IMG/VR virus record: IMGVR_UViG_3300043436_003602
Coordinates: 1-64,000 of that record
DNA: 64,000 nt
From: a virus
Direction: 5' to 3' (one strand)
The notes beneath the pieces were generated by a model. It ran no database searches and had not been told where the DNA came from. It saw nothing but the letters and a program-made list of their open reading frames with translations. The position numbers were made by a program, and so were the translations under genes. This document shows, piece after piece, positions 1 to 64,000 of this stretch. Each line of letters starts with the position of its first letter. Position 1 is the stretch's first letter.

Positions 1-123
1 CGACGATCAATGCACGTTGACTGCAGCATTGACCTGAAGCGTGCCCTAGGCGACCCTCAGCATGCCCGGAATATGTCACGCGATGCGCGTTTGACAGCGG
101 CGAAGATCGAGCATTGCGTCATA
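1..123. repeat. Long direct repeat, left copy
   Basis: Bases 1-123 match 62676-62798 with only three mismatches (positions 6, 9 and 16 of this copy), then diverge abruptly. The right copy covers the last 16 codons or so of the gene at 62751-63068 plus about 75 bases downstream of it. This copy therefore carries an orphan gene tail plus the same intergenic DNA. The repeat may extend left of the window. Confidence 0.95.
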
Positions 124-141
124 AGGGTGAAAGGAAAGACC

Positions 142-285
142 ATGAAGAAAGCCAATGACCAACACCTGTCCGATTTCGATGACCGCCTCCGGGCTTCGGG
201 GCACGGGGCAGGCCCATCCTATCGAGCTCGGGCTTGCCCTGTGGTCGCGGGCTTGGGTGGCGTCTTATATTGGCTAGTTGGTTAA
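142..285 (+). CDS. Small hypothetical protein (47 aa), doubtful
   Basis: This is a short rightward reading frame with a purine-rich site (AAAGGAAAG) about six bases before its ATG, directly after the long repeat. Its C-terminus is hydrophobic (roughly residues 34-46). It is the only rightward candidate in a leftward array, and its 3' end overlaps the last 12 bases of the opposing small membrane gene. I do not recognise it. The start site is the only real support. Confidence 0.25.
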   Translation: MKKANDQHLSDFDDRLRASGHGAGPSYRARACPVVAGLGGVLYWLVG

Positions 286-426
286 GCCGACGAGCCCGGC
301 TACATAGCTCAACTGGGAGACGCACACCGCGAGCTGCATGACCACCAAGAATACCACGAAGATGCGAGTGACCCAAGACATGGGGCGATCATCGCAGACT
401 TTATCTTCAGACTCAATCATTGCCAT
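274..426 (-). CDS. Small single-span membrane protein (50 aa)
   Basis: A 50-residue protein with a charged N-terminus (ESEDK near residue 5) followed by one long hydrophobic segment (about residues 21-47). It is predicted to sit in the inner membrane. The start is chosen because AAGGAAG lies eight bases upstream and the ATG lies inside the end of the preceding gene (14-base overlap), which suggests translational coupling. Function is unknown. Small membrane proteins in early phage regions often act on the host, but nothing here shows that. Confidence 0.6.
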   Translation of the reverse strand: MAMIESEDKVCDDRPMSWVTRIFVVFLVVMQLAVCVSQLSYVAGLVGLTN

Positions 427-568
427 GGTCAAGCTTCCTTTGGTAGCAGATCACCAGCTGTGTGGCCGTGACCTTGACGGACGTAACTTCCTGGCCGCGT
501 AGAGCACAGAGCATGACGGCCGAATGAGTTTGCATCGGATGGGTTAAGGGGATATAAAGCTGAGCCAT
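413..568 (-). CDS. Hypothetical protein (51 aa)
   Basis: I do not recognise this protein. It starts at the ATG that shares one base with the stop of the upstream gene (TGATG), a coupling arrangement used throughout this phage. A longer in-frame start 13 codons upstream would lie inside the previous gene and has no better site. It belongs to the leftward operon that begins near 1515. Confidence 0.55.
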   Translation of the reverse strand: MAQLYIPLTHPMQTHSAVMLCALRGQEVTSVKVTATQLVICYQRKLDHGND

Positions 569-831
569 CACTTCAGCACTCCCAACGTCTCGAGTGTCGT
601 CAACCAATGGGCATCATGCTCCTTCAGGGCATTGAGGTCGATCTCCACAGTCAGCGGCTGTTGGCCTAGGGCGCAGCGAATGGAGCCGACCTGGTGAAGG
701 TCAACCTGAAGGAAAGTGTATTCCCACCCTGTGCGGCTGTTGCTACGCTCGAGGCGGTTGATCGGCGTCTGGTTAATCAGGTTGTCGGCAACCTGCTTCG
801 ACAGGCCGGTGATGGTAAGCTTCATGTCCAT
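568..831 (-). CDS. Hypothetical protein (87 aa)
   Basis: A small soluble protein with no motif I recognise. GAGGAG lies eight bases before the ATG, and the stop of the upstream gene is one base from the start. It is the middle gene of a tightly spaced leftward operon of six or so small genes running from 1515 to 274. Confidence 0.65.
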   Translation of the reverse strand: MDMKLTITGLSKQVADNLINQTPINRLERSNSRTGWEYTFLQVDLHQVGSIRCALGQQPLTVEIDLNALKEHDAHWLTTLETLGVLK

Positions 832-832
832 A

Positions 833-1030
833 TCAAATACTCCTCACAAACTCGAGGTCGAGCTGTTGGTCATTAACCTCGATGACGTAGTTGTTGCAGC
901 CGCCGCCGTCGAAGTTGTGGTTGTGATAAACCTCCACAGGGTGGCCTTTGCGGATGATGTAGATGGTCGTCGGGTCGCTCATCGATTGAGCAACCTCGAA
1001 GGCCTCGTCGGGATCAGACTTGGAAGTCAT
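833..1030 (-). CDS. Hypothetical protein (65 aa)
   Basis: Unrecognised small protein with an acidic N-terminus and a central Gly/His/Asn-rich turn (YHNHNFDGGG near residue 35). AGGAA precedes the ATG by seven bases. The start overlaps the end of the upstream gene by 17 bases. Confidence 0.6.
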   Translation of the reverse strand: MTSKSDPDEAFEVAQSMSDPTTIYIIRKGHPVEVYHNHNFDGGGCNNYVIEVNDQQLDLEFVRSI

Positions 1031-1313
1031 CGCGCTGTTCCTGTATTGAAGGGTGAGTTACAATGGTTGCCGGTGATCCCGGTGCTCGTCGGCCTCCCCG
1101 GTAATGCCTCATACAGGCACCTTTGCGAATGACCTTAAAGCCACACTTCTTAAGATCATCGATAAGATCCTCCTTGTGGCTTACGTTTTTCCATCCTCGG
1201 TAACGAAGCTCTTGCTGTATGTTGGAGATAGGCGCGCCCTTTAGGGGCAATCCTGAAGCATCTACACAGTCCTGTCGAAGCAGGGGCATAACGGCATCTT
1301 GAAGGTTAGGCAT
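1014..1313 (-). CDS. Hypothetical protein (99 aa)
   Basis: The reading frame is open upstream to 1511, but that extension overlaps the preceding gene out of frame. I place the start at the ATG at 1313, which has AAAGGAA seven bases upstream. The middle (ISNIQQELRYRGW, then HKEDLIDDLKKCGF) looks helical and basic. Function is unknown. Confidence 0.6.
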   Translation of the reverse strand: MPNLQDAVMPLLRQDCVDASGLPLKGAPISNIQQELRYRGWKNVSHKEDLIDDLKKCGFKVIRKGACMRHYRGGRRAPGSPATIVTHPSIQEQRDDFQV

Positions 1314-1326
1314 TGGACTGTTCCTT

Positions 1327-1515
1327 TCAGTTCGTGACGCGGTAGAGGAGTTTACGCTTACCGCTCGGGAGGATGCCCCAGACTGACTTAGTCCAGTAAT
1401 TAAGTCCTCGAATGTAAGAAAAGGGAGCACGACGGCAAGGGTTGCGTCGGCCTTGACTGTCGGTACCCGTTGCTTCAAAAGCAACATAAGGTGTAAGGTC
1501 AATAGCTTCACTCAT
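1327..1515 (-). CDS. Hypothetical protein (62 aa), first gene of an operon
   Basis: This is the first gene after the promoter/operator module at 1528-1578, with GGAGAT seven to eight bases before its ATG. It is a small basic protein rich in Arg, Lys and aromatic residues. I do not recognise it. The frame of the overlapping longer ORF on the same strand is rejected because this start fits the regulatory site exactly. Confidence 0.65.
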   Translation of the reverse strand: MSEAIDLTPYVAFEATGTDSQGRRNPCRRAPFSYIRGLNYWTKSVWGILPSGKRKLLYRVTN

Positions 1516-1527
1516 ATCAATATCTCC

Positions 1528-1578
1528 ATCGCGTTATTGCGATAGAAGCACAATACGATGATGGTCATGCGGTGTCAA
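1528..1578 (-). promoter_or_regulatory. Leftward promoter with palindromic operator (module 1)
   Basis: On the minus strand, TTGACA (1578-1573), a 17-base spacer and TATTGT (1555-1550) are followed six bases later by the palindrome ATCGCAATAACGCGAT (1543-1528). The palindrome covers the expected transcription start, so it could be a repressor site or form a 5-bp hairpin at the extreme 5' end of the RNA. The same architecture recurs seven more times. Confidence 0.8.
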
Positions 1579-1862
1579 TCGACTTGATCTCGACCGGAGG
1601 AATAAAAACCTTCAGCCCATGCCTTGTTCAGCCTATCCCGTAGACGAAGTGCCCGACTGTGGACATCGGTGGACATAACTACCTCGCGATCACCGCCGCG
1701 AGGAGCCCGGTATACCACGCAGTACTTCGACTGATCCTGGCCGACGAGCTCTCCCGCTACAGCCTCATAGGGGCTATACAGCTTGATGGTCCGCTTGATC
1801 GCGGCAGCATGAGCCTCCCGTGCGGATATTCCGCCCATCGTAACTTGTCTAGCTCGGGGCAT
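1575..1862 (-). CDS. Hypothetical protein (95 aa)
   Basis: A basic protein whose C-terminal part (VHSRALRLRDRLNKAWAEGF) resembles the reading RYALRLRDKLN in the broken gene at 63382-63540. AGGAG lies eight bases before the ATG. Its 3' end overlaps the -35 of the next promoter module. It is the last gene of an operon starting at 2399. Function is unknown. Confidence 0.65.
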   Translation of the reverse strand: MPRARQVTMGGISAREAHAAAIKRTIKLYSPYEAVAGELVGQDQSKYCVVYRAPRGGDREVVMSTDVHSRALRLRDRLNKAWAEGFYSSGRDQVD

Positions 1863-2154
1863 TGGCTATACTCCTGTCTATCGCTTCATTAGTCCAAGGG
1901 ACACGTATAAAACCTTGGTAGCCGGACTCACAGGGCACCCGGTTTTGCCGGCCTTCCTGACGCACGAGAAACTCAAACCGTTCCTGCGTCATGGTAAAGC
2001 TGTAGCCTGAGGCTTGAAGCAATCGGGTGCCGTGCTCCGGATGACGTGCTTCCCACCAATCTGTCGGAAGACGGTCACCGCCGTAGTCGTAGAGGTCATG
2101 CCACAGTACCCAACCTTCGTAGGGCTCGATGTTTTCCACGGGTGTAGGTGTCAT
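1849..2154 (-). CDS. Hypothetical protein (101 aa)
   Basis: Unrecognised acidic, aromatic-rich protein (WVLWHDLYDYGGD near residues 15-27). Its ATG shares a base with the stop of the upstream gene (TGATG), so the two are probably translationally coupled. Confidence 0.65.
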   Translation of the reverse strand: MTPTPVENIEPYEGWVLWHDLYDYGGDRLPTDWWEARHPEHGTRLLQASGYSFTMTQERFEFLVRQEGRQNRVPCESGYQGFIRVPWTNEAIDRSIANAPS

Positions 2155-2399
2155 CAGCTTGCCCGCCTCAGGCGCATGAACCGGCGTCGTCGGCCGTTGC
2201 GACCGTCGAAGTAGGCGTGGACAACAACCGCTTCGTTATTGCGCTCATCAAGCTCATAGCGAAAGTGCAGCCGGCCAACACGTCGGTCAGATGCAAGTCG
2301 TTGAAGCTGTCGGCGCAGGTGATCGACAGAGCGAGTTCGATAGAACTCAGGCAGGTCGGTGCCGGCATAGTTGTGTGTTTCGATATTCCAATTGGTCAT
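2154..2399 (-). CDS. Hypothetical basic protein (81 aa)
   Basis: First gene after promoter module 2. The start at 2399 is downstream of the operator. The upstream in-frame ATG at 2435 would lie inside the promoter and is rejected. The protein ends with a strongly basic stretch (GRNGRRRRFMRLRR), compatible with nucleic acid binding. Not recognised. Confidence 0.6.
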   Translation of the reverse strand: MTNWNIETHNYAGTDLPEFYRTRSVDHLRRQLQRLASDRRVGRLHFRYELDERNNEAVVVHAYFDGRNGRRRRFMRLRRAS

Positions 2400-2410
2400 G
2401 TGTAATCCAG

Positions 2411-2460
2411 TCGCGTTATTGCGATGCGCGATCATCGCGCAATCGGGGAGGGGGGGTCAA
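2411..2460 (-). promoter_or_regulatory. Leftward promoter with palindromic operator (module 2)
   Basis: TTGACC (2460-2455), a 17-base spacer and a poor -10 (CGATGA, 2437-2432) precede the operator core TCGCAATAACGCGA (2425-2411). One end of the palindrome is degenerate (C for T), and this is the weakest -10 of the set. Confidence 0.6.
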
Positions 2461-2470
2461 CCATCTTGTT

Positions 2471-3025
2471 CTATGATAAACCGCATAGTTTTTTGATGGC
2501 GGGAACCTCGTTTGGCGGAAACGCCCAACCATAGTCGGGCTTCGGTCGTCCTGACGCTCGCAGCGCAGCGCGCGCAATCATCGCAGGCGTTCCTGAGGCG
2601 GCGCACAGCTCGGTAATCGTCACATAACCGTCAGGACATTGCGCTCGAGGACTGCGCTCACGTCTCGGCGCCGGTTTCGCGAGTGTGTTGGTGCCATCAT
2701 CGTCGACCACGACTTCGCGGACATGCACCTCGTCCCAGGTGCCATGCTTGAAGCGGAGGATCAGTCGGGCTACGTCCTCACGAACTGGCTCGTTGGCGAT
2801 GGGCGCAGCCATGATCTGCTGCCATTGCTCGCTTCGAAGTCGGATGGTGAGGTCGGTCTCGAGAATGATGTCATTCCCATCGAGGCGATGCTCACAGCCA
2901 GCGAGGAACTTTGTCAGCCAGGCCCGAGCATGATCGGCTCGATCAAAGACGGGGACGTAAGTGCGGGAGTATTGATCGGACTGCCGGTGGCCGGTCGCGT
3001 AGATCACAAATTGTTCGGTCTTCAT
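2471..3025 (-). CDS. Two-domain protein with C-terminal mini-HTH (184 aa)
   Basis: The start at 3025 follows GGAGAT of promoter module 3. The in-frame ATG at 3067 lies upstream of the predicted transcript start. The N-terminal domain (about residues 5-110) parallels the gene at 44346-45011: both begin with a V-[IV]-Y strand, have an internal -ARAW/-ARNM helix, and end in -[LV]-[IL]-x-F-K. The C-terminal 50 residues (VTITELCAASGTP to YGWAFPPNEV) belong to the small HTH-like family seen five times in this window. DNA binding is inferred, not shown. Confidence 0.7.
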   Translation of the reverse strand: MKTEQFVIYATGHRQSDQYSRTYVPVFDRADHARAWLTKFLAGCEHRLDGNDIILETDLTIRLRSEQWQQIMAAPIANEPVREDVARLILRFKHGTWDEVHVREVVVDDDGTNTLAKPAPRRERSPRAQCPDGYVTITELCAASGTPAMIARAALRASGRPKPDYGWAFPPNEVPAIKKLCGLS

Positions 3026-3035
3026 AATAATCTCC

Positions 3036-3086
3036 ATCGCGTTATTGCGATAAAAACACAATCGCATAGTGGTGTCTTGGCGTCAA
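3036..3086 (-). promoter_or_regulatory. Leftward promoter with palindromic operator (module 3)
   Basis: TTGACG (3086-3081), 17 bases, GATTGT (3063-3058), six bases, then ATCGCAATAACGCGAT (3051-3036) and the GGAGAT ribosome binding site of the next gene. This copy matches modules 1 and 8 closely in the -10 to operator interval. Confidence 0.8.
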
Positions 3087-3091
3087 CCGCC

Positions 3092-3931
3092 TTATCCTAT
3101 CTCCTTCCGGAGCTGGACACGACCACCGGCTTCCCAGCCCGCAGCTGTTCCCGAGCCGCGCTTTGGGTTACGATGACGCGGTGCCTTGTAAGGCTTGGCT
3201 GCTGACTTCCCCCGCTGCTTTTCCTCATCCTCGAGGAACTTCACGCGCTCGGGCTCAGTCATCAGCGCAAGCTTCGCAGTGCGCTCTTCCTGACGCTTGG
3301 CCTCGGCCGCCCGCATAGGCGCCCAATACTTCTCGTCTTCATATTCCTTGATCTCGTTTCGGAGCGTCTCGAAGTAGCCAGCGACAACCAGCGCACTGCT
3401 ACCTGTGGAGGCCTGTGCCGTTGCGTCTTGGGTCTCCATTTCCCGCATGAGTAACAGGGCACGTTGGTAAAGCCGCCCACCACAGGCGTCCTTGAACGAT
3501 CCGCGGAAGTTCGCTCGGTCGCGTTTCGACAGGCCGCGCGGCAGTGATTGCTTGTAAAGCTGCTCGACTTGCTGGACCAGCCAGATCATCGTCTGCTCGG
3601 CAAGCTCGACGTTTTCTTCCCGGCCGAGGAACCAGTAACCGTTCTTGCCGTAATTCGGCGCATAGCAGTCGACGCCGTAAAGCACGGCTGCTGCTTCGGA
3701 GCAGAAGCACTCGTAGACCTTCATGACCGTATACTTGCGCTTCTCGACGATCTTGGGCTTGGGTGCGCCGGCGGGTCGAACTGCATCCAGCTCGATACCG
3801 ATCTTGGTAGCAAGGCCCGCGGCCATACGCATTGCGTTAGTGGCTTCATCCTCAGAACAGCCATTTTCGACGGTCATGTTGAGAAGCTTGGCGATACGTG
3901 CCTTGGTCTTGGTAATCTCTTCGGGTGTCAT
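3092..3931 (-). CDS. DUF2786 domain protein (279 aa)
   Basis: Residues 1-50 (KARIAKLLNMTVENGCSEDE, then AMRMAAGLATKIGIEL) match the DUF2786 signature of a short helical domain common in phages and plasmids. The middle (about 65-180) resembles the domain usually attached to it. The C-terminus is a charged coiled segment rich in Glu/Lys/Arg. Function of the family is not established. It is the only gene of its operon, driven by promoter module 4. Confidence 0.8.
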   Translation of the reverse strand: MTPEEITKTKARIAKLLNMTVENGCSEDEATNAMRMAAGLATKIGIELDAVRPAGAPKPKIVEKRKYTVMKVYECFCSEAAAVLYGVDCYAPNYGKNGYWFLGREENVELAEQTMIWLVQQVEQLYKQSLPRGLSKRDRANFRGSFKDACGGRLYQRALLLMREMETQDATAQASTGSSALVVAGYFETLRNEIKEYEDEKYWAPMRAAEAKRQEERTAKLALMTEPERVKFLEDEEKQRGKSAAKPYKAPRHRNPKRGSGTAAGWEAGGRVQLRKEIG

Positions 3932-3944
3932 TGAAGTGTCTCCT

Positions 3945-3995
3945 ATCGCGTTATTGCGATTATTAGCTTATGACGCAGTGGACGACAAGCATCAA
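3945..3995 (-). promoter_or_regulatory. Leftward promoter with palindromic operator (module 4)
   Basis: TTGATG (3995-3990), 17 bases, CATAAG (3972-3967), six bases, then the full palindrome ATCGCAATAACGCGAT (3960-3945), directly before AGGAG of the DUF2786 gene. Confidence 0.75.
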
Positions 3996-4024
3996 CTTCC
4001 CATCGTCCACTATATTCTGCGCCT

Positions 4025-4750
4025 TCACTTCGAGCCGTTGAGTATCTTGCGAATGTCGCCGGCGGCGGACTTGGGGAACACCCAGCGTTCACCCTTGACG
4101 GGCTTGGGGTAATTCGGCTTGTCCTCATACCGACGCATCTTGGCCCGAGCGACCTTCGGATCGATGTCGAGCTCCCGAGCAATGTCAGCGACGGTGGTCT
4201 GGTTCGGGTCCTTTTCGACCTGGGGCTTTTCAGCACGAGCCTTCTGCTTGGCTTCGATCTTTTCGATCTGACGCTTCGCCTTTTCGGGGTCCTTCTTAGG
4301 ATCGACCTGGCCGGCGATCTTCTTGGGCTTGCGGAACTCGGCCTCATCCTTGATGAAGCGCTTGTCGGCTTCGGACAATTCGACCTTGTTCTTCTTCTTC
4401 GCAGCCTTGCGCTCGGCCTCGCGCTGGTCGCGGACGCGCTCGCGGCAATTCCTCGCCATCTGCTCACTGTCGAGCCCGCGAGCGAGGCCGACTTTTTCAA
4501 TCTTCGTAGGCTTCACGGGCGTCTCGTCTTTCGGTTTTTCCTCGGGTTCGGGACGAGCAGCGGCGACTTCCGGATCATCGATCTTCGGCGCAGCGGCGGG
4601 ATCAGCGCCGGGGAGAACGTCGGTAAATCCTGCGGCCTCGAGCTGACCGATTGCTTCATCGAGTTTTGCCTGTGAGGTCTTCCAGGATTTCAGTTCAGGC
4701 TTGCCGGCGTTGACACGCAGGCGGTTGAGCTTTTCAAGTTTCATTAACAT
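4025..4750 (-). CDS. Charged phage protein with C-terminal mini-HTH (241 aa)
   Basis: The N-terminus (LRVNAGKPELKSWKTSQAKL, about residues 10-30) is a segment seen in many phage proteins of unknown role. A long Pro/Glu/Lys-rich linker (about 45-180) follows. The last 55 residues (TTVADIARELDIDPKVARAK to GERWVFPKSA) form another member of the window's small HTH-like domain family. AGAGGA lies seven bases before the first ATG. The gene is driven by the variant promoter module 5. A DNA-binding or nucleoid role is inferred only. Confidence 0.7.
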   Translation of the reverse strand: MLMKLEKLNRLRVNAGKPELKSWKTSQAKLDEAIGQLEAAGFTDVLPGADPAAAPKIDDPEVAAARPEPEEKPKDETPVKPTKIEKVGLARGLDSEQMARNCRERVRDQREAERKAAKKKNKVELSEADKRFIKDEAEFRKPKKIAGQVDPKKDPEKAKRQIEKIEAKQKARAEKPQVEKDPNQTTVADIARELDIDPKVARAKMRRYEDKPNYPKPVKGERWVFPKSAAGDIRKILNGSK

Positions 4751-4771
4751 ACACCATTCCTCTAAGTGTGC

Positions 4772-4828
4772 ATCGCGTCGTCATTGACGTGATAGGCCTA
4801 CTATATGATGGTGGTGCTTAGACGTCAA
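4772..4828 (-). promoter_or_regulatory. Leftward promoter with variant operator (module 5)
   Basis: TTGACG (4828-4823), 17 bases, TATAGT (4805-4800), six bases, then a longer imperfect element starting ATCACGTC and ending GCGAT (4793-4772). Spacing is identical to the other modules, but the inner half-sites differ (GACGTCA-like), so the bound regulator may differ or bind weakly. Confidence 0.7.
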
Positions 4829-4857
4829 TCGTCTTTATGCTTGAATGGGATAAAAAA

Positions 4858-6762
4858 TTATTCGTCGTCATCCTTGTCCCGCTCGGCGATTTCCCAAGTC
4901 TGCGTCTTAGCTTCGCCTTTACCCTTGTTTTTCTTGGTGATGCTCATTCTCGAAGCCGCGCGGTCGATCATCTTCTTCGGGATGGACCTCTTCTCCGCCA
5001 TCCTATACAGCTTCTCCACCTCTACAGCTGCACCGGTGATTGTGGCCTCGAGGAACTCCATAGCATCCTGGATACCGTCCCCTTGCTTACCCTTGGTTCG
5101 AGCTTCGGTCGAGGCGTCCATCACTTCCTGTGCGGTAAGACGATTAAAGCCTTCCCAGGTAAACTCAGAGCGATCCTTTTCTTTTGCTTCAATACGAAAA
5201 GCAAGGCCGCCGGGATCAGGAGCAAGGTTTCCCTTCACAATAGCCATAACGCGGGTTTCGCTGTCATCGGGATCGACGCCGACACACATGGTCACACGAG
5301 CAGAACCCGAGAATGCGACCGAGCCTTGGCCGCGATACATCGCCGAGCCCGAGCCCTTCGTAAGGTGTCGAATAAGAAGAACCGCGCAGTTAAACTCGTC
5401 GGCAATCTGCTTGAAAATACCCATCGCCTGTGTGGCTTCTGATGCTTTGTGGGTGTCTGCCCGGCCTATATAGGTGTTCAGGGTATCGAACACAACCAGA
5501 GAAGGCTGGATAACTTCGAGGTGCTCACAGAGTTCCCCGATAGCATCCTCATCATCAATCGAGAATGCCTGCTCGATGGGATAGTAGTTTCCGAGATTGT
5601 CGAAGCCGTTATACTTCAAGCGAACCTTGGTAACCGATGCGGCGTTGTTCTCGATGTCGCAATAGACAACCGGGCCGTGAGCCTTGGGCTTCCCCTTATG
5701 CACACAGGGAAGTCGCTTACCCTCGGCTATTGAGGCGGCGACGATCATAGCCATGTAGCTCTTCCCAAGTCCCGGGTCACCCTCGAGGATTGACAGGGTT
5801 TTTCTTGCAAGGTAGGGGTACCAAAGCCAATCAATTTTTTCTTCCTTGATCTCCTGCATCGAGCGAATGGTAAAGATGCCCCTCTTCTCGTCTTGGGACT
5901 CCTCCTCATCCGATTTCCTGTGGAGCTTCTCTTTCCCCTTCGGCCTTTCCTTGAACTGGTTCTCCACAACCTTGCTGAGTTCGCGCCTCAGCTGCTCGTC
6001 CTCATTGCGTCGCCCGGCGAACTTGTTCCAGCCACTACGCTTGATAACAGCAAACGCCTCGTCGAGAGTCATGCCCGCTTCTACGCAAGCATTCTCAAGC
6101 TTCCACAGCATCTCACTGCGGTCTGACCTGCCGACAGTTTTCTTGGCCAGTAGTTCCCGGCGCACCCACCTGGGTAGCTCGGCCTCATACTTCTCGAACA
6201 CTTCGGCCGCGGAAAGGTGTTCCCCCTCCTCTACTTCTTCAGGAGGCGGCAAGTACTTCTCGACCCGCTTCACCGTCCAGGTTTTGCCGTCCTTCCAAGC
6301 GACACGGACTTTAGGCTGTGCGGCGTATTTGTAGTTGCGGGTGCCGGGAACTCGCAAGAGCTGTGTAAGGTCCCATCCGCCATGGTCAGCATCTACCGCG
6401 TAGGTTAGGCGGCGATTAAGGTCTTCGGTCATCGGGCCATTCAAGACCCACAGTCCCACCCATCGACCGGGGGACGACTCGATAGCGATTGTTGGCCGAG
6501 GCTTCATGTCATTCGGGTTAGCGAAGTCAAGGTCGGCCCACAGCAAGTTGGGAATTACTGCTTCACTCTTCTGTCTTACGCGACGGTTAAACCCGTGCGG
6601 GCAGAAATAAATATCGTGGTCGTCATAGTCCTTGAGGAATTGACGGATATCTCCGAACTGGTCACGCGAGAAAAAGTGGTCTTTGAATTGCCCCCCAGCA
6701 GACTTAGTGGATAGGCAAAAGAATTTACCGGGCTGCTGCGCCCACAAATCCGTTATTAGCAT
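4858..6762 (-). CDS. Primase-helicase: RepB-type primase plus RepA-like ATPase (634 aa)
   Basis: The N-terminal half carries an archaeo-eukaryotic-type primase signature (LLWADLDFANP near residues 73-83, then SSPGRWVGLWVL near 95-106), as in RepB-primase domains. A linker follows, then a RecA-fold ATPase with Walker A GDPGLGKS near residue 330 and Walker B LVVFDT near 425. It most likely primes and unwinds at the phage origin in the cytoplasm. It overlaps the upstream HTH gene by seven bases, so it is co-transcribed from the divergent promoter near 6.98 kb. Roles are inferred from domain order. Confidence 0.85.
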   Translation of the reverse strand: MLITDLWAQQPGKFFCLSTKSAGGQFKDHFFSRDQFGDIRQFLKDYDDHDIYFCPHGFNRRVRQKSEAVIPNLLWADLDFANPNDMKPRPTIAIESSPGRWVGLWVLNGPMTEDLNRRLTYAVDADHGGWDLTQLLRVPGTRNYKYAAQPKVRVAWKDGKTWTVKRVEKYLPPPEEVEEGEHLSAAEVFEKYEAELPRWVRRELLAKKTVGRSDRSEMLWKLENACVEAGMTLDEAFAVIKRSGWNKFAGRRNEDEQLRRELSKVVENQFKERPKGKEKLHRKSDEEESQDEKRGIFTIRSMQEIKEEKIDWLWYPYLARKTLSILEGDPGLGKSYMAMIVAASIAEGKRLPCVHKGKPKAHGPVVYCDIENNAASVTKVRLKYNGFDNLGNYYPIEQAFSIDDEDAIGELCEHLEVIQPSLVVFDTLNTYIGRADTHKASEATQAMGIFKQIADEFNCAVLLIRHLTKGSGSAMYRGQGSVAFSGSARVTMCVGVDPDDSETRVMAIVKGNLAPDPGGLAFRIEAKEKDRSEFTWEGFNRLTAQEVMDASTEARTKGKQGDGIQDAMEFLEATITGAAVEVEKLYRMAEKRSIPKKMIDRAASRMSITKKNKGKGEAKTQTWEIAERDKDDDE

Positions 6763-6944
6763 GGCGCCGCGTCTTTCTCATTCTTGAGGCGCTCGACCTC
6801 TTCCTTCGGTATAAGCACGATATGCTTACCGGGCCTTTCTACAGTTACCGTTCCTCGGTGGATACGCTGATGCAAGGCCATATACTCTATGCCTATATAT
6901 TCAGCGGCCGCCTTCACGGTGTAATAGTCTTGAAGAGAACTCAC
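6756..6944 (-). CDS. Small HTH DNA-binding protein, excisionase/MerR-like (62 aa)
   Basis: Residues 8-50 (YTVKAAAEYIGIEYMALHQR, then a basic turn and VLIPKEEVERL) fit the winged HTH of excisionase-type HTH_17 proteins. I start it at GTG 6944, with GGGGG a few bases upstream, because the ATG at 6992 lies upstream of the predicted transcript start (about 6973). It is the first gene of the primase operon. It could be the regulator of its own bidirectional promoter or of the palindromic operators, but that is inference. Confidence 0.7.
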   Translation of the reverse strand: MSSLQDYYTVKAAAEYIGIEYMALHQRIHRGTVTVERPGKHIVLIPKEEVERLKNEKDAAPC

Positions 6945-6957
6945 ACGGGACCCCCGG

Positions 6958-7008
6958 TTGACAATGGCGTGAACTCCGGAATATACTGTCAAAACATTTC
7001 ACGGTCAA
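6958..7008. promoter_or_regulatory. Divergent promoter pair sharing one -10 region
   Basis: Rightward: TTGACA (6958-6963), 18-base spacer, TATACT (6982-6987). Leftward: TTGACC (7008-7003), 17-base spacer, TATATT (6985-6980). The two -10 hexamers overlap by four bases (TATA), so polymerase can occupy only one direction at a time. The pair separates the leftward primase operon from the rightward replication operon. Confidence 0.75.
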
Positions 7009-7025
7009 CTCCTGAGGAAAACCCC

Positions 7026-7517
7026 ATGATTATTATTGAAGGTATGGACAACAGCGGTAAGTCGACACTGGCCCAAGCGATGGCTTCTTATATGGGGTTG
7101 ATCGTTCAAGAAAGTGAAGGGCCGCCACTCGACGCTGCGGAGATAAATGCTCGCGTTGATCGATACGAGGGCATGACGGATCGCCTGTTCGTTCGCCACC
7201 CTGTGGTATCCAATGCAATTTACGGCCAGGTTCGTGAAGAGGGCGACCCGATCACCTTCGGCCGGCGAGTGTTGTTTTACGATCAGGGCCATACCTTTAT
7301 CTACTGTGATGCCGGGCAGCGCGGCTTGGGCGCACACGTCGAAAAGGCTCACGATACCGAGAAGCACCTCGAGGACATCACCAACAACTACAACAAGCTG
7401 CTCTATCTCTATCGGCAATGGGCCGCTGAGCATGCTCACTTCATCTATCGCATCGGCGATGATATGGACCAGCTGATCAGCACGGTCTACTTCTACCTCA
7501 ACTACCAACAGTCGTAA
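7026..7517 (+). CDS. P-loop nucleotide kinase, dNMP/thymidylate kinase-like (163 aa)
   Basis: A P-loop lies at the very N-terminus (IIIEGMDNSGKST, residues 2-14) as in thymidylate kinases, with RHPVVSN near residue 58 in place of the usual DR motif. At 163 residues it is shorter than cellular TMKs (about 205-215). GAGGA lies eight bases before ATG 7026. The longer upstream frame lies in the promoter. It probably phosphorylates a deoxynucleoside monophosphate made by the neighbouring ThyA-like, pyrophosphatase and deaminase genes. The substrate cannot be told from sequence. Confidence 0.75.
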   Translation: MIIIEGMDNSGKSTLAQAMASYMGLIVQESEGPPLDAAEINARVDRYEGMTDRLFVRHPVVSNAIYGQVREEGDPITFGRRVLFYDQGHTFIYCDAGQRGLGAHVEKAHDTEKHLEDITNNYNKLLYLYRQWAAEHAHFIYRIGDDMDQLISTVYFYLNYQQS

Positions 7518-7533
7518 AGAAAGGAAGATGGGC

Positions 7534-8463
7534 ATGTTTACTCATCGCTACGCGGATGGCGACTTCTACACATACGTAGGAGACCAGGAGGGCAGGCACC
7601 CGGAAACGGGTAAATGGGTCAAGGGGGTTTGTTACCGAGGAGCAACCGGTGAGCTTTACTGGACCAGCGAAGCTCGATGGGAGGAAAAGTTCGAGGCACT
7701 CCCGCCCTCTCGCTTCGAAGAACAACGGATCGAGCTTACCGATCCCGGTACCGAAGAGGTGGTCGCAGCATTCGTTATGCGTATGGACGAAGTTACCGAC
7801 GTTCGCCACATGCTGCTGTCTGCTTGCAATGTTGCCAGCAAGGCCCGCGACCATCATGTCGAGATCGTCCTTCGGGCCCAGGCAGACATGATCTCCAAGG
7901 GTCTGCACATTCGCGAGGTCGACTTCCCCGACTTGATCGGCGATGTCAATGCCTTCCATGAGAAGTTCAAGCAGATCGAGCCCACAACCTACGGGGTGCC
8001 CCGGGTATTGCCCGCCGACCTATTTGACTTCCGCGTCAAGTTCCATGATGAGGAGACCGATGAGTATAGGGAAGAGCAGGAGACCCTGGTCGAGGCCTTT
8101 GACCGGGAAGACCATCGCGAGGTCGTCAACTCGCTCGAGCTTCAACTTGACGCCTTGTGCGATGCCGTATGGGTGTTGCTTGGCACCGCGGACCTTCAGT
8201 TCGGCAAGAAGATTTTCTATGAAGCCTGGAAGCGCGTCTTCAAGGCCAATATGGCGAAGGTGCTGGCAACCGAAGACCCGAACGCGAAGGACAGCGGCCG
8301 AGATGTCAAGTATGATATTCGCAAGCCCGCCGGCTGGACACCGCCCGATCACCGGGACTTGGTGCAGGAGTATCTCCGTCCTACGAAGCCTGGGGCCGAG
8401 GAGCCTGTCGAGACCAACACCTTCAATGAGCCGGTCTCCCCCGATTACTCGGGGAAAGTCTGA
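7534..8463 (+). CDS. DUF1653 plus all-alpha NTP pyrophosphatase fusion (309 aa)
   Basis: Residues 1-55 (YADGDFYTYVGDQEGRHPET, then TGELYWTSEARWEEKF) match DUF1653. The C-terminal half (DFRVKFHDEETDEYREEQ to DALCDAVWVLLGTADLQFG, then ANMAKV and KPAGWTPPDH) is the phosphoribosyl-ATP pyrophosphohydrolase/MazG-like fold of phages, with the metal-binding E-rich helix and downstream D. ATG 7534 is preferred over 7528 because AAGGAAG is then six bases away. A likely role is hydrolysing a dNTP to dNMP plus PPi to reshape the nucleotide pool. It overlaps the next gene at GTCTGATGA. Confidence 0.8.
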   Translation: MFTHRYADGDFYTYVGDQEGRHPETGKWVKGVCYRGATGELYWTSEARWEEKFEALPPSRFEEQRIELTDPGTEEVVAAFVMRMDEVTDVRHMLLSACNVASKARDHHVEIVLRAQADMISKGLHIREVDFPDLIGDVNAFHEKFKQIEPTTYGVPRVLPADLFDFRVKFHDEETDEYREEQETLVEAFDREDHREVVNSLELQLDALCDAVWVLLGTADLQFGKKIFYEAWKRVFKANMAKVLATEDPNAKDSGRDVKYDIRKPAGWTPPDHRDLVQEYLRPTKPGAEEPVETNTFNEPVSPDYSGKV

Positions 8464-9296
8464 TGAAGAGCGAGTGGGTTCAAGCCGTCCTGAAGATGAG
8501 TCATCGAAAGGCTGATCTATATTCGGGATGCAGGAAGATCATTCAGGGTAAATCGATCCTGTTCCACGACCTGTGGGATAGCGAAGACCCCCTCGTCCTG
8601 GAGGATGCGGGCTATACCAGAAGCAAGCTCGCTCACCTGGTTCGGGGATACGTGCATGAGGAGTCGATTGAAGCGGCATTGATGCTGTGGAAGTTGAGGA
8701 GGCAGAAAACCTCCTACGGCTCTGTGGGTTTCACCTGCTACAATCACTTCCTCAAGAACGACGCGGTGAAGAAGTCGAAGCGCGCCTCTGTCATGGGACC
8801 GTGCATCCAGGCTATCACAATAACCCAAGTAAAAGGCGGTAAGAAAGGACAGTACTTCATCGACTGTTTCTACCGCACGACCGAGCTGCTCAAGAAGTTT
8901 CCCGCCGACCTGGTCTTCATCCGCGATGTCCTGCTCAAGGACTTCGACTTTAGCGGTATGGAGTTTCTGGGGATGCGGTGTCACTTCGCTAACATCACGG
9001 TCCACCCCGCTTACTTTGCGACGGTGATCCCGCACCTAGAAGACCCGATTGCTGAACTTGAAAAGCTCAAGAAGAAGGATCGGTATTTCTACGACTGGTG
9101 TATCAAGTGGACCGCCCGCTACTTGTGCGAGGAACATCATCGCGGTATTGCCAAACACGCCCAGTCGCAGAGAGTGAAGGTCGATGCTGAAAAGCGCATC
9201 AAGGGTAAGCTTCGCCGCAAACTGATTGACTACTTGAGAGCCAACCACCCGGGTCATACCCGAGGCTATGAAGAACCTGAAGGAGATGAAGAATGA
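8463..9296 (+). CDS. Thymidylate synthase-superfamily protein, divergent (277 aa)
   Basis: The ThyA core is visible but diverged. The nucleophile region GPC gives Cys114, then CFYRTTE (Arg138 equals the phosphate Arg of QRS-D), and 11 residues later Asp149, where ThyA has its base-selecting Asn. MRCHFANITVHP carries a later His174. ThyA's conserved Asp after RS is Glu141 here. Asp at the Asn position is the known switch of dCMP hydroxymethylases such as T4 gp42. The likely activity is methylation or hydroxymethylation of a deoxypyrimidine monophosphate, or a non-catalytic partner of the next gene. The alignment is by eye. It overlaps its neighbours by 1 and 4 bases. Confidence 0.6.
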   Translation: MKSEWVQAVLKMSHRKADLYSGCRKIIQGKSILFHDLWDSEDPLVLEDAGYTRSKLAHLVRGYVHEESIEAALMLWKLRRQKTSYGSVGFTCYNHFLKNDAVKKSKRASVMGPCIQAITITQVKGGKKGQYFIDCFYRTTELLKKFPADLVFIRDVLLKDFDFSGMEFLGMRCHFANITVHPAYFATVIPHLEDPIAELEKLKKKDRYFYDWCIKWTARYLCEEHHRGIAKHAQSQRVKVDAEKRIKGKLRRKLIDYLRANHPGHTRGYEEPEGDEE

Positions 9297-10135
9297 TGTA
9301 TCGAGATTTTGAAGCCGCCATTGAAGACGTCCGGGCTCGCCTAAAAGGCGGTGGTGAGATCGTCCACAGTCGGCGCTGGCAGGGCGTTGAGATTGCGGCT
9401 AATCCCAATATGGCATGCCTCGAGGTAACTCACCTGCACCTCGAAATCCCCATGGATGGTTACGAAGAAGACCTCGAGGCTTACGCTCGGCATATTGGGC
9501 CTGACCTCCCCTGGGCTGACAATCACTTCGAGGAACGGGTAAGTGGCTACCCGATCAATCCGGGCACGGAGTTCAAGCACTGGCCCTGGAACAAAGGCCG
9601 AGGCGCCGAGTCGTTCCTCGACCGTCGGGGCAAGTTCAATCATAACTACATGGAGCGGTATTGGCCGAAGCAGGCTCACGTTATCGCGGAGCCGACTTCT
9701 TCGCGCTCAGACTATCGGTCGCGTTATCGGGACTATTTCCAGACGGGCAAGGTCACAACCATGAAGGGCATCGTGTATGAGTATGGCGACCTTCGAGACG
9801 TGGTGGACCTGATGATCGATGATCCGCTGACGCGGCAGGCCTACTTGCCTGTGTGGTTCCCCGAGGACACCGGCGGCGGTGAGAAGCGAGCACCCTGCAC
9901 CCTCGGCTATCACTTCATGATGCGGAATGACCGTCTCTCGATCAACTACCATATTCGCAGCTGTGACTTCGTCAAGCACCTCCGCAACGATCTTTACTTG
10001 ACGGCTCGCCTCGTCATCTGGATGCTGCATCAGCTCCGGTCGCGTGATCCTCGGTGGAAGGACGTGAAGGTGGGCGACTTCGTCATGCAGATTGGCTCCC
10101 TGCATTCCTTCAAGCCGGATTGGGAGTTGATCTGA
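9293..10135 (+). CDS. ThyA-family dNMP C5-transferase, possibly dCMP-specific (280 aa)
   Basis: A clearer ThyA homologue: RAPC nucleophile Cys202, then exactly 20 residues on (as in E. coli ThyA) IRSCD with Arg222, Ser223 and Asp225. Asp233 stands where ThyA has the Asn that selects dUMP, and GSLHSF gives His271 with Phe for the usual Tyr. Asp at the Asn site suggests dCMP as substrate, hence a cytidylate methylase or hydroxymethylase, but this is inferred from spacing. ATGATG at the start overlaps the previous stop by four bases, so the paralogues are coupled and may form a heteromer. Confidence 0.65.
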   Translation: MMYRDFEAAIEDVRARLKGGGEIVHSRRWQGVEIAANPNMACLEVTHLHLEIPMDGYEEDLEAYARHIGPDLPWADNHFEERVSGYPINPGTEFKHWPWNKGRGAESFLDRRGKFNHNYMERYWPKQAHVIAEPTSSRSDYRSRYRDYFQTGKVTTMKGIVYEYGDLRDVVDLMIDDPLTRQAYLPVWFPEDTGGGEKRAPCTLGYHFMMRNDRLSINYHIRSCDFVKHLRNDLYLTARLVIWMLHQLRSRDPRWKDVKVGDFVMQIGSLHSFKPDWELI

Positions 10136-10335
10136 TGCAGATTAACACCCTTTTCGACATCGGGGATCAGGTAACCATCGACCGCGACGATAGCGGAGTG
10201 ATTGTGGGTCTAATCTTGGCGGTTAACACTCGCGGAACGGGCCTCAACGTCACCTATGACGTAGCCTGGTTCCACAACGGGCAGTCCTGCTCGGCCTGGA
10301 TCGAGGAATGGAGGCTGAACAAATGGGGAGAATAA
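10135..10335 (+). CDS. Small SH3-like phage protein (66 aa)
   Basis: A short beta-rich protein (FDIGDQVTIDRDDSGVIVG, ending AWIEEWRLN), the pattern of small phage barrels of unknown function. Its ATG shares a base with the stop of the ThyA-like gene (TGATG), and its end overlaps the deaminase start. No function is assigned. Confidence 0.65.
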   Translation: MQINTLFDIGDQVTIDRDDSGVIVGLILAVNTRGTGLNVTYDVAWFHNGQSCSAWIEEWRLNKWGE

Positions 10336-10820
10336 GCAGAGAGCAAATGTTCATGGACATGGCTCGGGCGGCATCACGCCGCTCGACCTGTTTCCGTTTG
10401 AACGTCGGCGCAATCGTCATCCAGGGGAACAACCCCATAGCGGTTGGCTACAATGGTCATGAGCCCGGCGCGCCTCACTGCGCGGGAAACTCTTGCCCCG
10501 GTGTAGTGCCCGGTAAATGCGGAACCCGTCACGCCGAGGTTAATGCTTTGGAAAAGGCAAAGACCCTCCTGCTCGGCCGGCACCGCAAGCCCGTGGACCT
10601 GTACTGCACAGATAGCCCGTGTAGTGCTTGCGTCGACTATATCATCCGCGAACGGGATAAGGGGATGACCGGTATCCAGGTTGACCGCATCTTCTATGAA
10701 ACACCCTATCGTGATACCAGTCACCTTAGTCGACTTCATGGAGTGATAGAAGTTTACTTGGTGACACCGGCAGGATATGTTGTCGATAACTTCTCTCGGC
10801 GCGTAGTGGTGACTCAATGA
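10323..10820 (+). CDS. Deoxycytidylate deaminase-like enzyme (165 aa)
   Basis: The zinc-dependent deaminase motifs are present: HAEVNAL (catalytic His-x-Glu) and TDSPCSAC (two zinc Cys). The N-terminal helix and the CAGNSCPG insertion are as in dCMP deaminases. It converts dCMP to dUMP, linking the cytosine and thymine pools. GGAGG lies eight bases before ATG 10323, inside the previous gene. With two ThyA-like proteins upstream and a ThyX at 46.7 kb, this phage has unusual redundancy in C5 pyrimidine chemistry. Confidence 0.85.
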   Translation: MGRISREQMFMDMARAASRRSTCFRLNVGAIVIQGNNPIAVGYNGHEPGAPHCAGNSCPGVVPGKCGTRHAEVNALEKAKTLLLGRHRKPVDLYCTDSPCSACVDYIIRERDKGMTGIQVDRIFYETPYRDTSHLSRLHGVIEVYLVTPAGYVVDNFSRRVVVTQ

Positions 10821-13396
10821 GCAAACGACAAGTAATGATCATCGGGGAACAGCCCCAGATCAATCCTCGCGCCAAGTCTATATTGATGGATGCTCTAAAC
10901 CAGGCGGGCTTCGAAGAGCGAGACTTTCGGTGGATAAACGTCCTCGAAGAAGGCCCGCCTGAGGGTAAAAACGTCACCAAGACCATGATTAAGAATGCCA
11001 AGGAAAAGCTCCTGGCAAAGATCGATAAGCGAGACCCTCGGTATGTCGTCCTTCTTGGAAATACTCCGTGTCAGGCTGTCCTTGACCGAGCCGGTATCAG
11101 GAAGCTCAGGGGCAAGCCGCTCGAACACCAGAAAAGGGTCGTCCTCCCGATCCTCCATCCGAACCAGGCGCTCCATGATGATAAGTGGATCGACATCATC
11201 GAGTCCGACCTCCAGCGACTGAGGGAGTGCGTCGACTTCGGTGGCATTCCTGAAGAGCGTGAGCTGGACTACCATATCGTGGACACCTGGGACAAGGTGA
11301 AAGCGATGCTCAGGGACATACGGGGCACTGTCGCTATCGACTTGGAGTGCACCCGCCTTTACCCCTTCACTACACAGCTTGACGAGCTTGTTGCTTCCGG
11401 ACGGGCTTCACAGGATGCCATCAAAGAACACCGAGCCACCCACAGCGGTAACCAGCCCGCTGTCGTGGCTATGCAGTTCGGCTGTCGCAAGCGTCAATGG
11501 GTAGTCCCGATGGAAACCGCGGGCGTCTGGTCACGCCATGAGCTCGAGAAGATCGTAAAGCTCGCAACTCGAAAGCTCAAGGATTGCTTCACAGTATTCC
11601 ACAATGGCAAGTTCGACTGCCTGTGGATGCTGGTTCGTTTCGGCGTCAAGTGGACAGTCGACTTTGATACGATGCTCGCCCACTACTTGGTGGATGAGAA
11701 TGACTTTCATGGACTGAAATACCTCGCGCAGAAGTTTATCGGTGCACCCGACTGGGACGTTGAAGGTAAGGAAAAGACTGCTTGGTCACCAAAGAATGCC
11801 AAATATGCAGCCCATGACGTTTACTATACCCGGAAGCTGAGGCTCATCCTCAAGAAGATGCTCGAGGAGGACCATGATGTTAAGCGGGTCCATGACTGGA
11901 TCATGATCCCGTGCATCAAGTTATTCATTGAAGCTGAGTTTACGGGTATCCAAATCGATCTCGACAAGATGGACGATGCGGAAAACTACCTGCGCGAGGA
12001 ATTAGCCACCGCACTCGGTAACCTCGAGAAGTGGGGCAAGGAAGCGTCCAAGGTTGACAAGAAGACCGGCAAGATCAACTGGGGCAGTCCCGATCAACTG
12101 GGCAACCTCTTATTTGTAGACCTTAAGATCAAGTCTGTCGAAAAGACCAAAGCCGGCAAGGAGAGCGTCAGTGAGTCCGTTCTCAATCGTATCGACCATC
12201 CGATGGTCGGCGACCTTCTCAAGTTTAGGGCTGCACAGAAGCAACTCTCCGGTTTCATCGAGGGATGGAAACCTTACCTTGATCTTAACGGACGGCTGCA
12301 TCCAGTATTCAAATTGCACGGTACCGTTACCGGTCGGCTTTCTTGTGAGCATCCCAATCTACAGCAGGTTCCCCGAGACCCCCGTATTAGAACACTCATT
12401 ACTGCTCCCGATGGTTGGGAGCTTATCGAAATGGATCTCTCTCAGATCGAGCTCAGGATCGCTGCCGAGTTGGCGGATGAGCACAATCTACTGGGAGTCT
12501 TCAATTCAGGAGGTGACCCTCACTGGCAGACTGCTATTCGAGAAATCGAGCGAGGAGCAGGATACAAGAGGGAAATACGACAAACCATAAAATTCCACCA
12601 CGAGCTCGAGGGTAAAGAATATGTGAAGATGAATTACAGCGAAGCCATCGAGTATATCCTTGAGTTAGGGGGTAAGGCTTGCGAAGGCTTGATGGACATG
12701 TGGGAACAAACATACCCCGGCGTCGAGTTCATGAACTGGAAGGAGACACGTAAGAAAGCAAAGGCGATCAACTTCGGGTATCTCTACGGCATGTGGTGGA
12801 AGAAGTTTAAGATATATGCCCGAGATAACTACGGTGTCAACGTCACAGATGATGAGGCACAGGCATCCCGTGAAGCCTTCTTCGAGCTGTATCCTGGGTT
12901 CCCAAAGTGGCACGAGCGTCAGCGTAGGTTCGCACAGGTCAACGGTTACGTTCGCTCACTCAGCGGGCGCAAACGTCGACTACCGGCTGCTGCGACCGGT
13001 CGTGATACGCCTGAGAGGCGCGAAGCACAGCGCCAGGCGATCAACTCGCCGGTGCAGTCGTTCGCCAACGAGCTGAACCTGATGGCGGCGATCCAGATGC
13101 GTAAAGAATTCCACAAGTCGTGGTTCCGTATTGTCGGCACTGTGCATGACGCCATCCTTATGTGGGTTCGCAAAGATAAGGTGGAGCACGTATTTAACCG
13201 GGGGCTCGAGATCATGAGTCATCCCGAGTTGCTCGATGACTTCGAGATCGAGATGAGTGTTCCGATTGAAGCAGATGGTAAGGTTGGCCCTTGGGGCGCA
13301 GGAAAGGACTTAGGAAAATGGTTAAAAGCTCAAAACGACAACTCATCATCGACCCCAAGCACGGACAAGGGTTTGCGGCGAAAAAGAGTGGTGTAG
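10817..13396 (+). CDS. Family A DNA polymerase with N-terminal UDG-like domain (859 aa)
   Basis: Residues 1-150 look like a family 4/5 uracil-DNA glycosylase fold (MIIGEQP, VVLLGNTPCQAVL, KLRG, PILHPNQALH). A DnaQ/Pol I-type 3'-5' exonuclease follows (AIDLECT near 175, NGKFDCLW, YAAHDVYYTRKL). The polymerase has motif A DLSQIELRIAAEL near 541, motif B KAKAINFGYLYG near 649 and motif C VHDAI near 776. It is the replicative polymerase. The UDG-like part lacks an obvious GxPFVG motif, so it may only sense template bases. It overlaps the deaminase by four bases. Confidence 0.92.
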   Translation: MSKRQVMIIGEQPQINPRAKSILMDALNQAGFEERDFRWINVLEEGPPEGKNVTKTMIKNAKEKLLAKIDKRDPRYVVLLGNTPCQAVLDRAGIRKLRGKPLEHQKRVVLPILHPNQALHDDKWIDIIESDLQRLRECVDFGGIPEERELDYHIVDTWDKVKAMLRDIRGTVAIDLECTRLYPFTTQLDELVASGRASQDAIKEHRATHSGNQPAVVAMQFGCRKRQWVVPMETAGVWSRHELEKIVKLATRKLKDCFTVFHNGKFDCLWMLVRFGVKWTVDFDTMLAHYLVDENDFHGLKYLAQKFIGAPDWDVEGKEKTAWSPKNAKYAAHDVYYTRKLRLILKKMLEEDHDVKRVHDWIMIPCIKLFIEAEFTGIQIDLDKMDDAENYLREELATALGNLEKWGKEASKVDKKTGKINWGSPDQLGNLLFVDLKIKSVEKTKAGKESVSESVLNRIDHPMVGDLLKFRAAQKQLSGFIEGWKPYLDLNGRLHPVFKLHGTVTGRLSCEHPNLQQVPRDPRIRTLITAPDGWELIEMDLSQIELRIAAELADEHNLLGVFNSGGDPHWQTAIREIERGAGYKREIRQTIKFHHELEGKEYVKMNYSEAIEYILELGGKACEGLMDMWEQTYPGVEFMNWKETRKKAKAINFGYLYGMWWKKFKIYARDNYGVNVTDDEAQASREAFFELYPGFPKWHERQRRFAQVNGYVRSLSGRKRRLPAAATGRDTPERREAQRQAINSPVQSFANELNLMAAIQMRKEFHKSWFRIVGTVHDAILMWVRKDKVEHVFNRGLEIMSHPELLDDFEIEMSVPIEADGKVGPWGAGKDLGKWLKAQNDNSSSTPSTDKGLRRKRVV

Positions 13397-14415
13397 CGCC
13401 GGCCCATGACCACAGCGCCGTCCTTACGGGTGACGGTCAGATTAACGTCAGCCAGTCAAAGGTGAAGACCTGGCGGCAGTGCCGTCGGCAATACCATAAC
13501 AAGTTCGTCTTGATGCTTCAGAAAAAGAAGATCAAGCGACCCTTTATGTTTGGTCGGATTGTTCACGAGATTATCGAGGCGGACCTTGAAGGCCATGACT
13601 GGGAAGAGGTCCTCAATAAGGTTGAGCTCGACAACAAAAAGCTGTTCCGAAAAGAGATCGAGATGTATGGCAACATCATCGCGGACATTCGGGACATCAT
13701 GACCGACTACTTCATCTTTTGGGATGGCACATTTAAGCCGATGAAGCATGATGGTCGCCGGAGCGAGTTCGAGTTTCGCATTGAACTGGACGACGCTCTC
13801 TGGTTTACCGGCAAGATCGACGCGGTCGGTAAAGCGAAAGCGATGAAGTGGCTGGTTGAGCACAAGACGTTTAATCGGATGCCGAGCGAGGATGATCGAT
13901 GGAGGTCAGTCCAAGCGGCTGTATACTTCAAGGCTCTCGAGGAGATGGGCTTCCCGAGCATCGACGGGGTTATGTGGGACTACGTGTCCAGCAAGCCATT
14001 GAACGTCCCGGGTGAGCTTACAAAAGCAGGCAAGGTTTCCCAGGCTCGGATCGACTCTACCCCCTCAAGGATCAAGCGGTGGCTCAAGGAGGAGGGGCTG
14101 AAGCGAAGGGATAACCAGAAGCTGCTGACCGATGCCGAGGCTAATCTCCGCAATCGGTTTATCCGGGTCTATAGTCCGGTCAAGCGCCGGATTGTAGATA
14201 ACATCTGGGACGACTTTGTGGACACCGCGCGAGAAATCCAAGAGTTCCACGGTCGCAAGAAGGATCAGAACATCGGCCGGCACTGCACCTGGTGCGACTA
14301 TCAGCCTCTGTGCAAGGCCGAGGCTACCGGAGCAGATGTCGACTGGATCATTAACCGAGAGTACCAGACCGAAAACACCTCACATAAGCGGGATGAGGAC
14401 CGAGCGGAGGATTAA
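13318..14415 (+). CDS. RecB/Cas4-like PD-(D/E)XK nuclease, Fe-S type (365 aa)
   Basis: Nuclease motifs GKIDAVG (Asp) and WLVEHKT (E-x-K) are separated by the usual spacing. A Cys in WRQCRRQY near residue 50 and a C-terminal CTWCDYQPLC pattern suggest a 4Fe-4S cluster as in Cas4/AddB nucleases. AAGGA precedes ATG 13318, inside the polymerase 3' end. It probably processes DNA ends for recombination with the Sak4-like ATPase next door. Confidence 0.85.
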   Translation: MVKSSKRQLIIDPKHGQGFAAKKSGVAPAHDHSAVLTGDGQINVSQSKVKTWRQCRRQYHNKFVLMLQKKKIKRPFMFGRIVHEIIEADLEGHDWEEVLNKVELDNKKLFRKEIEMYGNIIADIRDIMTDYFIFWDGTFKPMKHDGRRSEFEFRIELDDALWFTGKIDAVGKAKAMKWLVEHKTFNRMPSEDDRWRSVQAAVYFKALEEMGFPSIDGVMWDYVSSKPLNVPGELTKAGKVSQARIDSTPSRIKRWLKEEGLKRRDNQKLLTDAEANLRNRFIRVYSPVKRRIVDNIWDDFVDTAREIQEFHGRKKDQNIGRHCTWCDYQPLCKAEATGADVDWIINREYQTENTSHKRDEDRAED

Positions 14416-14479
14416 ATGACGGTTGCAGGGCACTCGCTTCCGTGATATACAAGCAAACCTGAGCAAAGGATCACTAACC

Positions 14480-15310
14480 ATGGCGACAGAAGTTCGTAAA
14501 AAAGACAGAGGAGGGAGGGCACCCGGCGCTAAGCCCATCTCCGAAGTCAAGCACCACGGCAGCACCGCCCTCTACGGCAGGAGCTCCACAGGTAAGACCA
14601 CCCTGGCGTCTACCTACCCCAAGCCGATCCTCTACTTCAACATTCGTGACAACGGGACTGACAGCATCAGTGACGTTGAAGACATCGACGTGGTGGAGAT
14701 CGAGACCTCGGATGAGTTGAAGGAGCAAATCCTCTGGCTCCACAAACAGGCCGAGCGCGGGAAGCTGATCTATAAGACCGTTGTGCTCGACACCATGACA
14801 CAGCTTCAGGGCATCCTTGTCGAAGAGATGGGGGCCAAGAAAAAGCTCAAAGGCAGCAAACGTGCTGGTGACTTCGGCACTCTTCACAAGCAGGACTGGG
14901 GGGCTATCGCCGGCGACCTCAAAGCGGTCATCATGGACATTCGTAACCTGCCCGTCGAGTCCGTGTTTATTGCTCAGGAGCGTATCTTCAACGCAGGTGA
15001 TGAGGAAGACGACGGGATTGATCAGCTGGCTCCCGAGGTTGGTACTCGGTTGATGCCGTCGGTTAATTCCGACCTGTGCGCCTCAGTTTCAGTTATCGGG
15101 AACACCTTTATCAAGGTCAAGGTGACCAAGGAAAAGGACCCGAAGACCAAGAAAACGGTCAAGCGTATCGAAAAGATTTACTGTTTGAGGTTGGGCCCCA
15201 ACGAGGTCTACACCACAAAAATCCGGAAGCCCAAAGGGATCGAGGCCCCGGATTATATCGTCGATCCCACCTTCCGGAAGATCAAGAAAATTATGAAAGG
15301 AATTGAATGA
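14480..15310 (+). CDS. Sak4-like RecA-fold ATPase (276 aa)
   Basis: Walker A GRSSTGKTT lies near residue 36 and Walker B KTVVLDT near 98, in the compact AAA_24 single-domain RecA fold of phage Sak4 recombinases. AAAGGA lies nine bases before ATG 14480. The frame is open further upstream without a site. It likely promotes strand annealing/recombination together with the SSB-like protein that follows (ATGA overlap) and the preceding nuclease. Confidence 0.82.
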   Translation: MATEVRKKDRGGRAPGAKPISEVKHHGSTALYGRSSTGKTTLASTYPKPILYFNIRDNGTDSISDVEDIDVVEIETSDELKEQILWLHKQAERGKLIYKTVVLDTMTQLQGILVEEMGAKKKLKGSKRAGDFGTLHKQDWGAIAGDLKAVIMDIRNLPVESVFIAQERIFNAGDEEDDGIDQLAPEVGTRLMPSVNSDLCASVSVIGNTFIKVKVTKEKDPKTKKTVKRIEKIYCLRLGPNEVYTTKIRKPKGIEAPDYIVDPTFRKIKKIMKGIE

Positions 15311-16176
15311 TGGCGCGTAGCCGAAAAAAGACCTCCTCGGTGAAGGTCAACTTCAAGGGAGTCGAGAGTCGCAAGACTCCGCCCGAGGGCGATTATGTGA
15401 TGAAGGTCCTCGAGGCCAAGTCCGACAGGGGCCCCTCGGGTGACATGATCGCCTTCGTCTGCGAAATCACTAAAGGCGAATACAAGGGTGTCAAGGGCTA
15501 CCTGTATTGCCCGCTGACCGAGAACAGTCTGTGGAAGCTTCACGCATTCCTGACCGCGCTCGGCGAAGAGGTTCCCGAGGACGAGATGGAAATCGACCTG
15601 CCCGAGCTGATCGACAAGGAGTTCGTGGGTGTCATGACCCATGAAATCTACAACGGCAAGAAGCGCGCCAAGTTGACCGACTTCGACAGCCTCGACAACT
15701 ACGACGGCGAAGATACCGACGAGGACGAGGATGAAGATGAGGACGACGCGCCCAAGAAGGGCAAGAAGTCCAAGTCGAAGGGCAAGCCGGCGAAGGGCAA
15801 GAAGTCGAAGTCCGATGATGACGACGAGGATGAAGATGAGGACGAAGACGATGAGGACGAAAAGTCGTCCAAAAAGTCCAAGAAGTCCAAGTCGAAGAAG
15901 TCTTCCAAGAAAGACGATGACGATGACGAGGACGACGAGGATGATGAGCCCAAGTCCAAGAAGGGCAAGGGCAAACCCGCGAAGAAGTCCAAGAAGAAGA
16001 CCTGGTCGACCGATGATGTCGAGGACATGGACGAGGACGAACTCGAGGAGCTGCTCGAGGAAGCCGGCCTGGACGACGAAGTCGACCTCGACGACTACAA
16101 GAACCTGAAGAAGAAGGTCGCCGCGGTGCTCGAAGCACTCGAGGAGGCCGACCTTCTCGAAGACGACGACGACTGA
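15307..16176 (+). CDS. SSB-like DUF669-type protein with long acidic/basic tail (289 aa)
   Basis: Residues 10-125 (VNFKGVESRKTPPEGDY, then GYLYCPLTENSLWKL and FVGVMTHEIYNGKKRA) match the DUF669-like proteins that accompany Sak4 and act as single-strand DNA-binding proteins. Residues 138-235 alternate runs of Asp/Glu and Lys/Ser. A final helical acidic tail (ending LLEDDDD) resembles the protein-docking tip of SSBs. The coding strand is extremely purine-rich from 15720 to 16000. It is the last gene before the terminator at 16201. Confidence 0.75.
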   Translation: MMARSRKKTSSVKVNFKGVESRKTPPEGDYVMKVLEAKSDRGPSGDMIAFVCEITKGEYKGVKGYLYCPLTENSLWKLHAFLTALGEEVPEDEMEIDLPELIDKEFVGVMTHEIYNGKKRAKLTDFDSLDNYDGEDTDEDEDEDEDDAPKKGKKSKSKGKPAKGKKSKSDDDDEDEDEDEDDEDEKSSKKSKKSKSKKSSKKDDDDDEDDEDDEPKSKKGKGKPAKKSKKKTWSTDDVEDMDEDELEELLEEAGLDDEVDLDDYKNLKKKVAAVLEALEEADLLEDDDD

Positions 16177-16200
16177 TCCCGTCGGGTCGCCCTGGACGGG

Positions 16201-16236
16201 AGGGGCGGCTCGAGCAATCGGGTCGCCCTTTCTTTT
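16201..16236 (+). terminator. Intrinsic terminator after the SSB-like gene
   Basis: An imperfect GC-rich hairpin (AGGGGCGGC pairing with GGTCGCCCT) is followed by TTCTTTT. A second GGGTCGCCCT copy just upstream (16184-16193) could form an alternative fold. It lies between the recombination genes and the next ribosome binding site. Confidence 0.6.
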
Positions 16237-16251
16237 AGCTGGAGGAATACT

Positions 16252-16455
16252 ATGGCTTGGATGAAAATCTCAGAACCCCTGATGGTTAAACTGCTGGAAT
16301 TACCTGAGGGCACGTCTCTCGGTTGTGATCCTTCCGGCAATATGGATATTGAGGTATTTCACCCCGATATACCGAAGGACGCAAAGAACGTACTGCCCAC
16401 CTGGGTCAAGGAGGGAGATACCATGAAGTTCCTGGGATTTAAGGTTATCGACTAA
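16252..16455 (+). CDS. Hypothetical protein (67 aa)
   Basis: A small acidic protein with a strong ribosome binding site (GGAGGAATACT before ATG). Its stop overlaps the next start. Not recognised. Confidence 0.65.
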   Translation: MAWMKISEPLMVKLLELPEGTSLGCDPSGNMDIEVFHPDIPKDAKNVLPTWVKEGDTMKFLGFKVID

Positions 16456-16880
16456 TGCCCTACGCCTCTGTGGATATCAAGAAGAAAAGCCAGGCTTCAC
16501 GGTATCGTCGCGTTAAAGCGGCAAGTCCACAGAGGTGGTGGATTTACAACCTGCGCAGCAAATGCAAGAAGCAGGGCCTCGAGTTTGACATCGAGGAGGA
16601 TGACCTGGTTGTACCAGCGCACTGCCCGGTACTCGGTATTCCGCTGCTCTGGGAAGGCTCTCGGGATAACTTACCGTCGGTTGATCGCGTCAACAATGAT
16701 CGCGGTTACGTCAAGGGCAATGTCGAAGTCATCAGCTGGCGCGCCAACTGGCTTAAGGCAAACGCGACAGTCGAAGAGATGAAAAGGATGGCGGCCTACT
16801 ATGAGCAAAAAAGCCGAGACGCGCATACAGCAGCGGATAAGAAAGGCTCTTCTAAAAGAGGTCGGAGGAAAGTGGTTTAA
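16455..16880 (+). CDS. HNH-like endonuclease (141 aa)
   Basis: CPVLGIPL (near residue 57) and the downstream DRVNNDRGYVKGNVEVIS (near 77-94) match the small HNH/endonuclease VII-like phage family. A Cys pair and the N of GNV are in place. It is a probable DNA endonuclease, either for recombination/packaging or a free-standing homing-type enzyme. It overlaps the following VRR-NUC gene by about 80 bases. Confidence 0.65.
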   Translation: MPYASVDIKKKSQASRYRRVKAASPQRWWIYNLRSKCKKQGLEFDIEEDDLVVPAHCPVLGIPLLWEGSRDNLPSVDRVNNDRGYVKGNVEVISWRANWLKANATVEEMKRMAAYYEQKSRDAHTAADKKGSSKRGRRKVV

Positions 16881-17310
16881 GGTTCATGGGTCAGCCTTTC
16901 AAGAAAGTGGCCAGCCAGACATCATTGGGTGCGTCGATGGGCAGTTCTACGGATTTGAGGTTAAAGTGCCGCTCAAAGGAAAGCCTAGCGAGCTTCAACT
17001 CGAGACTCTCGCTGAATGGCGTGAACAGGGAGCTATCGCTTGTATCGTGGAAAGCCCTTCACAAGCAGTCGCCTTGGTTAAAGCTGCTCAAGCCACACCA
17101 GAAAAGAGGCGTCGAGGCAATCGTCTCTACCGATGGATTTGCCGCACTCTTCGCGCAACGCACGGGGAAGACATGGGTTACGGGCGCAGTGCTAGAGGTG
17201 GAAAGACTAAGCACCCTAGACGTACTCCTCGTTGGGCCAAAGACCAATTTGAAAAGCACATGGGTAAAGTTCTTCCAAGAGAAGCTGCCCCACTATCGTG
17301 TGTGCCTTAG
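16801..17310 (+). CDS. VRR-NUC nuclease (169 aa as read; domain about 96 aa)
   Basis: Residues 1-96 are a typical VRR-NUC domain (QPDIIGCVDGQFYGFEVKVP, then QLETLAEWREQGAIACIVES), a PD-(D/E)XK-fold nuclease often paired with an SNF2 helicase in phages. The last 70 residues (Arg-rich, unlike the family) are read through the start of the helicase in another frame. Either the gene simply runs on for about 290 bases, or a frameshift joins the two domains. Confidence 0.75.
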   Translation: MSKKAETRIQQRIRKALLKEVGGKWFKVHGSAFQESGQPDIIGCVDGQFYGFEVKVPLKGKPSELQLETLAEWREQGAIACIVESPSQAVALVKAAQATPEKRRRGNRLYRWICRTLRATHGEDMGYGRSARGGKTKHPRRTPRWAKDQFEKHMGKVLPREAAPLSCVP

Positions 17311-18511
17311 CCTGAAAGAGTATGACGCCTACCGGAAGAGCGTAGGCAAGCACTCAATCCCCAATACCCATGCCGTCTTGATGCTGAACCCAGAGCAGGT
17401 CACACCGATCCGCGATAAGCTCAAGCGGCGCAAGTGGGATCGGATGGTTTGGGACGAAGCACAGCGACTGAAGAACCGCACGTCACAATCCAGCCGGGAT
17501 GCTGCGATGATCTCCCGGGCTGCGAAGCGCCGGCTCGCACTGACCGGAACACCCATGGACCTCGACCCGAAGGACCTGTGGGCAATCATGCGGTTTGTCG
17601 AAGTCAATGCGCTCGGCGATGGCTGGGGCGACTTCGAGGATCACTTCCTGGTCAAGCCGACAATCGATCTCAAGAAAAAGATGGGCATGGTGCAGCGTCA
17701 GAAGATGATGCTCGCCTATCAGATTGCCAAGCGCAAAGCGCCGATGCGCGAAGATCGGATGGAGGAATACGCCGACCTTATCAGTCCGCACGTCATGAGG
17801 ATCAGCAAGGAGGATGCCGGGATCGATCCTGCCCGCGTTCACCTTATCAAGTTCGACCTTGATCCAGCGGAGGAGAAAAAGTACCGGCAGCTGGAAAAGC
17901 ACATGCTTGTCCGGGTCAAGGGCAAAGCGATCAAGACGCCGCTCAAAATTACGCAGATCGGAAAGTTGCAGCAAATCACCGGAGGGCATATCAAGGATGA
18001 GGAGGGCGAGGTCCACAGGATCGGGACGACCAAGCGCCGGCGACTACGCCGTGCAATCCGGAAGCACGTCGAGCCCGGCAAGCCTTTTGTAGTCTTCTGC
18101 AGGTTTGTCTGGGAAGTTCATCTGATAGCCCGGATACTTGAGCGAATGAACCTCGGGCGAGGTGCCAAGCTGTGGGGTAAGGTAAAGGACCTGAAGAAAG
18201 ACCCTCGTCGAACCAACATGCTGCTAGACTTTCAAAAGGGCAAGTATGATTGGATGGTTTGCCAGCAGAAAACTGGTGGGGTGGGCGTCGATCTATACCG
18301 GGCTCGTAAGTTCTTCGTGTATTCGATGGGCCACTCCTATATCGATTATGACCAGATGCTTAGCCGGGGCGACTTCCTAGAACAAAACGAGACGGCAGAT
18401 TTTTTTCTGCTGGTGGTTCGATCATCTATTGACACGGATATCGTTTCTGCTGTAGTAAAGAAAAAGTCGATCACGGAAGCGTTCTATGATCGATTGAAAC
18501 GCGAACCATGA
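17021..18511 (+). CDS. SNF2/DEAD-type helicase (about 496 aa)
   Basis: Motif I AQRTGKTW, motif II VWDEAQRL, motif III ALTGTPMD, and a C-terminal helicase half with VFCRF and GGVGVDL/MLSRGD mark a superfamily 2 SNF2-like ATPase. The frame is open from 16886, but that N-terminus is only the VRR-NUC gene read in another frame. The conserved part begins at LLKPHQKRGVEA, and the nearest upstream start is GTG 17021, without a clear ribosome binding site. The true start, or a +1 frameshift from VRR-NUC, is unresolved. Confidence 0.8.
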   Translation: MNRELSLVSWKALHKQSPWLKLLKPHQKRGVEAIVSTDGFAALFAQRTGKTWVTGAVLEVERLSTLDVLLVGPKTNLKSTWVKFFQEKLPHYRVCLSLKEYDAYRKSVGKHSIPNTHAVLMLNPEQVTPIRDKLKRRKWDRMVWDEAQRLKNRTSQSSRDAAMISRAAKRRLALTGTPMDLDPKDLWAIMRFVEVNALGDGWGDFEDHFLVKPTIDLKKKMGMVQRQKMMLAYQIAKRKAPMREDRMEEYADLISPHVMRISKEDAGIDPARVHLIKFDLDPAEEKKYRQLEKHMLVRVKGKAIKTPLKITQIGKLQQITGGHIKDEEGEVHRIGTTKRRRLRRAIRKHVEPGKPFVVFCRFVWEVHLIARILERMNLGRGAKLWGKVKDLKKDPRRTNMLLDFQKGKYDWMVCQQKTGGVGVDLYRARKFFVYSMGHSYIDYDQMLSRGDFLEQNETADFFLLVVRSSIDTDIVSAVVKKKSITEAFYDRLKREP

Positions 18512-18526
18512 TGAAGGGACATTTCA

Positions 18527-18901
18527 ATGGCCAAGGACAAGTCAAAAAGTAACAAGTCGGAAAAAGTCGATGCGAAGAACGAAAAGGCGGCCGAACGCGA
18601 GTTCAAGTATGGCGTCGAGGACATCGCCGAGGAACTGGGCATCAAGCCGGCTTCGGTGCGCGTCCAGCTCCGCAACAAGGGCATCGAAAAAGCCGGGAAG
18701 GCCTATGGCTGGAACTCCAAGTCGGAGCTGAAGGAGGTGATCGAGCAGATCAAGGCCAAGGCCGACGAGGATGAGGACGAAGCGCCCGCCAAGAAGTCGA
18801 AGAAGAAGGACAAGGCCGAGAAGCCGGCGAAGACCGACAAGAAGGCCAAGAAGGCGAAGACTAAGAAGTCTAAGGACGACGAGGACGAAGACGACGATTG
18901 A
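18527..18901 (+). CDS. Mini-HTH protein with charged tail (124 aa)
   Basis: Residues 28-75 (YGVEDIAEELGIKPASVRVQ to KAYGWNSKSE) form the window's recurring small HTH-like domain. The remainder is a Lys/Ala-rich tail ending in DDEDEDDD, similar in composition to the tail of the SSB-like protein. AAGGGA precedes the ATG. It is a possible DNA-binding or nucleoid-associated phage protein. Confidence 0.65.
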   Translation: MAKDKSKSNKSEKVDAKNEKAAEREFKYGVEDIAEELGIKPASVRVQLRNKGIEKAGKAYGWNSKSELKEVIEQIKAKADEDEDEAPAKKSKKKDKAEKPAKTDKKAKKAKTKKSKDDEDEDDD

Positions 18902-18929
18902 TCGTCAACACGCCATCACTATTCCTCCG

Positions 18930-18959
18930 AGGGGTCCTGGGTTCGCGCCTGGGGCCCCT
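18930..18959 (+). terminator. Hairpin terminator candidate
   Basis: An eight-pair stem (AGGGGTCC with GGGGCCCCT, one G-U) is followed only by TTCT, so termination may be partial. It ends the replication operon. The 279-base gap 18902-19180 otherwise holds no gene I can support, only the promoter at 19121. Confidence 0.5.
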
Positions 18960-19120
18960 TCTGGTAGGTGCGAACGTCGAGCGCTGAGGTCAAATCGACT
19001 AGTCGATGCGCAGTGCGTCACTTCATACGCCGACGACCGAGCTCATCAATCGCCCAGCGCTGCCCTGGCATACCATCATGATGATCGCCTAAGGACGTAA
19101 AAGCGTTCTATATCTGCCCA

Positions 19121-19149
19121 TTGACTCAAAGATGAATGGGAAGTATCAT
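19121..19149 (+). promoter_or_regulatory. Rightward sigma70-like promoter
   Basis: TTGACT (19121-19126), exactly 17 bases, TATCAT (19144-19149), then AAGGGG eight bases before ATG 19181. It would drive the winged-helix regulator and lysis genes separately from the replication operon. Confidence 0.65.
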
Positions 19150-19180
19150 ACCCTCATCGCGGGATTGAAGGGGCATAGCC

Positions 19181-19576
19181 ATGGAACCATCACGAGAACA
19201 ACAGCTTGAGGAAGAGAACGAACTCCTGCGTCGGCAGCTGTCTGAGCTGACGGGCACAAGCAGAGAGCTGGGTGCATTGATGGCACTGAGGTATGGCATG
19301 ACACATACGCTTGCCACCATGATTTATATCTTGGTGAAGCGAGCCCCCGCAGTTATCTCACGATCCACATTCCACAGCATCATGTATGGGGACCGGTCTG
19401 ATGGCGGACCCGAACCCAAGATATTTGATGTCCGTGTCTCCAGACTTCGCGCGATCCTCAAAGAGCTGGGCTGTAAAGGAAAGATCGAAACGGTATGGCA
19501 TGCCGGTTATCGCGCGAACCCCGAACTCGTTAGGTGGGTAAGGGCCCTTTACGACCAGCAGATACCGAAGGAGTAG
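19181..19576 (+). CDS. Winged-helix regulator, OmpR/PhoB-type DNA-binding domain (131 aa)
   Basis: An N-terminal coiled coil (EQQLEEENELLRRQL) is followed by a C-terminal domain with the response-regulator winged-helix signature (VSRLRAILKELG, then KIETVWHAGYR), but there is no receiver domain. It could be the phage's late-gene activator, or could interfere with host OmpR/CtrA-type control. It has its own promoter and sits just before the lysis genes. The function is inferred. Confidence 0.7.
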   Translation: MEPSREQQLEEENELLRRQLSELTGTSRELGALMALRYGMTHTLATMIYILVKRAPAVISRSTFHSIMYGDRSDGGPEPKIFDVRVSRLRAILKELGCKGKIETVWHAGYRANPELVRWVRALYDQQIPKE

Positions 19577-19579
19577 ACG

Positions 19580-20056
19580 ATGGGAACTGTCCTATTTAAG
19601 CTGTTCGGTTTCGATGTTACCTGGAAGCTACTGCTTCGCCTCGGTATTGGCATTGCCGCAGCTGTGGTCCTCTACCTCGCCTATGACGCGGTTCGGGATC
19701 ACTTTGCACACATTGACGAGATCGAGCAGCAGAACGAGACCCTGAAGTCCGACAAGGTTCGGCTTGAGGGTCAGCTCGAAGGCGCCGTCGAGACCAATCG
19801 CCAGAACCAAGAAACCGCCAAGGCTAACGACGAAATCCGCCAGAATAACCAGGAGATCGCCGCTGCCGAGAGGGCTGCTGCAACCGCACGAGCTCAAACC
19901 TATAGGGAGATACGCAATGCGATCAATTCTGCTTCGCCGCCCGCAACTGCTCAGCCTGTTGCTCCTGTCATCCTCGACACTCTTGAACGCCTGTGGGGGC
20001 CGGGCTCCACCGCCGGAAATCCGGGTGGTCGTTCGGGATCGGATGGTCTTCGCTGA
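19580..20056 (+). CDS. Inner-membrane spanin, Rz-like (158 aa)
   Basis: One N-terminal membrane segment (about residues 16-36) is followed by a long periplasmic coiled coil rich in Glu, Gln and Asn (QQNETLKSDKVRLEGQLEGA and on), the usual i-spanin layout. The o-spanin gene starts inside it in another frame, the classic Rz/Rz1 arrangement. It acts in outer-membrane disruption at lysis. Confidence 0.82.
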   Translation: MGTVLFKLFGFDVTWKLLLRLGIGIAAAVVLYLAYDAVRDHFAHIDEIEQQNETLKSDKVRLEGQLEGAVETNRQNQETAKANDEIRQNNQEIAAAERAAATARAQTYREIRNAINSASPPATAQPVAPVILDTLERLWGPGSTAGNPGGRSGSDGLR

Positions 20057-20264
20057 GCCGGACCCAGCACTACGTGAGTGCATGGCTCGGCTCGAGAGGC
20101 GAACGGTCTCCACAGACGTGCAGATTGCTCAGCTCATCGCAGACAGCTTCGAGGTCGGTGATGACTGTCGGGCCAAGCTCGCGGCTACTTGGCGATCCAT
20201 CGATGAAACTCGATCAAGAGTGGAAGCGTTCAATCGCGCACAGAAAGAGGCCAACCCGCAATGA
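19917..20264 (+). CDS. Outer-membrane lipoprotein spanin, Rz1-like (115 aa)
   Basis: A type II signal peptide (basic start, then LLSLLLLSSSTLLNAC) has its lipobox Cys at residue 26, followed by PPPEI, as in o-spanins. GGGAG lies seven bases before ATG 19917, inside the i-spanin gene in the other frame. At 115 residues it is longer than lambda Rz1. It partners the i-spanin. Confidence 0.82.
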   Translation: MRSILLRRPQLLSLLLLSSSTLLNACGGRAPPPEIRVVVRDRMVFAEPDPALRECMARLERRTVSTDVQIAQLIADSFEVGDDCRAKLAATWRSIDETRSRVEAFNRAQKEANPQ

Positions 20265-20926
20265 ACCCCTACCACGTCTTGGGCGTGGACCAGAAGGCCG
20301 GCAATAAGCAGATTAAAGCTGCCTATCGTCGGCTATCTGCGTTGCACCATCCCGACAAGCCAACGGGTGACACCGATCAGTTCCATGAGCTACAGGCTGC
20401 TTATGATGTACTGAGGGACTCAGATCGACGCAAGCGCTACGACGCTACAGGAAGGACAGACGAGTTCAAGGCAACGCCTCAGCGCGTCCAGGCGTTCATT
20501 GAGACGACCATGCACTCGGTAATCGAAGCGCAGCGTCCTGACGGCTCGAGCGATGATCCGGTCTTCGAGAACATTCGAGACAAGATACTCGCTACCATGA
20601 TTGCCGCTCGGGTCGAGATCAAGAACCAGCTGTTCAGGACTCAGCGAAAGCTGGAGCGGTGCCAGCGCATGGTCGACCGTTTCAAGCCGAGAGCGGACTT
20701 CGACCCTGTGGGATTGTCCTTGTCAAAGGAGAAGGGTCGACTGCAGGCAGAGCTTCACAGACATGAGGATGCTTTGGAGCTATCGATAGAAGTCGAGCGA
20801 GTGCTCAAGACTTATGATTATGAGGTTGGCCCCGGACCGGAGGGACAGTACAGCCCGGGACCAACCACCCGCCCGGCGGGCGGATACCGTCTTACTTCGT
20901 CTCGTCGCCAGGGGTTCCTGGCTTGA
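20261..20926 (+). CDS. J-domain (DnaJ-like) protein (221 aa)
   Basis: Residues 1-65 form a J domain with the HPDK tetrad (LHHPDKPTG) and the closing RKRYD. The rest (coiled-coil helix about 110-185) has no Cys-rich zinc or substrate domain. It would recruit host DnaK to an unknown client, for replication or virion assembly. The ATGA overlap ties it to the spanins. Its 3' end overlaps the opposing holin gene by 35 bases. Confidence 0.85.
   Translation: MNPYHVLGVDQKAGNKQIKAAYRRLSALHHPDKPTGDTDQFHELQAAYDVLRDSDRRKRYDATGRTDEFKATPQRVQAFIETTMHSVIEAQRPDGSSDDPVFENIRDKILATMIAARVEIKNQLFRTQRKLERCQRMVDRFKPRADFDPVGLSLSKEKGRLQAELHRHEDALELSIEVERVLKTYDYEVGPGPEGQYSPGPTTRPAGGYRLTSSRRQGFLA
20869..20883. terminator. 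GC hairpin at the convergent junction
   Basis: CCGCCC-GGC-GGGCGG forms a six-pair GC stem where the rightward lysis operon meets the 23-kb leftward late operon. It lies inside the J-domain gene and has no U-run in either direction, so it is at best a weak or pausing signal. Confidence 0.3.
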
Positions 20927-21296
20927 CGGTAGTCGAGGTGACCGTAGTCACGCTCGGGTGAGTATCATCAGACCCGCCACCCGCTTCGATCTTGGTACCG
21001 CCCGGTCCCTGGATCGTGATCGACCGACGCCCGAGAACGAACCACAGGCCGAGGATTGAGAGGGCCATGAGTATCCAAGAACCTTTGGCCATCGTCTCCA
21101 TCGATGCAAGCTGCAGCTTGACAATCTCGAACAGCTGAGCTGCGCTCATGCCTTCTCGATACCAGCGAGCAGACCCAATGAGAGTCATCACTCGCCAAGC
21201 AAGAATGAAAGCAACTGCACCCCCACCGATTGAAGCAATCAGCGCGATGAAAGACCGCCAATCCTTGGGCGGCCATTCGGGAAACCACTTTTTCAT
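20892..21296 (-). CDS. Holin candidate, two membrane segments (134 aa)
   Basis: Two hydrophobic segments (about residues 17-41 and 72-91), a short basic/aromatic N-terminus and a polar Ser/Thr/Gly C-terminus. It sits directly after the endolysin gene, as expected for a holin. GGGGG lies about six bases before ATG 21296. It would permeabilise the inner membrane to release the endolysin. Confidence 0.65.
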   Translation of the reverse strand: MKKWFPEWPPKDWRSFIALIASIGGGAVAFILAWRVMTLIGSARWYREGMSAAQLFEIVKLQLASMETMAKGSWILMALSILGLWFVLGRRSITIQGPGGTKIEAGGGSDDTHPSVTTVTSTTVKPGTPGDETK

Positions 21297-21297
21297 A

Positions 21298-22053
21298 TTA
21301 AACCCCCAGTGCCTTCCAGGTTGCAGGACCCACAAGGCCGTCGGCAGTCAGCCCCTTGGATTGTTGGAATGCGCGAACGGCCCGGTCGGTTCCGGGACCA
21401 AATTGGCCATCCGCAGTAATCCCGAGCTTTGTCTGAAGAAGGACAACGGATTGACCGCGGTCACCCTTCCGAAGCATGACTCGGCTAGGCGGTACCGGAG
21501 TCACCGTGCGGCGACCCTCGGCGCTTGTCATGATCCTCTCGACGTTCTCCCGGAACTCCACCATATCGAAGGATGGGTCAATCTTACGACCTCGGGGAGT
21601 TGCGTATTCCTTGTGCCCCACAGCCATGACATCATCAAGGTCGAGGTGAAGAAGGATAGCAGCTACGCCTCGCTCGTAAGCATCCATCTGGGCATCGGGC
21701 CAGGGATCGGTCCCATCGCCCGCGTTCTCGGCTTCGATGCCGATAAAGGCTGAGTTGCCCGAAGCCCCGTGCCAGGACCCCGCGCCAGCGTGATTGCATC
21801 GACCAGCGCCGACAACGTGGAAAGTCCCATCCCGCGCAAGGAACAGCTGGGACAGTGGCCCGGGCAAATCGCTTCGGCCATCCCTCACAAGACGAAGGCT
21901 GGGCGAGTTGCCCTTCTTCGATCCTGCGGTGTGGTGAAGCATGACGCCCCGAACTGTGGACATAGGTCCGCGACCGCGGTCCTTCCAGCCCTCCTCCTCG
22001 ACAACACTCAGTCCTGCAGCTCGCAAGACGTCGGCAAGCCAAGTTAACATCAT
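21298..22053 (-). CDS. Endolysin: N-acetylmuramoyl-L-alanine amidase with peptidoglycan-binding domain (251 aa)
   Basis: Amidase_2/PGRP fold with zinc-ligand His in VMLHHTAG, NHAG and GHKEYATPRGRKIDP. The last 60 residues (RKGDRGQSVVLLQTKLGITA to GPATWKALGV) are a PG_binding_1 domain. No signal peptide is seen, so export would depend on the holin. AGGAG lies seven bases before ATG 22053. Confidence 0.9.
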   Translation of the reverse strand: MMLTWLADVLRAAGLSVVEEEGWKDRGRGPMSTVRGVMLHHTAGSKKGNSPSLRLVRDGRSDLPGPLSQLFLARDGTFHVVGAGRCNHAGAGSWHGASGNSAFIGIEAENAGDGTDPWPDAQMDAYERGVAAILLHLDLDDVMAVGHKEYATPRGRKIDPSFDMVEFRENVERIMTSAEGRRTVTPVPPSRVMLRKGDRGQSVVLLQTKLGITADGQFGPGTDRAVRAFQQSKGLTADGLVGPATWKALGV

Positions 22054-22063
22054 GGTACTTCTC

Positions 22064-22537
22064 CTAATCAATATAGAATTGGATGCCCGACATGCTCGTG
22101 AAGAACATGTTGGACGCGGCTACTTCAACATTACCGTTGGACTTGACATTCCATCGGCAAAGACCTCCCGCAGAATAACCACAGAAGATAAGGTCAGCGG
22201 TCGGGCGATACCCCGCGAGGAGGGTGAAGATCACGCCATCGGTCGAAGCTGTAGCGTGTTGCATTGCCCCTTCAATCGTGACCAGTCCTGAGCTGTCGAT
22301 ACGATACCGTGGATTGCGCCAGGCGCCGCCAAGCCCGATCCACCCGAGGTTGAGGGGAGGAACCTGCCAATCCTGAGGATCAAAGTCCTCAAGGAACGCA
22401 AGCTTTTTGCCGCCAGCAATGCCCGCGCTCGAACGAGGCCGACCATCATTGGTCGAAACGGTGACCTCTCCCATGAGCCCAGTGTAGTCGTTGAGGTTGG
22501 TATCTGTATCATGGATGAGTTGAAGTGAAGTACCCAT
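22064..22537 (-). CDS. Tail-tip or receptor-binding accessory protein (157 aa)
   Basis: A beta-rich protein whose first residues (LQLIHDTDTNLNDYTGLMGE) resemble N-terminal attachment segments of phage tropism proteins. It lies directly after the tail-tip protein gene, with TTATAT spacing and AGGGA before ATG. It is likely virion-associated. Receptor binding is inferred from position. Confidence 0.5.
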   Translation of the reverse strand: MGTSLQLIHDTDTNLNDYTGLMGEVTVSTNDGRPRSSAGIAGGKKLAFLEDFDPQDWQVPPLNLGWIGLGGAWRNPRYRIDSSGLVTIEGAMQHATASTDGVIFTLLAGYRPTADLIFCGYSAGGLCRWNVKSNGNVEVAASNMFFTSMSGIQFYID

Positions 22538-24624
22538 TATATTGTCCCTAAGTTGATCGGTGCGCCGACGATAGGCAGCGAGCCGAGGTTGACGTTACCC
22601 TGTGTGGGCGTGGCGACTTGGCCGAGGTTTACCGGGATGCCGGTCCTCAAGTTGTTCAGGATTACTCCCGAAGCAACCACACCTTTCGGCGTGTAGGTGT
22701 AAGGCGTCAAGGTCGATATGTCTTGAAGGCCAAGGCCAAACTGGTTAAACGATACGAACTTGACGTAGAGGGTCTGGCCGATATAAGCATTGGGCAAGCT
22801 AATCTTCTCCACGGCGTCATCCAGGCGGGTATACTTGTCGCCCGTAGCGTGAGCTCCCGGCTCCGTGCCAAACTGGCCCCTATACAGCTGAGTGAGATCA
22901 TACTCGAAAGGCGCCGTAAGATTTGCGGAGACGTAAGAAAACACCTCACTTCCCACAACAGCCGCGGTCACGCCGGCCTGTGCATCCACAGCGCTGGTCG
23001 AGAGCATCTGTGTTCCGGACTCTGTGAGGTCGACCGAGCAGGTGTTGACTCCATCGGGGTTAGCGCCCGTGTAGTCAGCAAGGTTTGCCGTCAAGACCCC
23101 CTGTGTTGCCGGCTCTTCGATAGTCCCCAGCTGCTGGTAGGTTGCATCGTCCGTGGACACCCAAACCTCAGCACCGCCCCAGTTCGGGCCGCTCCCCGCA
23201 GCCGCTACCCAAATCTGTGCTGCGCCGTTTGTCTGCTGAGACGTCGGCTCATAGATCATCGGGGTATTCACGTCTGGTGCTGCCACGCCCGTGTTAATGG
23301 GGTTGTTTACCACGCTTTGCTTGGGATAGGCCGTTGCTTGGCCGATACCCTCGATGAAGTCCTCGGCTGTAAAGAGCAGGTTACCCTGGTCATCTTCTTC
23401 GAGTTCCACAATTCGCACAGGACGTTGGTTAAGCCCCAACCGACTATCAGTTAGAGTTACAACGTCCATGGGCTCAAGCAGACAGTATTCCCAGCTCAGC
23501 GTGAACTTGTATTGGTTTCGGATATACAGCTTTCGCTGCAGCATTAGCTGGCCCACCAATGAGGCCATTGCGGTCAAGCAAATCTCATTGGCGGTTATCG
23601 TGCTGCCGACACGCTTCCCATAGAGCTGGATTGCACTCTCATCGGTGCATTCAACGGGAAGCACAGAGTACCGGTTCGCCCGATCCTTGATCTCAAGGCG
23701 GATGACGTTATCCATAGTGGATACGTCGATCCGGTTGATCTTGACCGGGTCATCCCCATTCAAGGCAACATAGTCGGTATCATCAAGGTTGTAGAGCGGG
23801 GCTGTGCTGGCCACCCAGGTAAAACCATTCCCGGTGACATTCGTCTCAGCGTAGGGGATGAACTTCAAGACGTTGTCCGACCATACCACGGTCGAGTTGG
23901 TGAAGTCGAGCCAGCGCTGAATAACGTCAGCCGAAGACTCCGCACTCGCCAAAACCGGCGACAGGCCAAAACCCATCGCCTTGCAGTAGCATTGGTAGGA
24001 GGTAGTGCCCGTCCCGCCTTTGAGATAGAAATCACTGATATAGGCTTCGGGGAAATAAGACCCCCAGGCAGCGTTGGTCAAGAGCTGCTCGATCACCAGG
24101 GCACAGTCAGCGTCATCATCGTTTCCGATGTCGCTCAGTGTCTCCGCTAACGGGCCGACGCACTCGAAGCTGTGGACGTGGACACCCGCTGCATCAGTCA
24201 GGGCGTAGTCTTGCTCAGCGATGTAGGCAATCCCATTATAGCTGAGCGCCTTTGTCGGGTTACTCGTGACAAGGTAGGGCCAAGGGTTTTGGGGATCATA
24301 CCCGTTAAACAGCTCACCGGGAAGTTCGGTCTTTTCTTCCTTGTCAATCCATGACCGAGGAACCGCGGTTACCGGTCCCTGGCAAAGCGCAAGGATGACG
24401 TCCGCCGTATAGCTGTAAGTTGTGGTTGTGACCGATCCGCCTTTCCCTCCCTGCTTTTCTTTCTTCGTGATGGTGGTGAAGTTGTCATACCAGATCAAGT
24501 TGGGCGCGAGCGAGTTCGTCCCCATCAAGATGGCGATGGGCATGCTGTTCGAAGACGTCTGAACCTGGAGCCCCGTGTATTGGGGCTTGGTTGCATTCCT
24601 CGACTTGGGCATGAAGATAGACAT
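22537..24624 (-). CDS. Tail tip/central fibre protein, Phage-tail_3-like (695 aa)
   Basis: The order and content match the large GTA-type tail-tip protein (J-like). The N-terminal region holds MPIAILMGTNSLAPNLIWYD. The middle has the hub-type fold with DVIQRWLDFTNSTVVW and MDVVTLTD. The C-terminus has Fn3-like segments (about 440-620). It would sit at the distal tail end and contact the host surface. AAGGA lies seven bases before the ATG. Confidence 0.78.
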   Translation of the reverse strand: MSIFMPKSRNATKPQYTGLQVQTSSNSMPIAILMGTNSLAPNLIWYDNFTTITKKEKQGGKGGSVTTTTYSYTADVILALCQGPVTAVPRSWIDKEEKTELPGELFNGYDPQNPWPYLVTSNPTKALSYNGIAYIAEQDYALTDAAGVHVHSFECVGPLAETLSDIGNDDDADCALVIEQLLTNAAWGSYFPEAYISDFYLKGGTGTTSYQCYCKAMGFGLSPVLASAESSADVIQRWLDFTNSTVVWSDNVLKFIPYAETNVTGNGFTWVASTAPLYNLDDTDYVALNGDDPVKINRIDVSTMDNVIRLEIKDRANRYSVLPVECTDESAIQLYGKRVGSTITANEICLTAMASLVGQLMLQRKLYIRNQYKFTLSWEYCLLEPMDVVTLTDSRLGLNQRPVRIVELEEDDQGNLLFTAEDFIEGIGQATAYPKQSVVNNPINTGVAAPDVNTPMIYEPTSQQTNGAAQIWVAAAGSGPNWGGAEVWVSTDDATYQQLGTIEEPATQGVLTANLADYTGANPDGVNTCSVDLTESGTQMLSTSAVDAQAGVTAAVVGSEVFSYVSANLTAPFEYDLTQLYRGQFGTEPGAHATGDKYTRLDDAVEKISLPNAYIGQTLYVKFVSFNQFGLGLQDISTLTPYTYTPKGVVASGVILNNLRTGIPVNLGQVATPTQGNVNLGSLPIVGAPINLGTI

Positions 24625-24626
24625 GT

Positions 24627-25052
24627 TCAGTCCTTCCAGAGAGTATAGGATCGAAACTCACGCCCAGTGAACCGACCCTTAGTTGCGTCCTGCTCTACAA
24701 CACCCACACCGTTAAGGGCATGGATGATGAGAGGCCATTGAGTGACGATCCCGCCATGGGCAAAGCATCGCCCCCACTTGAACAGGACAAAGTTTCCCGT
24801 GTCCATGCGGGGAGTCTCCCGGGCCTTCGACAGGACGACCTCGAGATACCTCTCCTCGCTCCGGTGAAGGTGCCAGTTAATCGGATACTTCCCATAGTCA
24901 ATGTGATCGATGAGCCCACAGGCTTCGTAGACCTCCGCGGGCAGCATCGCGCAATCGACGCCGCCGCCTTTGATCCTCCCGTGCGGGTGGTAGGGTGTGC
25001 CTATCCACGTTCTTGCTTCGCGGACGACCAATGCTCTTTCTACTGCGCTCAT
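24627..25052 (-). CDS. NlpC/P60 tail peptidase (141 aa)
   Basis: The catalytic Cys lies in GGGVDCAM (about residue 34) and the His in CFAHGGIV (about 98). Together with the 141-residue length and WIGTPYHPHGR, this matches the phage NlpC/P60 family of GTA-like tails. It probably cuts peptidoglycan cross-links during DNA entry and is part of the tail tip. Confidence 0.87.
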   Translation of the reverse strand: MSAVERALVVREARTWIGTPYHPHGRIKGGGVDCAMLPAEVYEACGLIDHIDYGKYPINWHLHRSEERYLEVVLSKARETPRMDTGNFVLFKWGRCFAHGGIVTQWPLIIHALNGVGVVEQDATKGRFTGREFRSYTLWKD

Positions 25053-25053
25053 C

Positions 25054-25992
25054 TTAGATCACCGAGTCTGGTGGCGGCACAAACGGGAAGCCGCGGAAGT
25101 TACGGGTATTCTTGAACTTAGGACAGCCTTGAGTGCCATTATAGGTATGGTCACAGCCAGGCGTGACAACGAAGGAGTCACCCATCGCCGGTGAATGAGC
25201 GAATGGGAATATCACCTCGAGGCCTGAGGTGCTCGATGAACGCACCGGGCGCGATTGACCGACGTTCGCCCCCGACGTGAAACGCAACACACCTTGGGCG
25301 AAATAATTGACCGGCCTGGTATTGGCCCAGGTGACAGTGCGAAGAGTCGATGCACCGGTGACGGTGCCATTAACTCGGAACAGGTTAATGTCCAATTTGC
25401 ATACGTCATCGAACAGGGTATTGAGGCAGCTGGCCTGGTAGACGTTGCGGGGCATGTCAACGCCTAGCAGACTGATGTCCGCCTTGACCTTGATCATCGC
25501 AGCTGTGCGGCCTACCTCCTCGACGTTAGCCAACCTTCCCGAGAACAGATTTATCGATCCCACAGCCTTATTCGGCAGGCCGGGGCGAGCAGGCCAAGTT
25601 GCAGGATCGAAGAAGGCTCGATCTCGCTCAAGGCGAGCACCATCTAGGATACCCTCAGCAATCGCCTGAAGGAAAGGAATGCCCTCAAGCGTAGTCAGCC
25701 CGGGAGGCGCGTAGATAGTCAAGGTCTGCTCATCGACCTGTAGCCCGCGAACTAACTTATAGCGAAGTCCCTGGATCATCAAGCCATTCGACAGATACAG
25801 GCGGTTGCCCACCGTCACGTCAGTATCCGCATCGGTGTAGAAGTAAGTCGCGCCTGTGGGATTGCCCAACGCTATCGCTGCGAGGGCGCTGATGTCCGCC
25901 CCATACTGAGTGATGAGGGTAAAGCAATTCACGAAGGGTATGCGGGTGTTACTCCGCAGTAGCTCGATCAAGGGCGGGTTCGCGTAACGCAT
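25054..25992 (-). CDS. DUF2163/BR0599-family tail protein (312 aa)
   Basis: The C-terminus (CDHTYNGTQGCPKFKNTRNF, then GFPFVP) is the hallmark of the phage BR0599 domain, and the N-terminal half is DUF2163-like. It is part of the distal tail complex conserved with gene transfer agents. I start at ATG 25992, two bases past the previous stop. The upstream open frame overlaps that gene. Confidence 0.85.
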   Translation of the reverse strand: MRYANPPLIELLRSNTRIPFVNCFTLITQYGADISALAAIALGNPTGATYFYTDADTDVTVGNRLYLSNGLMIQGLRYKLVRGLQVDEQTLTIYAPPGLTTLEGIPFLQAIAEGILDGARLERDRAFFDPATWPARPGLPNKAVGSINLFSGRLANVEEVGRTAAMIKVKADISLLGVDMPRNVYQASCLNTLFDDVCKLDINLFRVNGTVTGASTLRTVTWANTRPVNYFAQGVLRFTSGANVGQSRPVRSSSTSGLEVIFPFAHSPAMGDSFVVTPGCDHTYNGTQGCPKFKNTRNFRGFPFVPPPDSVI

Positions 25993-25993
25993 C

Positions 25994-26593
25994 TTAGTAA
26001 TCCACAGTCTTGAGGGTGATCTGGTTAAGCTGATGAAGCCGGTACATGAATTGCTCATACTCATGCTGGTCTTCACCGAACCGACAAAGGTAGTAGTAGG
26101 TGCAGGTTACCGTAACCACACGGCCGCTCGGCGGCGGCGTGTTAAACGTGATGACGTTCGGGAAGCTTAAAGTATAGGTACTCGGGCTTACCGTTACCCC
26201 GTTCACCTTTACGTCTGTAAGCTGATTGATGAAACCGATGGCCTCAAAATAGCTCGGTCCTGTATTCCTTCCGATGATGAAGGTGGTATTGGTTCCGTTG
26301 CCCGTCCCGATCTGCCCATTGATGATCGTGTTGCTGTTGGGGTCGGTAAACTTGAAGTAGTCATACGAGCCCCTCATTGCGAGGAATAGACCTTCGATCT
26401 CGTCAAGCTCAGTGAAGCTGCCTCCTTGCCGAAGCATCTCGAAAGAAAGCTCAATGCTGTAGTAGCACTGGTTCATGATGATCTCGGTCACTTCCCGTTG
26501 GCTGTCTGCCGTCCGAAGCTGGACACCGAAAATCGGTGTTCGCATGATGGACCAAGAAAGCCCGGGCAGAGAAGGAAATACAAGGTCACTCAT
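25994..26593 (-). CDS. DUF2460 tail protein (199 aa)
   Basis: The whole protein matches DUF2460: FPSLPGLSWSIMRTPIFGVQ, then MRGSYDYFKFTDPNSNTI, and CRFGEDQHEYEQF. It is paralogous to the C-terminal 200 residues of the next upstream gene. A distal tail component. ATGA overlap with the upstream gene. Confidence 0.87.
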   Translation of the reverse strand: MSDLVFPSLPGLSWSIMRTPIFGVQLRTADSQREVTEIIMNQCYYSIELSFEMLRQGGSFTELDEIEGLFLAMRGSYDYFKFTDPNSNTIINGQIGTGNGTNTTFIIGRNTGPSYFEAIGFINQLTDVKVNGVTVSPSTYTLSFPNVITFNTPPPSGRVVTVTCTYYYLCRFGEDQHEYEQFMYRLHQLNQITLKTVDY

Positions 26594-28962
26594 GGCTTCA
26601 CCGTAATAAACTTTACCGAGCTTGCTTCGTGGAAGTTCTTCATGAACTCCTCAAAGGTCATCGTGTCATCGTAGAACCTACACAGGAAGTAGTAAGAGAA
26701 ATCAGCGGTCACCACCGCACCGTCGGCAACCGGGGTATCAAACAGAACTTGCGGATAGGTGTTGTTGGTTATCCCATTGTTATACCACAGCTGATAGTCG
26801 CCGGGGCCTACCAACGAGCCGTTGACGTAAACCGCCATCAGCGAGTTGATGAACCCGACGGGCTCCTCGTAGTTGAGGCCTACGGATCGGCATAAAGTAA
26901 AGTTTGTGCGGAAGCCGTCTCCCGTTCCGATGTAGCCTGCCGTAACCGTGTTGTTCTCGGGATCGGTGAAGGCGAACCGGTTGCCTCGGCCCTTCATCGA
27001 TTGGAAGAAACTGAGCAGGGCTTGGAACGACTGAGCGCCGTCGCTCTTCAACCCCTCATACCGAAGGGTGAACTCCCACCGCGGATACACTGCTCGAGGT
27101 GACCTGATCTCCTTGCCCGACGCATGGAGTGAGACGAGGGTGTTGAACACCGGCGACCGCAGGACGCTCCACCCGAGTTGACTGAGCACGGGAAAGACTG
27201 GGTAAGTCGGGAGTGCTTGGCTTGCAGCATAGGTTGGCCAGTCATCTTGATTGTAGACCCACCCGTCTCGACAAACCTGGGGACGTGCCCAGACAAGCGC
27301 CTCAGGGTATCCCTTGAGAGCTCGAGCTTGCCAGATCGCCTTGTCAATCTTGTCCCAGATAAAGGTGGTAGCCGGGAGCAAGTTGAAGCCTGAGAAGTAT
27401 TGGCAGTCCGCTGCGGTATAGCCAAGGTCCCGGATCGGAACATCGAGGTCGCTTCGCTGAAGGTCGAAGTTACCGAACTCGATAACCTCGTAGTCTTCTA
27501 CCTGGATAAAGTCCCACTCGGGAGACGACCAACGCGCCTGGGGGAAGTTGACCAACGTGAGCATCGGCGCCAGCGGGTTACTAATAGTCGGGGTATAGAA
27601 CAGCACCGTGCACTGAGTACCGGGATATGCTGCCTTGACCTCATCCTTGAGCCAAGTAGTTACTTCTCCCAACTTATTCTCAAGCCATAGTAAGAAGTTT
27701 GTCTGCGCTGTTGAGCTATAGTCATCATAGATGGTTCTAAGGAAGGGTGTGGGGACGGGATTTCCCGTATCAGCAAGATACTCTGCCCGAGCATAAGTGT
27801 CGTAGAAACAAGGGCCATCCCCACGAAAGCCGCCTGCCCACCACCAGGGCTCACCCACCTGATAAAGCGTGGTCGCTCCTGCCGCCACACTCAGGCCGAC
27901 GAAGTCGACTGCTACGTCTCGAAGATAGTTCATTCCGTCAACGCTTGAGGGGGAGACAAAGGTTGAGCTCGGACTCCACCCGGACTCGGACTGCTGTCCC
28001 TTCCAGTCATACTGTGCCCAAGCAAGAGGGCAGTACTCCTTGAGCAACTCGAACGAGACTGATATAATAACCGCAACGCCTCTAGCCGCAAGCCGAGCAC
28101 AGAAGTCGGTAACCCACTGCTGTGTGGGGACGTTGAGCGTGGGCTTTGCGGTATCGATGATGAACCGACTCTCCCCGGCGTTCCAGGTCAAAGACAGGAA
28201 TTGAGTAAAGCCGACATACAAAACAACCTGACCTCGATAGCCTAGGTTGACTATCTGTTCAACTACCCGCGCCGGTGTCATCGGGTAGCTATCTGCATAG
28301 CCATCCGCAATGTAGAGATCGTGCGCCGGCAAGCCAGCATTATTATACCCCACAGTCGAGTTTGTGCCCGTGACAGAGACGTTGGTGAAAACTGCCTCGA
28401 ACTCGACTTCCGGGGTAAGCGGCGTCTGTGAACCCGGGGTGTATCCGGGAGGAACAAACCCAATAAAGACATTATCGATAAAGTCCCAGGGAATAACTCC
28501 ATCTGCGAGAATACCGGCAAAGACGTTTGGGAACGGCAGTCTAAAGGAGCCGGTCCGGCTGCTGGGTGATCCCGCAGTCATGTAATTCTGGAGGTAGACG
28601 AAGTAGGGCTTACCGGAAAGGTCTGTCACAGTCATGGTCAAGCGGTTAAGCCCGCCATTGGCGGCGTCATTGATAGTCGGGCAGTTGGTATAGGTAAGAT
28701 CAAAAGCCCAAGTGCAGTTGCTCCAGTCGGAGTCTTGCTCATAGCTGTAAAGCGGGTGACCCCACTTGTCCTTCGACCGCCAGAAAAGCCCGACAAGATT
28801 GCTGAGCTCCCGGAGAATGCCTTTGAGGGTAAATGCGTTCGGCCCCGTAGTCACGACTGTAGCGACTGCAGAAATGTCAAAGTCCACGTCCATAAACGCG
28901 GGCTCGAACTTGCGGATCGTCGTGTTAAACGTCCGCGGCTGTTGTGGGACCAGGTAGCTCAT
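26590..28962 (-). CDS. Glycosidase-like barrel fused to a DUF2460 domain (790 aa)
   Basis: Residues about 590-790 (FPVLSQLGWSVLRSPVFNTL, then GRGNRFAFTDPENNTVTAGY and YYFLCRFYDD) are a second DUF2460 domain. The preceding 350 residues (GYRGQVVLYVGFTQFLSLTW, ARGVAVIISVSFELL, GEPWWWAGG, DFIQVEDYE) read like a glycoside-hydrolase TIM barrel with acidic residues at strand ends. It is a likely virion enzyme that degrades surface polysaccharide or peptidoglycan, tethered to the tail. Catalytic residues are not assigned. Confidence 0.7.
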   Translation of the reverse strand: MSYLVPQQPRTFNTTIRKFEPAFMDVDFDISAVATVVTTGPNAFTLKGILRELSNLVGLFWRSKDKWGHPLYSYEQDSDWSNCTWAFDLTYTNCPTINDAANGGLNRLTMTVTDLSGKPYFVYLQNYMTAGSPSSRTGSFRLPFPNVFAGILADGVIPWDFIDNVFIGFVPPGYTPGSQTPLTPEVEFEAVFTNVSVTGTNSTVGYNNAGLPAHDLYIADGYADSYPMTPARVVEQIVNLGYRGQVVLYVGFTQFLSLTWNAGESRFIIDTAKPTLNVPTQQWVTDFCARLAARGVAVIISVSFELLKEYCPLAWAQYDWKGQQSESGWSPSSTFVSPSSVDGMNYLRDVAVDFVGLSVAAGATTLYQVGEPWWWAGGFRGDGPCFYDTYARAEYLADTGNPVPTPFLRTIYDDYSSTAQTNFLLWLENKLGEVTTWLKDEVKAAYPGTQCTVLFYTPTISNPLAPMLTLVNFPQARWSSPEWDFIQVEDYEVIEFGNFDLQRSDLDVPIRDLGYTAADCQYFSGFNLLPATTFIWDKIDKAIWQARALKGYPEALVWARPQVCRDGWVYNQDDWPTYAASQALPTYPVFPVLSQLGWSVLRSPVFNTLVSLHASGKEIRSPRAVYPRWEFTLRYEGLKSDGAQSFQALLSFFQSMKGRGNRFAFTDPENNTVTAGYIGTGDGFRTNFTLCRSVGLNYEEPVGFINSLMAVYVNGSLVGPGDYQLWYNNGITNNTYPQVLFDTPVADGAVVTADFSYYFLCRFYDDTMTFEEFMKNFHEASSVKFITVKP

Positions 28963-31900
28963 GGTATACTCAATTCCCTGTTACGGATTGCATTCTTGAT
29001 AACTTTAACCATCGTCCCGGCATGACGTTCCATCTCGGATTGCGTCATCGAGCCCGGTGCGTGGAAGTGCATCGGTGGCAACCGCGGTTCACCACGGCCG
29101 CTGTCACCGAAGTCGGTCGAACGAGTAATTGAGGTGGAGCTTGCCGCACTCAGGATATTCCCCGAAGCGTTCTTCGGGGCAAGGCTACCGCCCCCGATGC
29201 TGGAACGCAAGGGGTTGGCAATCCAAGCCGGCAAGACCATTTCGTCTTTGTGAAGTTCAGTGATCTGTCCGTCATACGGAACACGTTCCTGACCGCCCCT
29301 TGCCGAGATCAAAGCCCCGAACCCGAGCACCGCGGCAAGGGCAGCTGCAGCCGCAACGGGCGCAGAGACCGGACCGAGGAACGGGATGACCACAGTCGAG
29401 CTAAACGCACCAGCAGCAGACGTGGCCGCCAGCGTAGTGATGTTGGCAACGCCCGCAGTTGCGTTAGCCGCGGTCGACGCAGCAGCGCCGGCCACTGCAG
29501 CACCCGCCTTGATACCCTCCGCCGCTACGGTCGCTCCGGTCGTCGCCGCGATGATACCCGTCTCGGTAGCTGCACTCGCGACCTTTGCACCCGTCTGCAC
29601 CGTCTGAGCAGTGATCGTTGCACCCGTCTGAGCAGCTTGCCCGGCAACAACCGCCGCAGTTTCCTGAGCAGTCGTCGCCGTGGTAACTGCCTTCTTGGTA
29701 AATTGGGCAACGATCCAGTTTTCGACCATCTTCAAGCCCATGTCGAAAAACTTGTAGACAAGCTGATCGGCAATCTGAACCATCGCATCCCGGAAAGAAA
29801 TCGACCGAGTCCACAGGCCTTGGAGCGCGGAGCCCATCGACTGTGTCAAGGTCGAGGCGACCTCCCGCCACTTCTGAGCCTGAAGGGCAGCGGACTGGTT
29901 GGCCATGGTGTTTACGTCTCGGACATACTGACGGTTCATCACCGCCATACGGCCATTATGCTCAGCCTCAAGCTGTTCCAGCTGAGACAGTATCTGCTGA
30001 CGTTGTTCCACAGGCAGGTTAGCGAGAGCGAGCTGATCCCGCATCGCTTGAGCACGAAGCTCAAAAAGCCTCTGCTCATGGGCTACGTTATCCGCATACT
30101 CCTCATCCATCAGTCGGCCTCGCTCAAGCAAAGCCTCCTGCTCATTGATAAGTCCATTCTGGGAATTAAAGTCTACGTTATCCCCTCGTTGACCGCGATC
30201 AATCTCCTCGATGGAGTTACGAGCATCCTGTTCCTGTTGAGCCAAAGCAAGCCGCTGGTTAATGGCGCTCCTTTGCTCATCCAACAGCGCCCGATCCCGG
30301 CGACGCTCGATTGCAAGCCTTTCTCGGTTCCCCCGAATAACCTCTCGGCTCTCATCACCATAGAAAGACCTTAGTGCTTCAATTTTCTGGTCTTGGAGTT
30401 CCAGCTGTCTATCGAAGTCTCCCTCTGCAATTTGCTGTTGGTACTCGATGTCTTCTACATAGGCCTGAAGAGCTTCTTGCCGAGCCTGCCGTTGCTCCTG
30501 AAATACCTGAGAAGTCTCGCCCTGGTTAGTAGGCTTACCCACAATGGAGGCGGGTGCCTCGATGTGCATGTGGTTGGTATGCTGCTCCCCGGCACTCCCG
30601 GTTCGACGAGGGATCAGTTGGCCAGGCCCGTCACCGCCGGGCTCGTAGATACGACCGTTCCACAGCACTCGGTAACCACGGGACTGATAAGACCGAGCAA
30701 GGGCGTCAAACCGAGTCCGGGTTCCCGGGTCGTCGGCCTCCACAACGCCCGTTCCCACATTGACATCAATGGCGTTGGTATGAGCGCTCCTGTGGGCACC
30801 TGGGGTAATCCCGCCGAACAGCGGGTTCTCGCTCACCCGAAGGCCTTGACCTTGCAACTCACGGCCGGCCATCTGAAGAGCCTGGCCCCGACTGCGGAAT
30901 ACCTGGACGCCTTCACCATAAGCTTGGTTTGTCTCACGGGCTTGGTCAGTAAGCCGACGCTCTGCCTGCTCACGCCGGCGCATCGCCGCCTCAAACCCTT
31001 GCTGAAGTCGAGCCTGTGCAGCAAGCAGGGCGGTACGATCCCGAACGGGGTGAAGGTTCCTCGTTTCCTGCTCATAGATACGCTGAAGCCGGGTCTCCTC
31101 GTCATCGTAGGCATTGCGGATAGCTGCGCGAGGATCAGTGGCTGCTTCCGCGTCACCCCGGACACTACGTATCTCAACCTGTTGCTGAGCCCGTCGAGCG
31201 GTGCTGTAAGTCGCCTCTGCTTGACGGAGTGTTTCTTGCGCCTGACGGAGTCGAGCGTTAGCGGCCGCGTAGGCCCCCGTCGCAGCCTCAAGCCCTCGAC
31301 CTGTGGCTGTCTGCTGTGCTCGTGCTGCTGCTTCTTCTGCTCGCTCAGCAGCGGCAAGTTCATCGCTTGCGGTATTCCGCCGACGCTCTGCTTCGGCAAG
31401 GCCAATTCCTGCGCGTTGACGGTCAAGCTCAAGGGCTTCACGGTTGTTGACGTTCGCCCGTTCTTGTTCACGATTGAAGTCTTCCAGGGCTTTGGTCAAG
31501 TCCTCAAGGGTTGCCTTGCGAACCTTCTCAGCGTCGAGCAAGTCAAGGGTAGCCTTTTCAGCTTCCTTCGTCTTGCCCATCATCAAGCCGAGGAACAATG
31601 TAAAGCCGATGATAGCAGCACCCCAAGGCCCGGCCATGAAAGCCGCAACACGTCCCACAGTGCCGCCCATCCCCGCGAGTGCAGCCGCAGTCTGACCGCC
31701 CTGCTGTGCAAGGATCACCAGCGGGCTAATCCCGGAGGCGAGTGATGCCGTAACGTCCTGAGCCTGATAACCAAGCTGGACATACATAGAGTTCATTTGA
31801 CCCATCGACCGGACGTTGACGTCCATCTGGGCCTTGGCCTGCTGCTGTATCTTCGCCCACTCACCTGTGGCCAACTTGTTTTGCAGCAAGAGCTGGGTAG

Positions 31901-32996
31901 CCTGCCGCATCACTTGGTTATAGCGTTGCTGCGAGGCGAAGACTGGATCAATACTTGCGCGTAGTTGCTGAGCAGCGGCGTTGGCCTCGCGTTCTGCAGC
32001 AGCCCGTCGGCGAGTAGCCTCGGCGGCTTCACGAGCAGCAGCGATAGTTAGACGTTCCGCTGCCCGTTTCTGGCCTGCCGCTGCTCGAGCCTCAGCAGCT
32101 GCTGCCCTGATAGCTTCTCTTTCTGCTTGCTTAGCAGCTCTTACTTCATTTGCGGCTTGCTGAGCAGCAGCGCCTTCGACAGAAGCCTGAGTTCGTGCCA
32201 ACTGAATAGCACGGTTCGAGTAGTCCTCAGCAGCCTGACGTGCTCGCTGAGCCTGAGCCTGTAGCGATGCCGCAGCACGTTGCGATGACGCCTCGGCAGC
32301 ACGGGCTGCTAGGTCCCAGGCTCGCTGAGCAGCACGGGCGGCGGCTTCCTCTGCACGTTGCCGGGCGTATGCGAGTTGGGCTACCGACCCATCCGTTGCA
32401 ATGGAGCCGGGAGCCACTCCTCGAGTACTTGGGCTTGCGGCAGTCTGGGCAAGCTTCCTGGCTTCAAGTGCGGCTTGTCGAGCAGTTTGTGCAGACAACC
32501 TCATGGCTGCCTGTTCCCGACGCTGTGCGGCTTCCACAGCTGCGGCAGCTTCACGGGCAGCTCGAGCCTTTTCCGCCGTAGCTACTCGGGACGCTTGGCG
32601 TTCTGCCTCGGCTGATGCTCGAGCTTCTGCTCTTTGCTGCGCCGCCTGTTGACGAGCCTGAGCCGCTGCGGCCTTGGCCGATTGACTGCTGCGATTGATC
32701 GACTCGATCTGAGCATCCAGGGCTGCCTTCGCTGCATGAGCGCCTGCAGCATAGTCGTCCTGGGAGATACGGCCCGCCGCCAAAAGCCGCTGGTTGTCAG
32801 CCAGCGTCTTGTTGTATCGCTCGGTTGCAGCAAAGGCGGGATCGATGCTACTCTTGAGACGACGGAACGCGGTGTCGAGTTCCTTCGCCTCCTTGTTGAC
32901 GTTGCGGATCGAAGTAGTTGCCCGCTTCGATCCTTGCTCAACGCCTGACGGGTCCGAGCCGATGTTGATATTCAGGTTTTCGGTTTCGTCAGCCAT
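28959..32996 (-). CDS. Tape measure protein with embedded LAS-type peptidase module (1345 aa)
   Basis: The N-terminal 600 residues are Ala/Gln/Arg-rich coiled coil with a hydrophobic stretch (GPWGAAIIGFTLFLGLMMG near 460). Around residues 730-815 a compact module carries HTNAIDVNVG and then HTNHMHIEAP, matching the zinc ligands (His/Asp and H-x-H) of LAS/M15-like peptidases. A second hydrophobic Ala/Thr-rich region lies near 1110-1240. It sets tail length and probably helps DNA cross the cell wall. GGAG precedes the ATG, and it overlaps the chaperone gene by eight bases. Confidence 0.85.
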   Translation of the reverse strand: MADETENLNINIGSDPSGVEQGSKRATTSIRNVNKEAKELDTAFRRLKSSIDPAFAATERYNKTLADNQRLLAAGRISQDDYAAGAHAAKAALDAQIESINRSSQSAKAAAAQARQQAAQQRAEARASAEAERQASRVATAEKARAAREAAAAVEAAQRREQAAMRLSAQTARQAALEARKLAQTAASPSTRGVAPGSIATDGSVAQLAYARQRAEEAAARAAQRAWDLAARAAEASSQRAAASLQAQAQRARQAAEDYSNRAIQLARTQASVEGAAAQQAANEVRAAKQAEREAIRAAAAEARAAAGQKRAAERLTIAAAREAAEATRRRAAAEREANAAAQQLRASIDPVFASQQRYNQVMRQATQLLLQNKLATGEWAKIQQQAKAQMDVNVRSMGQMNSMYVQLGYQAQDVTASLASGISPLVILAQQGGQTAAALAGMGGTVGRVAAFMAGPWGAAIIGFTLFLGLMMGKTKEAEKATLDLLDAEKVRKATLEDLTKALEDFNREQERANVNNREALELDRQRAGIGLAEAERRRNTASDELAAAERAEEAAARAQQTATGRGLEAATGAYAAANARLRQAQETLRQAEATYSTARRAQQQVEIRSVRGDAEAATDPRAAIRNAYDDEETRLQRIYEQETRNLHPVRDRTALLAAQARLQQGFEAAMRRREQAERRLTDQARETNQAYGEGVQVFRSRGQALQMAGRELQGQGLRVSENPLFGGITPGAHRSAHTNAIDVNVGTGVVEADDPGTRTRFDALARSYQSRGYRVLWNGRIYEPGGDGPGQLIPRRTGSAGEQHTNHMHIEAPASIVGKPTNQGETSQVFQEQRQARQEALQAYVEDIEYQQQIAEGDFDRQLELQDQKIEALRSFYGDESREVIRGNRERLAIERRRDRALLDEQRSAINQRLALAQQEQDARNSIEEIDRGQRGDNVDFNSQNGLINEQEALLERGRLMDEEYADNVAHEQRLFELRAQAMRDQLALANLPVEQRQQILSQLEQLEAEHNGRMAVMNRQYVRDVNTMANQSAALQAQKWREVASTLTQSMGSALQGLWTRSISFRDAMVQIADQLVYKFFDMGLKMVENWIVAQFTKKAVTTATTAQETAAVVAGQAAQTGATITAQTVQTGAKVASAATETGIIAATTGATVAAEGIKAGAAVAGAAASTAANATAGVANITTLAATSAAGAFSSTVVIPFLGPVSAPVAAAAALAAVLGFGALISARGGQERVPYDGQITELHKDEMVLPAWIANPLRSSIGGGSLAPKNASGNILSAASSTSITRSTDFGDSGRGEPRLPPMHFHAPGSMTQSEMERHAGTMVKVIKNAIRNRELSIP

Positions 32997-33342
32997 TTAA
33001 CACTCCGCCAGAACCAGAGAGTAGTTGGGCAAGGTCGTTTAAGTTACCGACATCACCCTTTGTCCCGATTGGTTTATTCGCAGGCCGAGCCTCATTGCTC
33101 GACCCTTTCTTCCCATCCTTCTTACCAATCAAGCCAAGGTATCCCGCAACAGCGATGTAGACGGGTGGTCCAAACTTCTCCCAGTGATCGACCATTCGGT
33201 CATACTTGACAAGGGACCACTTCTTCCTTACGCCGTTCCAGCTTCCTCCTTCGCATCCGGCTGCAACGAGCTCGGCAATGATTGGGCTGAAGTCTCCATT
33301 GAAGGGTTCGGAGCTTCCTCCTCCCCCTCTTCGGCTTCCCCC
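32989..33342 (-). CDS. Tail assembly chaperone, -1 frame extension (gpT-like)
   Basis: This frame is open from beyond 33345 to 32989 without its own good start. It reads as natural protein well before the first ATG (33195): FNGDFSPIIAELVAAGCEGG, then SWNGVRKKWSLVKYDRMVDH. It follows gpG in the -1 frame. It is therefore best read as the C-terminal half of a gpG-gpT fusion made by programmed frameshifting, as in most long-tailed phages. Confidence 0.75.
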   Translation of the reverse strand, partial: GGSRRGGGGSSEPFNGDFSPIIAELVAAGCEGGSWNGVRKKWSLVKYDRMVDHWEKFGPPVYIAVAGYLGLIGKKDGKKGSSNEARPANKPIGTKGDVGNLNDLAQLLSGSGGVLNG

Positions 33343-33692
33343 TCTTCGGGTTCCAGCCCGGCCTCCCGGGTGATCTCGACAACCGACTCGCGGATACCGG
33401 AGATCTCAGTGGCCTTGGTTTTCCGCTTCAGGAACTTGGCGACCAGCGCAAAGACTTGGTCATCCCGATCCTCTGTGGGCTTGATGTCCTCAGGCTTGAT
33501 CCCGTATGTATCAAGCTCAAAGTTGTCAGCCTCCACAAGGCCCGCGGCGATGATGTGGATTGCCGCAGATACGCCCTTCATCGGGTCGAGAGCGGTCATC
33601 GCCTCTTCGATAAAGGGCCAGGCGCGTTCAAGCGCAACGAAGTTCAGTTCGGGCACCTCATACTTGGTGCCCCCGATAATTGCCTTAGCCAT
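33228..33692 (-). CDS. Tail assembly chaperone (gpG-like, 154 aa)
   Basis: It lies between the tail tube and tape measure genes, the fixed position of gpG. It is a mostly helical protein (VPELNFVALERAWPFIEEAM) with a Glu-rich C-terminus where the slippery sequence lies. AGGAGGG precedes the ATG. It and its frameshifted form coat the tape measure during tail assembly and are not in the virion. Confidence 0.75.
   Translation of the reverse strand: MAKAIIGGTKYEVPELNFVALERAWPFIEEAMTALDPMKGVSAAIHIIAAGLVEADNFELDTYGIKPEDIKPTEDRDDQVFALVAKFLKRKTKATEISGIRESVVEITREAGLEPEEGEAEEGEEEAPNPSMETSAQSLPSSLQPDAKEEAGTA
33323..33342 (-). other. Candidate -1 frameshift site
   Basis: Two runs of five G on the minus strand (33342-33338 in GAG GGG GAA, and 33327-33323 in GAG GGG GAG) lie in the overlap where the -1 frame is open. 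P-site GGG re-pairs perfectly after a -1 slip, and A-site GAA re-pairs with one G-U. Neither is a textbook heptamer, so which one is used is open. Confidence 0.5.
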
Positions 33693-33762
33693 TGGTTGTC
33701 CCTCCTTTGGCGGTTGAAGTAGGTGGGCGGGGTCAACCGAAGTATCACCCGCCCACAGTCGA

Positions 33763-34515
33763 TCAGGCGCCGCCGCCGGTGATCGAGGTGGTCGACAGCT
33801 TCAGAACACGGTTGGCCGCGTCGGCGTGAGCCGAACCCGACAGCTCCGCGATCAAGTAATCGTCCATCTTCAGCGGCAGGGACAGCTTGTCCGCCACAGC
33901 CGAGTACAGGATGATCGTGAAGCTTTTGCCGTCATACAGCTGCGAGGCAACCAGCTGGAACTTGGGCGTCGAGCCCATCAGCTGATTGGTCACGGTCAGC
34001 GTTCCGCCGTTTGCGCCTTCATACATATAGTTGAAGAGCAAAGCAGCCGAAGCCTGCGCTACGTTGAAGGTGTAGACACCCGCAGCGCTGACCGTGTATT
34101 CGCCCGCAGCCGGCGTGGCAGCAACCTGCTTGAGAGGCAGGCCGGTGGTTGCGAAGTAGACGCCCTGGTCCATGAAGAAGTTGGCCGCATTCGCAACGGT
34201 CCGGTTATAGGGAGCCATCGCGGGAACGGTTCCCGTCTCGTTGAAGACCTGGAGAAGCTCATCGCCGGCTTCAACTGTTTGGCCGAAATAGACCTCGTTG
34301 AAGGCGGTCGCATCGATGTTACCCGTTGCAGCCTTCCACTCGACCTTGGTCTTGCCGCGGGCAGTGTCCAGCGCGAACTGGTACTGACCGTAAAGCTCCT
34401 TGATGTCCGCCGACAGTTCGATGGACACGTCCTGCAATGCGCCAAACTTGAGCGGGGCGCCGCCGCCAACCGGGGTAGCGAAGAGCTGCCCGGTACCGAA
34501 GACATACTGTGTCAT
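33763..34515 (-). CDS. Major tail tube protein (250 aa)
   Basis: Its position before the chaperones and a beta-rich sequence (LFATPVGGGAPLKFGALQDV, then ELSADIKELYGQYQFALDTA) fit a tail tube protein. An internal segment of about 60 residues (AATPAAGEYTVSAAGVYTFN and on) resembles a short Ig-like insertion. GGAGAATAAGGC precedes the ATG, and an ATGA overlap links it to the upstream gene. Confidence 0.78.
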   Translation of the reverse strand: MTQYVFGTGQLFATPVGGGAPLKFGALQDVSIELSADIKELYGQYQFALDTARGKTKVEWKAATGNIDATAFNEVYFGQTVEAGDELLQVFNETGTVPAMAPYNRTVANAANFFMDQGVYFATTGLPLKQVAATPAAGEYTVSAAGVYTFNVAQASAALLFNYMYEGANGGTLTVTNQLMGSTPKFQLVASQLYDGKSFTIILYSAVADKLSLPLKMDDYLIAELSGSAHADAANRVLKLSTTSITGGGA

Positions 34516-34793
34516 GCCTTATTCTCCTCATCGATCATCGAAGCAAGCTCGGGCAGCCGCTTCATCAGGTAGTTGAAGGCCTCGGTGTTACGGGAGATGG
34601 GCGAACCATGAACCCGCTTCGAGACCCACTTGTGAATGGCCCGCAGGGTCGGCGTTTCCTCGAACGTCTCCGAAGTCGGGAGCTCGGGCTCCGGTTCGGC
34701 CACGGCCGGGGAGGCCTTTGCTGCTTCCACAGTCGGTTCGGGCTTGGTAGCCTTTGCGCCTGGGCCAGTGGAATTCTTCTTATCTTCGCTCAT
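34512..34793 (-). CDS. Hypothetical protein of the tail operon (93 aa)
   Basis: A Pro/Glu/Ala-rich disordered N-terminal half and a short helical C-terminal half (LRAIHKWVSKRVHG). The start at 34793 is chosen because GGAGG lies about five bases upstream. Unknown role. Confidence 0.6.
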   Translation of the reverse strand: MSEDKKNSTGPGAKATKPEPTVEAAKASPAVAEPEPELPTSETFEETPTLRAIHKWVSKRVHGSPISRNTEAFNYLMKRLPELASMIDEENKA

Positions 34794-34804
34794 CATGACC
34801 TCCA

Positions 34805-35281
34805 TTATGGTACCAGGAGTTTAATGGGAACAACAATCATCGCCTGGTCGTCGATGTCTCCTGGGTCTCGGAAAATCCGCCCGCTGATGAAGCAGTGATG
34901 GACGAGGCCGCCGAGGGTGTTGCGTTTGTCCAGGAAACCGGGATCATCAGGCCGAGGCTCAAGGGCAAGCCGAACCCCCTTGATGATAAGATTGTTCTCG
35001 ATGGCGGGGATCGCCTTCTTGTCCTTGCCTGTGGCATGGTAGATGATCCAGTTTGCTTCGAGCGTCGTTTTGTAGGGCAGGTTGGTCGTCTGCCCCTCGG
35101 TCGACGTATGCTCGGATTGAAAACACGCCGGCTGGGACGCGCTCGGCACGTCACTGAACAGTTGCACCCGGCGGGACACAATCTTGAACCTGCGAGCACC
35201 TGGCGTATCACCCTGACGCTGCCAGCGAACGTCGGTCATTCTCTGCGCGAGTGTGTAGAAGATCAGTTCCTCATCGATCAT
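34805..35281 (-). CDS. Tail completion/terminator-like protein (158 aa)
   Basis: It lies between the HK97 gp10-like gene and the tube gene, the usual place for the tail terminator. It starts MIDEELIFYTLAQRMTDVRW, and the C-terminus (DIDDQAMIVVPIKLLVP) is a beta strand as in such proteins. Assignment is by position. ATGA overlap with the upstream gene. Confidence 0.55.
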   Translation of the reverse strand: MIDEELIFYTLAQRMTDVRWQRQGDTPGARRFKIVSRRVQLFSDVPSASQPACFQSEHTSTEGQTTNLPYKTTLEANWIIYHATGKDKKAIPAIENNLIIKGVRLALEPRPDDPGFLDKRNTLGGLVHHCFISGRIFRDPGDIDDQAMIVVPIKLLVP

Positions 35282-35814
35282 CGTCCAGCCCTCATTTTAG
35301 CACGGATGCCTTTCACCACCGCGTTCTTCACGTCTCGACCAATACGGGGGGACAGCTCGCGGTAAGCATCCCTCATGAACCACGTTGGCGGGATCATGCC
35401 GCCAGGGTGAAAGACACGGGTGGCAAAAACCTTGTCGCCCGTTGCCGCCATGAAGGCAAGTATCTTAGCCTTCTTCGGATAGATCATGTGAGGCGGAGTG
35501 GCCGCACCCTCTTCCTGAGCACGAGCATAGGGTATGCCTTCAATGTAGACCTTCCCGTCTACTCGAATGCCGTCATCCACGATCTGGACCTTGACGGCGT
35601 CTTTCATGTGGGTAGGGCTACCGCTATACTCTTTCGGTTTGTCTTGGGTCTTGTTAAGCCGTGACTCGATATTTGCCCGAACCTTGTCGGCCATCTCTTC
35701 CGTCAACGCACGGGTCTTTTCCAGCAGAATAGCCCGAACAGTGTCGGGCATTTGCTCAAGGTTCCGAAGGAGGTGTCGATCTCCCAGGACCGTCAGTTGA
35801 AGAAGGTCAGCCAT
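35278..35814 (-). CDS. HK97 gp10-like head-tail/neck protein (178 aa)
   Basis: TVRAILLEKTRALTEEMADK (near residue 25), then YARAQEEGAATPPH and PPTWFMRDAYRE, follow the HK97-gp10 pattern. It would join head and tail. TGATG overlap with the upstream connector gene. Confidence 0.75.
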   Translation of the reverse strand: MADLLQLTVLGDRHLLRNLEQMPDTVRAILLEKTRALTEEMADKVRANIESRLNKTQDKPKEYSGSPTHMKDAVKVQIVDDGIRVDGKVYIEGIPYARAQEEGAATPPHMIYPKKAKILAFMAATGDKVFATRVFHPGGMIPPTWFMRDAYRELSPRIGRDVKNAVVKGIRAKMRAGR

Positions 35815-36626
35815 CAGACGGGGATCACATTCCGATAGGGTTGCAGGTATCCGCGGACTGCGTCATTCATATCCGAGTTAACGAAAGACACGGACTCCCC
35901 GACGCCGCCGGATAGCGACTTCGACAACACCCCGATCCGATCACGGCGCTTATACCACTCACCGATGATTTCCGTAACGCCGAAGCTAACGTCAGGCGGG
36001 CAATAGGCGTAGGTGATGACGGCGGTCTTGGTTGCGTCGTTATTCGAGAAGGTGTAGACCCCACTCTCATCGACCGAGTATTGACCCGTTGAAGGATCAG
36101 CAGTAACCTTAACAGCAGTCAAACTATTGATGGTAACACCGACGTCTGCTACCCACTGCCCGCCATTAGATGGGGTCACGGTAACAGTCTCAGGCTCGTC
36201 GGACAGCTCAAGCACGTAAGCCTGTGAGGTTCGATACCCCGCCTGATAGATGATTTGGCAAGGAACCCGATAATAGAAATGATAGCCGTAAAGCTCAAGC
36301 GACTGCGGAGCATCGCGAGCATCACTGACTGTATAGCCCTCGCTGGGAAGGCCGCCTTGGCCGAGTGTGGAGGCCTGAACCAAGGAACCCCCGATGCCCA
36401 CAGAGGAGACGGAGATAACGGGCCAGTTCCGGAGGAGCATCGAAGACTTCCCGTTGCCTCGGAAGTTCTCGGTGAAGGTCTGTGAAGCGAACCCGCCACG
36501 GTTCATGTAGTTGAGGGCGAACTGAGAGGCTGCATCGATGATCCGCGTGAGCAGCTCATCGCTGTCACTCGTATCGATACCGAGCCAATCCTTTACGGCG
36601 GCAAGAGTGGTCAGCCTCTCAGTCAT
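35814..36626 (-). CDS. Head-tail connector (270 aa)
   Basis: The N-terminus LTTLAAVKDWLGIDTSDSDE and the following helices match gp6-like head-tail connectors (which start with a short helical bundle). The C-terminal part (FGVTEIIGEWYKRRDRIG) is the matching end. A beta-rich segment of about 90 residues (about 120-210) is inserted, so it is longer than the usual 100-200 residues. Confidence 0.72.
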   Translation of the reverse strand: MTERLTTLAAVKDWLGIDTSDSDELLTRIIDAASQFALNYMNRGGFASQTFTENFRGNGKSSMLLRNWPVISVSSVGIGGSLVQASTLGQGGLPSEGYTVSDARDAPQSLELYGYHFYYRVPCQIIYQAGYRTSQAYVLELSDEPETVTVTPSNGGQWVADVGVTINSLTAVKVTADPSTGQYSVDESGVYTFSNNDATKTAVITYAYCPPDVSFGVTEIIGEWYKRRDRIGVLSKSLSGGVGESVSFVNSDMNDAVRGYLQPYRNVIPV

Positions 36627-36630
36627 TCGC

Positions 36631-36948
36631 TCAGTCCTCGCTGTCGGAGGCGGCTTCCTTGGCCAGGCGCCGCAGCTTCTTGAGGCTCATCGAGTTGTCG
36701 GCATCACCGCCTCGCTCTTCGATGAACTGGACGAGTTCGTCCTTGTCGTCCATCCCCTCGATCAAGGTCTCGACATCGGCCGGGTCTTCATAGTACTCGA
36801 TGAAGCCCAAACGCTTCAGGGTCGGGAGGTGGTCGGGATTGACGACTTCGATCACACCCGACTTGGGGATGGTATACTGGTGTCCTTCGATGGACGCTTC
36901 GGCGCTGGTATTTTCCGGCGCCTTCATCAAGGTCTTCTGGTTACTCAT
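36631..36948 (-). CDS. Hypothetical head-region protein (105 aa)
   Basis: A small acidic protein between the capsid and connector genes (HQYTIPKSGVIEVVNPDHLP near residue 23). In related phages this slot holds small structural or decoration proteins. I see no defining motif. AGGGA precedes the ATG. Confidence 0.6.
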   Translation of the reverse strand: MSNQKTLMKAPENTSAEASIEGHQYTIPKSGVIEVVNPDHLPTLKRLGFIEYYEDPADVETLIEGMDDKDELVQFIEERGGDADNSMSLKKLRRLAKEAASDSED

Positions 36949-37029
36949 TGGATTGTCCCTTCAAGGCTGCGCGTATAAAGGCGAAGTGAGGAGGCTCCGC
37001 GCAGAACCCCCTCACCCCTTGCGACCCGC

Positions 37030-38541
37030 TTAGCCGATGTTGGCGATGACGCCCATGCTCGGCGGGAAGTAGTGCTGGAGCACCTCGTCGGCATAGACGC
37101 CATACTCGTACTTACGAGTGCGCAGCGGCCATTCGATCTGGTAGTACTCCTGACGGGTGCGGACGCACATGACGTTCCCGACGCCGCTCACCGGATACGG
37201 AAGAGTCCGCGAGGTGAACAGGATCATGCCCTGCGGCATGTTCGGGTGGATACGCACCTTCAGCACGTTGGCGCCGTTCATGGAGAAGCGGTTCAGGTAG
37301 GTGGCGACCATGACGCCGCCTGCAATCATCCCCTGCTCCATGTTGACGACGATCCGGTAAGCACCGGACGAATTGGTCGCCAAAATCTTCTGCGAGATGG
37401 CCAGCGCCTGATCCGAGCTCACCCAGATGGTGTCAGGGGTCAGACGATAGTTGTCCCAGAAGCTCTTGAGGGCAACGTCGATCTCGACGATACCGCCCGC
37501 ATTGTCCGTCGAGAGGCTTGCGCCGTTCAGCGAATTATAGTAGGCGTTCGACCCTGCCTTCATCGCCTGCGTGAGCAGGCCGTCGAAGACGAGATTGTTC
37601 GTCGAATTGTCGGCCGAGGGCAGACTTGCGTAGTTCTGCGTTCCCGAGCCGGCGTCGGTGGTCAGCACCGCACGGTTGACCGTGGTGATCGCGCCGAGCG
37701 TTGCCGCAGCACCCGAAGCACCCCAGAACCAGGCGTAGGCAACAGCACCCCGAACGGCAGCAACCGTCGCGGTGATCGAGCCAGTGGTGCCCGTGGTTGC
37801 AACCGAAGCCGTCGCCGACTTCTGTGCAGAGCCACCGCCGAAGGTATCCACAGAGGCGTCGGCGTTGGTGCGCGTGACCTCGGTCGGGATGCCTGCGGTA
37901 ACCGATGCGTTGACGTAGCCCTCGAGAGTGAGAGCGACGCAAGCAACGTGCTTGGTGGTTGCGGTCATGGTACCGCCGGTCGTCGAGCCGAGCAGCGACG
38001 GGGTGGGAGTGGTGCCGAGGGCGACCGTCCCGTTCCCACCGAGGATCAGCATCTCTTCGCCCAGCATCAGGGCTTCGAGACCTACCTTGGCAGCGAGAGC
38101 ACGAATGTCCTCGAAGCCCTGGCCGGCATACTGTGCCTCGAAGTCCACGTTGTCTTCGATGCCGATACCCTTGTAGGCAGCCGCATAGTCAGCAACGGTG
38201 ACCGCCATCACGGCGCCGCGGTTACCGCCGCTGACACCAATCCGAATACCGGACGTGTTGATACCCGTGACCGCTTTCCAGTTGGCCTGGATACCGCCCT
38301 TGCCCGAGACGCGCGGAATTTCGTTGCGCAGCGGGGTCAGGACCGGATACAGGAACTTGGCGCCGATTTCCAGGTCGTAGAAGGTCAGGCCGGTGGTGGC
38401 CGAACCAGATTGCGAGAAGGTGCTCTTGGCGAGCGCTTCGGGCAGGGTGGGGTTCATGATCTGCGGGGCATCGCCGAGCGCCTTCATGAGAGCGTCGAGC
38501 GAAGCACCTGCAGCGAGGCCCTGTTCTTGCACTATATTCAT
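37030..38541 (-). CDS. Major capsid protein, HK97-fold, with insertion (503 aa)
   Basis: The N-terminal arm and core (FYDLEIGAKFLYPVLTPLRN, then GLEALMLGEEMLILGG) and the C-terminal core (VRTRQEYYQIEWPLRTRKYE) fit an HK97-like capsid protein. Between about residues 175 and 310 lies a Thr/Ala/Ser-rich beta segment (TGTTGSITATVAAVRGAVAY) that looks like an inserted surface domain. GAGG lies six bases before ATG 38541. It is downstream of protease/scaffold and portal, as expected. Confidence 0.82.
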   Translation of the reverse strand: MNIVQEQGLAAGASLDALMKALGDAPQIMNPTLPEALAKSTFSQSGSATTGLTFYDLEIGAKFLYPVLTPLRNEIPRVSGKGGIQANWKAVTGINTSGIRIGVSGGNRGAVMAVTVADYAAAYKGIGIEDNVDFEAQYAGQGFEDIRALAAKVGLEALMLGEEMLILGGNGTVALGTTPTPSLLGSTTGGTMTATTKHVACVALTLEGYVNASVTAGIPTEVTRTNADASVDTFGGGSAQKSATASVATTGTTGSITATVAAVRGAVAYAWFWGASGAAATLGAITTVNRAVLTTDAGSGTQNYASLPSADNSTNNLVFDGLLTQAMKAGSNAYYNSLNGASLSTDNAGGIVEIDVALKSFWDNYRLTPDTIWVSSDQALAISQKILATNSSGAYRIVVNMEQGMIAGGVMVATYLNRFSMNGANVLKVRIHPNMPQGMILFTSRTLPYPVSGVGNVMCVRTRQEYYQIEWPLRTRKYEYGVYADEVLQHYFPPSMGVIANIG

Positions 38542-38640
38542 AACTACCTCTTTCATTTGTGCAGTTGGTTGACGAAAACCTTTACCGTCCCCGGTAAAGG
38601 GCAGTGGTTGGCTCCCGTCCCCGGTCGCCTCGTTGCCTCT

Positions 38641-40578
38641 TTATTGCTGCTTGAGACGCAGCTGCTGACCTCCCTGGGCGTGGGAGGCCTTAATCATCAT
38701 GGTTGCCATGGCGTCGGGCCCATGAGTTGCAAGCATCTCCTGGACGACAGCGATCTTCTCGGCTTCAGTCGATGCCTGCTTGCCGAAGAACATGCCGTCA
38801 CCGCCCTTTTCCATGAAGTTACGCGGAGCGCGAGGAAGCGGGGTGTCCTCGATAGCCTGCATCCGCTTGGCCAGTTCCTCCACCTTTTCGACCGCTTCAC
38901 CGGCGACCTTCTTCAGCTCGGCATTCTCTGCCCCAAGGGCATCGAAACGCTTCTGCATCGGCGGCGAGAGCACGTCATCATCCGTGGACCCTGGCGTCGC
39001 CTCAACGTAGCCGAAAGTCTTGGCCAGCTTCTCAAGCTGTTCGACCGCCTGTTCGAGTTCGTCTTCCACAGCCTCGATCAGCTCGACCACGTTCTTGGCC
39101 AGGTCGTTTCCTTCGCCGGCGGCCCGATAGTAATAGTCGTAGGCATAGCGCGGTGACAGGTCGGCATCAAGGCCGGCGACCAGCTCAGCAATCTGCTGCT
39201 TTGAGTAGTCCATGAAAGAGTCACCGAAAGCACCGAGGTGCTTCGTCAGCTCAGCCGCAACCTCGCTGTCCACCTTGTCGTTGCCTTCGAGCTTTCCTTC
39301 AGCCTTGATGGTACGCGCGAGGCCTGCAACGTCCCCGAGCATGTTGGCAAAGCGGCTGACGGTATACATGCCCTTCTCGAGCAGAGGTGCACCATCTTCA
39401 CCCCGAGGCAGCTCAAGTTCGAGAACAGCCTTGTGGAGATCATCGACCCGGTCGAGGCTGAGGATCGACACAACTTCCGCCTCGTCCTCAGGCTGCAAGG
39501 CCTTGCTCAGCCGTTCGCGCAGCTTGTCAGCATCGGTCTTCGGCTCAGGGGCTTTCTGAAAGGCCTCCTCATGAGCCATCGCATCGGCCTTCTTCTCGAA
39601 GGTCTTGCCGTCGCTTGCCGTCCACATTTGCTTCACCCCGGGCGGAGTGGTTTTCTCGACGGCACCGGAGGCTTCATCTCCGGACGCCGAGTCTTCAGCT
39701 CCTTCGTCTGCCTTGCCTTCTTCGGTTTCTTCTTCGGCTGCTCCTTCACCGGCCTTGCCCTCCTGGCGCTGTTGCTCCAGTGCGGCTTGTGTCGCACCGA
39801 CCTTGGCCAGCTCTTCGCGAGCGGCTTCGATATGGTCCGCCCAGGTGGTACCGTCATCCGCGGCTTTCGCCAATTCACCCGCCTTCTCAGCAACCTGAGC
39901 AGCGGTCGGTTCCACAGTCGGGGAGGGTGCAGCCTTCTCAGCCTTGGCCTTCTTTTTCTTGGCCGTTTCTTCGTCATCGTCGGTGACGCCGGCTTCGGGC
40001 TCTCCCTCCTTCATTCCGTCTTCAGCCTTGGCAAGCTCGGGCCACTGGTCGGCGTCGTGCTCCACCTTGAACTCGATCAGCTCTTCGGCACCATCGGCCT
40101 TGACGAGCTGGAAAGTTGCCGAAGGAACGCAGGGGTTGTCGACCAGGCTCACCTCGTTCGGGACCGCGGTGAACTTCTTGATCTTCTTGTTGTCATTGGC
40201 GGTCTCGGTCCACTTCTTCCCATAGCTGCCGCCGACGCTGAAGCCGGTATAGCAACCTTCAAGGACCTTGTTCCACTCGGCGTCATCAACCACCTTTGCG
40301 CAGACATCGATGGCCTTCTCGTCGTCATCGAACGACAGATCGGTCAGCTTGCCGGCCACAGACAGCCCGTGCATCACGCGGACATTGCCCTTCGACAGGC
40401 CGCCGGATGCTTCATGGATTTCATTGGACCATTTCTCGAAGTTGGGCTTCGAGGTTTCGTAGTCCATCACCTCCCCGGACTTGTCCAGGACTTCCTGGGT
40501 GATCCGACCATAGACGAGGCGCTGTTCCTCGTCCACCTTCATCAGCGGGACGAATACCCGCGCCTTCGACTTACTCAT
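38641..40578 (-). CDS. Prohead protease fused to a long scaffold-like region (645 aa)
   Basis: Residues 1-160 show the S78/XkdF-type prohead protease: LVYGRITQEVLDKSGEVMDY, the His in RVMHGLSVAGKL and the Ser in GCYTGFSVGG. The rest is Glu/Ala/Lys-rich helix (about 200-645), like a delta-domain or scaffold. It would template the procapsid and then mature it by proteolysis. AAGGAG precedes the ATG, with an ATGA overlap with the portal. Confidence 0.8.
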   Translation of the reverse strand: MSKSKARVFVPLMKVDEEQRLVYGRITQEVLDKSGEVMDYETSKPNFEKWSNEIHEASGGLSKGNVRVMHGLSVAGKLTDLSFDDDEKAIDVCAKVVDDAEWNKVLEGCYTGFSVGGSYGKKWTETANDNKKIKKFTAVPNEVSLVDNPCVPSATFQLVKADGAEELIEFKVEHDADQWPELAKAEDGMKEGEPEAGVTDDDEETAKKKKAKAEKAAPSPTVEPTAAQVAEKAGELAKAADDGTTWADHIEAAREELAKVGATQAALEQQRQEGKAGEGAAEEETEEGKADEGAEDSASGDEASGAVEKTTPPGVKQMWTASDGKTFEKKADAMAHEEAFQKAPEPKTDADKLRERLSKALQPEDEAEVVSILSLDRVDDLHKAVLELELPRGEDGAPLLEKGMYTVSRFANMLGDVAGLARTIKAEGKLEGNDKVDSEVAAELTKHLGAFGDSFMDYSKQQIAELVAGLDADLSPRYAYDYYYRAAGEGNDLAKNVVELIEAVEDELEQAVEQLEKLAKTFGYVEATPGSTDDDVLSPPMQKRFDALGAENAELKKVAGEAVEKVEELAKRMQAIEDTPLPRAPRNFMEKGGDGMFFGKQASTEAEKIAVVQEMLATHGPDAMATMMIKASHAQGGQQLRLKQQ

Positions 40579-42152
40579 GCCGTAGCTCCTTCATTCATGG
40601 TTCGCAGAAATGCCGCCAGTTGTTCTTGATCGCCAGCGGCTACGAGACTTTCCAGAGTCTTGACCACGCCGGCCTTATCCTCCTTCTTCTCTTCGTCGCC
40701 GTCGTCTTGCTGTTGGCTTCCTTGCTCACCCGGATCAGGCGAGTTGATCGGATCGCCATTCTCATCCAGCTTTTCGCCCCCTTGAGCCTGAGCGGTCAAG
40801 GTAAGGGGCGCAAGGCCGTTAGAGGTCATAAACATCGGTTGGTCAAACATGGGGTCGTCATAGGGCTCACGGCCCATATCCTGACGCGCCTCATTCATGG
40901 ACAGCAAGCCATCCTTCAGGTAGCCCGATGTAATCTGCTGACGCTTGGTCGGGTCAAGCTCGTCGTCTCCCCGCCACGTAAACTCAAAGTCCGCTGCATC
41001 AAGGTCTTCAGCAAGGACAGTATCGATGAGGTCCTTGATCCAGTTTTGGATCGGCGCTAGCCCTGTGGAAGCAGCTTCCTGTGCAGCGGTATCCGAAGTC
41101 GCCCGGTTCATCATCTGCAAGAAAGGCTGGGGAGAAAGGCTGAACGCAAAGCAAGTTACTCGTGCCAGCCATTCCTCAGCCTTGCCGAATAGCTCGGTTT
41201 CCTGCGTGGGAATATACGTCTTGCCGACCGCTGAAGGAACGAAGCGAGCCTTGCGGCGCTCGCCGAGGTTTCCTGCAAGGAGATTATCGAACCATTCCTG
41301 GAACGTCCTGATCTGATCGGGGGTCCACTGCTCGGGGACGCCGATCAAGGCGGAGGGCATGTTGCCTTCGGTGAAGAAATTGAGCTGGAAGATTTGCCGA
41401 CGTAGACCAATGTTAATGGTCATGAGCAGCTGTTCCACAGGCGAGTAGCCGTAGACCTTATGAACCCGCAGGTTACGCGGGCGGTATAGCAGCTCGGACG
41501 CCCGGTAATTAACTGCCGGCATCCCCTTGAGGATTTGTTGGTAGGCGGTGTCATCGGGATGCTCGGGAGTCCGGCCCCAATCGTCGAGAACACGGCGGAC
41601 AGTTGCACCATCAATCTGGTCGAGGGCGATCAGCTTACCGCCTCGGGTCTTGCGCCGATGCAAGGAGACGGCATCGACCACAAACAGGTCCTCGAGGATC
41701 ATCCTCAGCCAGGCGTTCCAGCTGTGGTCGCCATCAGGCTTCAAAAAGAACTTGGTCAGTTCCTTGATCTTGTTCCGCTTCTGAGCGGTCATCTTTTCCT
41801 TGGAGTCACGAAGCTGGATCACCCACCGAAGGCGTTCCATGGCGTCCTTGCGAGTCTCGATGATGAGGCGCAGCAGGTCGTAGGCGTCAGCAAAGGCTCG
41901 CAGCGTGGCGAAAGAGATGGGCTCGTAGGCCCGCGTCTGGTTGATGATGTTGTAGCCGTTGGGGAAGTCGAAAGCACGGCCCTTGACTTCCTCGGGTGCT
42001 TGAGGTGCCATCGGTTGACCAGGGCCAAACCAGTCAGCACCTTTGCCGGTGTTGCCGAATGTCATCCCGACAGTATAAGGTGCCGTAAAGCTACCGGGGT
42101 TCAGCGCGACTTCGCGGCCCCCACCAGCTGCAGCTCGTTGACTCCTTGCCAT
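40575..42152 (-). CDS. Portal protein (525 aa)
   Basis: Typical HK97/SPP1-like portal features: FATLRAFADAYDLLRLIIET, YSPVEQLLMTINIGLRRQIF, the FTEGNMPSALI wing, and a C-terminal acidic tail (about 470-505). It lies between terminase and protease. Forms the DNA-entry vertex of the head. Confidence 0.87.
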   Translation of the reverse strand: MARSQRAAAGGGREVALNPGSFTAPYTVGMTFGNTGKGADWFGPGQPMAPQAPEEVKGRAFDFPNGYNIINQTRAYEPISFATLRAFADAYDLLRLIIETRKDAMERLRWVIQLRDSKEKMTAQKRNKIKELTKFFLKPDGDHSWNAWLRMILEDLFVVDAVSLHRRKTRGGKLIALDQIDGATVRRVLDDWGRTPEHPDDTAYQQILKGMPAVNYRASELLYRPRNLRVHKVYGYSPVEQLLMTINIGLRRQIFQLNFFTEGNMPSALIGVPEQWTPDQIRTFQEWFDNLLAGNLGERRKARFVPSAVGKTYIPTQETELFGKAEEWLARVTCFAFSLSPQPFLQMMNRATSDTAAQEAASTGLAPIQNWIKDLIDTVLAEDLDAADFEFTWRGDDELDPTKRQQITSGYLKDGLLSMNEARQDMGREPYDDPMFDQPMFMTSNGLAPLTLTAQAQGGEKLDENGDPINSPDPGEQGSQQQDDGDEEKKEDKAGVVKTLESLVAAGDQEQLAAFLRTMNEGATA

Positions 42153-42170
42153 GTCGTACTCGAACCCCCA

Positions 42171-43862
42171 TCAGGACGGTAGTGGCATCGATTGCTCGAA
42201 ATACCTACGAAAACCAGCACTTTCGAGAGGTTTTACGTCGATCTCCCGGACGTGGAAAAGCCCGTCCTGGTCGACCATGTATTTCTCACCGTCAGCACCG
42301 AATGCCGTATTTATACCTTGAGGGGCTTGAAGAGAAATAAGGGTACCAGTCAACGCGGGCGCTTTACCCGTCAGTCGATCAGCAACAGCTTTGGCTTCTT
42401 GACGGTAATAATCCATCAGCCCTTCGTGCGAGATCGATCCAACCATGAGCTCTGTCAAGCCCCAGACCAGCGCGTCCATTCGGTCGGGAGAATAGCCCAT
42501 GTTGCCATCAGGCGTGAACTCACACATCTGATCCTCAAGCTCTGGGAATGTTCCGACGTGGTGAACCCTCTTCTGCTCATAAAGCTGCGACACCGGCTCA
42601 GCTCGAACGTACTTGCCGCGGGTTGCATGGACTGCCTTCAATGGCACAAAGTCAGCCGTCCGCATAAGGTCATCCTTCAAGGAACGTGCTGCGCCTCGAA
42701 GAACAGCAGCAACCATCTCCCCGCCTTGGTTAGCCTCATAGACGATGTTGTCCGCCTCCCATTCGTCAAAGGCAATAACCGCGGCGCGGCCCCACTCTTC
42801 GGGAGAACCGGCAAGCGACAAGTCTTCTAAGACGTATCCACGACCTTCGCTGTCACGGCCAACAACCACAATGCCCGTTTCCGCCGCGGCTTCACCGATC
42901 TCCTTAGCGGGATCGACCGCAACAATGACACGGGAAAAGTGAGGCAAGTGGATGGGGGTAAGACTATCGACCGGGCGAAGACGAGACTCGTCAATCATCG
43001 TCCGACTCCACAGTGCGCCGGGCGTATCATCAAGGAGCTCAGCGTTAAGCTCCTGTCGGCCGATCCGGGTGCCCTCATACTTCTCGACTACCGCTTTACG
43101 GAAAGGCGGCGCAAGGTTGATCAGGTTTTCCATGGTCGTGCCCTTGGTGATCGCCGTATCACTCCGGAGAATAATGTCCTTGAGCAGCTTCATCGGTCGA
43201 GGCGTCGTAGTTACGAGCTGCTGGGGGTGGTCACCCAAGCGAAGACCGAACTGCAAGTTATCCCACGCTTCCTGTGCATACCGCCACTTGCACAGCTCGT
43301 CGCACCATGCGCCATCGAACTGCGGACCGCGGAGTGAGTCATAGTCTTCTGCGGAAAACAGGGTTGCTTGTGCGCCGTTCGGCCAAGTCAGTCGACGCTT
43401 CGAAGGCTCATACTTGGGCTTGAAGTCTCGGGGCGAACAGGCAAGGATACCGGACTCACCCTCGACCATAACGTCACGGGCGTCAGCGCTGTCTTCTGCC
43501 ACAAGGGCGATACGCTTGCACTTGCCTTCACGCACCCACTTGATGATTGTCTCTGCACCGCATCGCGTCTTACCGAAACCGCGTCCAGCAAGAATAAGCC
43601 AAGTTACCCAATGCTCACCGTTTTCTAAGACCGGGGCCGGCTCAAGCTGGTTGGGACGTGCCCACAGTTCCCAAGTGTGTAGGAGGTCATCCGCCTCTTC
43701 GTCGGTAAGGTCTTCAAGCTTGCTCAGGTCAATGTTCTTGAGGTGCTCGTTACGCAGCTTGGTCCCGTCGACTTCCTTCAGCCGCTGCTCGACGCTTGCG
43801 TCCACGGATAGGTCCATCTCCAGGTGCAGGGAGTGCGAGGATCGGCGGTGGCCCTTCGCCAT
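42171..43862 (-). CDS. terL: Terminase large subunit (about 563 aa)
   Basis: ATPase domain with Walker A LAGRGFGKT and Walker B GAWCDE. C-terminal RNaseH-fold nuclease with IVAVDPA and SPDRMDALVWGL. This is the GTA/T4-like terminase used for packaging. The frame opens at 43982. I prefer ATG 43862 but see no strong ribosome site, and several later starts are possible. It overlaps the small terminase by about 110 bases. Confidence 0.9.
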   Translation of the reverse strand: MAKGHRRSSHSLHLEMDLSVDASVEQRLKEVDGTKLRNEHLKNIDLSKLEDLTDEEADDLLHTWELWARPNQLEPAPVLENGEHWVTWLILAGRGFGKTRCGAETIIKWVREGKCKRIALVAEDSADARDVMVEGESGILACSPRDFKPKYEPSKRRLTWPNGAQATLFSAEDYDSLRGPQFDGAWCDELCKWRYAQEAWDNLQFGLRLGDHPQQLVTTTPRPMKLLKDIILRSDTAITKGTTMENLINLAPPFRKAVVEKYEGTRIGRQELNAELLDDTPGALWSRTMIDESRLRPVDSLTPIHLPHFSRVIVAVDPAKEIGEAAAETGIVVVGRDSEGRGYVLEDLSLAGSPEEWGRAAVIAFDEWEADNIVYEANQGGEMVAAVLRGAARSLKDDLMRTADFVPLKAVHATRGKYVRAEPVSQLYEQKRVHHVGTFPELEDQMCEFTPDGNMGYSPDRMDALVWGLTELMVGSISHEGLMDYYRQEAKAVADRLTGKAPALTGTLISLQAPQGINTAFGADGEKYMVDQDGLFHVREIDVKPLESAGFRRYFEQSMPLPS

Positions 43863-44280
43863 GTCCTTCAAGTACTCCTTGCTCCTCCGGCGAGCTTTCT
43901 TCGGAAATCGCCCCTTGAGACTGGAGCCGCGCAATTCGATTGAGCAGCTTCGCTTTGCTTCCTTCGACACTGATACCTCCACTCAGTTCAAGCTTGCTGC
44001 CGCGGTCATACTTCTCGGGCCTACGAGCCTTCAGTATCATCGCCATCAGCGGGTCGGACTTTTTGAGGGCTCTCTCGGTTGCGGCGTCCTCGATAAAGTC
44101 AGTTCCTTCCTCCATCGCCTCATCCCAGTCGGCGGCAAAGTCGGGATCGGTCTCGCGCCACTTCTTAACCTGACGAGCAGTCAACCCCGCGGCGTTAGCG
44201 GCAAAGGAGACGGACGAACCAACCGCCAGCTGGTCCAAGAAAATCTTCCGTCGTTTGTATGTGCGAACAAAGTGGGACAT
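43750..44280 (-). CDS. terS: Terminase small subunit (176 aa)
   Basis: N-terminal HTH (VSFAANAAGLTARQVKKWRE) and a following helical segment (ATERALKKSDPLMAMILKAR, then RPEKY), the common pattern of phage small terminases. First gene of the 23-kb leftward late operon. I see no convincing sigma70 promoter before it, so the operon may need an activator. GAGAT lies eight bases before ATG 44280. Confidence 0.78.
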   Translation of the reverse strand: MSHFVRTYKRRKIFLDQLAVGSSVSFAANAAGLTARQVKKWRETDPDFAADWDEAMEEGTDFIEDAATERALKKSDPLMAMILKARRPEKYDRGSKLELSGGISVEGSKAKLLNRIARLQSQGAISEESSPEEQGVLEGHGEGPPPILALPAPGDGPIRGRKRRAAAEGSRRDQAA

Positions 44281-44286
44281 GGGCAG

Positions 44287-44315
44287 TTGATCTCGTATCG
44301 CGTTCAAGGTAAAAT
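44287..44315 (+). promoter_or_regulatory. Rightward sigma70-like promoter
   Basis: TTGATC (44287-44292), 17 bases, TAAAAT (44310-44315). It starts a rightward transcript divergent from the late operon. The next gene has AAGGAG eight bases before ATG 44346. Confidence 0.7.
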
Positions 44316-44345
44316 GCACGTCGTTCCCAACAAGGAGTTCAACGC

Positions 44346-45011
44346 ATGGCACGAGCAAGAAAATCCCATATAAGCAATGAAGAGAAGGTGAAGAACCGCA
44401 GCGGCCCCCTTGAGTACCCCTACGTTGTCTATTGCTCGTACCATCGTGAAGGCGAAGACCACGCTCGATGCTTAGTCCTGAAGTTCACCGATCCCGCGAG
44501 CGCGCGTAACATGGTGGACCAGGTCATCGGGAATGACGAGTGGGAGTGGCAGCTGTGGATGGGCCGCGACGACATGGTGGTTACATCGAAGGGGATCAAG
44601 ATACGAACTTGGGGCAACGAGATGCGAGAGATCATGAGCGTTGACCCCGCCGACGTTGAACGTGAAGAAATCAAGCATGTCCTGCAGTTTAAGTATAGCT
44701 CTCCCGAGGGCGGCCGAAAAGAAAAGCTGCCCGTCCACAACCCGCTGAACGATGACCCCGCCACAGTCCGGCCCGGGAAGCCCGTCAAAGAGAAAGCTCC
44801 TCCCAAGCCGAAGGTTGATCTGTCGGGAATGGTTACTGCGAAGGATATTGCCAAGAAACTTAAGGTCGAAGGACGAGAAGTTCGCGGCGTCCTTCGATCA
44901 CTCAAGCTGACCAAGCCCGATCACGGATGGGCCTGGTCCAAGGATGAAGCAGCGAAGATCGAGGAGAAAGTTCATGCTGGCCTCAAGGAAGCCAAAGCCA
45001 AGAAAAAGTGA
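44346..45011 (+). CDS. Two-domain protein with C-terminal mini-HTH (221 aa)
   Basis: N-terminal domain (YPYVVYCSYHREGEDHARCL to IKHVLQFKYSS, residues about 22-120) parallel to that of the 2471-3025 gene. A Pro/Lys linker follows, then the C-terminal HTH-like unit (VTAKDIAKKLKVEGREVRGV to PDHGWAWSKDEA). The two genes are paralogues on opposite strands, 42 kb apart, each first in its transcript. Possibly regulatory or DNA-organising. Confidence 0.72.
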   Translation: MARARKSHISNEEKVKNRSGPLEYPYVVYCSYHREGEDHARCLVLKFTDPASARNMVDQVIGNDEWEWQLWMGRDDMVVTSKGIKIRTWGNEMREIMSVDPADVEREEIKHVLQFKYSSPEGGRKEKLPVHNPLNDDPATVRPGKPVKEKAPPKPKVDLSGMVTAKDIAKKLKVEGREVRGVLRSLKLTKPDHGWAWSKDEAAKIEEKVHAGLKEAKAKKK

Positions 45012-45489
45012 AGACCCCGACCTGTTCGGTCATCCCGGCTGGGAAAACGAAACGCCGATCATGGACGCCCATGCTGCGGTTGAGTTTGTGCTCGCCGGCA
45101 AAGCGAAGATCACCCTGCGCTCGGAAAAGACCGGGAAGCACTACACGTTCAAGATCAGGAAGAGCGACGGCGAGAGCTGGTTTGTCTCACGCTTGGCCGG
45201 GGGCAGTTGCTATCGGTATCTTGGGACGATCTTCCCGGAGGGCTTCCGCTCGACCAGGAAATCGGAGCACCTGACGAAGCATTGGCTCAAGGAGAGCTTT
45301 GATGCCTTTGATTGGTTCTGGCGTCGATTGAACCAGGATCAGAAAATCCCAGAGGGCGTCAAGCTATTTCACGCTGGCCGCTGCGCCGCCTGTGGGTTAG
45401 AGCTTACTGATCCGGTATCAATCAAGATCGGTTTTGGCCCGGACTGTGCAAAGAGGCGGTTGCAACGTCCTTTCATGTGTGTTAGGTAA
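44974..45489 (+). CDS. Zinc-finger protein, DUF6011-like C-terminus (171 aa)
   Basis: C-terminal four-Cys finger (GRCAACGLELTDPVSIKIGF, then GPDCAKR) as in DUF6011 proteins. The middle (KITLRSEKTGKHYTFKIRKS) is a small beta domain often attached to it. GAGGAG lies seven bases before ATG 44974, inside the end of the previous gene. Function unknown, likely nucleic-acid related. Confidence 0.68.
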   Translation: MLASRKPKPRKSEDPDLFGHPGWENETPIMDAHAAVEFVLAGKAKITLRSEKTGKHYTFKIRKSDGESWFVSRLAGGSCYRYLGTIFPEGFRSTRKSEHLTKHWLKESFDAFDWFWRRLNQDQKIPEGVKLFHAGRCAACGLELTDPVSIKIGFGPDCAKRRLQRPFMCVR

Positions 45490-45494
45490 ATCAC

Positions 45495-46031
45495 ATGAAT
45501 ATCTTTGCCGTATCACGTCACCCCTCACGCTGTGCTCGAGCACTCGATGACGGGCGGTTAAACAAGATGATCCTTGAAGCTACCCAAGTTCTATGCACCG
45601 TCTTCAATCTTGAGGCTGACACGACAGGTAAGTCTATGGTAACTCCCTACCGAAACTCGCATGTCCATAACCCTATCACCAAGTGGACTCAGTCTTCAAA
45701 GCATCATCAAGCTTGGCTATATGCTTTGGGTATCGCCTATGGCGAGGAAATCATCTACCGCTTCGGTCGTAAGCATGCCTGTCAGCTTGTTCTCGAAGGG
45801 TTAACCTTCAGGTATCCGCACTTACTCAAGTATCGAGAACTACAAATCGGGGAGTTCCACAATGGCGCTCGTCATCGTAAGTTGGGTCTTGACTTTACCC
45901 ACCTACCCGCGGGTAAAGCCTACCGTGCTTACTTACGTAGACGTTGGGAACTTCAAGAGACAACCCCCACTAAGAGCGGTAGGATTATACCTCCCCGCTG
46001 GACCCGCAGAAAGGAACCGATATGGCGCTAG
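45495..46031 (+). CDS. Phage protein resembling pyrimidine-dimer glycosylase family (178 aa)
   Basis: The N-terminus MNIFAVSRHPSRCARALDDG, then RLNKMILEATQ, and the central NSHVHNPITKW with FGRKHAC resemble a conserved phage family annotated as Pyr_excise/T4 endonuclease V-like. True repair activity is not established for this family, and T4 endoV's key N-terminal Thr is not obvious. Call made from recollection of the pattern. Confidence 0.5.
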   Translation: MNIFAVSRHPSRCARALDDGRLNKMILEATQVLCTVFNLEADTTGKSMVTPYRNSHVHNPITKWTQSSKHHQAWLYALGIAYGEEIIYRFGRKHACQLVLEGLTFRYPHLLKYRELQIGEFHNGARHRKLGLDFTHLPAGKAYRAYLRRRWELQETTPTKSGRIIPPRWTRRKEPIWR

Positions 46032-46032
46032 C

Positions 46033-46065
46033 AAAAGGGCCGCCGGGAATAAACCCAACGGCCCT
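46033..46065 (-). terminator. Terminator of the Glu/Ala-repeat gene
   Basis: A seven-pair stem (AGGGCCG 46036-46042 with CGGCCCT 46059-46065) is extended by CCGGG/CCC pairs, with UUUU on the minus strand (46036-46033). It ends the short leftward transcript of 46088-46375 and also lies at the end of the rightward gene, so it may act on both. Confidence 0.65.
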
Positions 46066-46087
46066 CCGTGCTGTCCCTCCGGAAGGG

Positions 46088-46375
46088 TCAGAGTTTCGAG
46101 CGGTCGTAGCCACCCGATGCGTCGGTCTGAAGACCGTTGACCGCCGAGTTGTGCGAGCCGTGACTCGGGTCGATTGCCGCCGGCTCATCCTCAACGACTT
46201 TACCCTCGGTCGTTGCATCAGCAGCCTGCTCGGTCGTTGCCGCTTCTTCAACCTGTTCGGTCGTTGCATCAGCAGCCTGCTCGGTCGTTGCCGCTTCTTC
46301 AACCTGTTCGGTCGTTGCATCAGCAGCCTGCTCGGTCGTTGCCGCTTCTTCAACCTGTTCGGGCTTCTTCGCCAT
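46088..46375 (-). CDS. Acidic protein with three identical 17-residue repeats (95 aa)
   Basis: After MAKKP, the unit EQVEEAATTEQAADATT occurs three times without a gap (51-bp DNA repeats), followed by a non-repetitive acidic tail. AGGAG lies seven bases before ATG 46375. It is very acidic and Ala/Thr-rich, so probably disordered or helical. It stands alone on the minus strand between rightward genes, with its own terminator. Function unknown. An acidic DNA mimic is one possibility only. Confidence 0.65.
   Translation of the reverse strand: MAKKPEQVEEAATTEQAADATTEQVEEAATTEQAADATTEQVEEAATTEQAADATTEGKVVEDEPAAIDPSHGSHNSAVNGLQTDASGGYDRSKL
46197..46360. repeat. 51-bp tandem repeat, three copies
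   Basis: The coding sequence of the acidic protein contains three nearly identical 51-bp units in phase with the reading frame. Copy number is likely to vary between isolates by slippage. The antisense frame across it is also open, but is only a shadow. Confidence 0.85.
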
Positions 46376-46469
46376 AGTCATTCTCCTTTGGAAGCTTCTA
46401 TTGAAACCGTCAGCGCTAGACGGCTCGGCCAGTATACCCCAAACGATTGCCACAGTCAAAGGAGTTCTC

Positions 46470-46721
46470 ATGGCTAGGAAGAAACCTCGATCAATAGATG
46501 ATGCCCCGCGGGGAGGGTGGCTAGGCCCGCCGCCAACTGAAGGACTCAAGCCTCTGGCTATTGCAAAGCGATCCGACAAGAAAGGAAGGTGGATATGGGA
46601 GTCAGTGCCACAGAAGCGCAAGGACCGTGAGTTGCGCGAGGAGTGGGAAGAGCGAATGGCGAAAGCCGACAAGAAGGGTAAGTGGCGGTTCAAGTGGCCG
46701 CCCAAGAGAAAGGATGATTGA
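46470..46721 (+). CDS. Small basic protein (83 aa)
   Basis: A highly basic Lys/Arg/Trp-rich protein (KKGRWIWESVPQKRKDRELR). AAAGGAG lies six bases before ATG 46470. Not recognised. Nucleic-acid binding is plausible from charge. It sits directly before the ThyX gene. Confidence 0.6.
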   Translation: MARKKPRSIDDAPRGGWLGPPPTEGLKPLAIAKRSDKKGRWIWESVPQKRKDRELREEWEERMAKADKKGKWRFKWPPKRKDD

Positions 46722-46722
46722 C

Positions 46723-47553
46723 ATGGAAGTAAAGATCGTAGCGGATAGTATCAGTAACCAGATGATCCGCTTGACCACCTTGCACCTTCGCTACTGGCGA
46801 CCGATACACTCCGAGCTGATGACGCACCGAGTGTTCTCACGCAATGCACGATCCAGCCGAGCTGTGCCGGTCGTGACGCTACTGAGCGAAGGCAAGTTCA
46901 TTCCCCAGTTCGGGATGAACCAGCGGGGTATGCAATCGACACTTGCACCCTCGCCTGAGCTTCAGGACAAGTGGGCCCGCGAGTGGAATGAGCTTGCTGA
47001 GATTACTCGGTCTTACGTTGCTCGGTGGGGCGATGAGGGTATGCACAAGCAACATGCCAATCGTCCGCTCGAGTGGTTCGGTTGGATCGATGTGTTGGTG
47101 ACCTCGACCTACTGGGACAACTTCTGGGCACTGCGTATCGATGCAGCCGCTCAACCTGAGCTGCGTCAACTCGCTGAAGCGATGAAAGGAGCAATGGACG
47201 CCTCGAAGCCGAAGCTGTTGCTGCCTGGTGATTGGCACCTGCCCTACGTTCTTGACTCCGAACGTCAGGAAAAGCTCGAATTGCTTTTGAAGCTGTCCAC
47301 AGCCCGGTGTGCGAGGCTGTCCTATCGGCCGTTCGACGGCAACGCGGACCATGAGGCTGAAATTGATCGGTATAACCGCCTCGTCGTCAGTCAGCCGGTC
47401 CACGCTTCGCCTGCCGAACACCAAGCAACACCGGACTCCTGCATGGACAGCGGCCGAACAAGGGTGTGGAGTAACCCTCGACTTCATGGTAATTTCCATG
47501 GGTGGGTGCAGCATCGGAAGTGTATCGCCAACGAAGCGGTCATGGAGGCGTAA
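46723..47553 (+). CDS. thyX: Flavin-dependent thymidylate synthase (ThyX) (276 aa)
   Basis: The ThyX signature HR-x2-S-x-N-x2-S-x-R is intact (THRVFSRNARSSRAVPV, about residues 30-46). CARLSYRPFDG and QPVHASPAEHQATP, then HGNFHGWVQHRK, match the phage ThyX C-terminus. It methylates dUMP to dTMP using FAD and folate, so this phage has a dTMP route independent of its two ThyA-like proteins. ATG 46723 follows AAAGG by nine bases. Confidence 0.88.
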   Translation: MEVKIVADSISNQMIRLTTLHLRYWRPIHSELMTHRVFSRNARSSRAVPVVTLLSEGKFIPQFGMNQRGMQSTLAPSPELQDKWAREWNELAEITRSYVARWGDEGMHKQHANRPLEWFGWIDVLVTSTYWDNFWALRIDAAAQPELRQLAEAMKGAMDASKPKLLLPGDWHLPYVLDSERQEKLELLLKLSTARCARLSYRPFDGNADHEAEIDRYNRLVVSQPVHASPAEHQATPDSCMDSGRTRVWSNPRLHGNFHGWVQHRKCIANEAVMEA

Positions 47554-47554
47554 G

Positions 47555-48046
47555 ATGCTGAGCGAGGCTGGGATCAGTTCCTGCAAGAAGTTCCGCTGGT
47601 GGTTATACCGGTGCTGGGACCCCAGCCTCCCTTTGGTAATTTGGGTGATGATGAACCCGAGCACTGCGGATCACGAGAAGAACGACGCGACGATCTCCAA
47701 GGTTATTCGCTACAGCAAGGGCTGGGGATACGGCGGTATCCTCGTCCTGAATATCTACGCGATCCGCTCACGCGATCAGTCGAAGATCAACGGACAGGTT
47801 GGCCACAGGAATGACTGGTGGTTGTCGACCATCTTCAAGTTCGCGCGGCGGAAGAAGATCAAGATCGTTTGCGCCTGGGGCGTCAATCATAAAGATAGAG
47901 GGGACAGCGTCCGCGCTGTTGCAGCAGTCGCACGAGTTAAACTCTGGTGCCTTCGCTCATCAAAGAATGGCGAACCGTGCCACCCCCTCTACCTACCGGG
48001 GAACCTGGTTCCTCAGCGACCTCAATCTAACATGGTCGGGGAATAA
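47555..48046 (+). CDS. DUF1643 protein (163 aa)
   Basis: FRWWLYRCWDPSLPLVIWVM, then MMNPSTADHEKNDATISKVI and GWGYGGILVLNIYAIRS, match DUF1643, a family of unknown function frequent in phages. GGAGG lies six bases before ATG 47555. The frame is open upstream but overlaps ThyX. Confidence 0.82.
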   Translation: MLSEAGISSCKKFRWWLYRCWDPSLPLVIWVMMNPSTADHEKNDATISKVIRYSKGWGYGGILVLNIYAIRSRDQSKINGQVGHRNDWWLSTIFKFARRKKIKIVCAWGVNHKDRGDSVRAVAAVARVKLWCLRSSKNGEPCHPLYLPGNLVPQRPQSNMVGE

Positions 48047-48047
48047 A

Positions 48048-48437
48048 TCAATCGCCATTCTCAGCAGGCGATCCTTCGAGTCGGCGCATCCGGCTCAAGA
48101 AAGCCTGAGCGTTCCTTTCAGCCACAGCCCGAGCGTCGGGGTCTGAGTGGAGTAGTGCGTCGATATGCTCAAGGGCTTGTTGAAGGTGATACAGGTGGCT
48201 TTCCATCGGGCGAAGCTTCTCGATCTCCGTCCTCATCAAGGTGAGTTCTTGTCGAGCAGCGTCAAGAAGCTGGAAGGTAAGATCATCCCGGTGCTTCTCT
48301 AGGTTAGCGCCTTGCTCTATTTGAGCTTTCCTTTCTGCAGCCTTCAGTCGCAAGGTCTCCATATAGGCTTTGCCGAACCATCCCGCTAATCCGGTCACAA
48401 GGCCTACAGGGATAAGGTGAACAATCATCTCAGACAT
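48048..48437 (-). CDS. Membrane-anchored coiled-coil protein (129 aa)
   Basis: One N-terminal hydrophobic segment (IVHLIPVGLVTGLAGWFG) is followed by a long heptad-rich helix. It stands alone and converges with DUF1643. The layout resembles a spanin or an anchored accessory protein, but spanins are already present at 19.6 kb. Function unknown. Confidence 0.55.
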   Translation of the reverse strand: MSEMIVHLIPVGLVTGLAGWFGKAYMETLRLKAAERKAQIEQGANLEKHRDDLTFQLLDAARQELTLMRTEIEKLRPMESHLYHLQQALEHIDALLHSDPDARAVAERNAQAFLSRMRRLEGSPAENGD

Positions 48438-48529
48438 ACGTAGATAACCTCAAAGAGTTAAGGCCCATTTCCCGTCAGGCCGACCATCATTTATATGCCA
48501 GCCCCCTTTAAGAGGATAGTAGTGGGCGA

Positions 48530-48558
48530 TTGACCTGGCGGTTAGGTCGTGATACAAG
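48530..48558 (+). promoter_or_regulatory. Rightward promoter of the MazG-like gene
   Basis: TTGACC (48530-48535), 17 bases, TACAAG (48553-48558), then AAAGGA before ATG 48581. Modest -10. Confidence 0.55.
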
Positions 48559-48580
48559 ACAAGAAACGAAAGGACCATCG

Positions 48581-48910
48581 ATGAAAAAGTGGTACGGGCT
48601 TCGCAAAGCAGCAGAGGAATGTGGTGAATTAGTGGTTGAGCTCATGAAGCTTGCCACTTTCCCTGATGGCAAGCACCCCGCCCGTAAACGAAGCCTCGTC
48701 ATATCGACCGAGGAAGAGCTGGCTGACGTGATGGCGGCAGTCGACTACTTTATCGACCGCAATAAGCTCGACCGGGCGAAGATCGAGAAGCGCAAGGCCG
48801 CCAAATACAAGAAGTTCACCACTTGGTGGGGCGATCCCAAGCCCAAAGGACTTAAGGCAAAGTCCAAAGAGCTGAAGCGCGTATTGAAGGCGACGAAACA
48901 ACGCGCCTGA
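48581..48910 (+). CDS. MazG-like nucleotide pyrophosphohydrolase (109 aa)
   Basis: RKAAEECGELVVELMKLATF and STEEELADVMAAVDYFIDRN give the E-x2-E...E-x2-D metal-binding pattern of the MazG fold. It hydrolyses a (d)NTP, or possibly (p)ppGpp as proposed for some phage MazG proteins. Monocistronic. The intergenic stretch 48911-49028 has a perfect AGGTCG-TTT-CGACCT hairpin but no U-run. Confidence 0.8.
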   Translation: MKKWYGLRKAAEECGELVVELMKLATFPDGKHPARKRSLVISTEEELADVMAAVDYFIDRNKLDRAKIEKRKAAKYKKFTTWWGDPKPKGLKAKSKELKRVLKATKQRA

Positions 48911-49028
48911 GGTCGTTTCGACCTAGTGCAACGCATGATGACGCATCGAACACCTGAAAAACACGCCTAAGCCTGCCCTAAGCGCGCCTTATCATGCCAC
49001 AATCGCGTCACTAGTGCGCGTCAATCGA

Positions 49029-49937
49029 TCACCCAAGTTCTGGCTGGCCTCCTGTGCACTGATTTCCTCGTTTGTGCATATCAATAAAGGCGGTTGCCCA
49101 TGCGGTTGCAATGACGCGGTCGAGTTTAGCCCCTGAGGTTGCAACGACGCGGCCGTATTTAGCACGTGCGTCTGCTATGACGCGCTGGTATTCAGCAAAT
49201 GCGGACTCGTCGTCGAGCTCTAATCCAGATCGAAGAGCCTCTGCCGGGGCGCGGTCATACTCAGCCTGTGCGGCTGCTATGGCGCGGTCGTAGTCATCCT
49301 GTGCGGCTGTTAAGGTGCGCTTGTATTCAATACATCCTTGTTCATCAAGCAAGCGGGTTGCACAATCCCAGTCGAACAGGTGCGCGACTTTCTCCGCTCG
49401 TTCTATGGTCACAGCAACGCTGTCGCCAAATATCCCTTCAAACAAATCCACTTGGTCACTGCAAGCGTCCGCGTCGATTAGCATTTGCTTTGTGATAATA
49501 GGCTCGGACTCATTTGCTTGCTCCAAAGCCCCACGCAGCACATCGCTCTGTGTAGGCCTCTCCAGCTCTGACCGCATGTATTTTTGCACGATGTTTACCG
49601 CCTTCGCGGTCGCATCGCTCTGCGCGGGCTGGCTGGCACGGAAGGCGTCCTCCTCGGCGTTCATCGCTTCATAGTCATCCCAAAACGGCTTATTCTGGAT
49701 TTCAATAAAGTCGGCAATCACGCGCAGAAGTCGGTGGTCAAGATACCCCCTGTTGGCTATTGGCCAGTAAGACCACCCCAAGCTGTGGAGGTTTTTGACA
49801 ATGCCTCCTTTTTCGTGACCAATCTCTCGTTTGAAAAAGGCGATGTCATCCTTCGAAAACTTTTCCATTCCGGGCAATTCCCAGTTCACGGCGGCGAGTC
49901 GAGACTTAATCACTGCGCTGTCTTTATCATTGGTCAT
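49029..49937 (-). CDS. Protein with C-terminal 13-residue Ala-rich repeats (302 aa)
   Basis: The N-terminal two thirds is unrecognised. From about residue 205 the chain becomes 13-residue repeats of the type A-x2-[EDK]-[YL]-[DE]-R-[AV]-I-A-x-A-x (for example YDRAIAAAQAEYDRAPAEA). The DNA repeat is 39 bp, and a run of about 65 bp is identical to part of the gene at 62003-62257. AAAGGA lies seven bases before ATG 49937. The repeats predict a continuous helix. Function unknown. Confidence 0.65.
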   Translation of the reverse strand: MTNDKDSAVIKSRLAAVNWELPGMEKFSKDDIAFFKREIGHEKGGIVKNLHSLGWSYWPIANRGYLDHRLLRVIADFIEIQNKPFWDDYEAMNAEEDAFRASQPAQSDATAKAVNIVQKYMRSELERPTQSDVLRGALEQANESEPIITKQMLIDADACSDQVDLFEGIFGDSVAVTIERAEKVAHLFDWDCATRLLDEQGCIEYKRTLTAAQDDYDRAIAAAQAEYDRAPAEALRSGLELDDESAFAEYQRVIADARAKYGRVVATSGAKLDRVIATAWATAFIDMHKRGNQCTGGQPELG

Positions 49938-49973
49938 TGGGAGTCCTTTCAAGTGATTGCGGATGCAGAGGAG

Positions 49974-50447
49974 CTATGGCGCGCCACGCCTGTTACGTAG
50001 GACAGACGCAACGCGATCACCGGTTTCTTTACGAGCCTTGTGAAGCTCTTTCCACTTATCGTAGATCATGTCTCGATGCTCACGGAAAGCAAAGCTATAG
50101 TAAATACGACCGGGAGTCCGGAAATAGGCGCAAGGGTAGACGTGTGCCACAGGTTCGACACCCGACTTGTGAGGTATGGATAGCCAATAGGGCCGCTCCC
50201 GATTGTCATTGAGTATCTTTGCCGCAAACGACTTGGCGATGGAAGCACGTATCCATTCGTGGTCGTCACGCTGCCAGGTCGGATCACCATAAAGCGGTCC
50301 TGTCGAAGCTCGAACAGGCGAAGGGTTATCCGCCTTTGCCTGTCGATTGAGCTTCCTTGCTTCTCGACGCTGAAGAGCGCGCAGCTTTTTGAGCCGAACT
50401 TTCTCCTCAGGGTCCACGATTGCAGGCTGTTTCTTACGTCGAGCCAT
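49974..50447 (-). CDS. Hypothetical protein with basic N-terminus (157 aa)
   Basis: Lys/Arg-rich first 40 residues, then an aromatic-rich domain (RPYWLSIPHKSGVEPVAHVY, then FRTPGRIYYSFAFREH). ATG 50447 overlaps the previous stop (TGATG). Not recognised. Confidence 0.6.
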   Translation of the reverse strand: MARRKKQPAIVDPEEKVRLKKLRALQRREARKLNRQAKADNPSPVRASTGPLYGDPTWQRDDHEWIRASIAKSFAAKILNDNRERPYWLSIPHKSGVEPVAHVYPCAYFRTPGRIYYSFAFREHRDMIYDKWKELHKARKETGDRVASVLRNRRGAP

Positions 50448-50926
50448 CACTGCACCGTGGGCATCGTCTCGAGAGCCTTCAGCCCCCGCAGGAACTGACG
50501 GTACTTCATCGTCTTCGTCTGCCCCTGATAGCCGGAGATCATGTCAGCACCGTCGGCCCGCTGCTCCCAGATCGTCAGCCGCACGTTGGTCGGGATCGAG
50601 CTCACGCCGATCAGGCCGCTCATGATGCCGTCCATGTTGACCGCACAGACAGTGAACTCGTGAAGAACGGCTCGTTCCTCCTGGACCTTCGACCGCTTCG
50701 GCTGAATGTCATCGACTTCCACAAATGCGCGGAAGCGAGCAACGGGGATGGCTGTGTTGAGCATCGCGTGACAGATTGAAACGGCAATCTCACGCCGATC
50801 CATCTCATCCATTTCCGGACCGCCTTCCTCAAGATCAGGACTGGCACGACGACAACGCTCTTGCTGAAGGTGAGTGTCGGCGATTGCCAAAAGCCGGGTC
50901 AGGGCTTCAACTGCTTGCATGGTCAT
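50447..50926 (-). CDS. Hypothetical protein (159 aa)
   Basis: Alternating helix and strand (VARFRAFVEVDDIQPKRSKV, then VCAVNMDGIMSGLIGVSSIP). The start at 50926 follows AAGGAG by nine bases. The 31 codons upstream lie in the previous gene's region. Not recognised. Confidence 0.6.
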   Translation of the reverse strand: MTMQAVEALTRLLAIADTHLQQERCRRASPDLEEGGPEMDEMDRREIAVSICHAMLNTAIPVARFRAFVEVDDIQPKRSKVQEERAVLHEFTVCAVNMDGIMSGLIGVSSIPTNVRLTIWEQRADGADMISGYQGQTKTMKYRQFLRGLKALETMPTVQ

Positions 50927-50939
50927 GGTACTCGTCTCC

Positions 50940-51173
50940 TTATGTGATAAATAGATCGGCGATGCGTCGCAGGTTGTCACAATCGCCTTCGAAAGTGTCG
51001 ACTTGTCCCTGCAGCTCATCGATAATAGCGAGCTCGCCGGGCTCGTCGCGCTTCAGACGTCCCAGCAGTTCCGTAGACTGAACAGCGCGACTGTCCTGCA
51101 TCTCTGCGTGTGTCATCAGGATAGCGTGAACCCGAACAGCATCAGCGGCGCTCAGGGAGATTGTTTTCGTCAT
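50940..51173 (-). CDS. Hypothetical helical protein (77 aa)
   Basis: A short helical acidic protein. First gene after the promoter at 51200-51228, with GAAAGG before the ATG. Not recognised. Confidence 0.6.
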   Translation of the reverse strand: MTKTISLSAADAVRVHAILMTHAEMQDSRAVQSTELLGRLKRDEPGELAIIDELQGQVDTFEGDCDNLRRIADLFIT

Positions 51174-51199
51174 ATAGAACCTTTCATTGAGTGTTTTAC

Positions 51200-51228
51200 A
51201 TCATACGACGAACGAACGCCTGGTGCAA
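51200..51228 (-). promoter_or_regulatory. Leftward sigma70-like promoter
   Basis: TTGCAC (51228-51223), 17 bases, TATGAT (51205-51200). There is no palindromic operator, unlike the modules nearer the window ends. Serves the genes from 51173 leftward to 49029. Confidence 0.6.
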
Positions 51229-51233
51229 CTTCG

Positions 51234-52142
51234 TCAATCTGATATATCCCACTCGGGGCGAAGGGCAAGAAACCCGGGATGGCGGGGCTTATTCTTCTGT
51301 CCCATCTTCTGTTTCTTGCACTTCATGATTGCGCCGGCCGCCACCAGCTCATCCTTGATAGCCCAAAAATCTTTTCGCTGTCCGGCCGTAAGTCCTCCTC
51401 CGACCCTAACTTCAACCCCCGTCGGCTTACCTTTGGAGTCAAGTTCTTCACCGATGAAGCCGCCAAGTGTGCCTTTCGGCTTTTTCCCCGCCTTCGCCGA
51501 CGACCTCTTAAGCTTTCCCGTGGCTTCCCGCTTTGCTTCATTCGTATTCTCCTCTTCCTCGAAGTATCCCGTGATACGGGCTTCGAAGTCTTCAAAGGGC
51601 TTGACCTTGAGCATCCATTGCTCACGAAGCGTGGACTTACCGAACTTGTAAGGGCCATCCGGTGATCGAGTTATGATACCTTCATAACCCATCTGCAGCC
51701 GACGTTCCAGGTATTCCTCGAGCTCATCAAGACTCTCAATCAGCTTCGGCTTGAGGAAGTGAACGCGGGGATGGTCGATGTCGCGGATAATCTGTTGAGT
51801 AAGCCGAAGGCGATCCTCGTAGCGATAGCCGAGCTGCGGCGTGTCAAAGCACCACAGGTGGAAGTCCGGCTCACCATTCTTCGACGTGAGGCCGCTCGAC
51901 GTGCGACCGAGCACTCCTTCACCGCGACGATTGCCGACGACGGCCTCGCTGTCAAGCAGGGGCTCCTTGAATATCCTGCTGAGCTCTCGGTCGAAGTGCA
52001 CGTTGGGGAAGGGCGACAGCCGGGAGGTCAATGGTCGATGGGACAAAACGCAACGAAACCCGTCAATCTTCGGGAAGGCGTAAACAGGTAGTCGAACCTT
52101 TGACAGGTCCTCAATCTGGTCGCCCTTCATGGGACGCTTCAT
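51234..52142 (-). CDS. ATP-dependent DNA ligase (302 aa)
   Basis: Adenylation motif PKIDGFR with the nucleotide-accepting Lys25, motif III/IIIa FHLWCFD, motif IV GYEGIITR and motif V QWMLKVKPF. A C-terminal OB-like domain (TLGGFIGEEL, EVRVGGG). A T7-like small ligase that seals nicks. ATGA overlap with the upstream gene. It lies far from the replication module. Confidence 0.9.
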   Translation of the reverse strand: MKRPMKGDQIEDLSKVRLPVYAFPKIDGFRCVLSHRPLTSRLSPFPNVHFDRELSRIFKEPLLDSEAVVGNRRGEGVLGRTSSGLTSKNGEPDFHLWCFDTPQLGYRYEDRLRLTQQIIRDIDHPRVHFLKPKLIESLDELEEYLERRLQMGYEGIITRSPDGPYKFGKSTLREQWMLKVKPFEDFEARITGYFEEEENTNEAKREATGKLKRSSAKAGKKPKGTLGGFIGEELDSKGKPTGVEVRVGGGLTAGQRKDFWAIKDELVAAGAIMKCKKQKMGQKNKPRHPGFLALRPEWDISD

Positions 52143-52369
52143 CGCATAGCCCTTTCCGTAGCGAGCTTGAGCATCTTGAACTTCTCATTAAGGGCGACGA
52201 TCTTCTCGAGTGCCTCGCGCGACAGGTCGAGCTTCGATCCTGCGGCGACACCGGTCGGGTTCATCATCTTGAGCGCCATCTCGATATTGCTGTTACAGTT
52301 CTCGATGACGAACTCAGCCAGCTCAGGGCTCATCTCGACAAATACCATGCCGTTTGAGTTACTCGTCAT
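52139..52369 (-). CDS. Hypothetical protein (76 aa)
   Basis: Acidic N-terminus, helical C-terminus. Start at 52369 after GGA at about ten bases. An in-frame ATG at 52387 lies within the previous gene and has no site. Not recognised. Confidence 0.55.
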   Translation of the reverse strand: MTSNSNGMVFVEMSPELAEFVIENCNSNIEMALKMMNPTGVAAGSKLDLSREALEKIVALNEKFKMLKLATERAMR

Positions 52370-52721
52370 AAGTAAAGGGTCCTTCATAGTTGTTAAAGCG
52401 GAAGATGATCGGCGAAGGCATGAGCTCGGGGAACTCGGTCCTTGCCAGCTCTAATGACTGCATCCAATCCAACAGCGCCGGCATGAAGAGGGTTTGCTCG
52501 GTGCCCCTTGGGTGATGCCAAGAGATTGCCGTGTGCTTACGGCCGACAAACCACCAATGGTTGGCGACCGCATAACCCGAAGGGTGATCGAGAAGGCGGT
52601 AAGGCGCAAGGTGGTCAATCCTGAAGTGATCGAACACCGAGCTTTCAAGAGGCCGAAGGTTAGCCCCGTGAAGGGCGGGCTTCTTTCGATCATCCACAGT
52701 GCCGTAAAAGAGCAAGGGCAT
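52359..52721 (-). CDS. Hypothetical protein (120 aa)
   Basis: A Trp/His-rich protein (YAVANHWWFVGRKHTAISWH near residue 50). The start overlaps the previous stop. I do not recognise a family. Confidence 0.6.
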   Translation of the reverse strand: MPLLFYGTVDDRKKPALHGANLRPLESSVFDHFRIDHLAPYRLLDHPSGYAVANHWWFVGRKHTAISWHHPRGTEQTLFMPALLDWMQSLELARTEFPELMPSPIIFRFNNYEGPFTYDE

Positions 52722-53104
52722 TACCGCTTCCTCTTTTTGAGCTTTGCCTTGACCTCTTCGCGCTCAGACATGCGTCGAACGGCTTTCTTCTCGACGTAGT
52801 CCTTCGAGTGGTCCACCTTCTTGGTCGGGTTCTTCGCCGGACGACGGGGAGCGGGGAGTTCCTGGATCGGGTCTTCGTCAAGGGGCAAGTAAACGATCTG
52901 AGGTCGATACCCCAAGACTTCGGGAATAGCAATCCCCGGTCCTTGAACCTTTCGCATAAAGGCGCTGACAGCCTGAGGCGTTATGTCATGGGCCCGAGCC
53001 CAGTCGCCGATGGAAGAATGATCCTTCGACGCAGCCCGAATAAGTCGCTTCAGTCCTCGCTCAGTAATGGCAGACTTCGGGACTCGGTATTTCTTGAGGT
53101 CCAT
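52721..53104 (-). CDS. HTH-containing basic protein (127 aa)
   Basis: Residues 28-55 (SSIGDWARAHDITPQAVSAF) read as a helix-turn-helix. The C-terminus is strongly basic (MSEREEVKAKLKKRKR). Probably DNA-binding. Third gene of a leftward operon that includes the ligase. Confidence 0.65.
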   Translation of the reverse strand: MDLKKYRVPKSAITERGLKRLIRAASKDHSSIGDWARAHDITPQAVSAFMRKVQGPGIAIPEVLGYRPQIVYLPLDEDPIQELPAPRRPAKNPTKKVDHSKDYVEKKAVRRMSEREEVKAKLKKRKR

Positions 53105-53105
53105 G

Positions 53106-53378
53106 TCATTTCACCGGATTGCCGCAAGGCTTAGCACCAAAGCCGCGATACTTGTTGACAAAGCGGTCACGGTTAGCTTGACCCTCGAAGGCGTAGGTGC
53201 GAATGCCCCGCTCGAACGGTATGCTAAGGTGGTTACCGACGAGGCTGATGTCGATCTGCTCAGGTCGGAGGAGAGTGTCAGCTTTCGCAAAGTGCGGGTC
53301 TGACATCTTTCCTACATCCTTGCGCCAGGTCAACGCGACAAGCTCCGGCCGTGAAGTCAGCAGCTCCGGCCGTGACAT
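53106..53378 (-). CDS. Hypothetical protein (90 aa)
   Basis: The first ATG shares a base with the upstream stop (TGATG), and the chain then begins with a duplicated SRPEL. An alternative start at 53306 (MSDPHF) has AGGAAAG close by and a TTGACC box 30 bases upstream. Not recognised. Confidence 0.5.
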   Translation of the reverse strand: MSRPELLTSRPELVALTWRKDVGKMSDPHFAKADTLLRPEQIDISLVGNHLSIPFERGIRTYAFEGQANRDRFVNKYRGFGAKPCGNPVK

Positions 53379-53611
53379 CAGCCTTGCTCAGCCGGACGCG
53401 GCTGCTCCTCGACACTGATGATCCGGGAGCCGCTGTGGATATAGAAGTCGAGGGAGGTGTTCGGCTCGACGAGGTGGGTCGTGTAGGAAGCAACCTGGCC
53501 GGGCTCACCGTCACGGGTCACCACGGCGATAGGCCAGCCTGCATGGGCGTCTACTGTCACCATGGCCCTAGGCCAGCCTTTATGGGCGTCTGCTGTTACT
53601 TTCGTTGTCAT
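53378..53611 (-). CDS. Hypothetical protein with a duplicated N-terminal motif (77 aa)
   Basis: AHKGWPRAMVTVD and AHAGWPIAVVTRD are an internal tandem repeat. AAGGAG lies seven bases before ATG 53611. Not recognised. Confidence 0.6.
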   Translation of the reverse strand: MTTKVTADAHKGWPRAMVTVDAHAGWPIAVVTRDGEPGQVASYTTHLVEPNTSLDFYIHSGSRIISVEEQPRPAEQG

Positions 53612-53651
53612 GACATTCTCCTTGGTTATCGCTCGATTTGCGACAGGACAG

Positions 53652-53680
53652 CGTCTAACGCATTTGATTGACCAGGTCAA
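53652..53680 (-). promoter_or_regulatory. Leftward promoter candidate with TTGACCTGGTCAA palindrome
   Basis: TTGACC (53680-53675), 17 bases, TAGACG (53657-53652). The -35 lies in a perfect inverted repeat (TTGAC-CTG-GTCAA), which could be an operator. The -10 is weak. Confidence 0.45.
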
Positions 53681-53699
53681 CCGCCGAATGCCGCCACAA

Positions 53700-54203
53700 C
53701 TAGAAGGGGCAAAACCCTTGGATTTCTTCTACGATACTTGCCACATGGCCAGCGTAGCCCGCGGCGATCTCATCCTCGTCTTCCCGCTCGGTCTCTTCCC
53801 ACTCGTGCTCTTCCATGAACTCGAGCCCTTCGAGGCTTTGCAGGAAGTCGTCGCACTCGTCCATCCGCTCCTGCAGCATTTGACCCGTCGAGCCTTCCCT
53901 CAACCCCTCAGGCATATTCTCGAGCTTCTCCTCGAGTTCCGACTTGATCTCCTCGATCTCATCCTTCAAGGACTGCACGTCGTCCGGACAGGTGATCGCA
54001 GGAACTGTCTCATCAGCAATGATGTAGACGCGCTGCAGGTAGTCGCTGCTTGTCAGCTGATGACGCTTGAAGGGCGTCTTGCTGCGAAGAGTACGCGATG
54101 AGCGAGGACCCGTCTTGAGCGACACCTTGTAGTAGGTGTCACCCTTGACGATGCCCTCACTCGGGTAGTCCTTTCGAGCAACGCGGGTGAGGACCCGAGC
54201 CAT
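53700..54203 (-). CDS. Acidic coiled-coil hypothetical protein (167 aa)
   Basis: After a basic N-terminus (MARVLTRVARKDYPSEGIVK) comes a Glu-rich helix (LKDEIEEIKSELEEKLENMP). GGAG lies eight bases before ATG 54203, and the start overlaps the upstream stop (TGATG). The longer frame to 54506 is a shadow of the genes upstream. Confidence 0.6.
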   Translation of the reverse strand: MARVLTRVARKDYPSEGIVKGDTYYKVSLKTGPRSSRTLRSKTPFKRHQLTSSDYLQRVYIIADETVPAITCPDDVQSLKDEIEEIKSELEEKLENMPEGLREGSTGQMLQERMDECDDFLQSLEGLEFMEEHEWEETEREDEDEIAAGYAGHVASIVEEIQGFCPF

Positions 54204-54364
54204 CAGCCGAGCTCCTTGATTTCGACCGTGATGGCCTTCGGGACTTCCTTGTCGCCGAACGCCGACTTCTTGATGTAGAGCGTCGGGATGACCGCGTTCT
54301 CGGCATCGTCCTTGAAGACGTTGGTGCCTTTGGTCTCGCGGTCGAACTTCATAGTCGTCTTCAT
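54203..54364 (-). CDS. Small phage protein (53 aa)
   Basis: Reads MKTTMKFDRETKGTNVFKDD, then AVIPTLYIKKSAFG and a C-terminal beta strand ending KELG. This pattern is a recurrent small phage/plasmid protein of unknown function. AAAGG lies seven bases before ATG, and it overlaps both neighbours (ATGA and TGATG). Confidence 0.7.
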   Translation of the reverse strand: MKTTMKFDRETKGTNVFKDDAENAVIPTLYIKKSAFGDKEVPKAITVEIKELG

Positions 54365-54591
54365 ATCTCAACCTTTCTTGGGTAGGGCCCTGGGATAATG
54401 GTATGTGTCCGTGGATAGGGCGAGTCCACAGGGATTTCGGGGATGGATTGGAATGATGGGTAGCGGGCGTTGGCCTTCGCGCAAATCTCACGGGCAGTGA
54501 TCTCATAGTCGAAGACAGTCACCAGCTCTACGCCGGCCTCACGGTCTACAACGAACCAGAAGGTATCCCGTTCTTCTACGCTAAAAGCCAT
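54361..54591 (-). CDS. Hypothetical protein (76 aa)
   Basis: A small acidic N-terminal beta segment (FWFVVDREAGVELVTVFDYE) and a Pro-rich C-terminus. GGGAG lies about nine bases before the ATG. Not recognised. The 81 bases upstream (54592-54672) hold only a 30-codon frame coupled to the next gene's stop, which I do not call. Confidence 0.6.
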   Translation of the reverse strand: MAFSVEERDTFWFVVDREAGVELVTVFDYEITAREICAKANARYPSFQSIPEIPVDSPYPRTHTIIPGPYPRKVEI

Positions 54592-54672
54592 TGGTCACCG
54601 CTCCCGGGACTGGCGCAGGGGATCGGCGACACGGTCGAAGCCATGGATCAGGGGTCCCAAGGCTCGTGCTCA

Positions 54673-54909
54673 TCAGTACCACTCCAGCCAACGCCCGTCG
54701 CGCGAGACGCAGACACGGCTCACGTTCGACTTGCTCATGGTGATGATCCGCCCGCCGCTGTTGACGCAGCGCATGGCGAAGTCCGTGCGGAACTTCTGCA
54801 CCTGGTTGATCTGCGCGACCATGACCGGCAGCGTATATAGCACGGCGGCGATGAGGATGAGCACCAGGCCGGACAGGCCGATGATCCATCGGTTGTTGCG
54901 CTGGTTCAT
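54673..54909 (-). CDS. Single-span membrane protein (78 aa)
   Basis: One hydrophobic segment (IIGLSGLVLILIAAVLYTLP, residues about 9-28), then a C-terminal domain with two Cys (FAMRCVNSGG, SRVCVSRDGRW) that would be periplasmic. TGATG overlap with the upstream gene and GGAGA before it. Confidence 0.65.
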   Translation of the reverse strand: MNQRNNRWIIGLSGLVLILIAAVLYTLPVMVAQINQVQKFRTDFAMRCVNSGGRIITMSKSNVSRVCVSRDGRWLEWY

Positions 54910-55130
54910 CACTCGTCTCCCGTTGCCTTTGTCCAGGTGACAACCACCCGTCCCTCGTCGAGGAAGTAGATGTCCGTGTTGGAGCAGTTGCCACCGCTGG
55001 CAACCTTGAACTTAACAGTCGCGTCGGGACCCGGGCTGTAGTCCGTGCCTCTCTCGTGGAGCATGTCGATGATGTCCTTGCCGGACAGCGTGACGGTGTG
55101 GGTAATCTTGCCCTTTTTGGTTAGCTTCAC
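54909..55130 (-). CDS. Hypothetical protein (73 aa)
   Basis: A small beta-rich protein (THTVTLSGKDIIDMLHERGT). The start is GTG 55130, because AAGGAG lies seven bases upstream and the promoter at 55154-55182 ends just before. Not recognised. Confidence 0.6.
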   Translation of the reverse strand: MKLTKKGKITHTVTLSGKDIIDMLHERGTDYSPGPDATVKFKVASGGNCSNTDIYFLDEGRVVVTWTKATGDE

Positions 55131-55153
55131 TGTGCTTCTCCTTTCGCGTTCGC

Positions 55154-55182
55154 ATTATCACGCCATCGGCGTACTGGGTCAA
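55154..55182 (-). promoter_or_regulatory. Leftward sigma70-like promoter
   Basis: TTGACC (55182-55177), 17 bases, GATAAT (55159-55154). The sequence after the -10 (GCGAACGCGA) resembles half of the palindromic operator of the other leftward promoters. Confidence 0.7.
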
Positions 55183-55415
55183 CCAAGTAATTTCTCTGGT
55201 GGATCGCGTTCGCCTTTCCGCACGTAGCGACGGGGCGGGTATTTCCGCTTCGGCTTTTCAAGGGGCAAGCTCAGCCGAGGCTCCGCGCGGGCGATCAGTC
55301 TTGGCGAAGAACTCCGCCTTATACCTCTCCCTTGTACTACGCCGATACCTGTGTTTGTTCTATCGAGCTTACATGCTAAACTCCCGTCGTTGATATACCT
55401 ATCATATACAATCAA
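55179..55415 (-). CDS. Doubtful small basic ORF (up to 78 aa)
   Basis: The C-terminal half is basic and Pro-rich (KYPPRRYVRKGERDPPEKLL), but there is no ATG or clear ribosome binding site (the frame opens with TTG). If it is not a gene, 55131-55439 holds only the promoter at 55154 and the inverted repeat at 55381. Confidence 0.25.
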   Translation of the reverse strand: MIVYDRYINDGSLACKLDRTNTGIGVVQGRGIRRSSSPRLIARAEPRLSLPLEKPKRKYPPRRYVRKGERDPPEKLLG

Positions 55416-55425
55416 ACGACGGGAG
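55381..55425 (-). terminator. Eleven-base inverted repeat after the receptor-binding-like gene
   Basis: CTCCCGTCGTT (55381-55391) pairs perfectly with AACGACGGGAG (55415-55425) across a 23-base AT-rich loop. On the minus strand it is followed by TTT. It lies about 15 bases past the stop of 55440-56594. A terminator is likely. The long loop would also suit an operator. Confidence 0.5.
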
Positions 55426-55439
55426 ACAACCGATTTATT

Positions 55440-56594
55440 CTATGCGATTGGTATGCCGTAATAAGCGCCACGGTTGCGCTCAATAAGTTGGCGCTCCGCG
55501 GTGGAAAGGACGGAGGGGAACGAAGTCAATCCTGAAAAAGTGCCGTCAAATGGTAACGATGATCCAAGTCCATTCAACGAACCTATCGCGCTATTGACCC
55601 CCGTAAAGACGGTCGTAATTGTTGCGCTATCCCATTCCGCGCCGTTCTTAAACAGTTTCCACTGCTCGCTTCCGGTGGTTGATATAGATGTGATCAAAGT
55701 GAGTGTATTTGAAATAGCAACATCTGCGGCTAAACCGTTGGTTCCATTGCCTCCCAAAGCTGTAGGGTTGGCTACGTTTAAGCGCCCAGCCGAAATAGGC
55801 CCAGCCGATACTTGGTTTGCAATAACGTAAAAACGGCCATTTTGCCCCGAAGACCACTGCCCAAAAACAGTCCCAAATTCATTTTCAATCGTCGGTGTGA
55901 ACAGAATAAACAAACTGTGCGTTGTGCCAATAAGCGGAGAAGCGGCAGCTAAATAATCATTTACGCCATCAAAACGCAGCGCGGGCCGCCCGCCCTGTGT
56001 GATGATTGCCCCATTGCTGACAATTTGCGGCTGATTATCTGGCGTCGTTTGCGTGGCATTGCGCCCATTGCCGCTTTTGTCATACAAAATGGTGATAAAG
56101 CCGTTGCCAGAACCGACAAAATTAAGCAGCGCCTCGGCGTCAAGTTCACCGATGGCGGTAAAGCCAATGTTCGCTTCGGCATTGTCACTTGACCGGCGCA
56201 CCCGAATTGCGTTGCCAGTGTAACTACGGCTTTCACGGCGCAACTCAAAATTGGCAGCCGGTGCCACGGACAATACATCCATCACGCCAACATAAAGAAG
56301 CGCCGCCGCCGCGCTGGCATTGCCACCAGAATTTGTCGCCGTGACAATACAGCCAAACAAGGCGTTTAGGTCACCGTCCGGGATGGTGTAATTCTGCGAT
56401 GCCGACGGAGCACCAACAGGCGTTCCGTTGCGCGTGAACTGATACGCATAGGTTATCGGCGCAGTGCCCGTCCATGTGCCCGTAGTTACCGATAGCACCG
56501 AACCAGTCTGCGATATAACGGGTAAAGCCGTATTGACCGGCGGAAGTGCGGGTGAGCCGGCGCTCGCCACTGCTCCAAAAAGAATAGGACCCAT
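55440..56594 (-). CDS. Receptor-binding/adhesin-like protein, LamG/arabinofuranosidase-like fold (384 aa)
   Basis: An Ig-like N-terminal segment (about 20-100; GTWTGTAPITYAYQFTRNGT) precedes a concanavalin-like domain (AIRVRRSSDNAEANIGFTAI, then TILYDKSGNGRNATQTTPDN and RPALRFDGVNDYL) seen in many phage tail-fibre and surface proteins. It lies 30 kb from the tail module, is visibly more AT-rich than its neighbours and has its own hairpin, so it looks like a recently acquired host-range cassette. Virion location is inferred. Confidence 0.68.
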   Translation of the reverse strand: MGPILFGAVASAGSPALPPVNTALPVISQTGSVLSVTTGTWTGTAPITYAYQFTRNGTPVGAPSASQNYTIPDGDLNALFGCIVTATNSGGNASAAAALLYVGVMDVLSVAPAANFELRRESRSYTGNAIRVRRSSDNAEANIGFTAIGELDAEALLNFVGSGNGFITILYDKSGNGRNATQTTPDNQPQIVSNGAIITQGGRPALRFDGVNDYLAAASPLIGTTHSLFILFTPTIENEFGTVFGQWSSGQNGRFYVIANQVSAGPISAGRLNVANPTALGGNGTNGLAADVAISNTLTLITSISTTGSEQWKLFKNGAEWDSATITTVFTGVNSAIGSLNGLGSSLPFDGTFSGLTSFPSVLSTAERQLIERNRGAYYGIPIA

Positions 56595-56606
56595 AAATAC
56601 CTCCCC

Positions 56607-57077
56607 TTAAGACAGAGCGCCAAATGAAAACCACTGGTTATTACCCAGATAGATCACCTGAGCCACACCCGGAGTGTCAACAGAGGTATCCCCCGTGAGA
56701 GTAACACCACTTGCCGCCACCAGGGTAAGGGTTCCGGTCGAGAGACGGAGAAGACTTACAACAGTGCCCTCCTCGATGGCGGGATTGGCAGGCAGGGTCA
56801 CACTCAAGGCCGACGTACCGGCATTCTTCAACAGATCACCTGGACTGGCGGAACTCATGGTGTAATTAGCGACAAGGTTCACTACCCTAACTCGTCGAGC
56901 AAGCTGCAGAACTTCCTGAAGACCCGAGTCGAGAAAACTAAAGCCAAGGTTCAGGACATCAGCTAGTCCGGGCCCGTCCACACTAACTTGCCCATCATAG
57001 AGGGTGTAGGTTACGCCTGCCGCAGTCACGGTGCGAGCCGAGTAGTCCGAAGGGGCTACTAAAATAAAGGCACTCAT
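56607..57077 (-). CDS. Structural-like beta protein (156 aa)
   Basis: A repetitive beta-rich sequence (TVTAAGVTYTLYDGQVSVDG, then SVTLPANPAIEEGTVVSLLR) of the type found in capsid or tail surface proteins. AGGAGG lies six bases before ATG 57077. Pairs with the downstream receptor-binding-like gene. No family recognised. Confidence 0.55.
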   Translation of the reverse strand: MSAFILVAPSDYSARTVTAAGVTYTLYDGQVSVDGPGLADVLNLGFSFLDSGLQEVLQLARRVRVVNLVANYTMSSASPGDLLKNAGTSALSVTLPANPAIEEGTVVSLLRLSTGTLTLVAASGVTLTGDTSVDTPGVAQVIYLGNNQWFSFGALS

Positions 57078-57093
57078 ATAAATCCTCCTAGCT

Positions 57094-57121
57094 AAGAACA
57101 AACCCGGCGATCAACCCGGGT
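57094..57121 (-). terminator. Hairpin with U-rich tail before the surface-protein pair
   Basis: ACCCGG (57121-57116) pairs with CCGGGT (57107-57102), followed by TTGTTCTT on the minus strand. It lies between the 57190-57366 gene and the ribosome binding site at 57077, leaving no room for a promoter after it, so it may act as an attenuator. Confidence 0.5.
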
Positions 57122-57189
57122 GCGCTTGCATTATGCCAGTAATACTATAAAGAGATTACATGCAGTGCCTCTGCACGGCAGCCGCGACC

Positions 57190-57366
57190 TCAGACACAGT
57201 GCTTCTCCGTTGCCATCGCGATCTCACGGACGCTATAAGGGCCAATACCGCGGAGTTGGATGAGTTCCTTCACGGTTTTGTTCCAAGGATCGTCCACTTT
57301 CGCTCGCTGAAGCGCTTTCCGGGTCGGTTTGGATAGCATATTCCAGAATTTTGCGGATTGTGTCAT
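57190..57366 (-). CDS. Small helix-hairpin-helix-like protein (58 aa)
   Basis: Reads MTQSAKFWNMLSKPTRKALQ and then KELIQLRGIGPYSVREIAMA, the last part fitting a helix-hairpin-helix (L-x-G-I-G) DNA-binding motif. AAGGA lies nine bases before ATG 57366. Probably binds DNA. Partner unknown. Confidence 0.65.
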   Translation of the reverse strand: MTQSAKFWNMLSKPTRKALQRAKVDDPWNKTVKELIQLRGIGPYSVREIAMATEKHCV

Positions 57367-57378
57367 GTCTTTAAGTCC

Positions 57379-57645
57379 TTATCCAGGGCCAGCGGGCGGC
57401 GTTCGCAATGGCTCCACAGGGCTCTGCGGCGCTTCTCCGCCAGGACTAGCGGGAGCAGGGAGGACTGGTTGTCTCGCGTCCAGTACCGCGGGCTCAATCG
57501 GTATCGGCGTCTTTTCATCGGGTTTTCTCCTGAGGCGCTTATAGGTCAGCTTGACCAAAAGCTTTATCAGCTCTTTATAGATGACGTAGACCGTCACCAT
57601 GATGAGCAATTGGTAAATCGGGATGGGCGTGTTGAGCCAATTCAC
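57379..57645 (-). CDS. Membrane protein with Pro-rich tail (88 aa)
   Basis: One membrane segment (IYQLLIMVTVYVIYKELIKL), a basic loop, then a Pro-rich C-terminus. The start is a GTG overlapping the upstream stop (GTGA). Function unknown. Confidence 0.6.
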   Translation of the reverse strand: MNWLNTPIPIYQLLIMVTVYVIYKELIKLLVKLTYKRLRRKPDEKTPIPIEPAVLDARQPVLPAPASPGGEAPQSPVEPLRTPPAGPG

Positions 57646-57890
57646 GCTCGGCCGTCCTTATGGGCTTGCGTGACCGCGGCGATCTCGGCAAAACACTGCT
57701 CAGAGACGTCGTGCGCCCGGCAGATGGAAAAGATTGAGCTTCGAAGCTTATCCCAGTCGGCCGGGGATGTCTCCTCGAGTGTCAAGACCGACATACGGTG
57801 AGGAGCGAGAAGGCTGTTAAGCCAAGCGTGAAGCTTCTCGGGGCGGGAGTTGCTCGGAACAGCGAGCTCGATATAGATTGACTTGGGCAT
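57642..57890 (-). CDS. Hypothetical protein (82 aa)
   Basis: Small mixed alpha/beta protein (MPKSIYIELAVPSNSRPEKL). GGGGGA precedes the ATG. Not recognised. Confidence 0.6.
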   Translation of the reverse strand: MPKSIYIELAVPSNSRPEKLHAWLNSLLAPHRMSVLTLEETSPADWDKLRSSIFSICRAHDVSEQCFAEIAAVTQAHKDGRA

Positions 57891-57949
57891 GTTAATCCCC
57901 CAATTAAAGCGAATGAGAACCTAAAACCTACCAAATAGATTGCGGAGTG

Positions 57950-58168
57950 CTAGGCCACGTCTACCTGTTCGGAGACCTGACGAATACCGTTAAGTACCCC
58001 CGTGAGGAAGAGGCATCGCTTCTCGGCAAGCTCCCGTCCCCCTGGCCTATCGTAGACAGGGAAGATTGCCCAAACATCTGGCTCGGTCTTCGGTTGAAGG
58101 GTATCTCCCCTATCATAGATAACAAAGGAGTGAGAGTTGGTATCTTCCGTGCTGGTAAAACGGTGCAT
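57950..58168 (-). CDS. Hypothetical protein (72 aa)
   Basis: AGGAG lies six bases before the ATG. An acidic protein with an aromatic middle (DVWAIFPVYDRPGGRELAEK). Not recognised. Confidence 0.6.
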   Translation of the reverse strand: MHRFTSTEDTNSHSFVIYDRGDTLQPKTEPDVWAIFPVYDRPGGRELAEKRCLFLTGVLNGIRQVSEQVDVA

Positions 58169-58276
58169 GTTAATCTCCTAAATAAATTACGTTAGTCTGT
58201 AAACCTAGAAAATATAAGACGGGACCAGGTCCATGGGATGAGAACAAAGCCCGAACCAAAGGGACGGGCGGTGGAT

Positions 58277-58312
58277 GTGGAGCGCAGAGTATCGCTTGCG
58301 CCTGCGCTCCAC
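58277..58312 (-). terminator. Repeated hairpin, copy A
   Basis: GTGGAGCGCAG (58277-58287) pairs with CTGCGCTCCAC (58302-58312), 11 pairs and a 14-base loop, 19 bases after the stop of 58331-58681. No U-run follows. The same arms recur at 58707-58747. Confidence 0.55.
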
Positions 58313-58330
58313 TGGTTACGAATTAATTGT

Positions 58331-58681
58331 TCAGCGATTACTTCCTGCCCCTTCGGGTTCACAGTCGAAGTGCATAGCCTGAGCGGGCGGGCTGGCGTTT
58401 AATGCGTCACAGACTAAACCCGCAATCTGTTCACAGGTTGCTTGCTGCAAGTCGCTATGGTCGTTAATGACGCAAACTTCCCAACCTTCGATACTGCAAA
58501 CAACTTGATAAGTCTGACCGCTGACGTGCTGAACGGCGAAGCGAGGGGCAGGTGATGCAATGAAAGCAGCGAGTCGCTTTGAGTCGATTGCTACGGCGTC
58601 ACTGGGAGCAGACTCGCGATTGTCCCAGATAGTGGCACGACCGTCAGGCATTGTGGAAAACTCAATATACTGGATAGTCAT
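58331..58681 (-). CDS. Hypothetical protein (116 aa)
   Basis: IEFSTMPDGRATIWDNRESA, then a Cys-rich helical C-terminal half (CEQIAGLVCDALNAS). GGAG lies eight bases before ATG 58681. The last codons and downstream hairpin resemble those of the next upstream gene. Not recognised. Confidence 0.6.
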   Translation of the reverse strand: MTIQYIEFSTMPDGRATIWDNRESAPSDAVAIDSKRLAAFIASPAPRFAVQHVSGQTYQVVCSIEGWEVCVINDHSDLQQATCEQIAGLVCDALNASPPAQAMHFDCEPEGAGSNR

Positions 58682-58706
58682 AATATAAACTCCAAAGAAA
58701 CAGAGG

Positions 58707-58747
58707 GTGGAGCGCAGCGAGGAGGGGTGGATGGTGCTGCGCTCCAC
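58707..58747 (-). terminator. Repeated hairpin, copy B
   Basis: The same 11-base arms as copy A (GTGGAGCGCAG and CTGCGCTCCAC) with a different 19-base loop, 11 bases after the stop of 58758-59087. Flanking bases (GGTTACG-ATTA, TTCAGCGATT) are also shared with copy A. Confidence 0.55.
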
Positions 58748-58757
58748 GGGTTACGGA

Positions 58758-59087
58758 TTATTCAGCGATTGCGTCCTCCGTAACCTTTGCTGTTGCTGTT
58801 GCCTTACGGGGCGCGCGGGGAGCGGGCGCAATGGCGGCAGCGTATGAAGGGTCAAACTGGGCGCGGACCTTGTCATATTGCTTCGCATCGAACGCCCAGG
58901 CGGCATTGCGTTCATGGACGTCTTTCATATTAGCGCGTAACCAAACGCGGACTTTTTTGTCGGAGTTGGCGGATGCAAGCGAAGAGGTCGGATTGGCGTC
59001 AACAATATCACGAATGACAAGTTTGAGCGAAACAGTGGCACCGCGAGCGGTGGGACGGTTGGCGGCAATCGTGGTAGACTTTGTCAT
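58758..59087 (-). CDS. Small mini-HTH family protein (109 aa)
   Basis: Residues about 35-80 (SDKKVRVWLRANMKDVHERN, then AAWAFDAKQYDKVRAQF) match the V-R-x2-L-R...W-x-[WF] pattern of the window's recurrent mini-HTH domain, here without a partner domain. The C-terminus is Ala/Lys/Pro-rich. First gene after promoter module 6. Confidence 0.65.
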   Translation of the reverse strand: MTKSTTIAANRPTARGATVSLKLVIRDIVDANPTSSLASANSDKKVRVWLRANMKDVHERNAAWAFDAKQYDKVRAQFDPSYAAAIAPAPRAPRKATATAKVTEDAIAE

Positions 59088-59112
59088 ATTTAATTCCATT
59101 CAATAAATCGAG

Positions 59113-59166
59113 CGCGTTATTGCGTTTCGATGTCATCAATCTACGACTATCAATCGATGCTGTCAA
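59113..59166 (-). promoter_or_regulatory. Leftward promoter with operator (module 6)
   Basis: TTGACA (59166-59161), 17 bases, TAGATT (59143-59138), then the operator core CGCAATAACGCG (59124-59113), 13 bases after the -10 instead of about six. The outer palindrome arms are lost. Confidence 0.65.
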
Positions 59167-59571
59167 CGTCTGCATTCTCGTTTCGTCATTATTTTATCTC
59201 GTTTCGTCGCACATGGTCAATCGAACGAATGACGGCTAATCATGCCCACAAGGCTCGCATTCGCATCTCACGTAATCGAATGTCATAGTCCGCCCTGTCT
59301 GTTCCACCCACTCCATATCCATCCACCCAATCTATGCAGCTCTGGCCATGCAGCTCTACCCATCCTATACAGCTATTCCATACGGACTAAATTGGATTAT
59401 TCACTATTGACTTAGGGCATTTGACGGCATGGGGCTGGTCCTTTTCCCATGTTTTCCCATGTTTTCCCATACTACCCCATGAAGATATATACCCGTTCAT
59501 TGACTCTCATGCGCGCGTATAGGCCAATAACCGGAAATACTTAACTCTTTGACTAACTTTTATTACCACTA
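59167..59571. other. Repeat-rich non-coding region, possible origin or control region
   Basis: No gene is supported between 59088 and 59701. The region holds a TCTCGTTTCGTC direct repeat (59176-59187 and 59197-59208, 21-base spacing), ATGCAGCTCT twice (59334 and 59348), and three consecutive 10-mers of the form [CG]TTTTCCCAT (59441-59470) followed by ACTACCCCAT. It also carries one copy of ATAACCGGAAATA (59527-59539). It is locally AT-richer than the flanking genes. The combination resembles an iteron-type origin or a regulatory hub. Confidence 0.45.
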
Positions 59572-59638
59572 TTGACAGACACACCCTTTACCCGTAAAAT
59601 CACCGCATCACCACCCGAAAACGCCATAACCGGAAATA
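59527..59638 (+). promoter_or_regulatory. Promoter flanked by ATAACCGGAAATA repeats
   Basis: TTGACA (59572-59577), exactly 17 bases, TAAAAT (59595-59600). The 13-base repeat ATAACCGGAAATA lies upstream (59527-59539) and again just past the expected start (59626-59638), 99 bases apart. The layout suggests two operators that could loop around the promoter of the HTH gene at 59702. Confidence 0.7.
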
Positions 59639-59701
59639 AATAGTGCTCAAAAGGTTAAGTTTTTCTGGTTTTGTATGTATATGAAAGGATTTCCACCAAC
59701 A

Positions 59702-60253
59702 ATGACCCGAAGAAAGCAAATTAGGCTCACCAGAACAAAGCCAACCCTGGACACTAATGAGTTCTACGCACTCACCGACCTGCTCTACGAAGCACTCAAG
59801 GGGAATGTGTCGGAAATAACCCGTCTCCTCGGCATCAGCCGTAATCGATGGAAAGCATGGGAAACAAATCCGCCGAAATGGCCTTGGTGGAACTTCGTCC
59901 TCCGTCATGTAATCCTGGAAGTGCTCGCTCAGCTCAAAGGCAAGGGAGGAATAAGTCGGTCCCACAGGAACCGGATACTCGAGGCGCTCGGTCGTATCAC
60001 TACAAGCGATCACCTCATCCTGCTAGCAGAGCAAGCGTCAGACGAATATGCGGGAGCGGAGCGTCACCTGCTCGGGCTGCTCTCACGTAAAGGAATGTAT
60101 TGGGACATTATCCGCCTGCCCGCGAACTCGGGAGGCTATACAGAGAAGACCCTTAGGGTCGCAGCACGTAAAATTGGGATCGTGAGGCGGCAGAAGGGCT
60201 ATGGCGATGACAAGCGATCCTATTGGCGCTTGCCCAGAGAGGACGACGAGTAG
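59702..60253 (+). CDS. HTH regulator (183 aa)
   Basis: Residues 35-60 (NVSEITRLLGISRNRWKAWE) form a helix-turn-helix. The C-terminal part (YTEKTLRVAARKIGIVRRQK, ending KRSYWRLP) looks like a second winged-helix. It is the only rightward gene of the right-hand array and has its own promoter with flanking repeats, so autoregulation is likely. I take ATG 59702, though GGA is 11-12 bases away. An upstream ATG at 59675 is possible. Confidence 0.7.
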   Translation: MTRRKQIRLTRTKPTLDTNEFYALTDLLYEALKGNVSEITRLLGISRNRWKAWETNPPKWPWWNFVLRHVILEVLAQLKGKGGISRSHRNRILEALGRITTSDHLILLAEQASDEYAGAERHLLGLLSRKGMYWDIIRLPANSGGYTEKTLRVAARKIGIVRRQKGYGDDKRSYWRLPREDDE

Positions 60254-60505
60254 TCACGGCTTGTCGCCCCTGAGGATATTGATTGCGGCAATGCCCGCGT
60301 GAAGCCCGCACAGCTTGCGGCCGTCGATTTCATACTTGGCCTGCTTGGTGCATTGGTCCGGGGTGAACCCGCGATTTGCAGCCCTTTCCTTGCGGTACTT
60401 GCTGTAAATCTCATTGTGCTCGGCGCCTAGCTCTTCAGCCGTAGTCTCACACTGCACAGGCGGCAATCTCTTGCTTTGTGGGTATATTTCCTTTGCACGA
60501 GTCAT
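60254..60505 (-). CDS. Small Cys/His protein (83 aa)
   Basis: DQCTKQAKYEIDGRKLCGLH holds a C-x15-C-x2-H arrangement found in short phage proteins with a putative metal site. The start overlaps the previous stop (ATGA). Converges with the HTH gene with no gap. Function unknown. Confidence 0.6.
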   Translation of the reverse strand: MTRAKEIYPQSKRLPPVQCETTAEELGAEHNEIYSKYRKERAANRGFTPDQCTKQAKYEIDGRKLCGLHAGIAAINILRGDKP

Positions 60506-60684
60506 AGTCTGACAATACTTACCTCGGTCTCGCCTATAATAAATTGACGCAAAGCTCGAGCGGCGGAATAAGCCTCACGAAAGGTCAAGCGGCTAGTGAT
60601 CTCGACTGTCACGGCCTCGATTGTGCGACAAGGCACACTTTGACCTTCAACGGGGTTTAAGCTGAGAACAACAATACAAATCAT
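60502..60684 (-). CDS. Hypothetical protein (60 aa)
   Basis: First gene after promoter module 7, with AAGGAG six bases before the ATG. Beta strand then helix (FREAYSAARALRQFIIG). Not recognised. Confidence 0.6.
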   Translation of the reverse strand: MICIVVLSLNPVEGQSVPCRTIEAVTVEITSRLTFREAYSAARALRQFIIGETEVSIVRL

Positions 60685-60696
60685 GGCAAACTCCTT

Positions 60697-60747
60697 ATCG
60701 CGTTATTGCGATATAATGACACTAAGGTAACGGGAAATTAAAATCAA
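60697..60747 (-). promoter_or_regulatory. Leftward promoter with palindromic operator (module 7)
   Basis: TTGATT (60747-60742), 17 bases, TAGTGT (60724-60719), six bases, then the perfect palindrome ATCGCAATAACGCGAT (60712-60697) and AAGGAG. Confidence 0.78.
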
Positions 60748-60759
60748 TTATTTTATTCT

Positions 60760-60999
60760 TTATAGCTTATCCTTCACGTCATTCCATCGCTTACCGATCA
60801 ATGATCGCTTGTCGACCGGCTTTGCAGGCTTACCGAATAGCAAGACGACGCGATCCGCCTCAGTTGCTGTGGGAACTCGACGCATCATCTTACCCTTATG
60901 GCGGATTTCGTAGGCATGGGGTGACCCACCTACACAGTCTCTCCATATCCAAACCTTGCCTTTACGCATACGGCGGACAGGATGAATAGTCAGTTTCAT
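60760..60999 (-). CDS. Hypothetical basic protein (79 aa)
   Basis: Basic and Trp-containing (RRMRKGKVWIWRDCVGGSPH). ATGA overlap with the previous gene. Not recognised. Confidence 0.6.
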   Translation of the reverse strand: MKLTIHPVRRMRKGKVWIWRDCVGGSPHAYEIRHKGKMMRRVPTATEADRVVLLFGKPAKPVDKRSLIGKRWNDVKDKL

Positions 61000-61505
61000 T
61001 CGTTACCTATATAAGGATCAATCGACCATTGCAATAGGCCCTGCATGATGACCGGACTTATTTTACCCCGGCTGTTCAGTTGAGACTGAGCACGATCACA
61101 CCAGCGCTCGCGGTACTTGACCCAGCGGCTGACCTGGTGAGCATCGCGAGGATGCCGACGGCCTGCATAGTATCGGCAGTACCAGTGAAACCAACCGAGC
61201 GGGTCCTCATCGAATATCCAACCGCGCTTGTCCCACTCGTCATAGGACAGGCCGGCGCGGACGCCGAAGCAGTTGTTGCGGGGAGCGAACGGCGCAGCGT
61301 TCAGGCGCGAGAGCTTGACAGTGCCGGGCGTCATGCCGGCGAAGTCGTCATCATCAGCCTCGGCAAAATAGTTGCCGCCGAAGATACCGAGCTTGAGCAT
61401 ACGCGAGGGGCTATAAGCCGGCTCGAACTCACGGTGCGGGAAGCGCTTGACGCGAGTCGGCCGAAGCAGCTCGGCTTTGACATGTCGGGATCGGCTGATG
61501 GTCAC
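60996..61505 (-). CDS. Conserved GWFHWYCRYY-type protein (169 aa)
   Basis: The order MLKLGIFGGNYF, then a DEWDKRGWIFDEDPLGWFHW stretch and CRYYAGRRHPRDAHQVSRW, corresponds to a conserved family I have seen in phages and cellular genomes without a known function. Aromatic-rich. ATGA overlap upstream. Confidence 0.6.
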   Translation of the reverse strand: MTISRSRHVKAELLRPTRVKRFPHREFEPAYSPSRMLKLGIFGGNYFAEADDDDFAGMTPGTVKLSRLNAAPFAPRNNCFGVRAGLSYDEWDKRGWIFDEDPLGWFHWYCRYYAGRRHPRDAHQVSRWVKYRERWCDRAQSQLNSRGKISPVIMQGLLQWSIDPYIGNE

Positions 61506-61687
61506 GCAGCCTCCAATTCAACGCAGAACTGGCAGAACTCAGGCTCTGGCATAACTTCTTCGAGACGGTTTAGAACTGCTGAAAACACAAGGTCTGTTCC
61601 ATCGCGCATATCGACCATAAGAGCCTGCGCCATTTCCTTGAGAGTTTCTACATTGAGGGGAAGAAGCTTTGCGGCAATATTTTCCAT
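61502..61687 (-). CDS. Hypothetical helical protein (61 aa)
   Basis: Start at 61687, one base past the previous stop region (TGAAATG). An in-frame ATG at 61714 would overlap it further. Helical, with two Cys near the C-terminus (EFCQFCVEL). Not recognised. Confidence 0.55.
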   Translation of the reverse strand: MENIAAKLLPLNVETLKEMAQALMVDMRDGTDLVFSAVLNRLEEVMPEPEFCQFCVELEAA

Positions 61688-61688
61688 T

Positions 61689-61994
61689 TCAGTCTCTCTG
61701 TTGGCGGGGGTCATGCCCCGCAGCTTTGCGAGAAATAAGCCTAAGCGTGAAAACCGCCGTTAAAGCCGAAAACTTGTGATATGCAACTCGGTCGCTCTTG
61801 TAGCTTTTACGCGCATACAAAAGTGCTGCTTTTGCTATACCTATCATTTTTTCTGTTGCAACCCCTTCGCTCAATCCAGCTTTGGCAAAAAGTGCCATTG
61901 CATTTTCTAACGAGGTGACGGCACACTGGCGCGCCCGATTTTTTAATTCAAGGATTTCAGTATTTGGAGTCTTGCGCCCGTCTAATTTACACAT
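61689..61994 (-). CDS. Hypothetical helical protein (101 aa)
   Basis: Start at 61994 after GAGGCTGGAA. Basic helical protein (EILELKNRARQCAVTSLENA, then AKAALLYARKSYKSDRVAYH). Not recognised. Confidence 0.55.
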   Translation of the reverse strand: MCKLDGRKTPNTEILELKNRARQCAVTSLENAMALFAKAGLSEGVATEKMIGIAKAALLYARKSYKSDRVAYHKFSALTAVFTLRLISRKAAGHDPRQQRD

Positions 61995-62002
61995 TTCCAG
62001 CC

Positions 62003-62257
62003 TCAACCACGCTGCGCCCATGCCTCTGCCTCGACGTGGTCATACTCAGCCTGTGCGGCTGCTATGGCGCGGTCGTAGTCATCCTGTGCGGCTGTTAAGG
62101 TGCGGTCGAGTTCATCTCGTGCGGGTGCTGTATCGAGGCCATATTTAACCAATCCGGCTGTTCTGACGCAGTCGAGTTTAGCCCATGCGGCTGCTTTGGC
62201 TCGCTCGAGTTCAGCTTGTGCGGCTGCTTTGGTAATGGGTGCGGCAATACCTTTCAT
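62003..62257 (-). CDS. 13-residue Ala-rich repeat protein (84 aa)
   Basis: AAGGAG lies seven bases before ATG 62257. The chain is made almost entirely of 13-residue units (ELERAKAAAWAKLD, ELDRTLTAAQDDYDRAIAAA). About 65 bp are identical to the 3' part of the gene at 49029-49937, 13 kb away. Continuous helix predicted. Function unknown. Confidence 0.65.
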   Translation of the reverse strand: MKGIAAPITKAAAQAELERAKAAAWAKLDCVRTAGLVKYGLDTAPARDELDRTLTAAQDDYDRAIAAAQAEYDHVEAEAWAQRG

Positions 62258-62300
62258 TTTCAGTCTCCTTGTTTGCGGATGCGTTGGAGTGTGGCGGGTG

Positions 62301-62531
62301 TCATGCATTCACGTTTGCATCGGCACGGGCGGCCATTATGACGCGATTGAATTCTGCCCAGGCGGTTGTTATAGTGCGGTTATACTCAATCATCGCGGGT
62401 GTCGTGACGCAGCCGCGGTCGAGCTTTGCCGCTGCGGCCGTTATGATGCGCTCATACTCAGCCCATGCGGTTGCAATGACGCGGTCGAGTTTAGCCTGTG
62501 CAACTGATTGTTTGCTGTCTGTGAGGGTCAT
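62301..62531 (-). CDS. 13-residue Ala-rich repeat protein (76 aa)
   Basis: Second tandem member of the repeat family (KLDRVIATAWAEYERIITAA). First gene after promoter module 8. The start at 62531 gives AGGAGT a seven-base spacing. Its DNA is a 39-bp minisatellite-like array (62330-62510). Confidence 0.65.
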   Translation of the reverse strand: MTLTDSKQSVAQAKLDRVIATAWAEYERIITAAAAKLDRGCVTTPAMIEYNRTITTAWAEFNRVIMAARADANVNA

Positions 62532-62558
62532 TGTCATACTCCTGGTATCAATATCTCC

Positions 62559-62609
62559 ATCGCGTTATTGCGATAAAAACACAATACGATGATGGATCAG
62601 CGGAGTCAA
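62559..62609 (-). promoter_or_regulatory. Leftward promoter with palindromic operator (module 8)
   Basis: TTGACT (62609-62604), 17 bases, TATTGT (62586-62581), six bases, then ATCGCAATAACGCGAT (62574-62559) and GGAGAT. From the -10 to the GGAGATATTGAT leader it is nearly identical to module 1. Confidence 0.8.
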
Positions 62610-62675
62610 CACCCGCAATCTCGTTTATCCTCGCATGTCGATTTTGGTCGATCCTAGGCGATGCAACGCAATGCG

Positions 62676-62798
62676 CGACGTTCGATGCACATTGACTGCA
62701 GCATTGACCTGAAGCGTGCCCTAGGCGACCCTCAGCATGCCCGGAATATGTCACGCGATGCGCGTTTGACAGCGGCGAAGATCGAGCATTGCGTCATA
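62676..62798. repeat. Long direct repeat, right copy
   Basis: Matches 1-123. It includes the stop codon and final codons of 62751-63068 and the intergenic bases before promoter module 8. It therefore lies just upstream of a leftward operon promoter. Confidence 0.95.
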
Positions 62799-63068
62799 GC
62801 GATCCTGCGGCAGATCGGTGATGTCCTCGAGGTCTCCAAGTACCGCGTCGGCCAGTTCCATGCCGAGCTTGATCTCAGGGTTGAGCGACCCCATATCCGC
62901 GATATATCGGACGCCGGCATTATCCTCGATATGAACGGGCCGCTTCATGCCGAGGAAGTCAGCGATTGCCTGTTGGCTCGGCGAGCGCGAATAGCTCCAC
63001 GAGTTGATGCGGCCAGGATATTGTCCGCGATACTTGCGGGGCGAGCGGATGGGGAGTTGGACGATCAC
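62751..63068 (-). CDS. Hypothetical protein (105 aa)
   Basis: Starts at GTG 63068 with GGAAGG seven bases upstream. The GTG overlaps the stop of the tiny membrane gene (GTGA). Middle: SYSRSPSQQAIADFLGMKRP. The 3' end lies in the long repeat. Not recognised. Confidence 0.6.
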   Translation of the reverse strand: MIVQLPIRSPRKYRGQYPGRINSWSYSRSPSQQAIADFLGMKRPVHIEDNAGVRYIADMGSLNPEIKLGMELADAVLGDLEDITDLPQDRYDAMLDLRRCQTRIA

Positions 63069-63163
63069 TTGAAAACCTTCCGGATAGAGTCAATAATAAC
63101 CCATACAGCAAAGATGCCGACGGACACGAAGAAAACCTCGAGGGCGATATGGGCGAAAGTCAT
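63065..63163 (-). CDS. Tiny single-span membrane protein (32 aa)
   Basis: Reads MTFAHIALEVFFVSVGIFAV and then WVIIDSIRKVFK, a single membrane span with a basic C-terminus. GAGGGG lies about eight bases before ATG 63163. It overlaps the upstream gene's end by four bases, and its stop overlaps the next GTG start. The layout is too regular to be chance. Function unknown. Confidence 0.6.
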   Translation of the reverse strand: MTFAHIALEVFFVSVGIFAVWVIIDSIRKVFK

Positions 63164-63378
63164 TCTGGGGCCCCCTCAATAACTAGCGCGCCCCTGCGTC
63201 TCGCATTGTGCCCGATAGCCGACATCAAAGCCGATGAATAAAAAGCGGATGATGCTATAAACTCATCGCAGAACCGCGCCACATAGCGAGGCTTTTCATG
63301 GCCGCAATACTCTAGGCTAATGCGATAGCGAAGATCGATTGCGCCGTTATGCCGAATTGGGTTAGGATTATGTTCCAT
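63160..63378 (-). CDS. Hypothetical protein (72 aa)
   Basis: RYRISLEYCGHEKPRYVARF followed by a helix and a basic turn (IGHNARRRGALVIEG). GGAG lies about ten bases upstream. Not recognised. Confidence 0.6.
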   Translation of the reverse strand: MEHNPNPIRHNGAIDLRYRISLEYCGHEKPRYVARFCDEFIASSAFYSSALMSAIGHNARRRGALVIEGAPE

Positions 63379-63381
63379 TGC

Positions 63382-63540
63382 TTACTTACTCCGATTGTTC
63401 AATTTATCTCGTAGACGAAGAGCGTATCTGCGGTCAGCGACACGGGCAAGCTCACGCGATTGTAGATGGCGGTAGGCTTAAAGGTATCCCATACCCGTGT
63501 CTTGCATGACCTTGGCAATCTCGTCCTCAGCGGGCTTCAC
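63382..63540 (-). pseudogene. Small gene interrupted by an in-frame TAA
   Basis: GTG 63540 overlaps the upstream stop (GTGA). The frame reads MKPAEDEIAKVMQDTGMGYL, then TAA (63480-63478), then continues in the same frame AYRHLQSRELARVADRRYAL to a second TAA at 63384. The two halves read as one natural protein of 52 residues. CAA to TAA (Gln to stop) by a single transition would explain it. Readthrough or suppression is the alternative. Confidence 0.55.
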
Positions 63541-64000
63541 AGATGAAGATTTATGAACTCGCGCCCGAGATCGGTCAGCGTATCCTCCTCGGCGTTGAGC
63601 AGGTTCATGCGGACACAGAAGTCGAGCATGGTGTCATAGTCGTCTTCGTCGTCATTGTGGTTCCGCAGGAACTCGCCGGTGATATACTCCTCCTCACCGC
63701 CGTTGTCGATGCAATGCAGCATCTTGGCCAGCGCATCGAGGTCGCCGGGAAAGGCGTAGCCGATGGTTTCAGCAAGAGGCATACACTCGAGATCACCATG
63801 GGCACGATGCCTGAGCGACTCGTTGGAAAGTTCATCCATCATCGAAGAGACAATGGTTTCACGATCCTGCTCGGTAAACATCGGGTGTTGCCAGGCGGGA
63901 TCAGGAGCGTCGCCCGGGCCGCGTTCGAGGTTATCCTGGACGAAGTCGATCAGTGTATCGGTTTCGATCAGGTCAGGACCGCAGTCATCGATCCAGAGGC
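63537..64000 (-). CDS. Acidic hypothetical protein, 5' end beyond the window
   Basis: The frame continues through the right edge. The part before the first in-window ATG (63881) reads naturally (DFVQDNLERGPGDAPDPAWQ), so that ATG is not the real start. Acidic, Asp/Glu-rich C-terminal half (NHNDDEDDYDTMLDFCVRMN). Not recognised. Confidence 0.55.
   Translation of the reverse strand, partial: LWIDDCGPDLIETDTLIDFVQDNLERGPGDAPDPAWQHPMFTEQDRETIVSSMMDELSNESLRHRAHGDLECMPLAETIGYAFPGDLDALAKMLHCIDNGGEEEYITGEFLRNHNDDEDDYDTMLDFCVRMNLLNAEEDTLTDLGREFINLHL

What the first reader, a model, noticed from the sequence alone, without database searches (positions are those of the whole stretch)
7026..10820. T4-like gene set for cytosine modification or replacement, with two Asp-type ThyA homologues
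Seen: a dNMP kinase-like gene, an NTP pyrophosphatase, two tandem ThyA-superfamily genes and a dCMP deaminase form one operon before the polymerase. By eye both ThyA-like proteins have Asp (Asp149 and Asp233) exactly 11 residues after the phosphate-binding Arg, where ThyA has the Asn that selects dUMP. Known: that Asn-to-Asp change defines dCMP hydroxymethylases such as T4 gp42, and T4 combines it with a dNMP kinase, a dCTPase and a dCMP deaminase. A separate ThyX (46723) frees these from dTMP synthesis. Inference: virion DNA may carry a C5-modified cytosine. No glycosyltransferase is visible.
Basis: partly seen in the sequence, partly recalled or inferred. Interest (0 to 1): 0.85.

Follow-up and report, generated by a model that had tools for sequence, protein, structure and literature searches.

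The report
Paired enzymes for modified phage cytosine
This phage carries a gene set that very probably makes a chemically altered form of the DNA letter C, using one enzyme of the T4 type and an always-adjacent, never-characterised sister enzyme that is shared by about a hundred other phage sequences.

Summary
Window 7026-13396 is one overlapping operon: dNMP-kinase-like gene, NTP pyrophosphatase, two tandem thymidylate-synthase-fold (TS-fold) genes T1 and T2, dCMP deaminase, PolA. Both TS-like proteins have Asp 11 residues after the phosphate Arg (T1 R138/D149, T2 R222/D233). This Asp is in 60/60 aligned T2 and 109/110 aligned T1 relatives. A ThyX gene lies elsewhere. No glycosyltransferase was found in the ORFs scanned. 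Asp177 marks cytosine selectivity but does not prove hydroxymethylation: the 5-hydroxy-dCMP synthase AfhB (closest solved structure to both proteins) and TS N229D dCMP methylase also have it. T2 keeps folate-contact residues of T4 gp42 (D169, R175) that AfhB lacks, so a dCMP hydroxymethylase is favoured; yet T2 is its own clade, outside gp42 and AfhB. T1 is not a plain second gp42: only its predicted fold places it in the TS superfamily, and it seems to lack the folate-binding segment. It was found only beside T2 (99 of 122 T2 genes), from Alphaproteobacteria phages to mycobacteriophage Muddy. Best reading: a new two-protein variant of the T4-type cytosine-replacement cassette, T1 being an uncharacterised partner or tailoring enzyme.

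The parts
7026..7517 (+). P-loop dNMP kinase-like protein (163 aa), candidate kinase for the modified dCMP
   Evidence: phrog_761 thymidylate kinase 2e-9; Pfam Thymidylate_kin only 0.087, below cut-off; conserved first in the cassette of relatives
7528..8463 (+). MazG-like NTP pyrophosphatase (311 aa; pyrophosphohydrolase domain about 129-286), candidate dCTPase
   Evidence: phrog_671 1.2e-17; annotated NTP-PPase, MazG or dUTPase in relatives
8463..9296 (+). T1: TS-fold protein (277 aa) with C114, R138, E141, D149; function unknown; obligate companion of T2
   Evidence: AlphaFold2 pLDDT 91.6; all top PDB fold matches are TS superfamily, best AfhB 4.9e-6; invariant residues
9293..10135 (+). T2: dCMP-type TS-superfamily enzyme (280 aa), probable dCMP 5-hydroxymethylase; C202, R222, D225, D233, H271
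   Evidence: PF00303; phrog_160; AlphaFold2 pLDDT 90.1 and fold match; residue signature
10135..10335 (+). small ORF (66 aa), role unknown
   Evidence: start overlaps the T2 stop; no significant family
10308..10820 (+). dCMP deaminase (170 aa)
   Evidence: PF00383 4.5e-17, PF14437 1.7e-10, phrog_174 3e-32; within 8 kb of 96 of 99 T1-T2 pairs
10817..13396 (+). family A DNA polymerase with N-terminal uracil-DNA-glycosylase-like domain
   Evidence: PF00476 1.9e-71, PF01612, PF03167 5e-9; UDG family 4 2e-9; beside 95 of 99 T1-T2 pairs
46723..47553 (+). ThyX, flavin-dependent thymidylate synthase, supplying dTMP independently of T1 and T2
   Evidence: phrog_85 1.4e-77, PF02511 2.4e-7
51234..52142 (-). 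ATP-dependent DNA ligase, a domain type associated with modified-cytosine DNA in MetaGPA
   Evidence: phrog_114 1.5e-47; PF01068 5.4e-9; PF14743 1.7e-5, below its cut-off

Best explanation
This is a nucleotide-level cytosine-replacement cassette. The pyrophosphatase breaks down dCTP to dCMP. T2 binds dCMP through Asp233 (position 177 of E. coli ThyA), forms the Cys202-C6 adduct, takes a one-carbon unit from methylene-tetrahydrofolate and lets water attack, giving 5-hydroxymethyl-dCMP. The kinase-like protein starts its phosphorylation to the triphosphate, and the phage PolA incorporates it. The deaminase turns surplus dCMP into dUMP, and ThyX makes dTMP. T1 works with T2: it is a TS-fold protein with its own Cys and cytosine-type Asp but apparently without a folate site, so it is either the second subunit of a T1-T2 complex or acts on the T2 product. 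Shown: gene content, fold, residues, co-occurrence. Inferred: all activities, the choice of hydroxymethyl, the role of T1, and modification of virion DNA.
For: Asp177-equivalent invariant in T2 (60/60) and near-invariant in T1 (109/110). T2 has Cys, R126, R166, H207 and Thr/Ser147 as T4 gp42 does. T2 keeps Asp169 (59/60) and mostly Arg175 (47/60), residues that contact the pterin and the glutamate tail of tetrahydrofolate in T4 gp42 (PMC6400193), whereas AfhB relatives have Asn169 and Gln175 (15/15). T2 ends 7 residues after its HxF motif, so like gp42 it lacks the C-terminal tail that keeps water out in ThyA. Asp177 plus loss of His147 marks modified-cytosine contigs, and the pyrophosphohydrolase and deaminase domains co-occur there. 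Support genes are conserved: deaminase 96/99, PolA 95/99. Separate dTMP synthases occur here (ThyX), in two Manatee Spring phages (ThyX) and in Triscuit (canonical TS). T1 was found only with T2, apart from one contig that ends just after T1.
Against: AfhB, a 5-hydroxylase, is the closest solved structure to both proteins by fold and, narrowly, to T2 by sequence profile. T2 is not nested in the gp42 clade. The T1 role is not determined by any data. About 13 contigs carry T2 without detectable T1, so T1 is not always needed. No glycosyltransferase was seen, so bare 5hmC would stay open to Type IV restriction. The substrate specificity of kinase and pyrophosphatase is untested.
Confidence: 0.58

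Rival explanations
1. T2, or T1, is a 5-hydroxy-dCMP synthase like AfhB of Mosigvirus phages: a flavin-using TS-superfamily enzyme that puts OH directly on C5, giving 5-hydroxycytosine in DNA, normally glycosylated later.
For: AfhB (9iqu, 9iqc) is the top fold hit for both proteins and top sequence-profile hit for T2 (6e-7). T2 shares Phe at position 209 with AfhB. AfhB also has Asp177. The activity is established for Mosigvirus (PMC13390438).
Against: T2 has Asp169 and mostly Arg175 where all 15 AfhB relatives have Asn and Gln. MilA, a CMP hydroxymethylase, scores almost the same as AfhB (1.2e-6). T2 is a separate clade. No sugar-nucleotide genes or glycosyltransferase seen.
Confidence: 0.2
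2. T2 is a dCMP C5-methylase, so the DNA carries 5-methylcytosine made before replication, as in phage Xp12 (100% 5mC).
For: ThyA N177D and TS N229D are dCMP methylases (cited in PMC8670742), so Asp alone allows this. Xp12 DNA is fully 5mC (PMC7653180).
Against: T2 lacks the C-terminal tail that seals the site against water in ThyA. His147 is lost, as in gp42.
Confidence: 0.12
3. T1 and T2 form an obligate heterodimer in which one subunit is regulatory or structural, so only one modification reaction takes place. (This can hold together with the best explanation; the number is the chance that T1 is such a subunit.)
For: T1 found only beside T2; 34 of 99 pairs overlap by 4 nt and 63 lie within 60 nt. 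TS enzymes are dimers that share arginines across the interface (general knowledge of the family). T2 has Gln at position 127 and T1 has no recognisable Arg pair there.
Against: T1 keeps its own Cys and Arg without exception and its Asp in 108/109, unusual for a dead subunit. T2 exists alone in about 13 contigs.
Confidence: 0.3
4. Ordinary nucleotide salvage: the cassette only raises dTMP supply and the DNA is unmodified.
For: Annotators call T2 a thymidylate synthase; dCMP deaminase and dUTPase-like pyrophosphatase fit dTMP synthesis.
Against: Asp177 is invariant and disfavours dUMP. The phage and several relatives carry another dTMP synthase.
Confidence: 0.1

Closest known systems
T4 gp42 dCMP hydroxymethylase and the T4 gp1/gp56/gp42/cd set
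   Same: Cys, Thr after Cys, R126, R166, D169, R175, D177, H207 in T2; short C-terminus; kinase-like, pyrophosphatase and dCMP deaminase neighbours
   Different: T2 is a separate clade with a long insertion, Gln at 127, His at 173 and Phe at 209; a second TS-fold protein T1 is present; no DNA glucosyltransferase seen
AfhB, 5-hydroxy-dCMP synthase of Escherichia phage HY126 and Mosigvirus (PDB 9iqu, 9iqc)
   Same: Closest solved fold to T1 and T2; PCT motif, Asp177, Phe209
   Different: Asn169 and Gln175 in AfhB against Asp and mostly Arg in T2; AfhB lies in a sugar-modification cluster of a T4-like phage
MilA, CMP 5-hydroxymethylase (mildiomycin pathway)
   Same: Second-best sequence-profile hit of T2 (1.2e-6), cytosine substrate
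   Different: Cellular biosynthesis enzyme acting on CMP; no paired second protein in this comparison
MetaGPA modified-cytosine contigs (thymidylate synthase, carbamoyltransferase, PRA-PH, deaminase, ligase domains)
   Same: Asp177 and non-His147 TS with pyrophosphohydrolase, deaminase and DNA ligase domains
   Different: No carbamoyltransferase found here; whether T1-T2 phages are among those contigs was not checked
phrog_34294 (unknown function) and the 'hypothetical' or 'pyrimidine hmase synthase' neighbours in other phages
   Same: This is the T1 family
   Different: No function has been assigned; the label looks like a domain name carried over, not an assay

Membership tests
dCMP hydroxymethylase (T4 gp42 type), tested for T2 | catalytic Cys and Asp at ThyA position 177 | tested here: met
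   C202 and D233 invariant in 60 relatives
dCMP hydroxymethylase (T4 gp42 type), tested for T2 | folate-contact residues Asp169 and Arg175 of T4 gp42 | tested here: met
   D225 in 59/60; R at 175 in 47/60; gp42 family D 57/57 and R/K 56/57
dCMP hydroxymethylase (T4 gp42 type), tested for T2 | falls inside the gp42 clade | tested here: not met
   separate clade, support 0.986; so it works like gp42 but is not filed as a gp42 orthologue
dCMP hydroxymethylase (T4 gp42 type), tested for T2 | makes 5-hydroxymethyl-dCMP from dCMP and methylene-tetrahydrofolate | not testable with these tools
   needs enzyme assay
5-hydroxy-dCMP synthase (AfhB type), tested for T2 | AfhB signature RSQN...VMQLD (Asn169, Gln175) | tested here: not met
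   T2 is RSCD...HFRDD
5-hydroxy-dCMP synthase (AfhB type), tested for T2 | flavin binding | not testable with these tools
   no structure coordinates or assay available
thymidylate synthase ThyA (dUMP), tested for T1 and T2 | Asn177 | tested here: not met
   Asp in both
TS superfamily, tested for T1 | TS fold | tested here: met
   pLDDT 91.6; all top 50 PDB matches are TS superfamily, best 4.9e-6
TS superfamily, tested for T1 | significant sequence-profile match to a TS family | tested here: not met
   none in Pfam, NCBIfam or PDB chains; hhalign 0.2%
folate-dependent TS or dCMP hydroxymethylase, tested for T1 | catalytic Glu58 and helix B/C folate wall | tested here: inconclusive
   only 52 residues between the first strand and the RR-strand equivalent, against about 88 in E. 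coli ThyA as I recall its structure; near-invariant Lys/Arg at 55 where Glu58 might sit; no superposition possible
T4-type cytosine replacement cassette | dNMP kinase, dCTPase and dCMP deaminase | tested here: met
   all three gene types present in one operon; substrate specificity not testable
T4-type cytosine replacement cassette | DNA glucosyltransferase | tested here: inconclusive
   none among about 27 ORFs scanned; not every ORF was scanned

The most novel reading that the evidence does not exclude
T1 is a folate-free thymidylate-synthase-fold enzyme that uses its Cys and cytosine-type Asp to re-form the reactive methylene on hydroxymethyl-dCMP and attach a different group, so T1 and T2 together make a cytosine base not yet described, in a lineage that includes therapeutic mycobacteriophage Muddy.
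Probability: 0.15. Interest if true: 0.88.

Novelty: new variant of a known kind. Interest (0 to 1): 0.6.

Why it matters
The T1-T2 pair is a conserved unit in phages of Alphaproteobacteria, Gammaproteobacteria and Actinobacteria, including cultured and therapeutic phages (Muddy) whose DNA could be tested directly. If they carry modified cytosine, this bears on restriction escape, CRISPR use, sequencing and engineering of these phages. It adds a further independent cytosine-selective clade (T2) to the TS superfamily beside gp42 and AfhB. It also names an uncharacterised TS-fold family (T1) whose invariant Cys and near-invariant Asp make a sharp biochemical question.

Tried and rejected
Sequence profiles of T1 against Pfam, NCBIfam, PDB chains, ThyA, T4 gp42, SPO1 gp29 and T2 gave nothing significant, so sequence homology of T1 to TS is not claimed. 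Contamination of the iterated T1 HMM by deaminases was suspected for short downstream hits and rejected: they have the C...R-x10-D pattern and no deaminase motif, and form a shorter T1-like subfamily. T1 was sought on both strands in T2-only contigs and not found. The 'pyrimidine hmase synthase' label in database records is treated as an annotation name, not as evidence. EcoRI digestion of Brevundimonas phage isolates is mentioned in PMC10070969 without a result per phage, so it decides nothing. Structural superposition was not possible because model coordinates are not exposed. Papers on 5-hydroxycytosine biosynthesis (bioRxiv 10.1101/2025.06.16.659550) and arabinosyl-hydroxy-cytosine (10.1016/j.chom.2025.06.005) were not held; their content is taken second-hand from PMC13390438.
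Full report
Check of the observation. The window is 64,000 bases of a 64,180-base virus record. Its tail genes (phiJL001 Gp84, BR0599, Rcc01698-like) fit a siphovirus related to the gene-transfer-agent tail type. Genes overlap: pyrophosphatase/T1 by 1 nt, T1/T2 by 4 nt (ATGA), deaminase/PolA by 4 nt. R138 to D149 in T1 and R222 to D233 in T2 are both 11 apart.

Is it more than chance? T2 relatives are common in viral contigs: 348 loci passed confirmation and 80 were kept. In 84,980 prokaryote genomes only five were found. With the phage records this gave 122 distinct T2 proteins. Where aligned, D177, C146, R126 and R166 are invariant, position 147 is nearly always Thr or Ser (T4 gp42 has Thr), position 127 is nearly always Gln and position 209 nearly always Phe. 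An iterated profile joined proteobacterial T1 with the 'hypothetical' genes just upstream of T2 in actinophages such as Muddy 47, Gibbous 43, Zuko 75 and Triscuit 64. In 109 distinct T1 proteins, C114, R138 and Y63 are invariant, D149 is 108/109 and E141 103/109, although identities fall to about 20%. The R-x10-D pattern is therefore a conserved feature of both families.

What T1 and T2 are. T2 is a TS-superfamily member by sequence (PF00303 1e-5, phrog_160 1.6e-29). T1 has no significant sequence match to any TS family. Confident AlphaFold2 models (T1 mean pLDDT 91.6, T2 90.1) both hit TS-superfamily structures. The best match for both is AfhB, the dCMP hydroxylase of phage HY126 (T2 2.6e-12, T1 4.9e-6). 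The best viral model for T1 is the uncharacterised T1 homologue of PMBT14.

Which reaction for T2? Asp177 alone cannot tell hydroxymethyl from hydroxy or methyl. It is invariant in 57 gp42 relatives and in 15 AfhB relatives, and ThyA N177D makes 5-methyl-dCMP (PMC8670742). AfhB-type enzymes make 5-hydroxy-dCMP (PMC13390438). The motif after R166 separates the groups: gp42 RSND...G(Y/F)RND; AfhB RSQN...VMQLD; T2 RSCD...RHFRDD; T1 R(T/S)(T/S)E...KKFxAD. In T4 gp42, Asp171 (169) reaches the pterin and Arg177 (175) the glutamate tail of tetrahydrofolate (PMC6400193). T2 has Asp at 169 in 59/60 and Arg at 175 in 47/60; the 15 AfhB relatives never do. T2 also ends soon after the HxF motif, and T4 gp42 likewise lacks the C-terminal tail that closes the ThyA site to water. 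I infer a folate-using dCMP hydroxymethylase as most likely, the AfhB reaction as next. On a tree of the core region T2 is a separate clade (support 0.986) from gp42, AfhB and ThyA, so T2 works like gp42 but is not filed as a gp42 orthologue.

What does T1 do? T1 was found with T2 in all loci but two: one contig that ends just after T1 (L056), and a short excerpt of the window itself that cuts T2 (L001). Of 122 T2 genes, 99 have T1 upstream; 34 pairs have the 4-nt overlap and 63 lie within 60 nt. Around the pairs, dCMP deaminase is present in 96 and PolA in 95. About 13 contigs have T2 without T1 on either strand; of those looked at, two carry a C5-cytosine methyltransferase-like gene (L140 confirmed by Pfam, L131 by eye) and two an N4/N6 methyltransferase-like gene (L155 confirmed by Pfam, L135 by eye) beside T2. 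T1 is short between its first strand and the RR-strand equivalent and has an extra all-helical C-terminus. A near-invariant Lys or Arg (K55) sits where the catalytic Glu might be expected. Without coordinates this is not proven. Hypotheses, in order: partner subunit of T2; tailoring enzyme acting on the T2 product; second dCMP-modifying enzyme. Some phages have two T1 copies (L080) or a third, shorter TS-like gene after T2 (PMBT14, L128, L147), which suits a multi-part system.

Surroundings. ThyX (46723-47553) can supply dTMP. Manatee Spring relatives carry ThyX inside the cassette and Triscuit carries a canonical TS as well as T1 and T2. The DNA ligase (51234-52142, minus), the deaminase domains PF00383 and PF14437, and the TS domain are all among the domains MetaGPA found associated with modified-cytosine DNA. 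No glycosyltransferase or carbamoyltransferase appeared among the ORFs scanned, though not every ORF was scanned.

Verdict. Observation confirmed; interpretation partly supported. A C5-modified cytosine made at the dCMP level is likely (about 0.7 by my judgement), hydroxymethyl most likely among the options. New here: T2 as a further Asp177 clade, and T1 as an uncharacterised TS-fold family locked to it. Nothing in sequence can prove that virion DNA is modified; LC-MS of any cultured relative would settle it.

Noticed in passing
L089:9604-10152 (PMBT14); also L090, L123, L128, L147, L158: A third, short TS-like gene (about 180-226 aa, motif GDFCLVGG...YRSLELIGGFxYD) downstream of T2, recovered by the T1 profile.
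   Followed up: partly
L080:7926-9529; L139:6903-9874; L086:7926-11300: Two T1-type genes in one phage, in L080 directly in tandem before T2.
   Followed up: partly
L034:4716-5576 (Achromobacter JWX); L035:4617-5501 (Salmonella PA13076): More ThyA-like full-length enzymes also have Asp at position 177, a further independent group that may act on dCMP.
   Followed up: no
L140:6884-8005; L131:6444-7700; L155:7126-7995; L135:7117-7998: Phages with T2 but no T1 carry a C5-cytosine methyltransferase-like or N4/N6 methyltransferase-like gene beside T2.
   Followed up: partly
window 10817-13396: PolA carries an N-terminal family-4-like uracil-DNA glycosylase domain, also matched in 67 of 99 T1-T2 phages; possibly linked to removal of deaminated modified cytosine.
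   Followed up: partly
window 45495-46031: Protein with a weak match to pyrimidine dimer DNA glycosylase (PF03013, 0.0027) and phrog_624 DNA-binding protein.
   Followed up: no
L015:4504-6771: A T1-like gene followed by two T2-like genes in tandem; the first T2-like copy is strongly diverged.
   Followed up: partly
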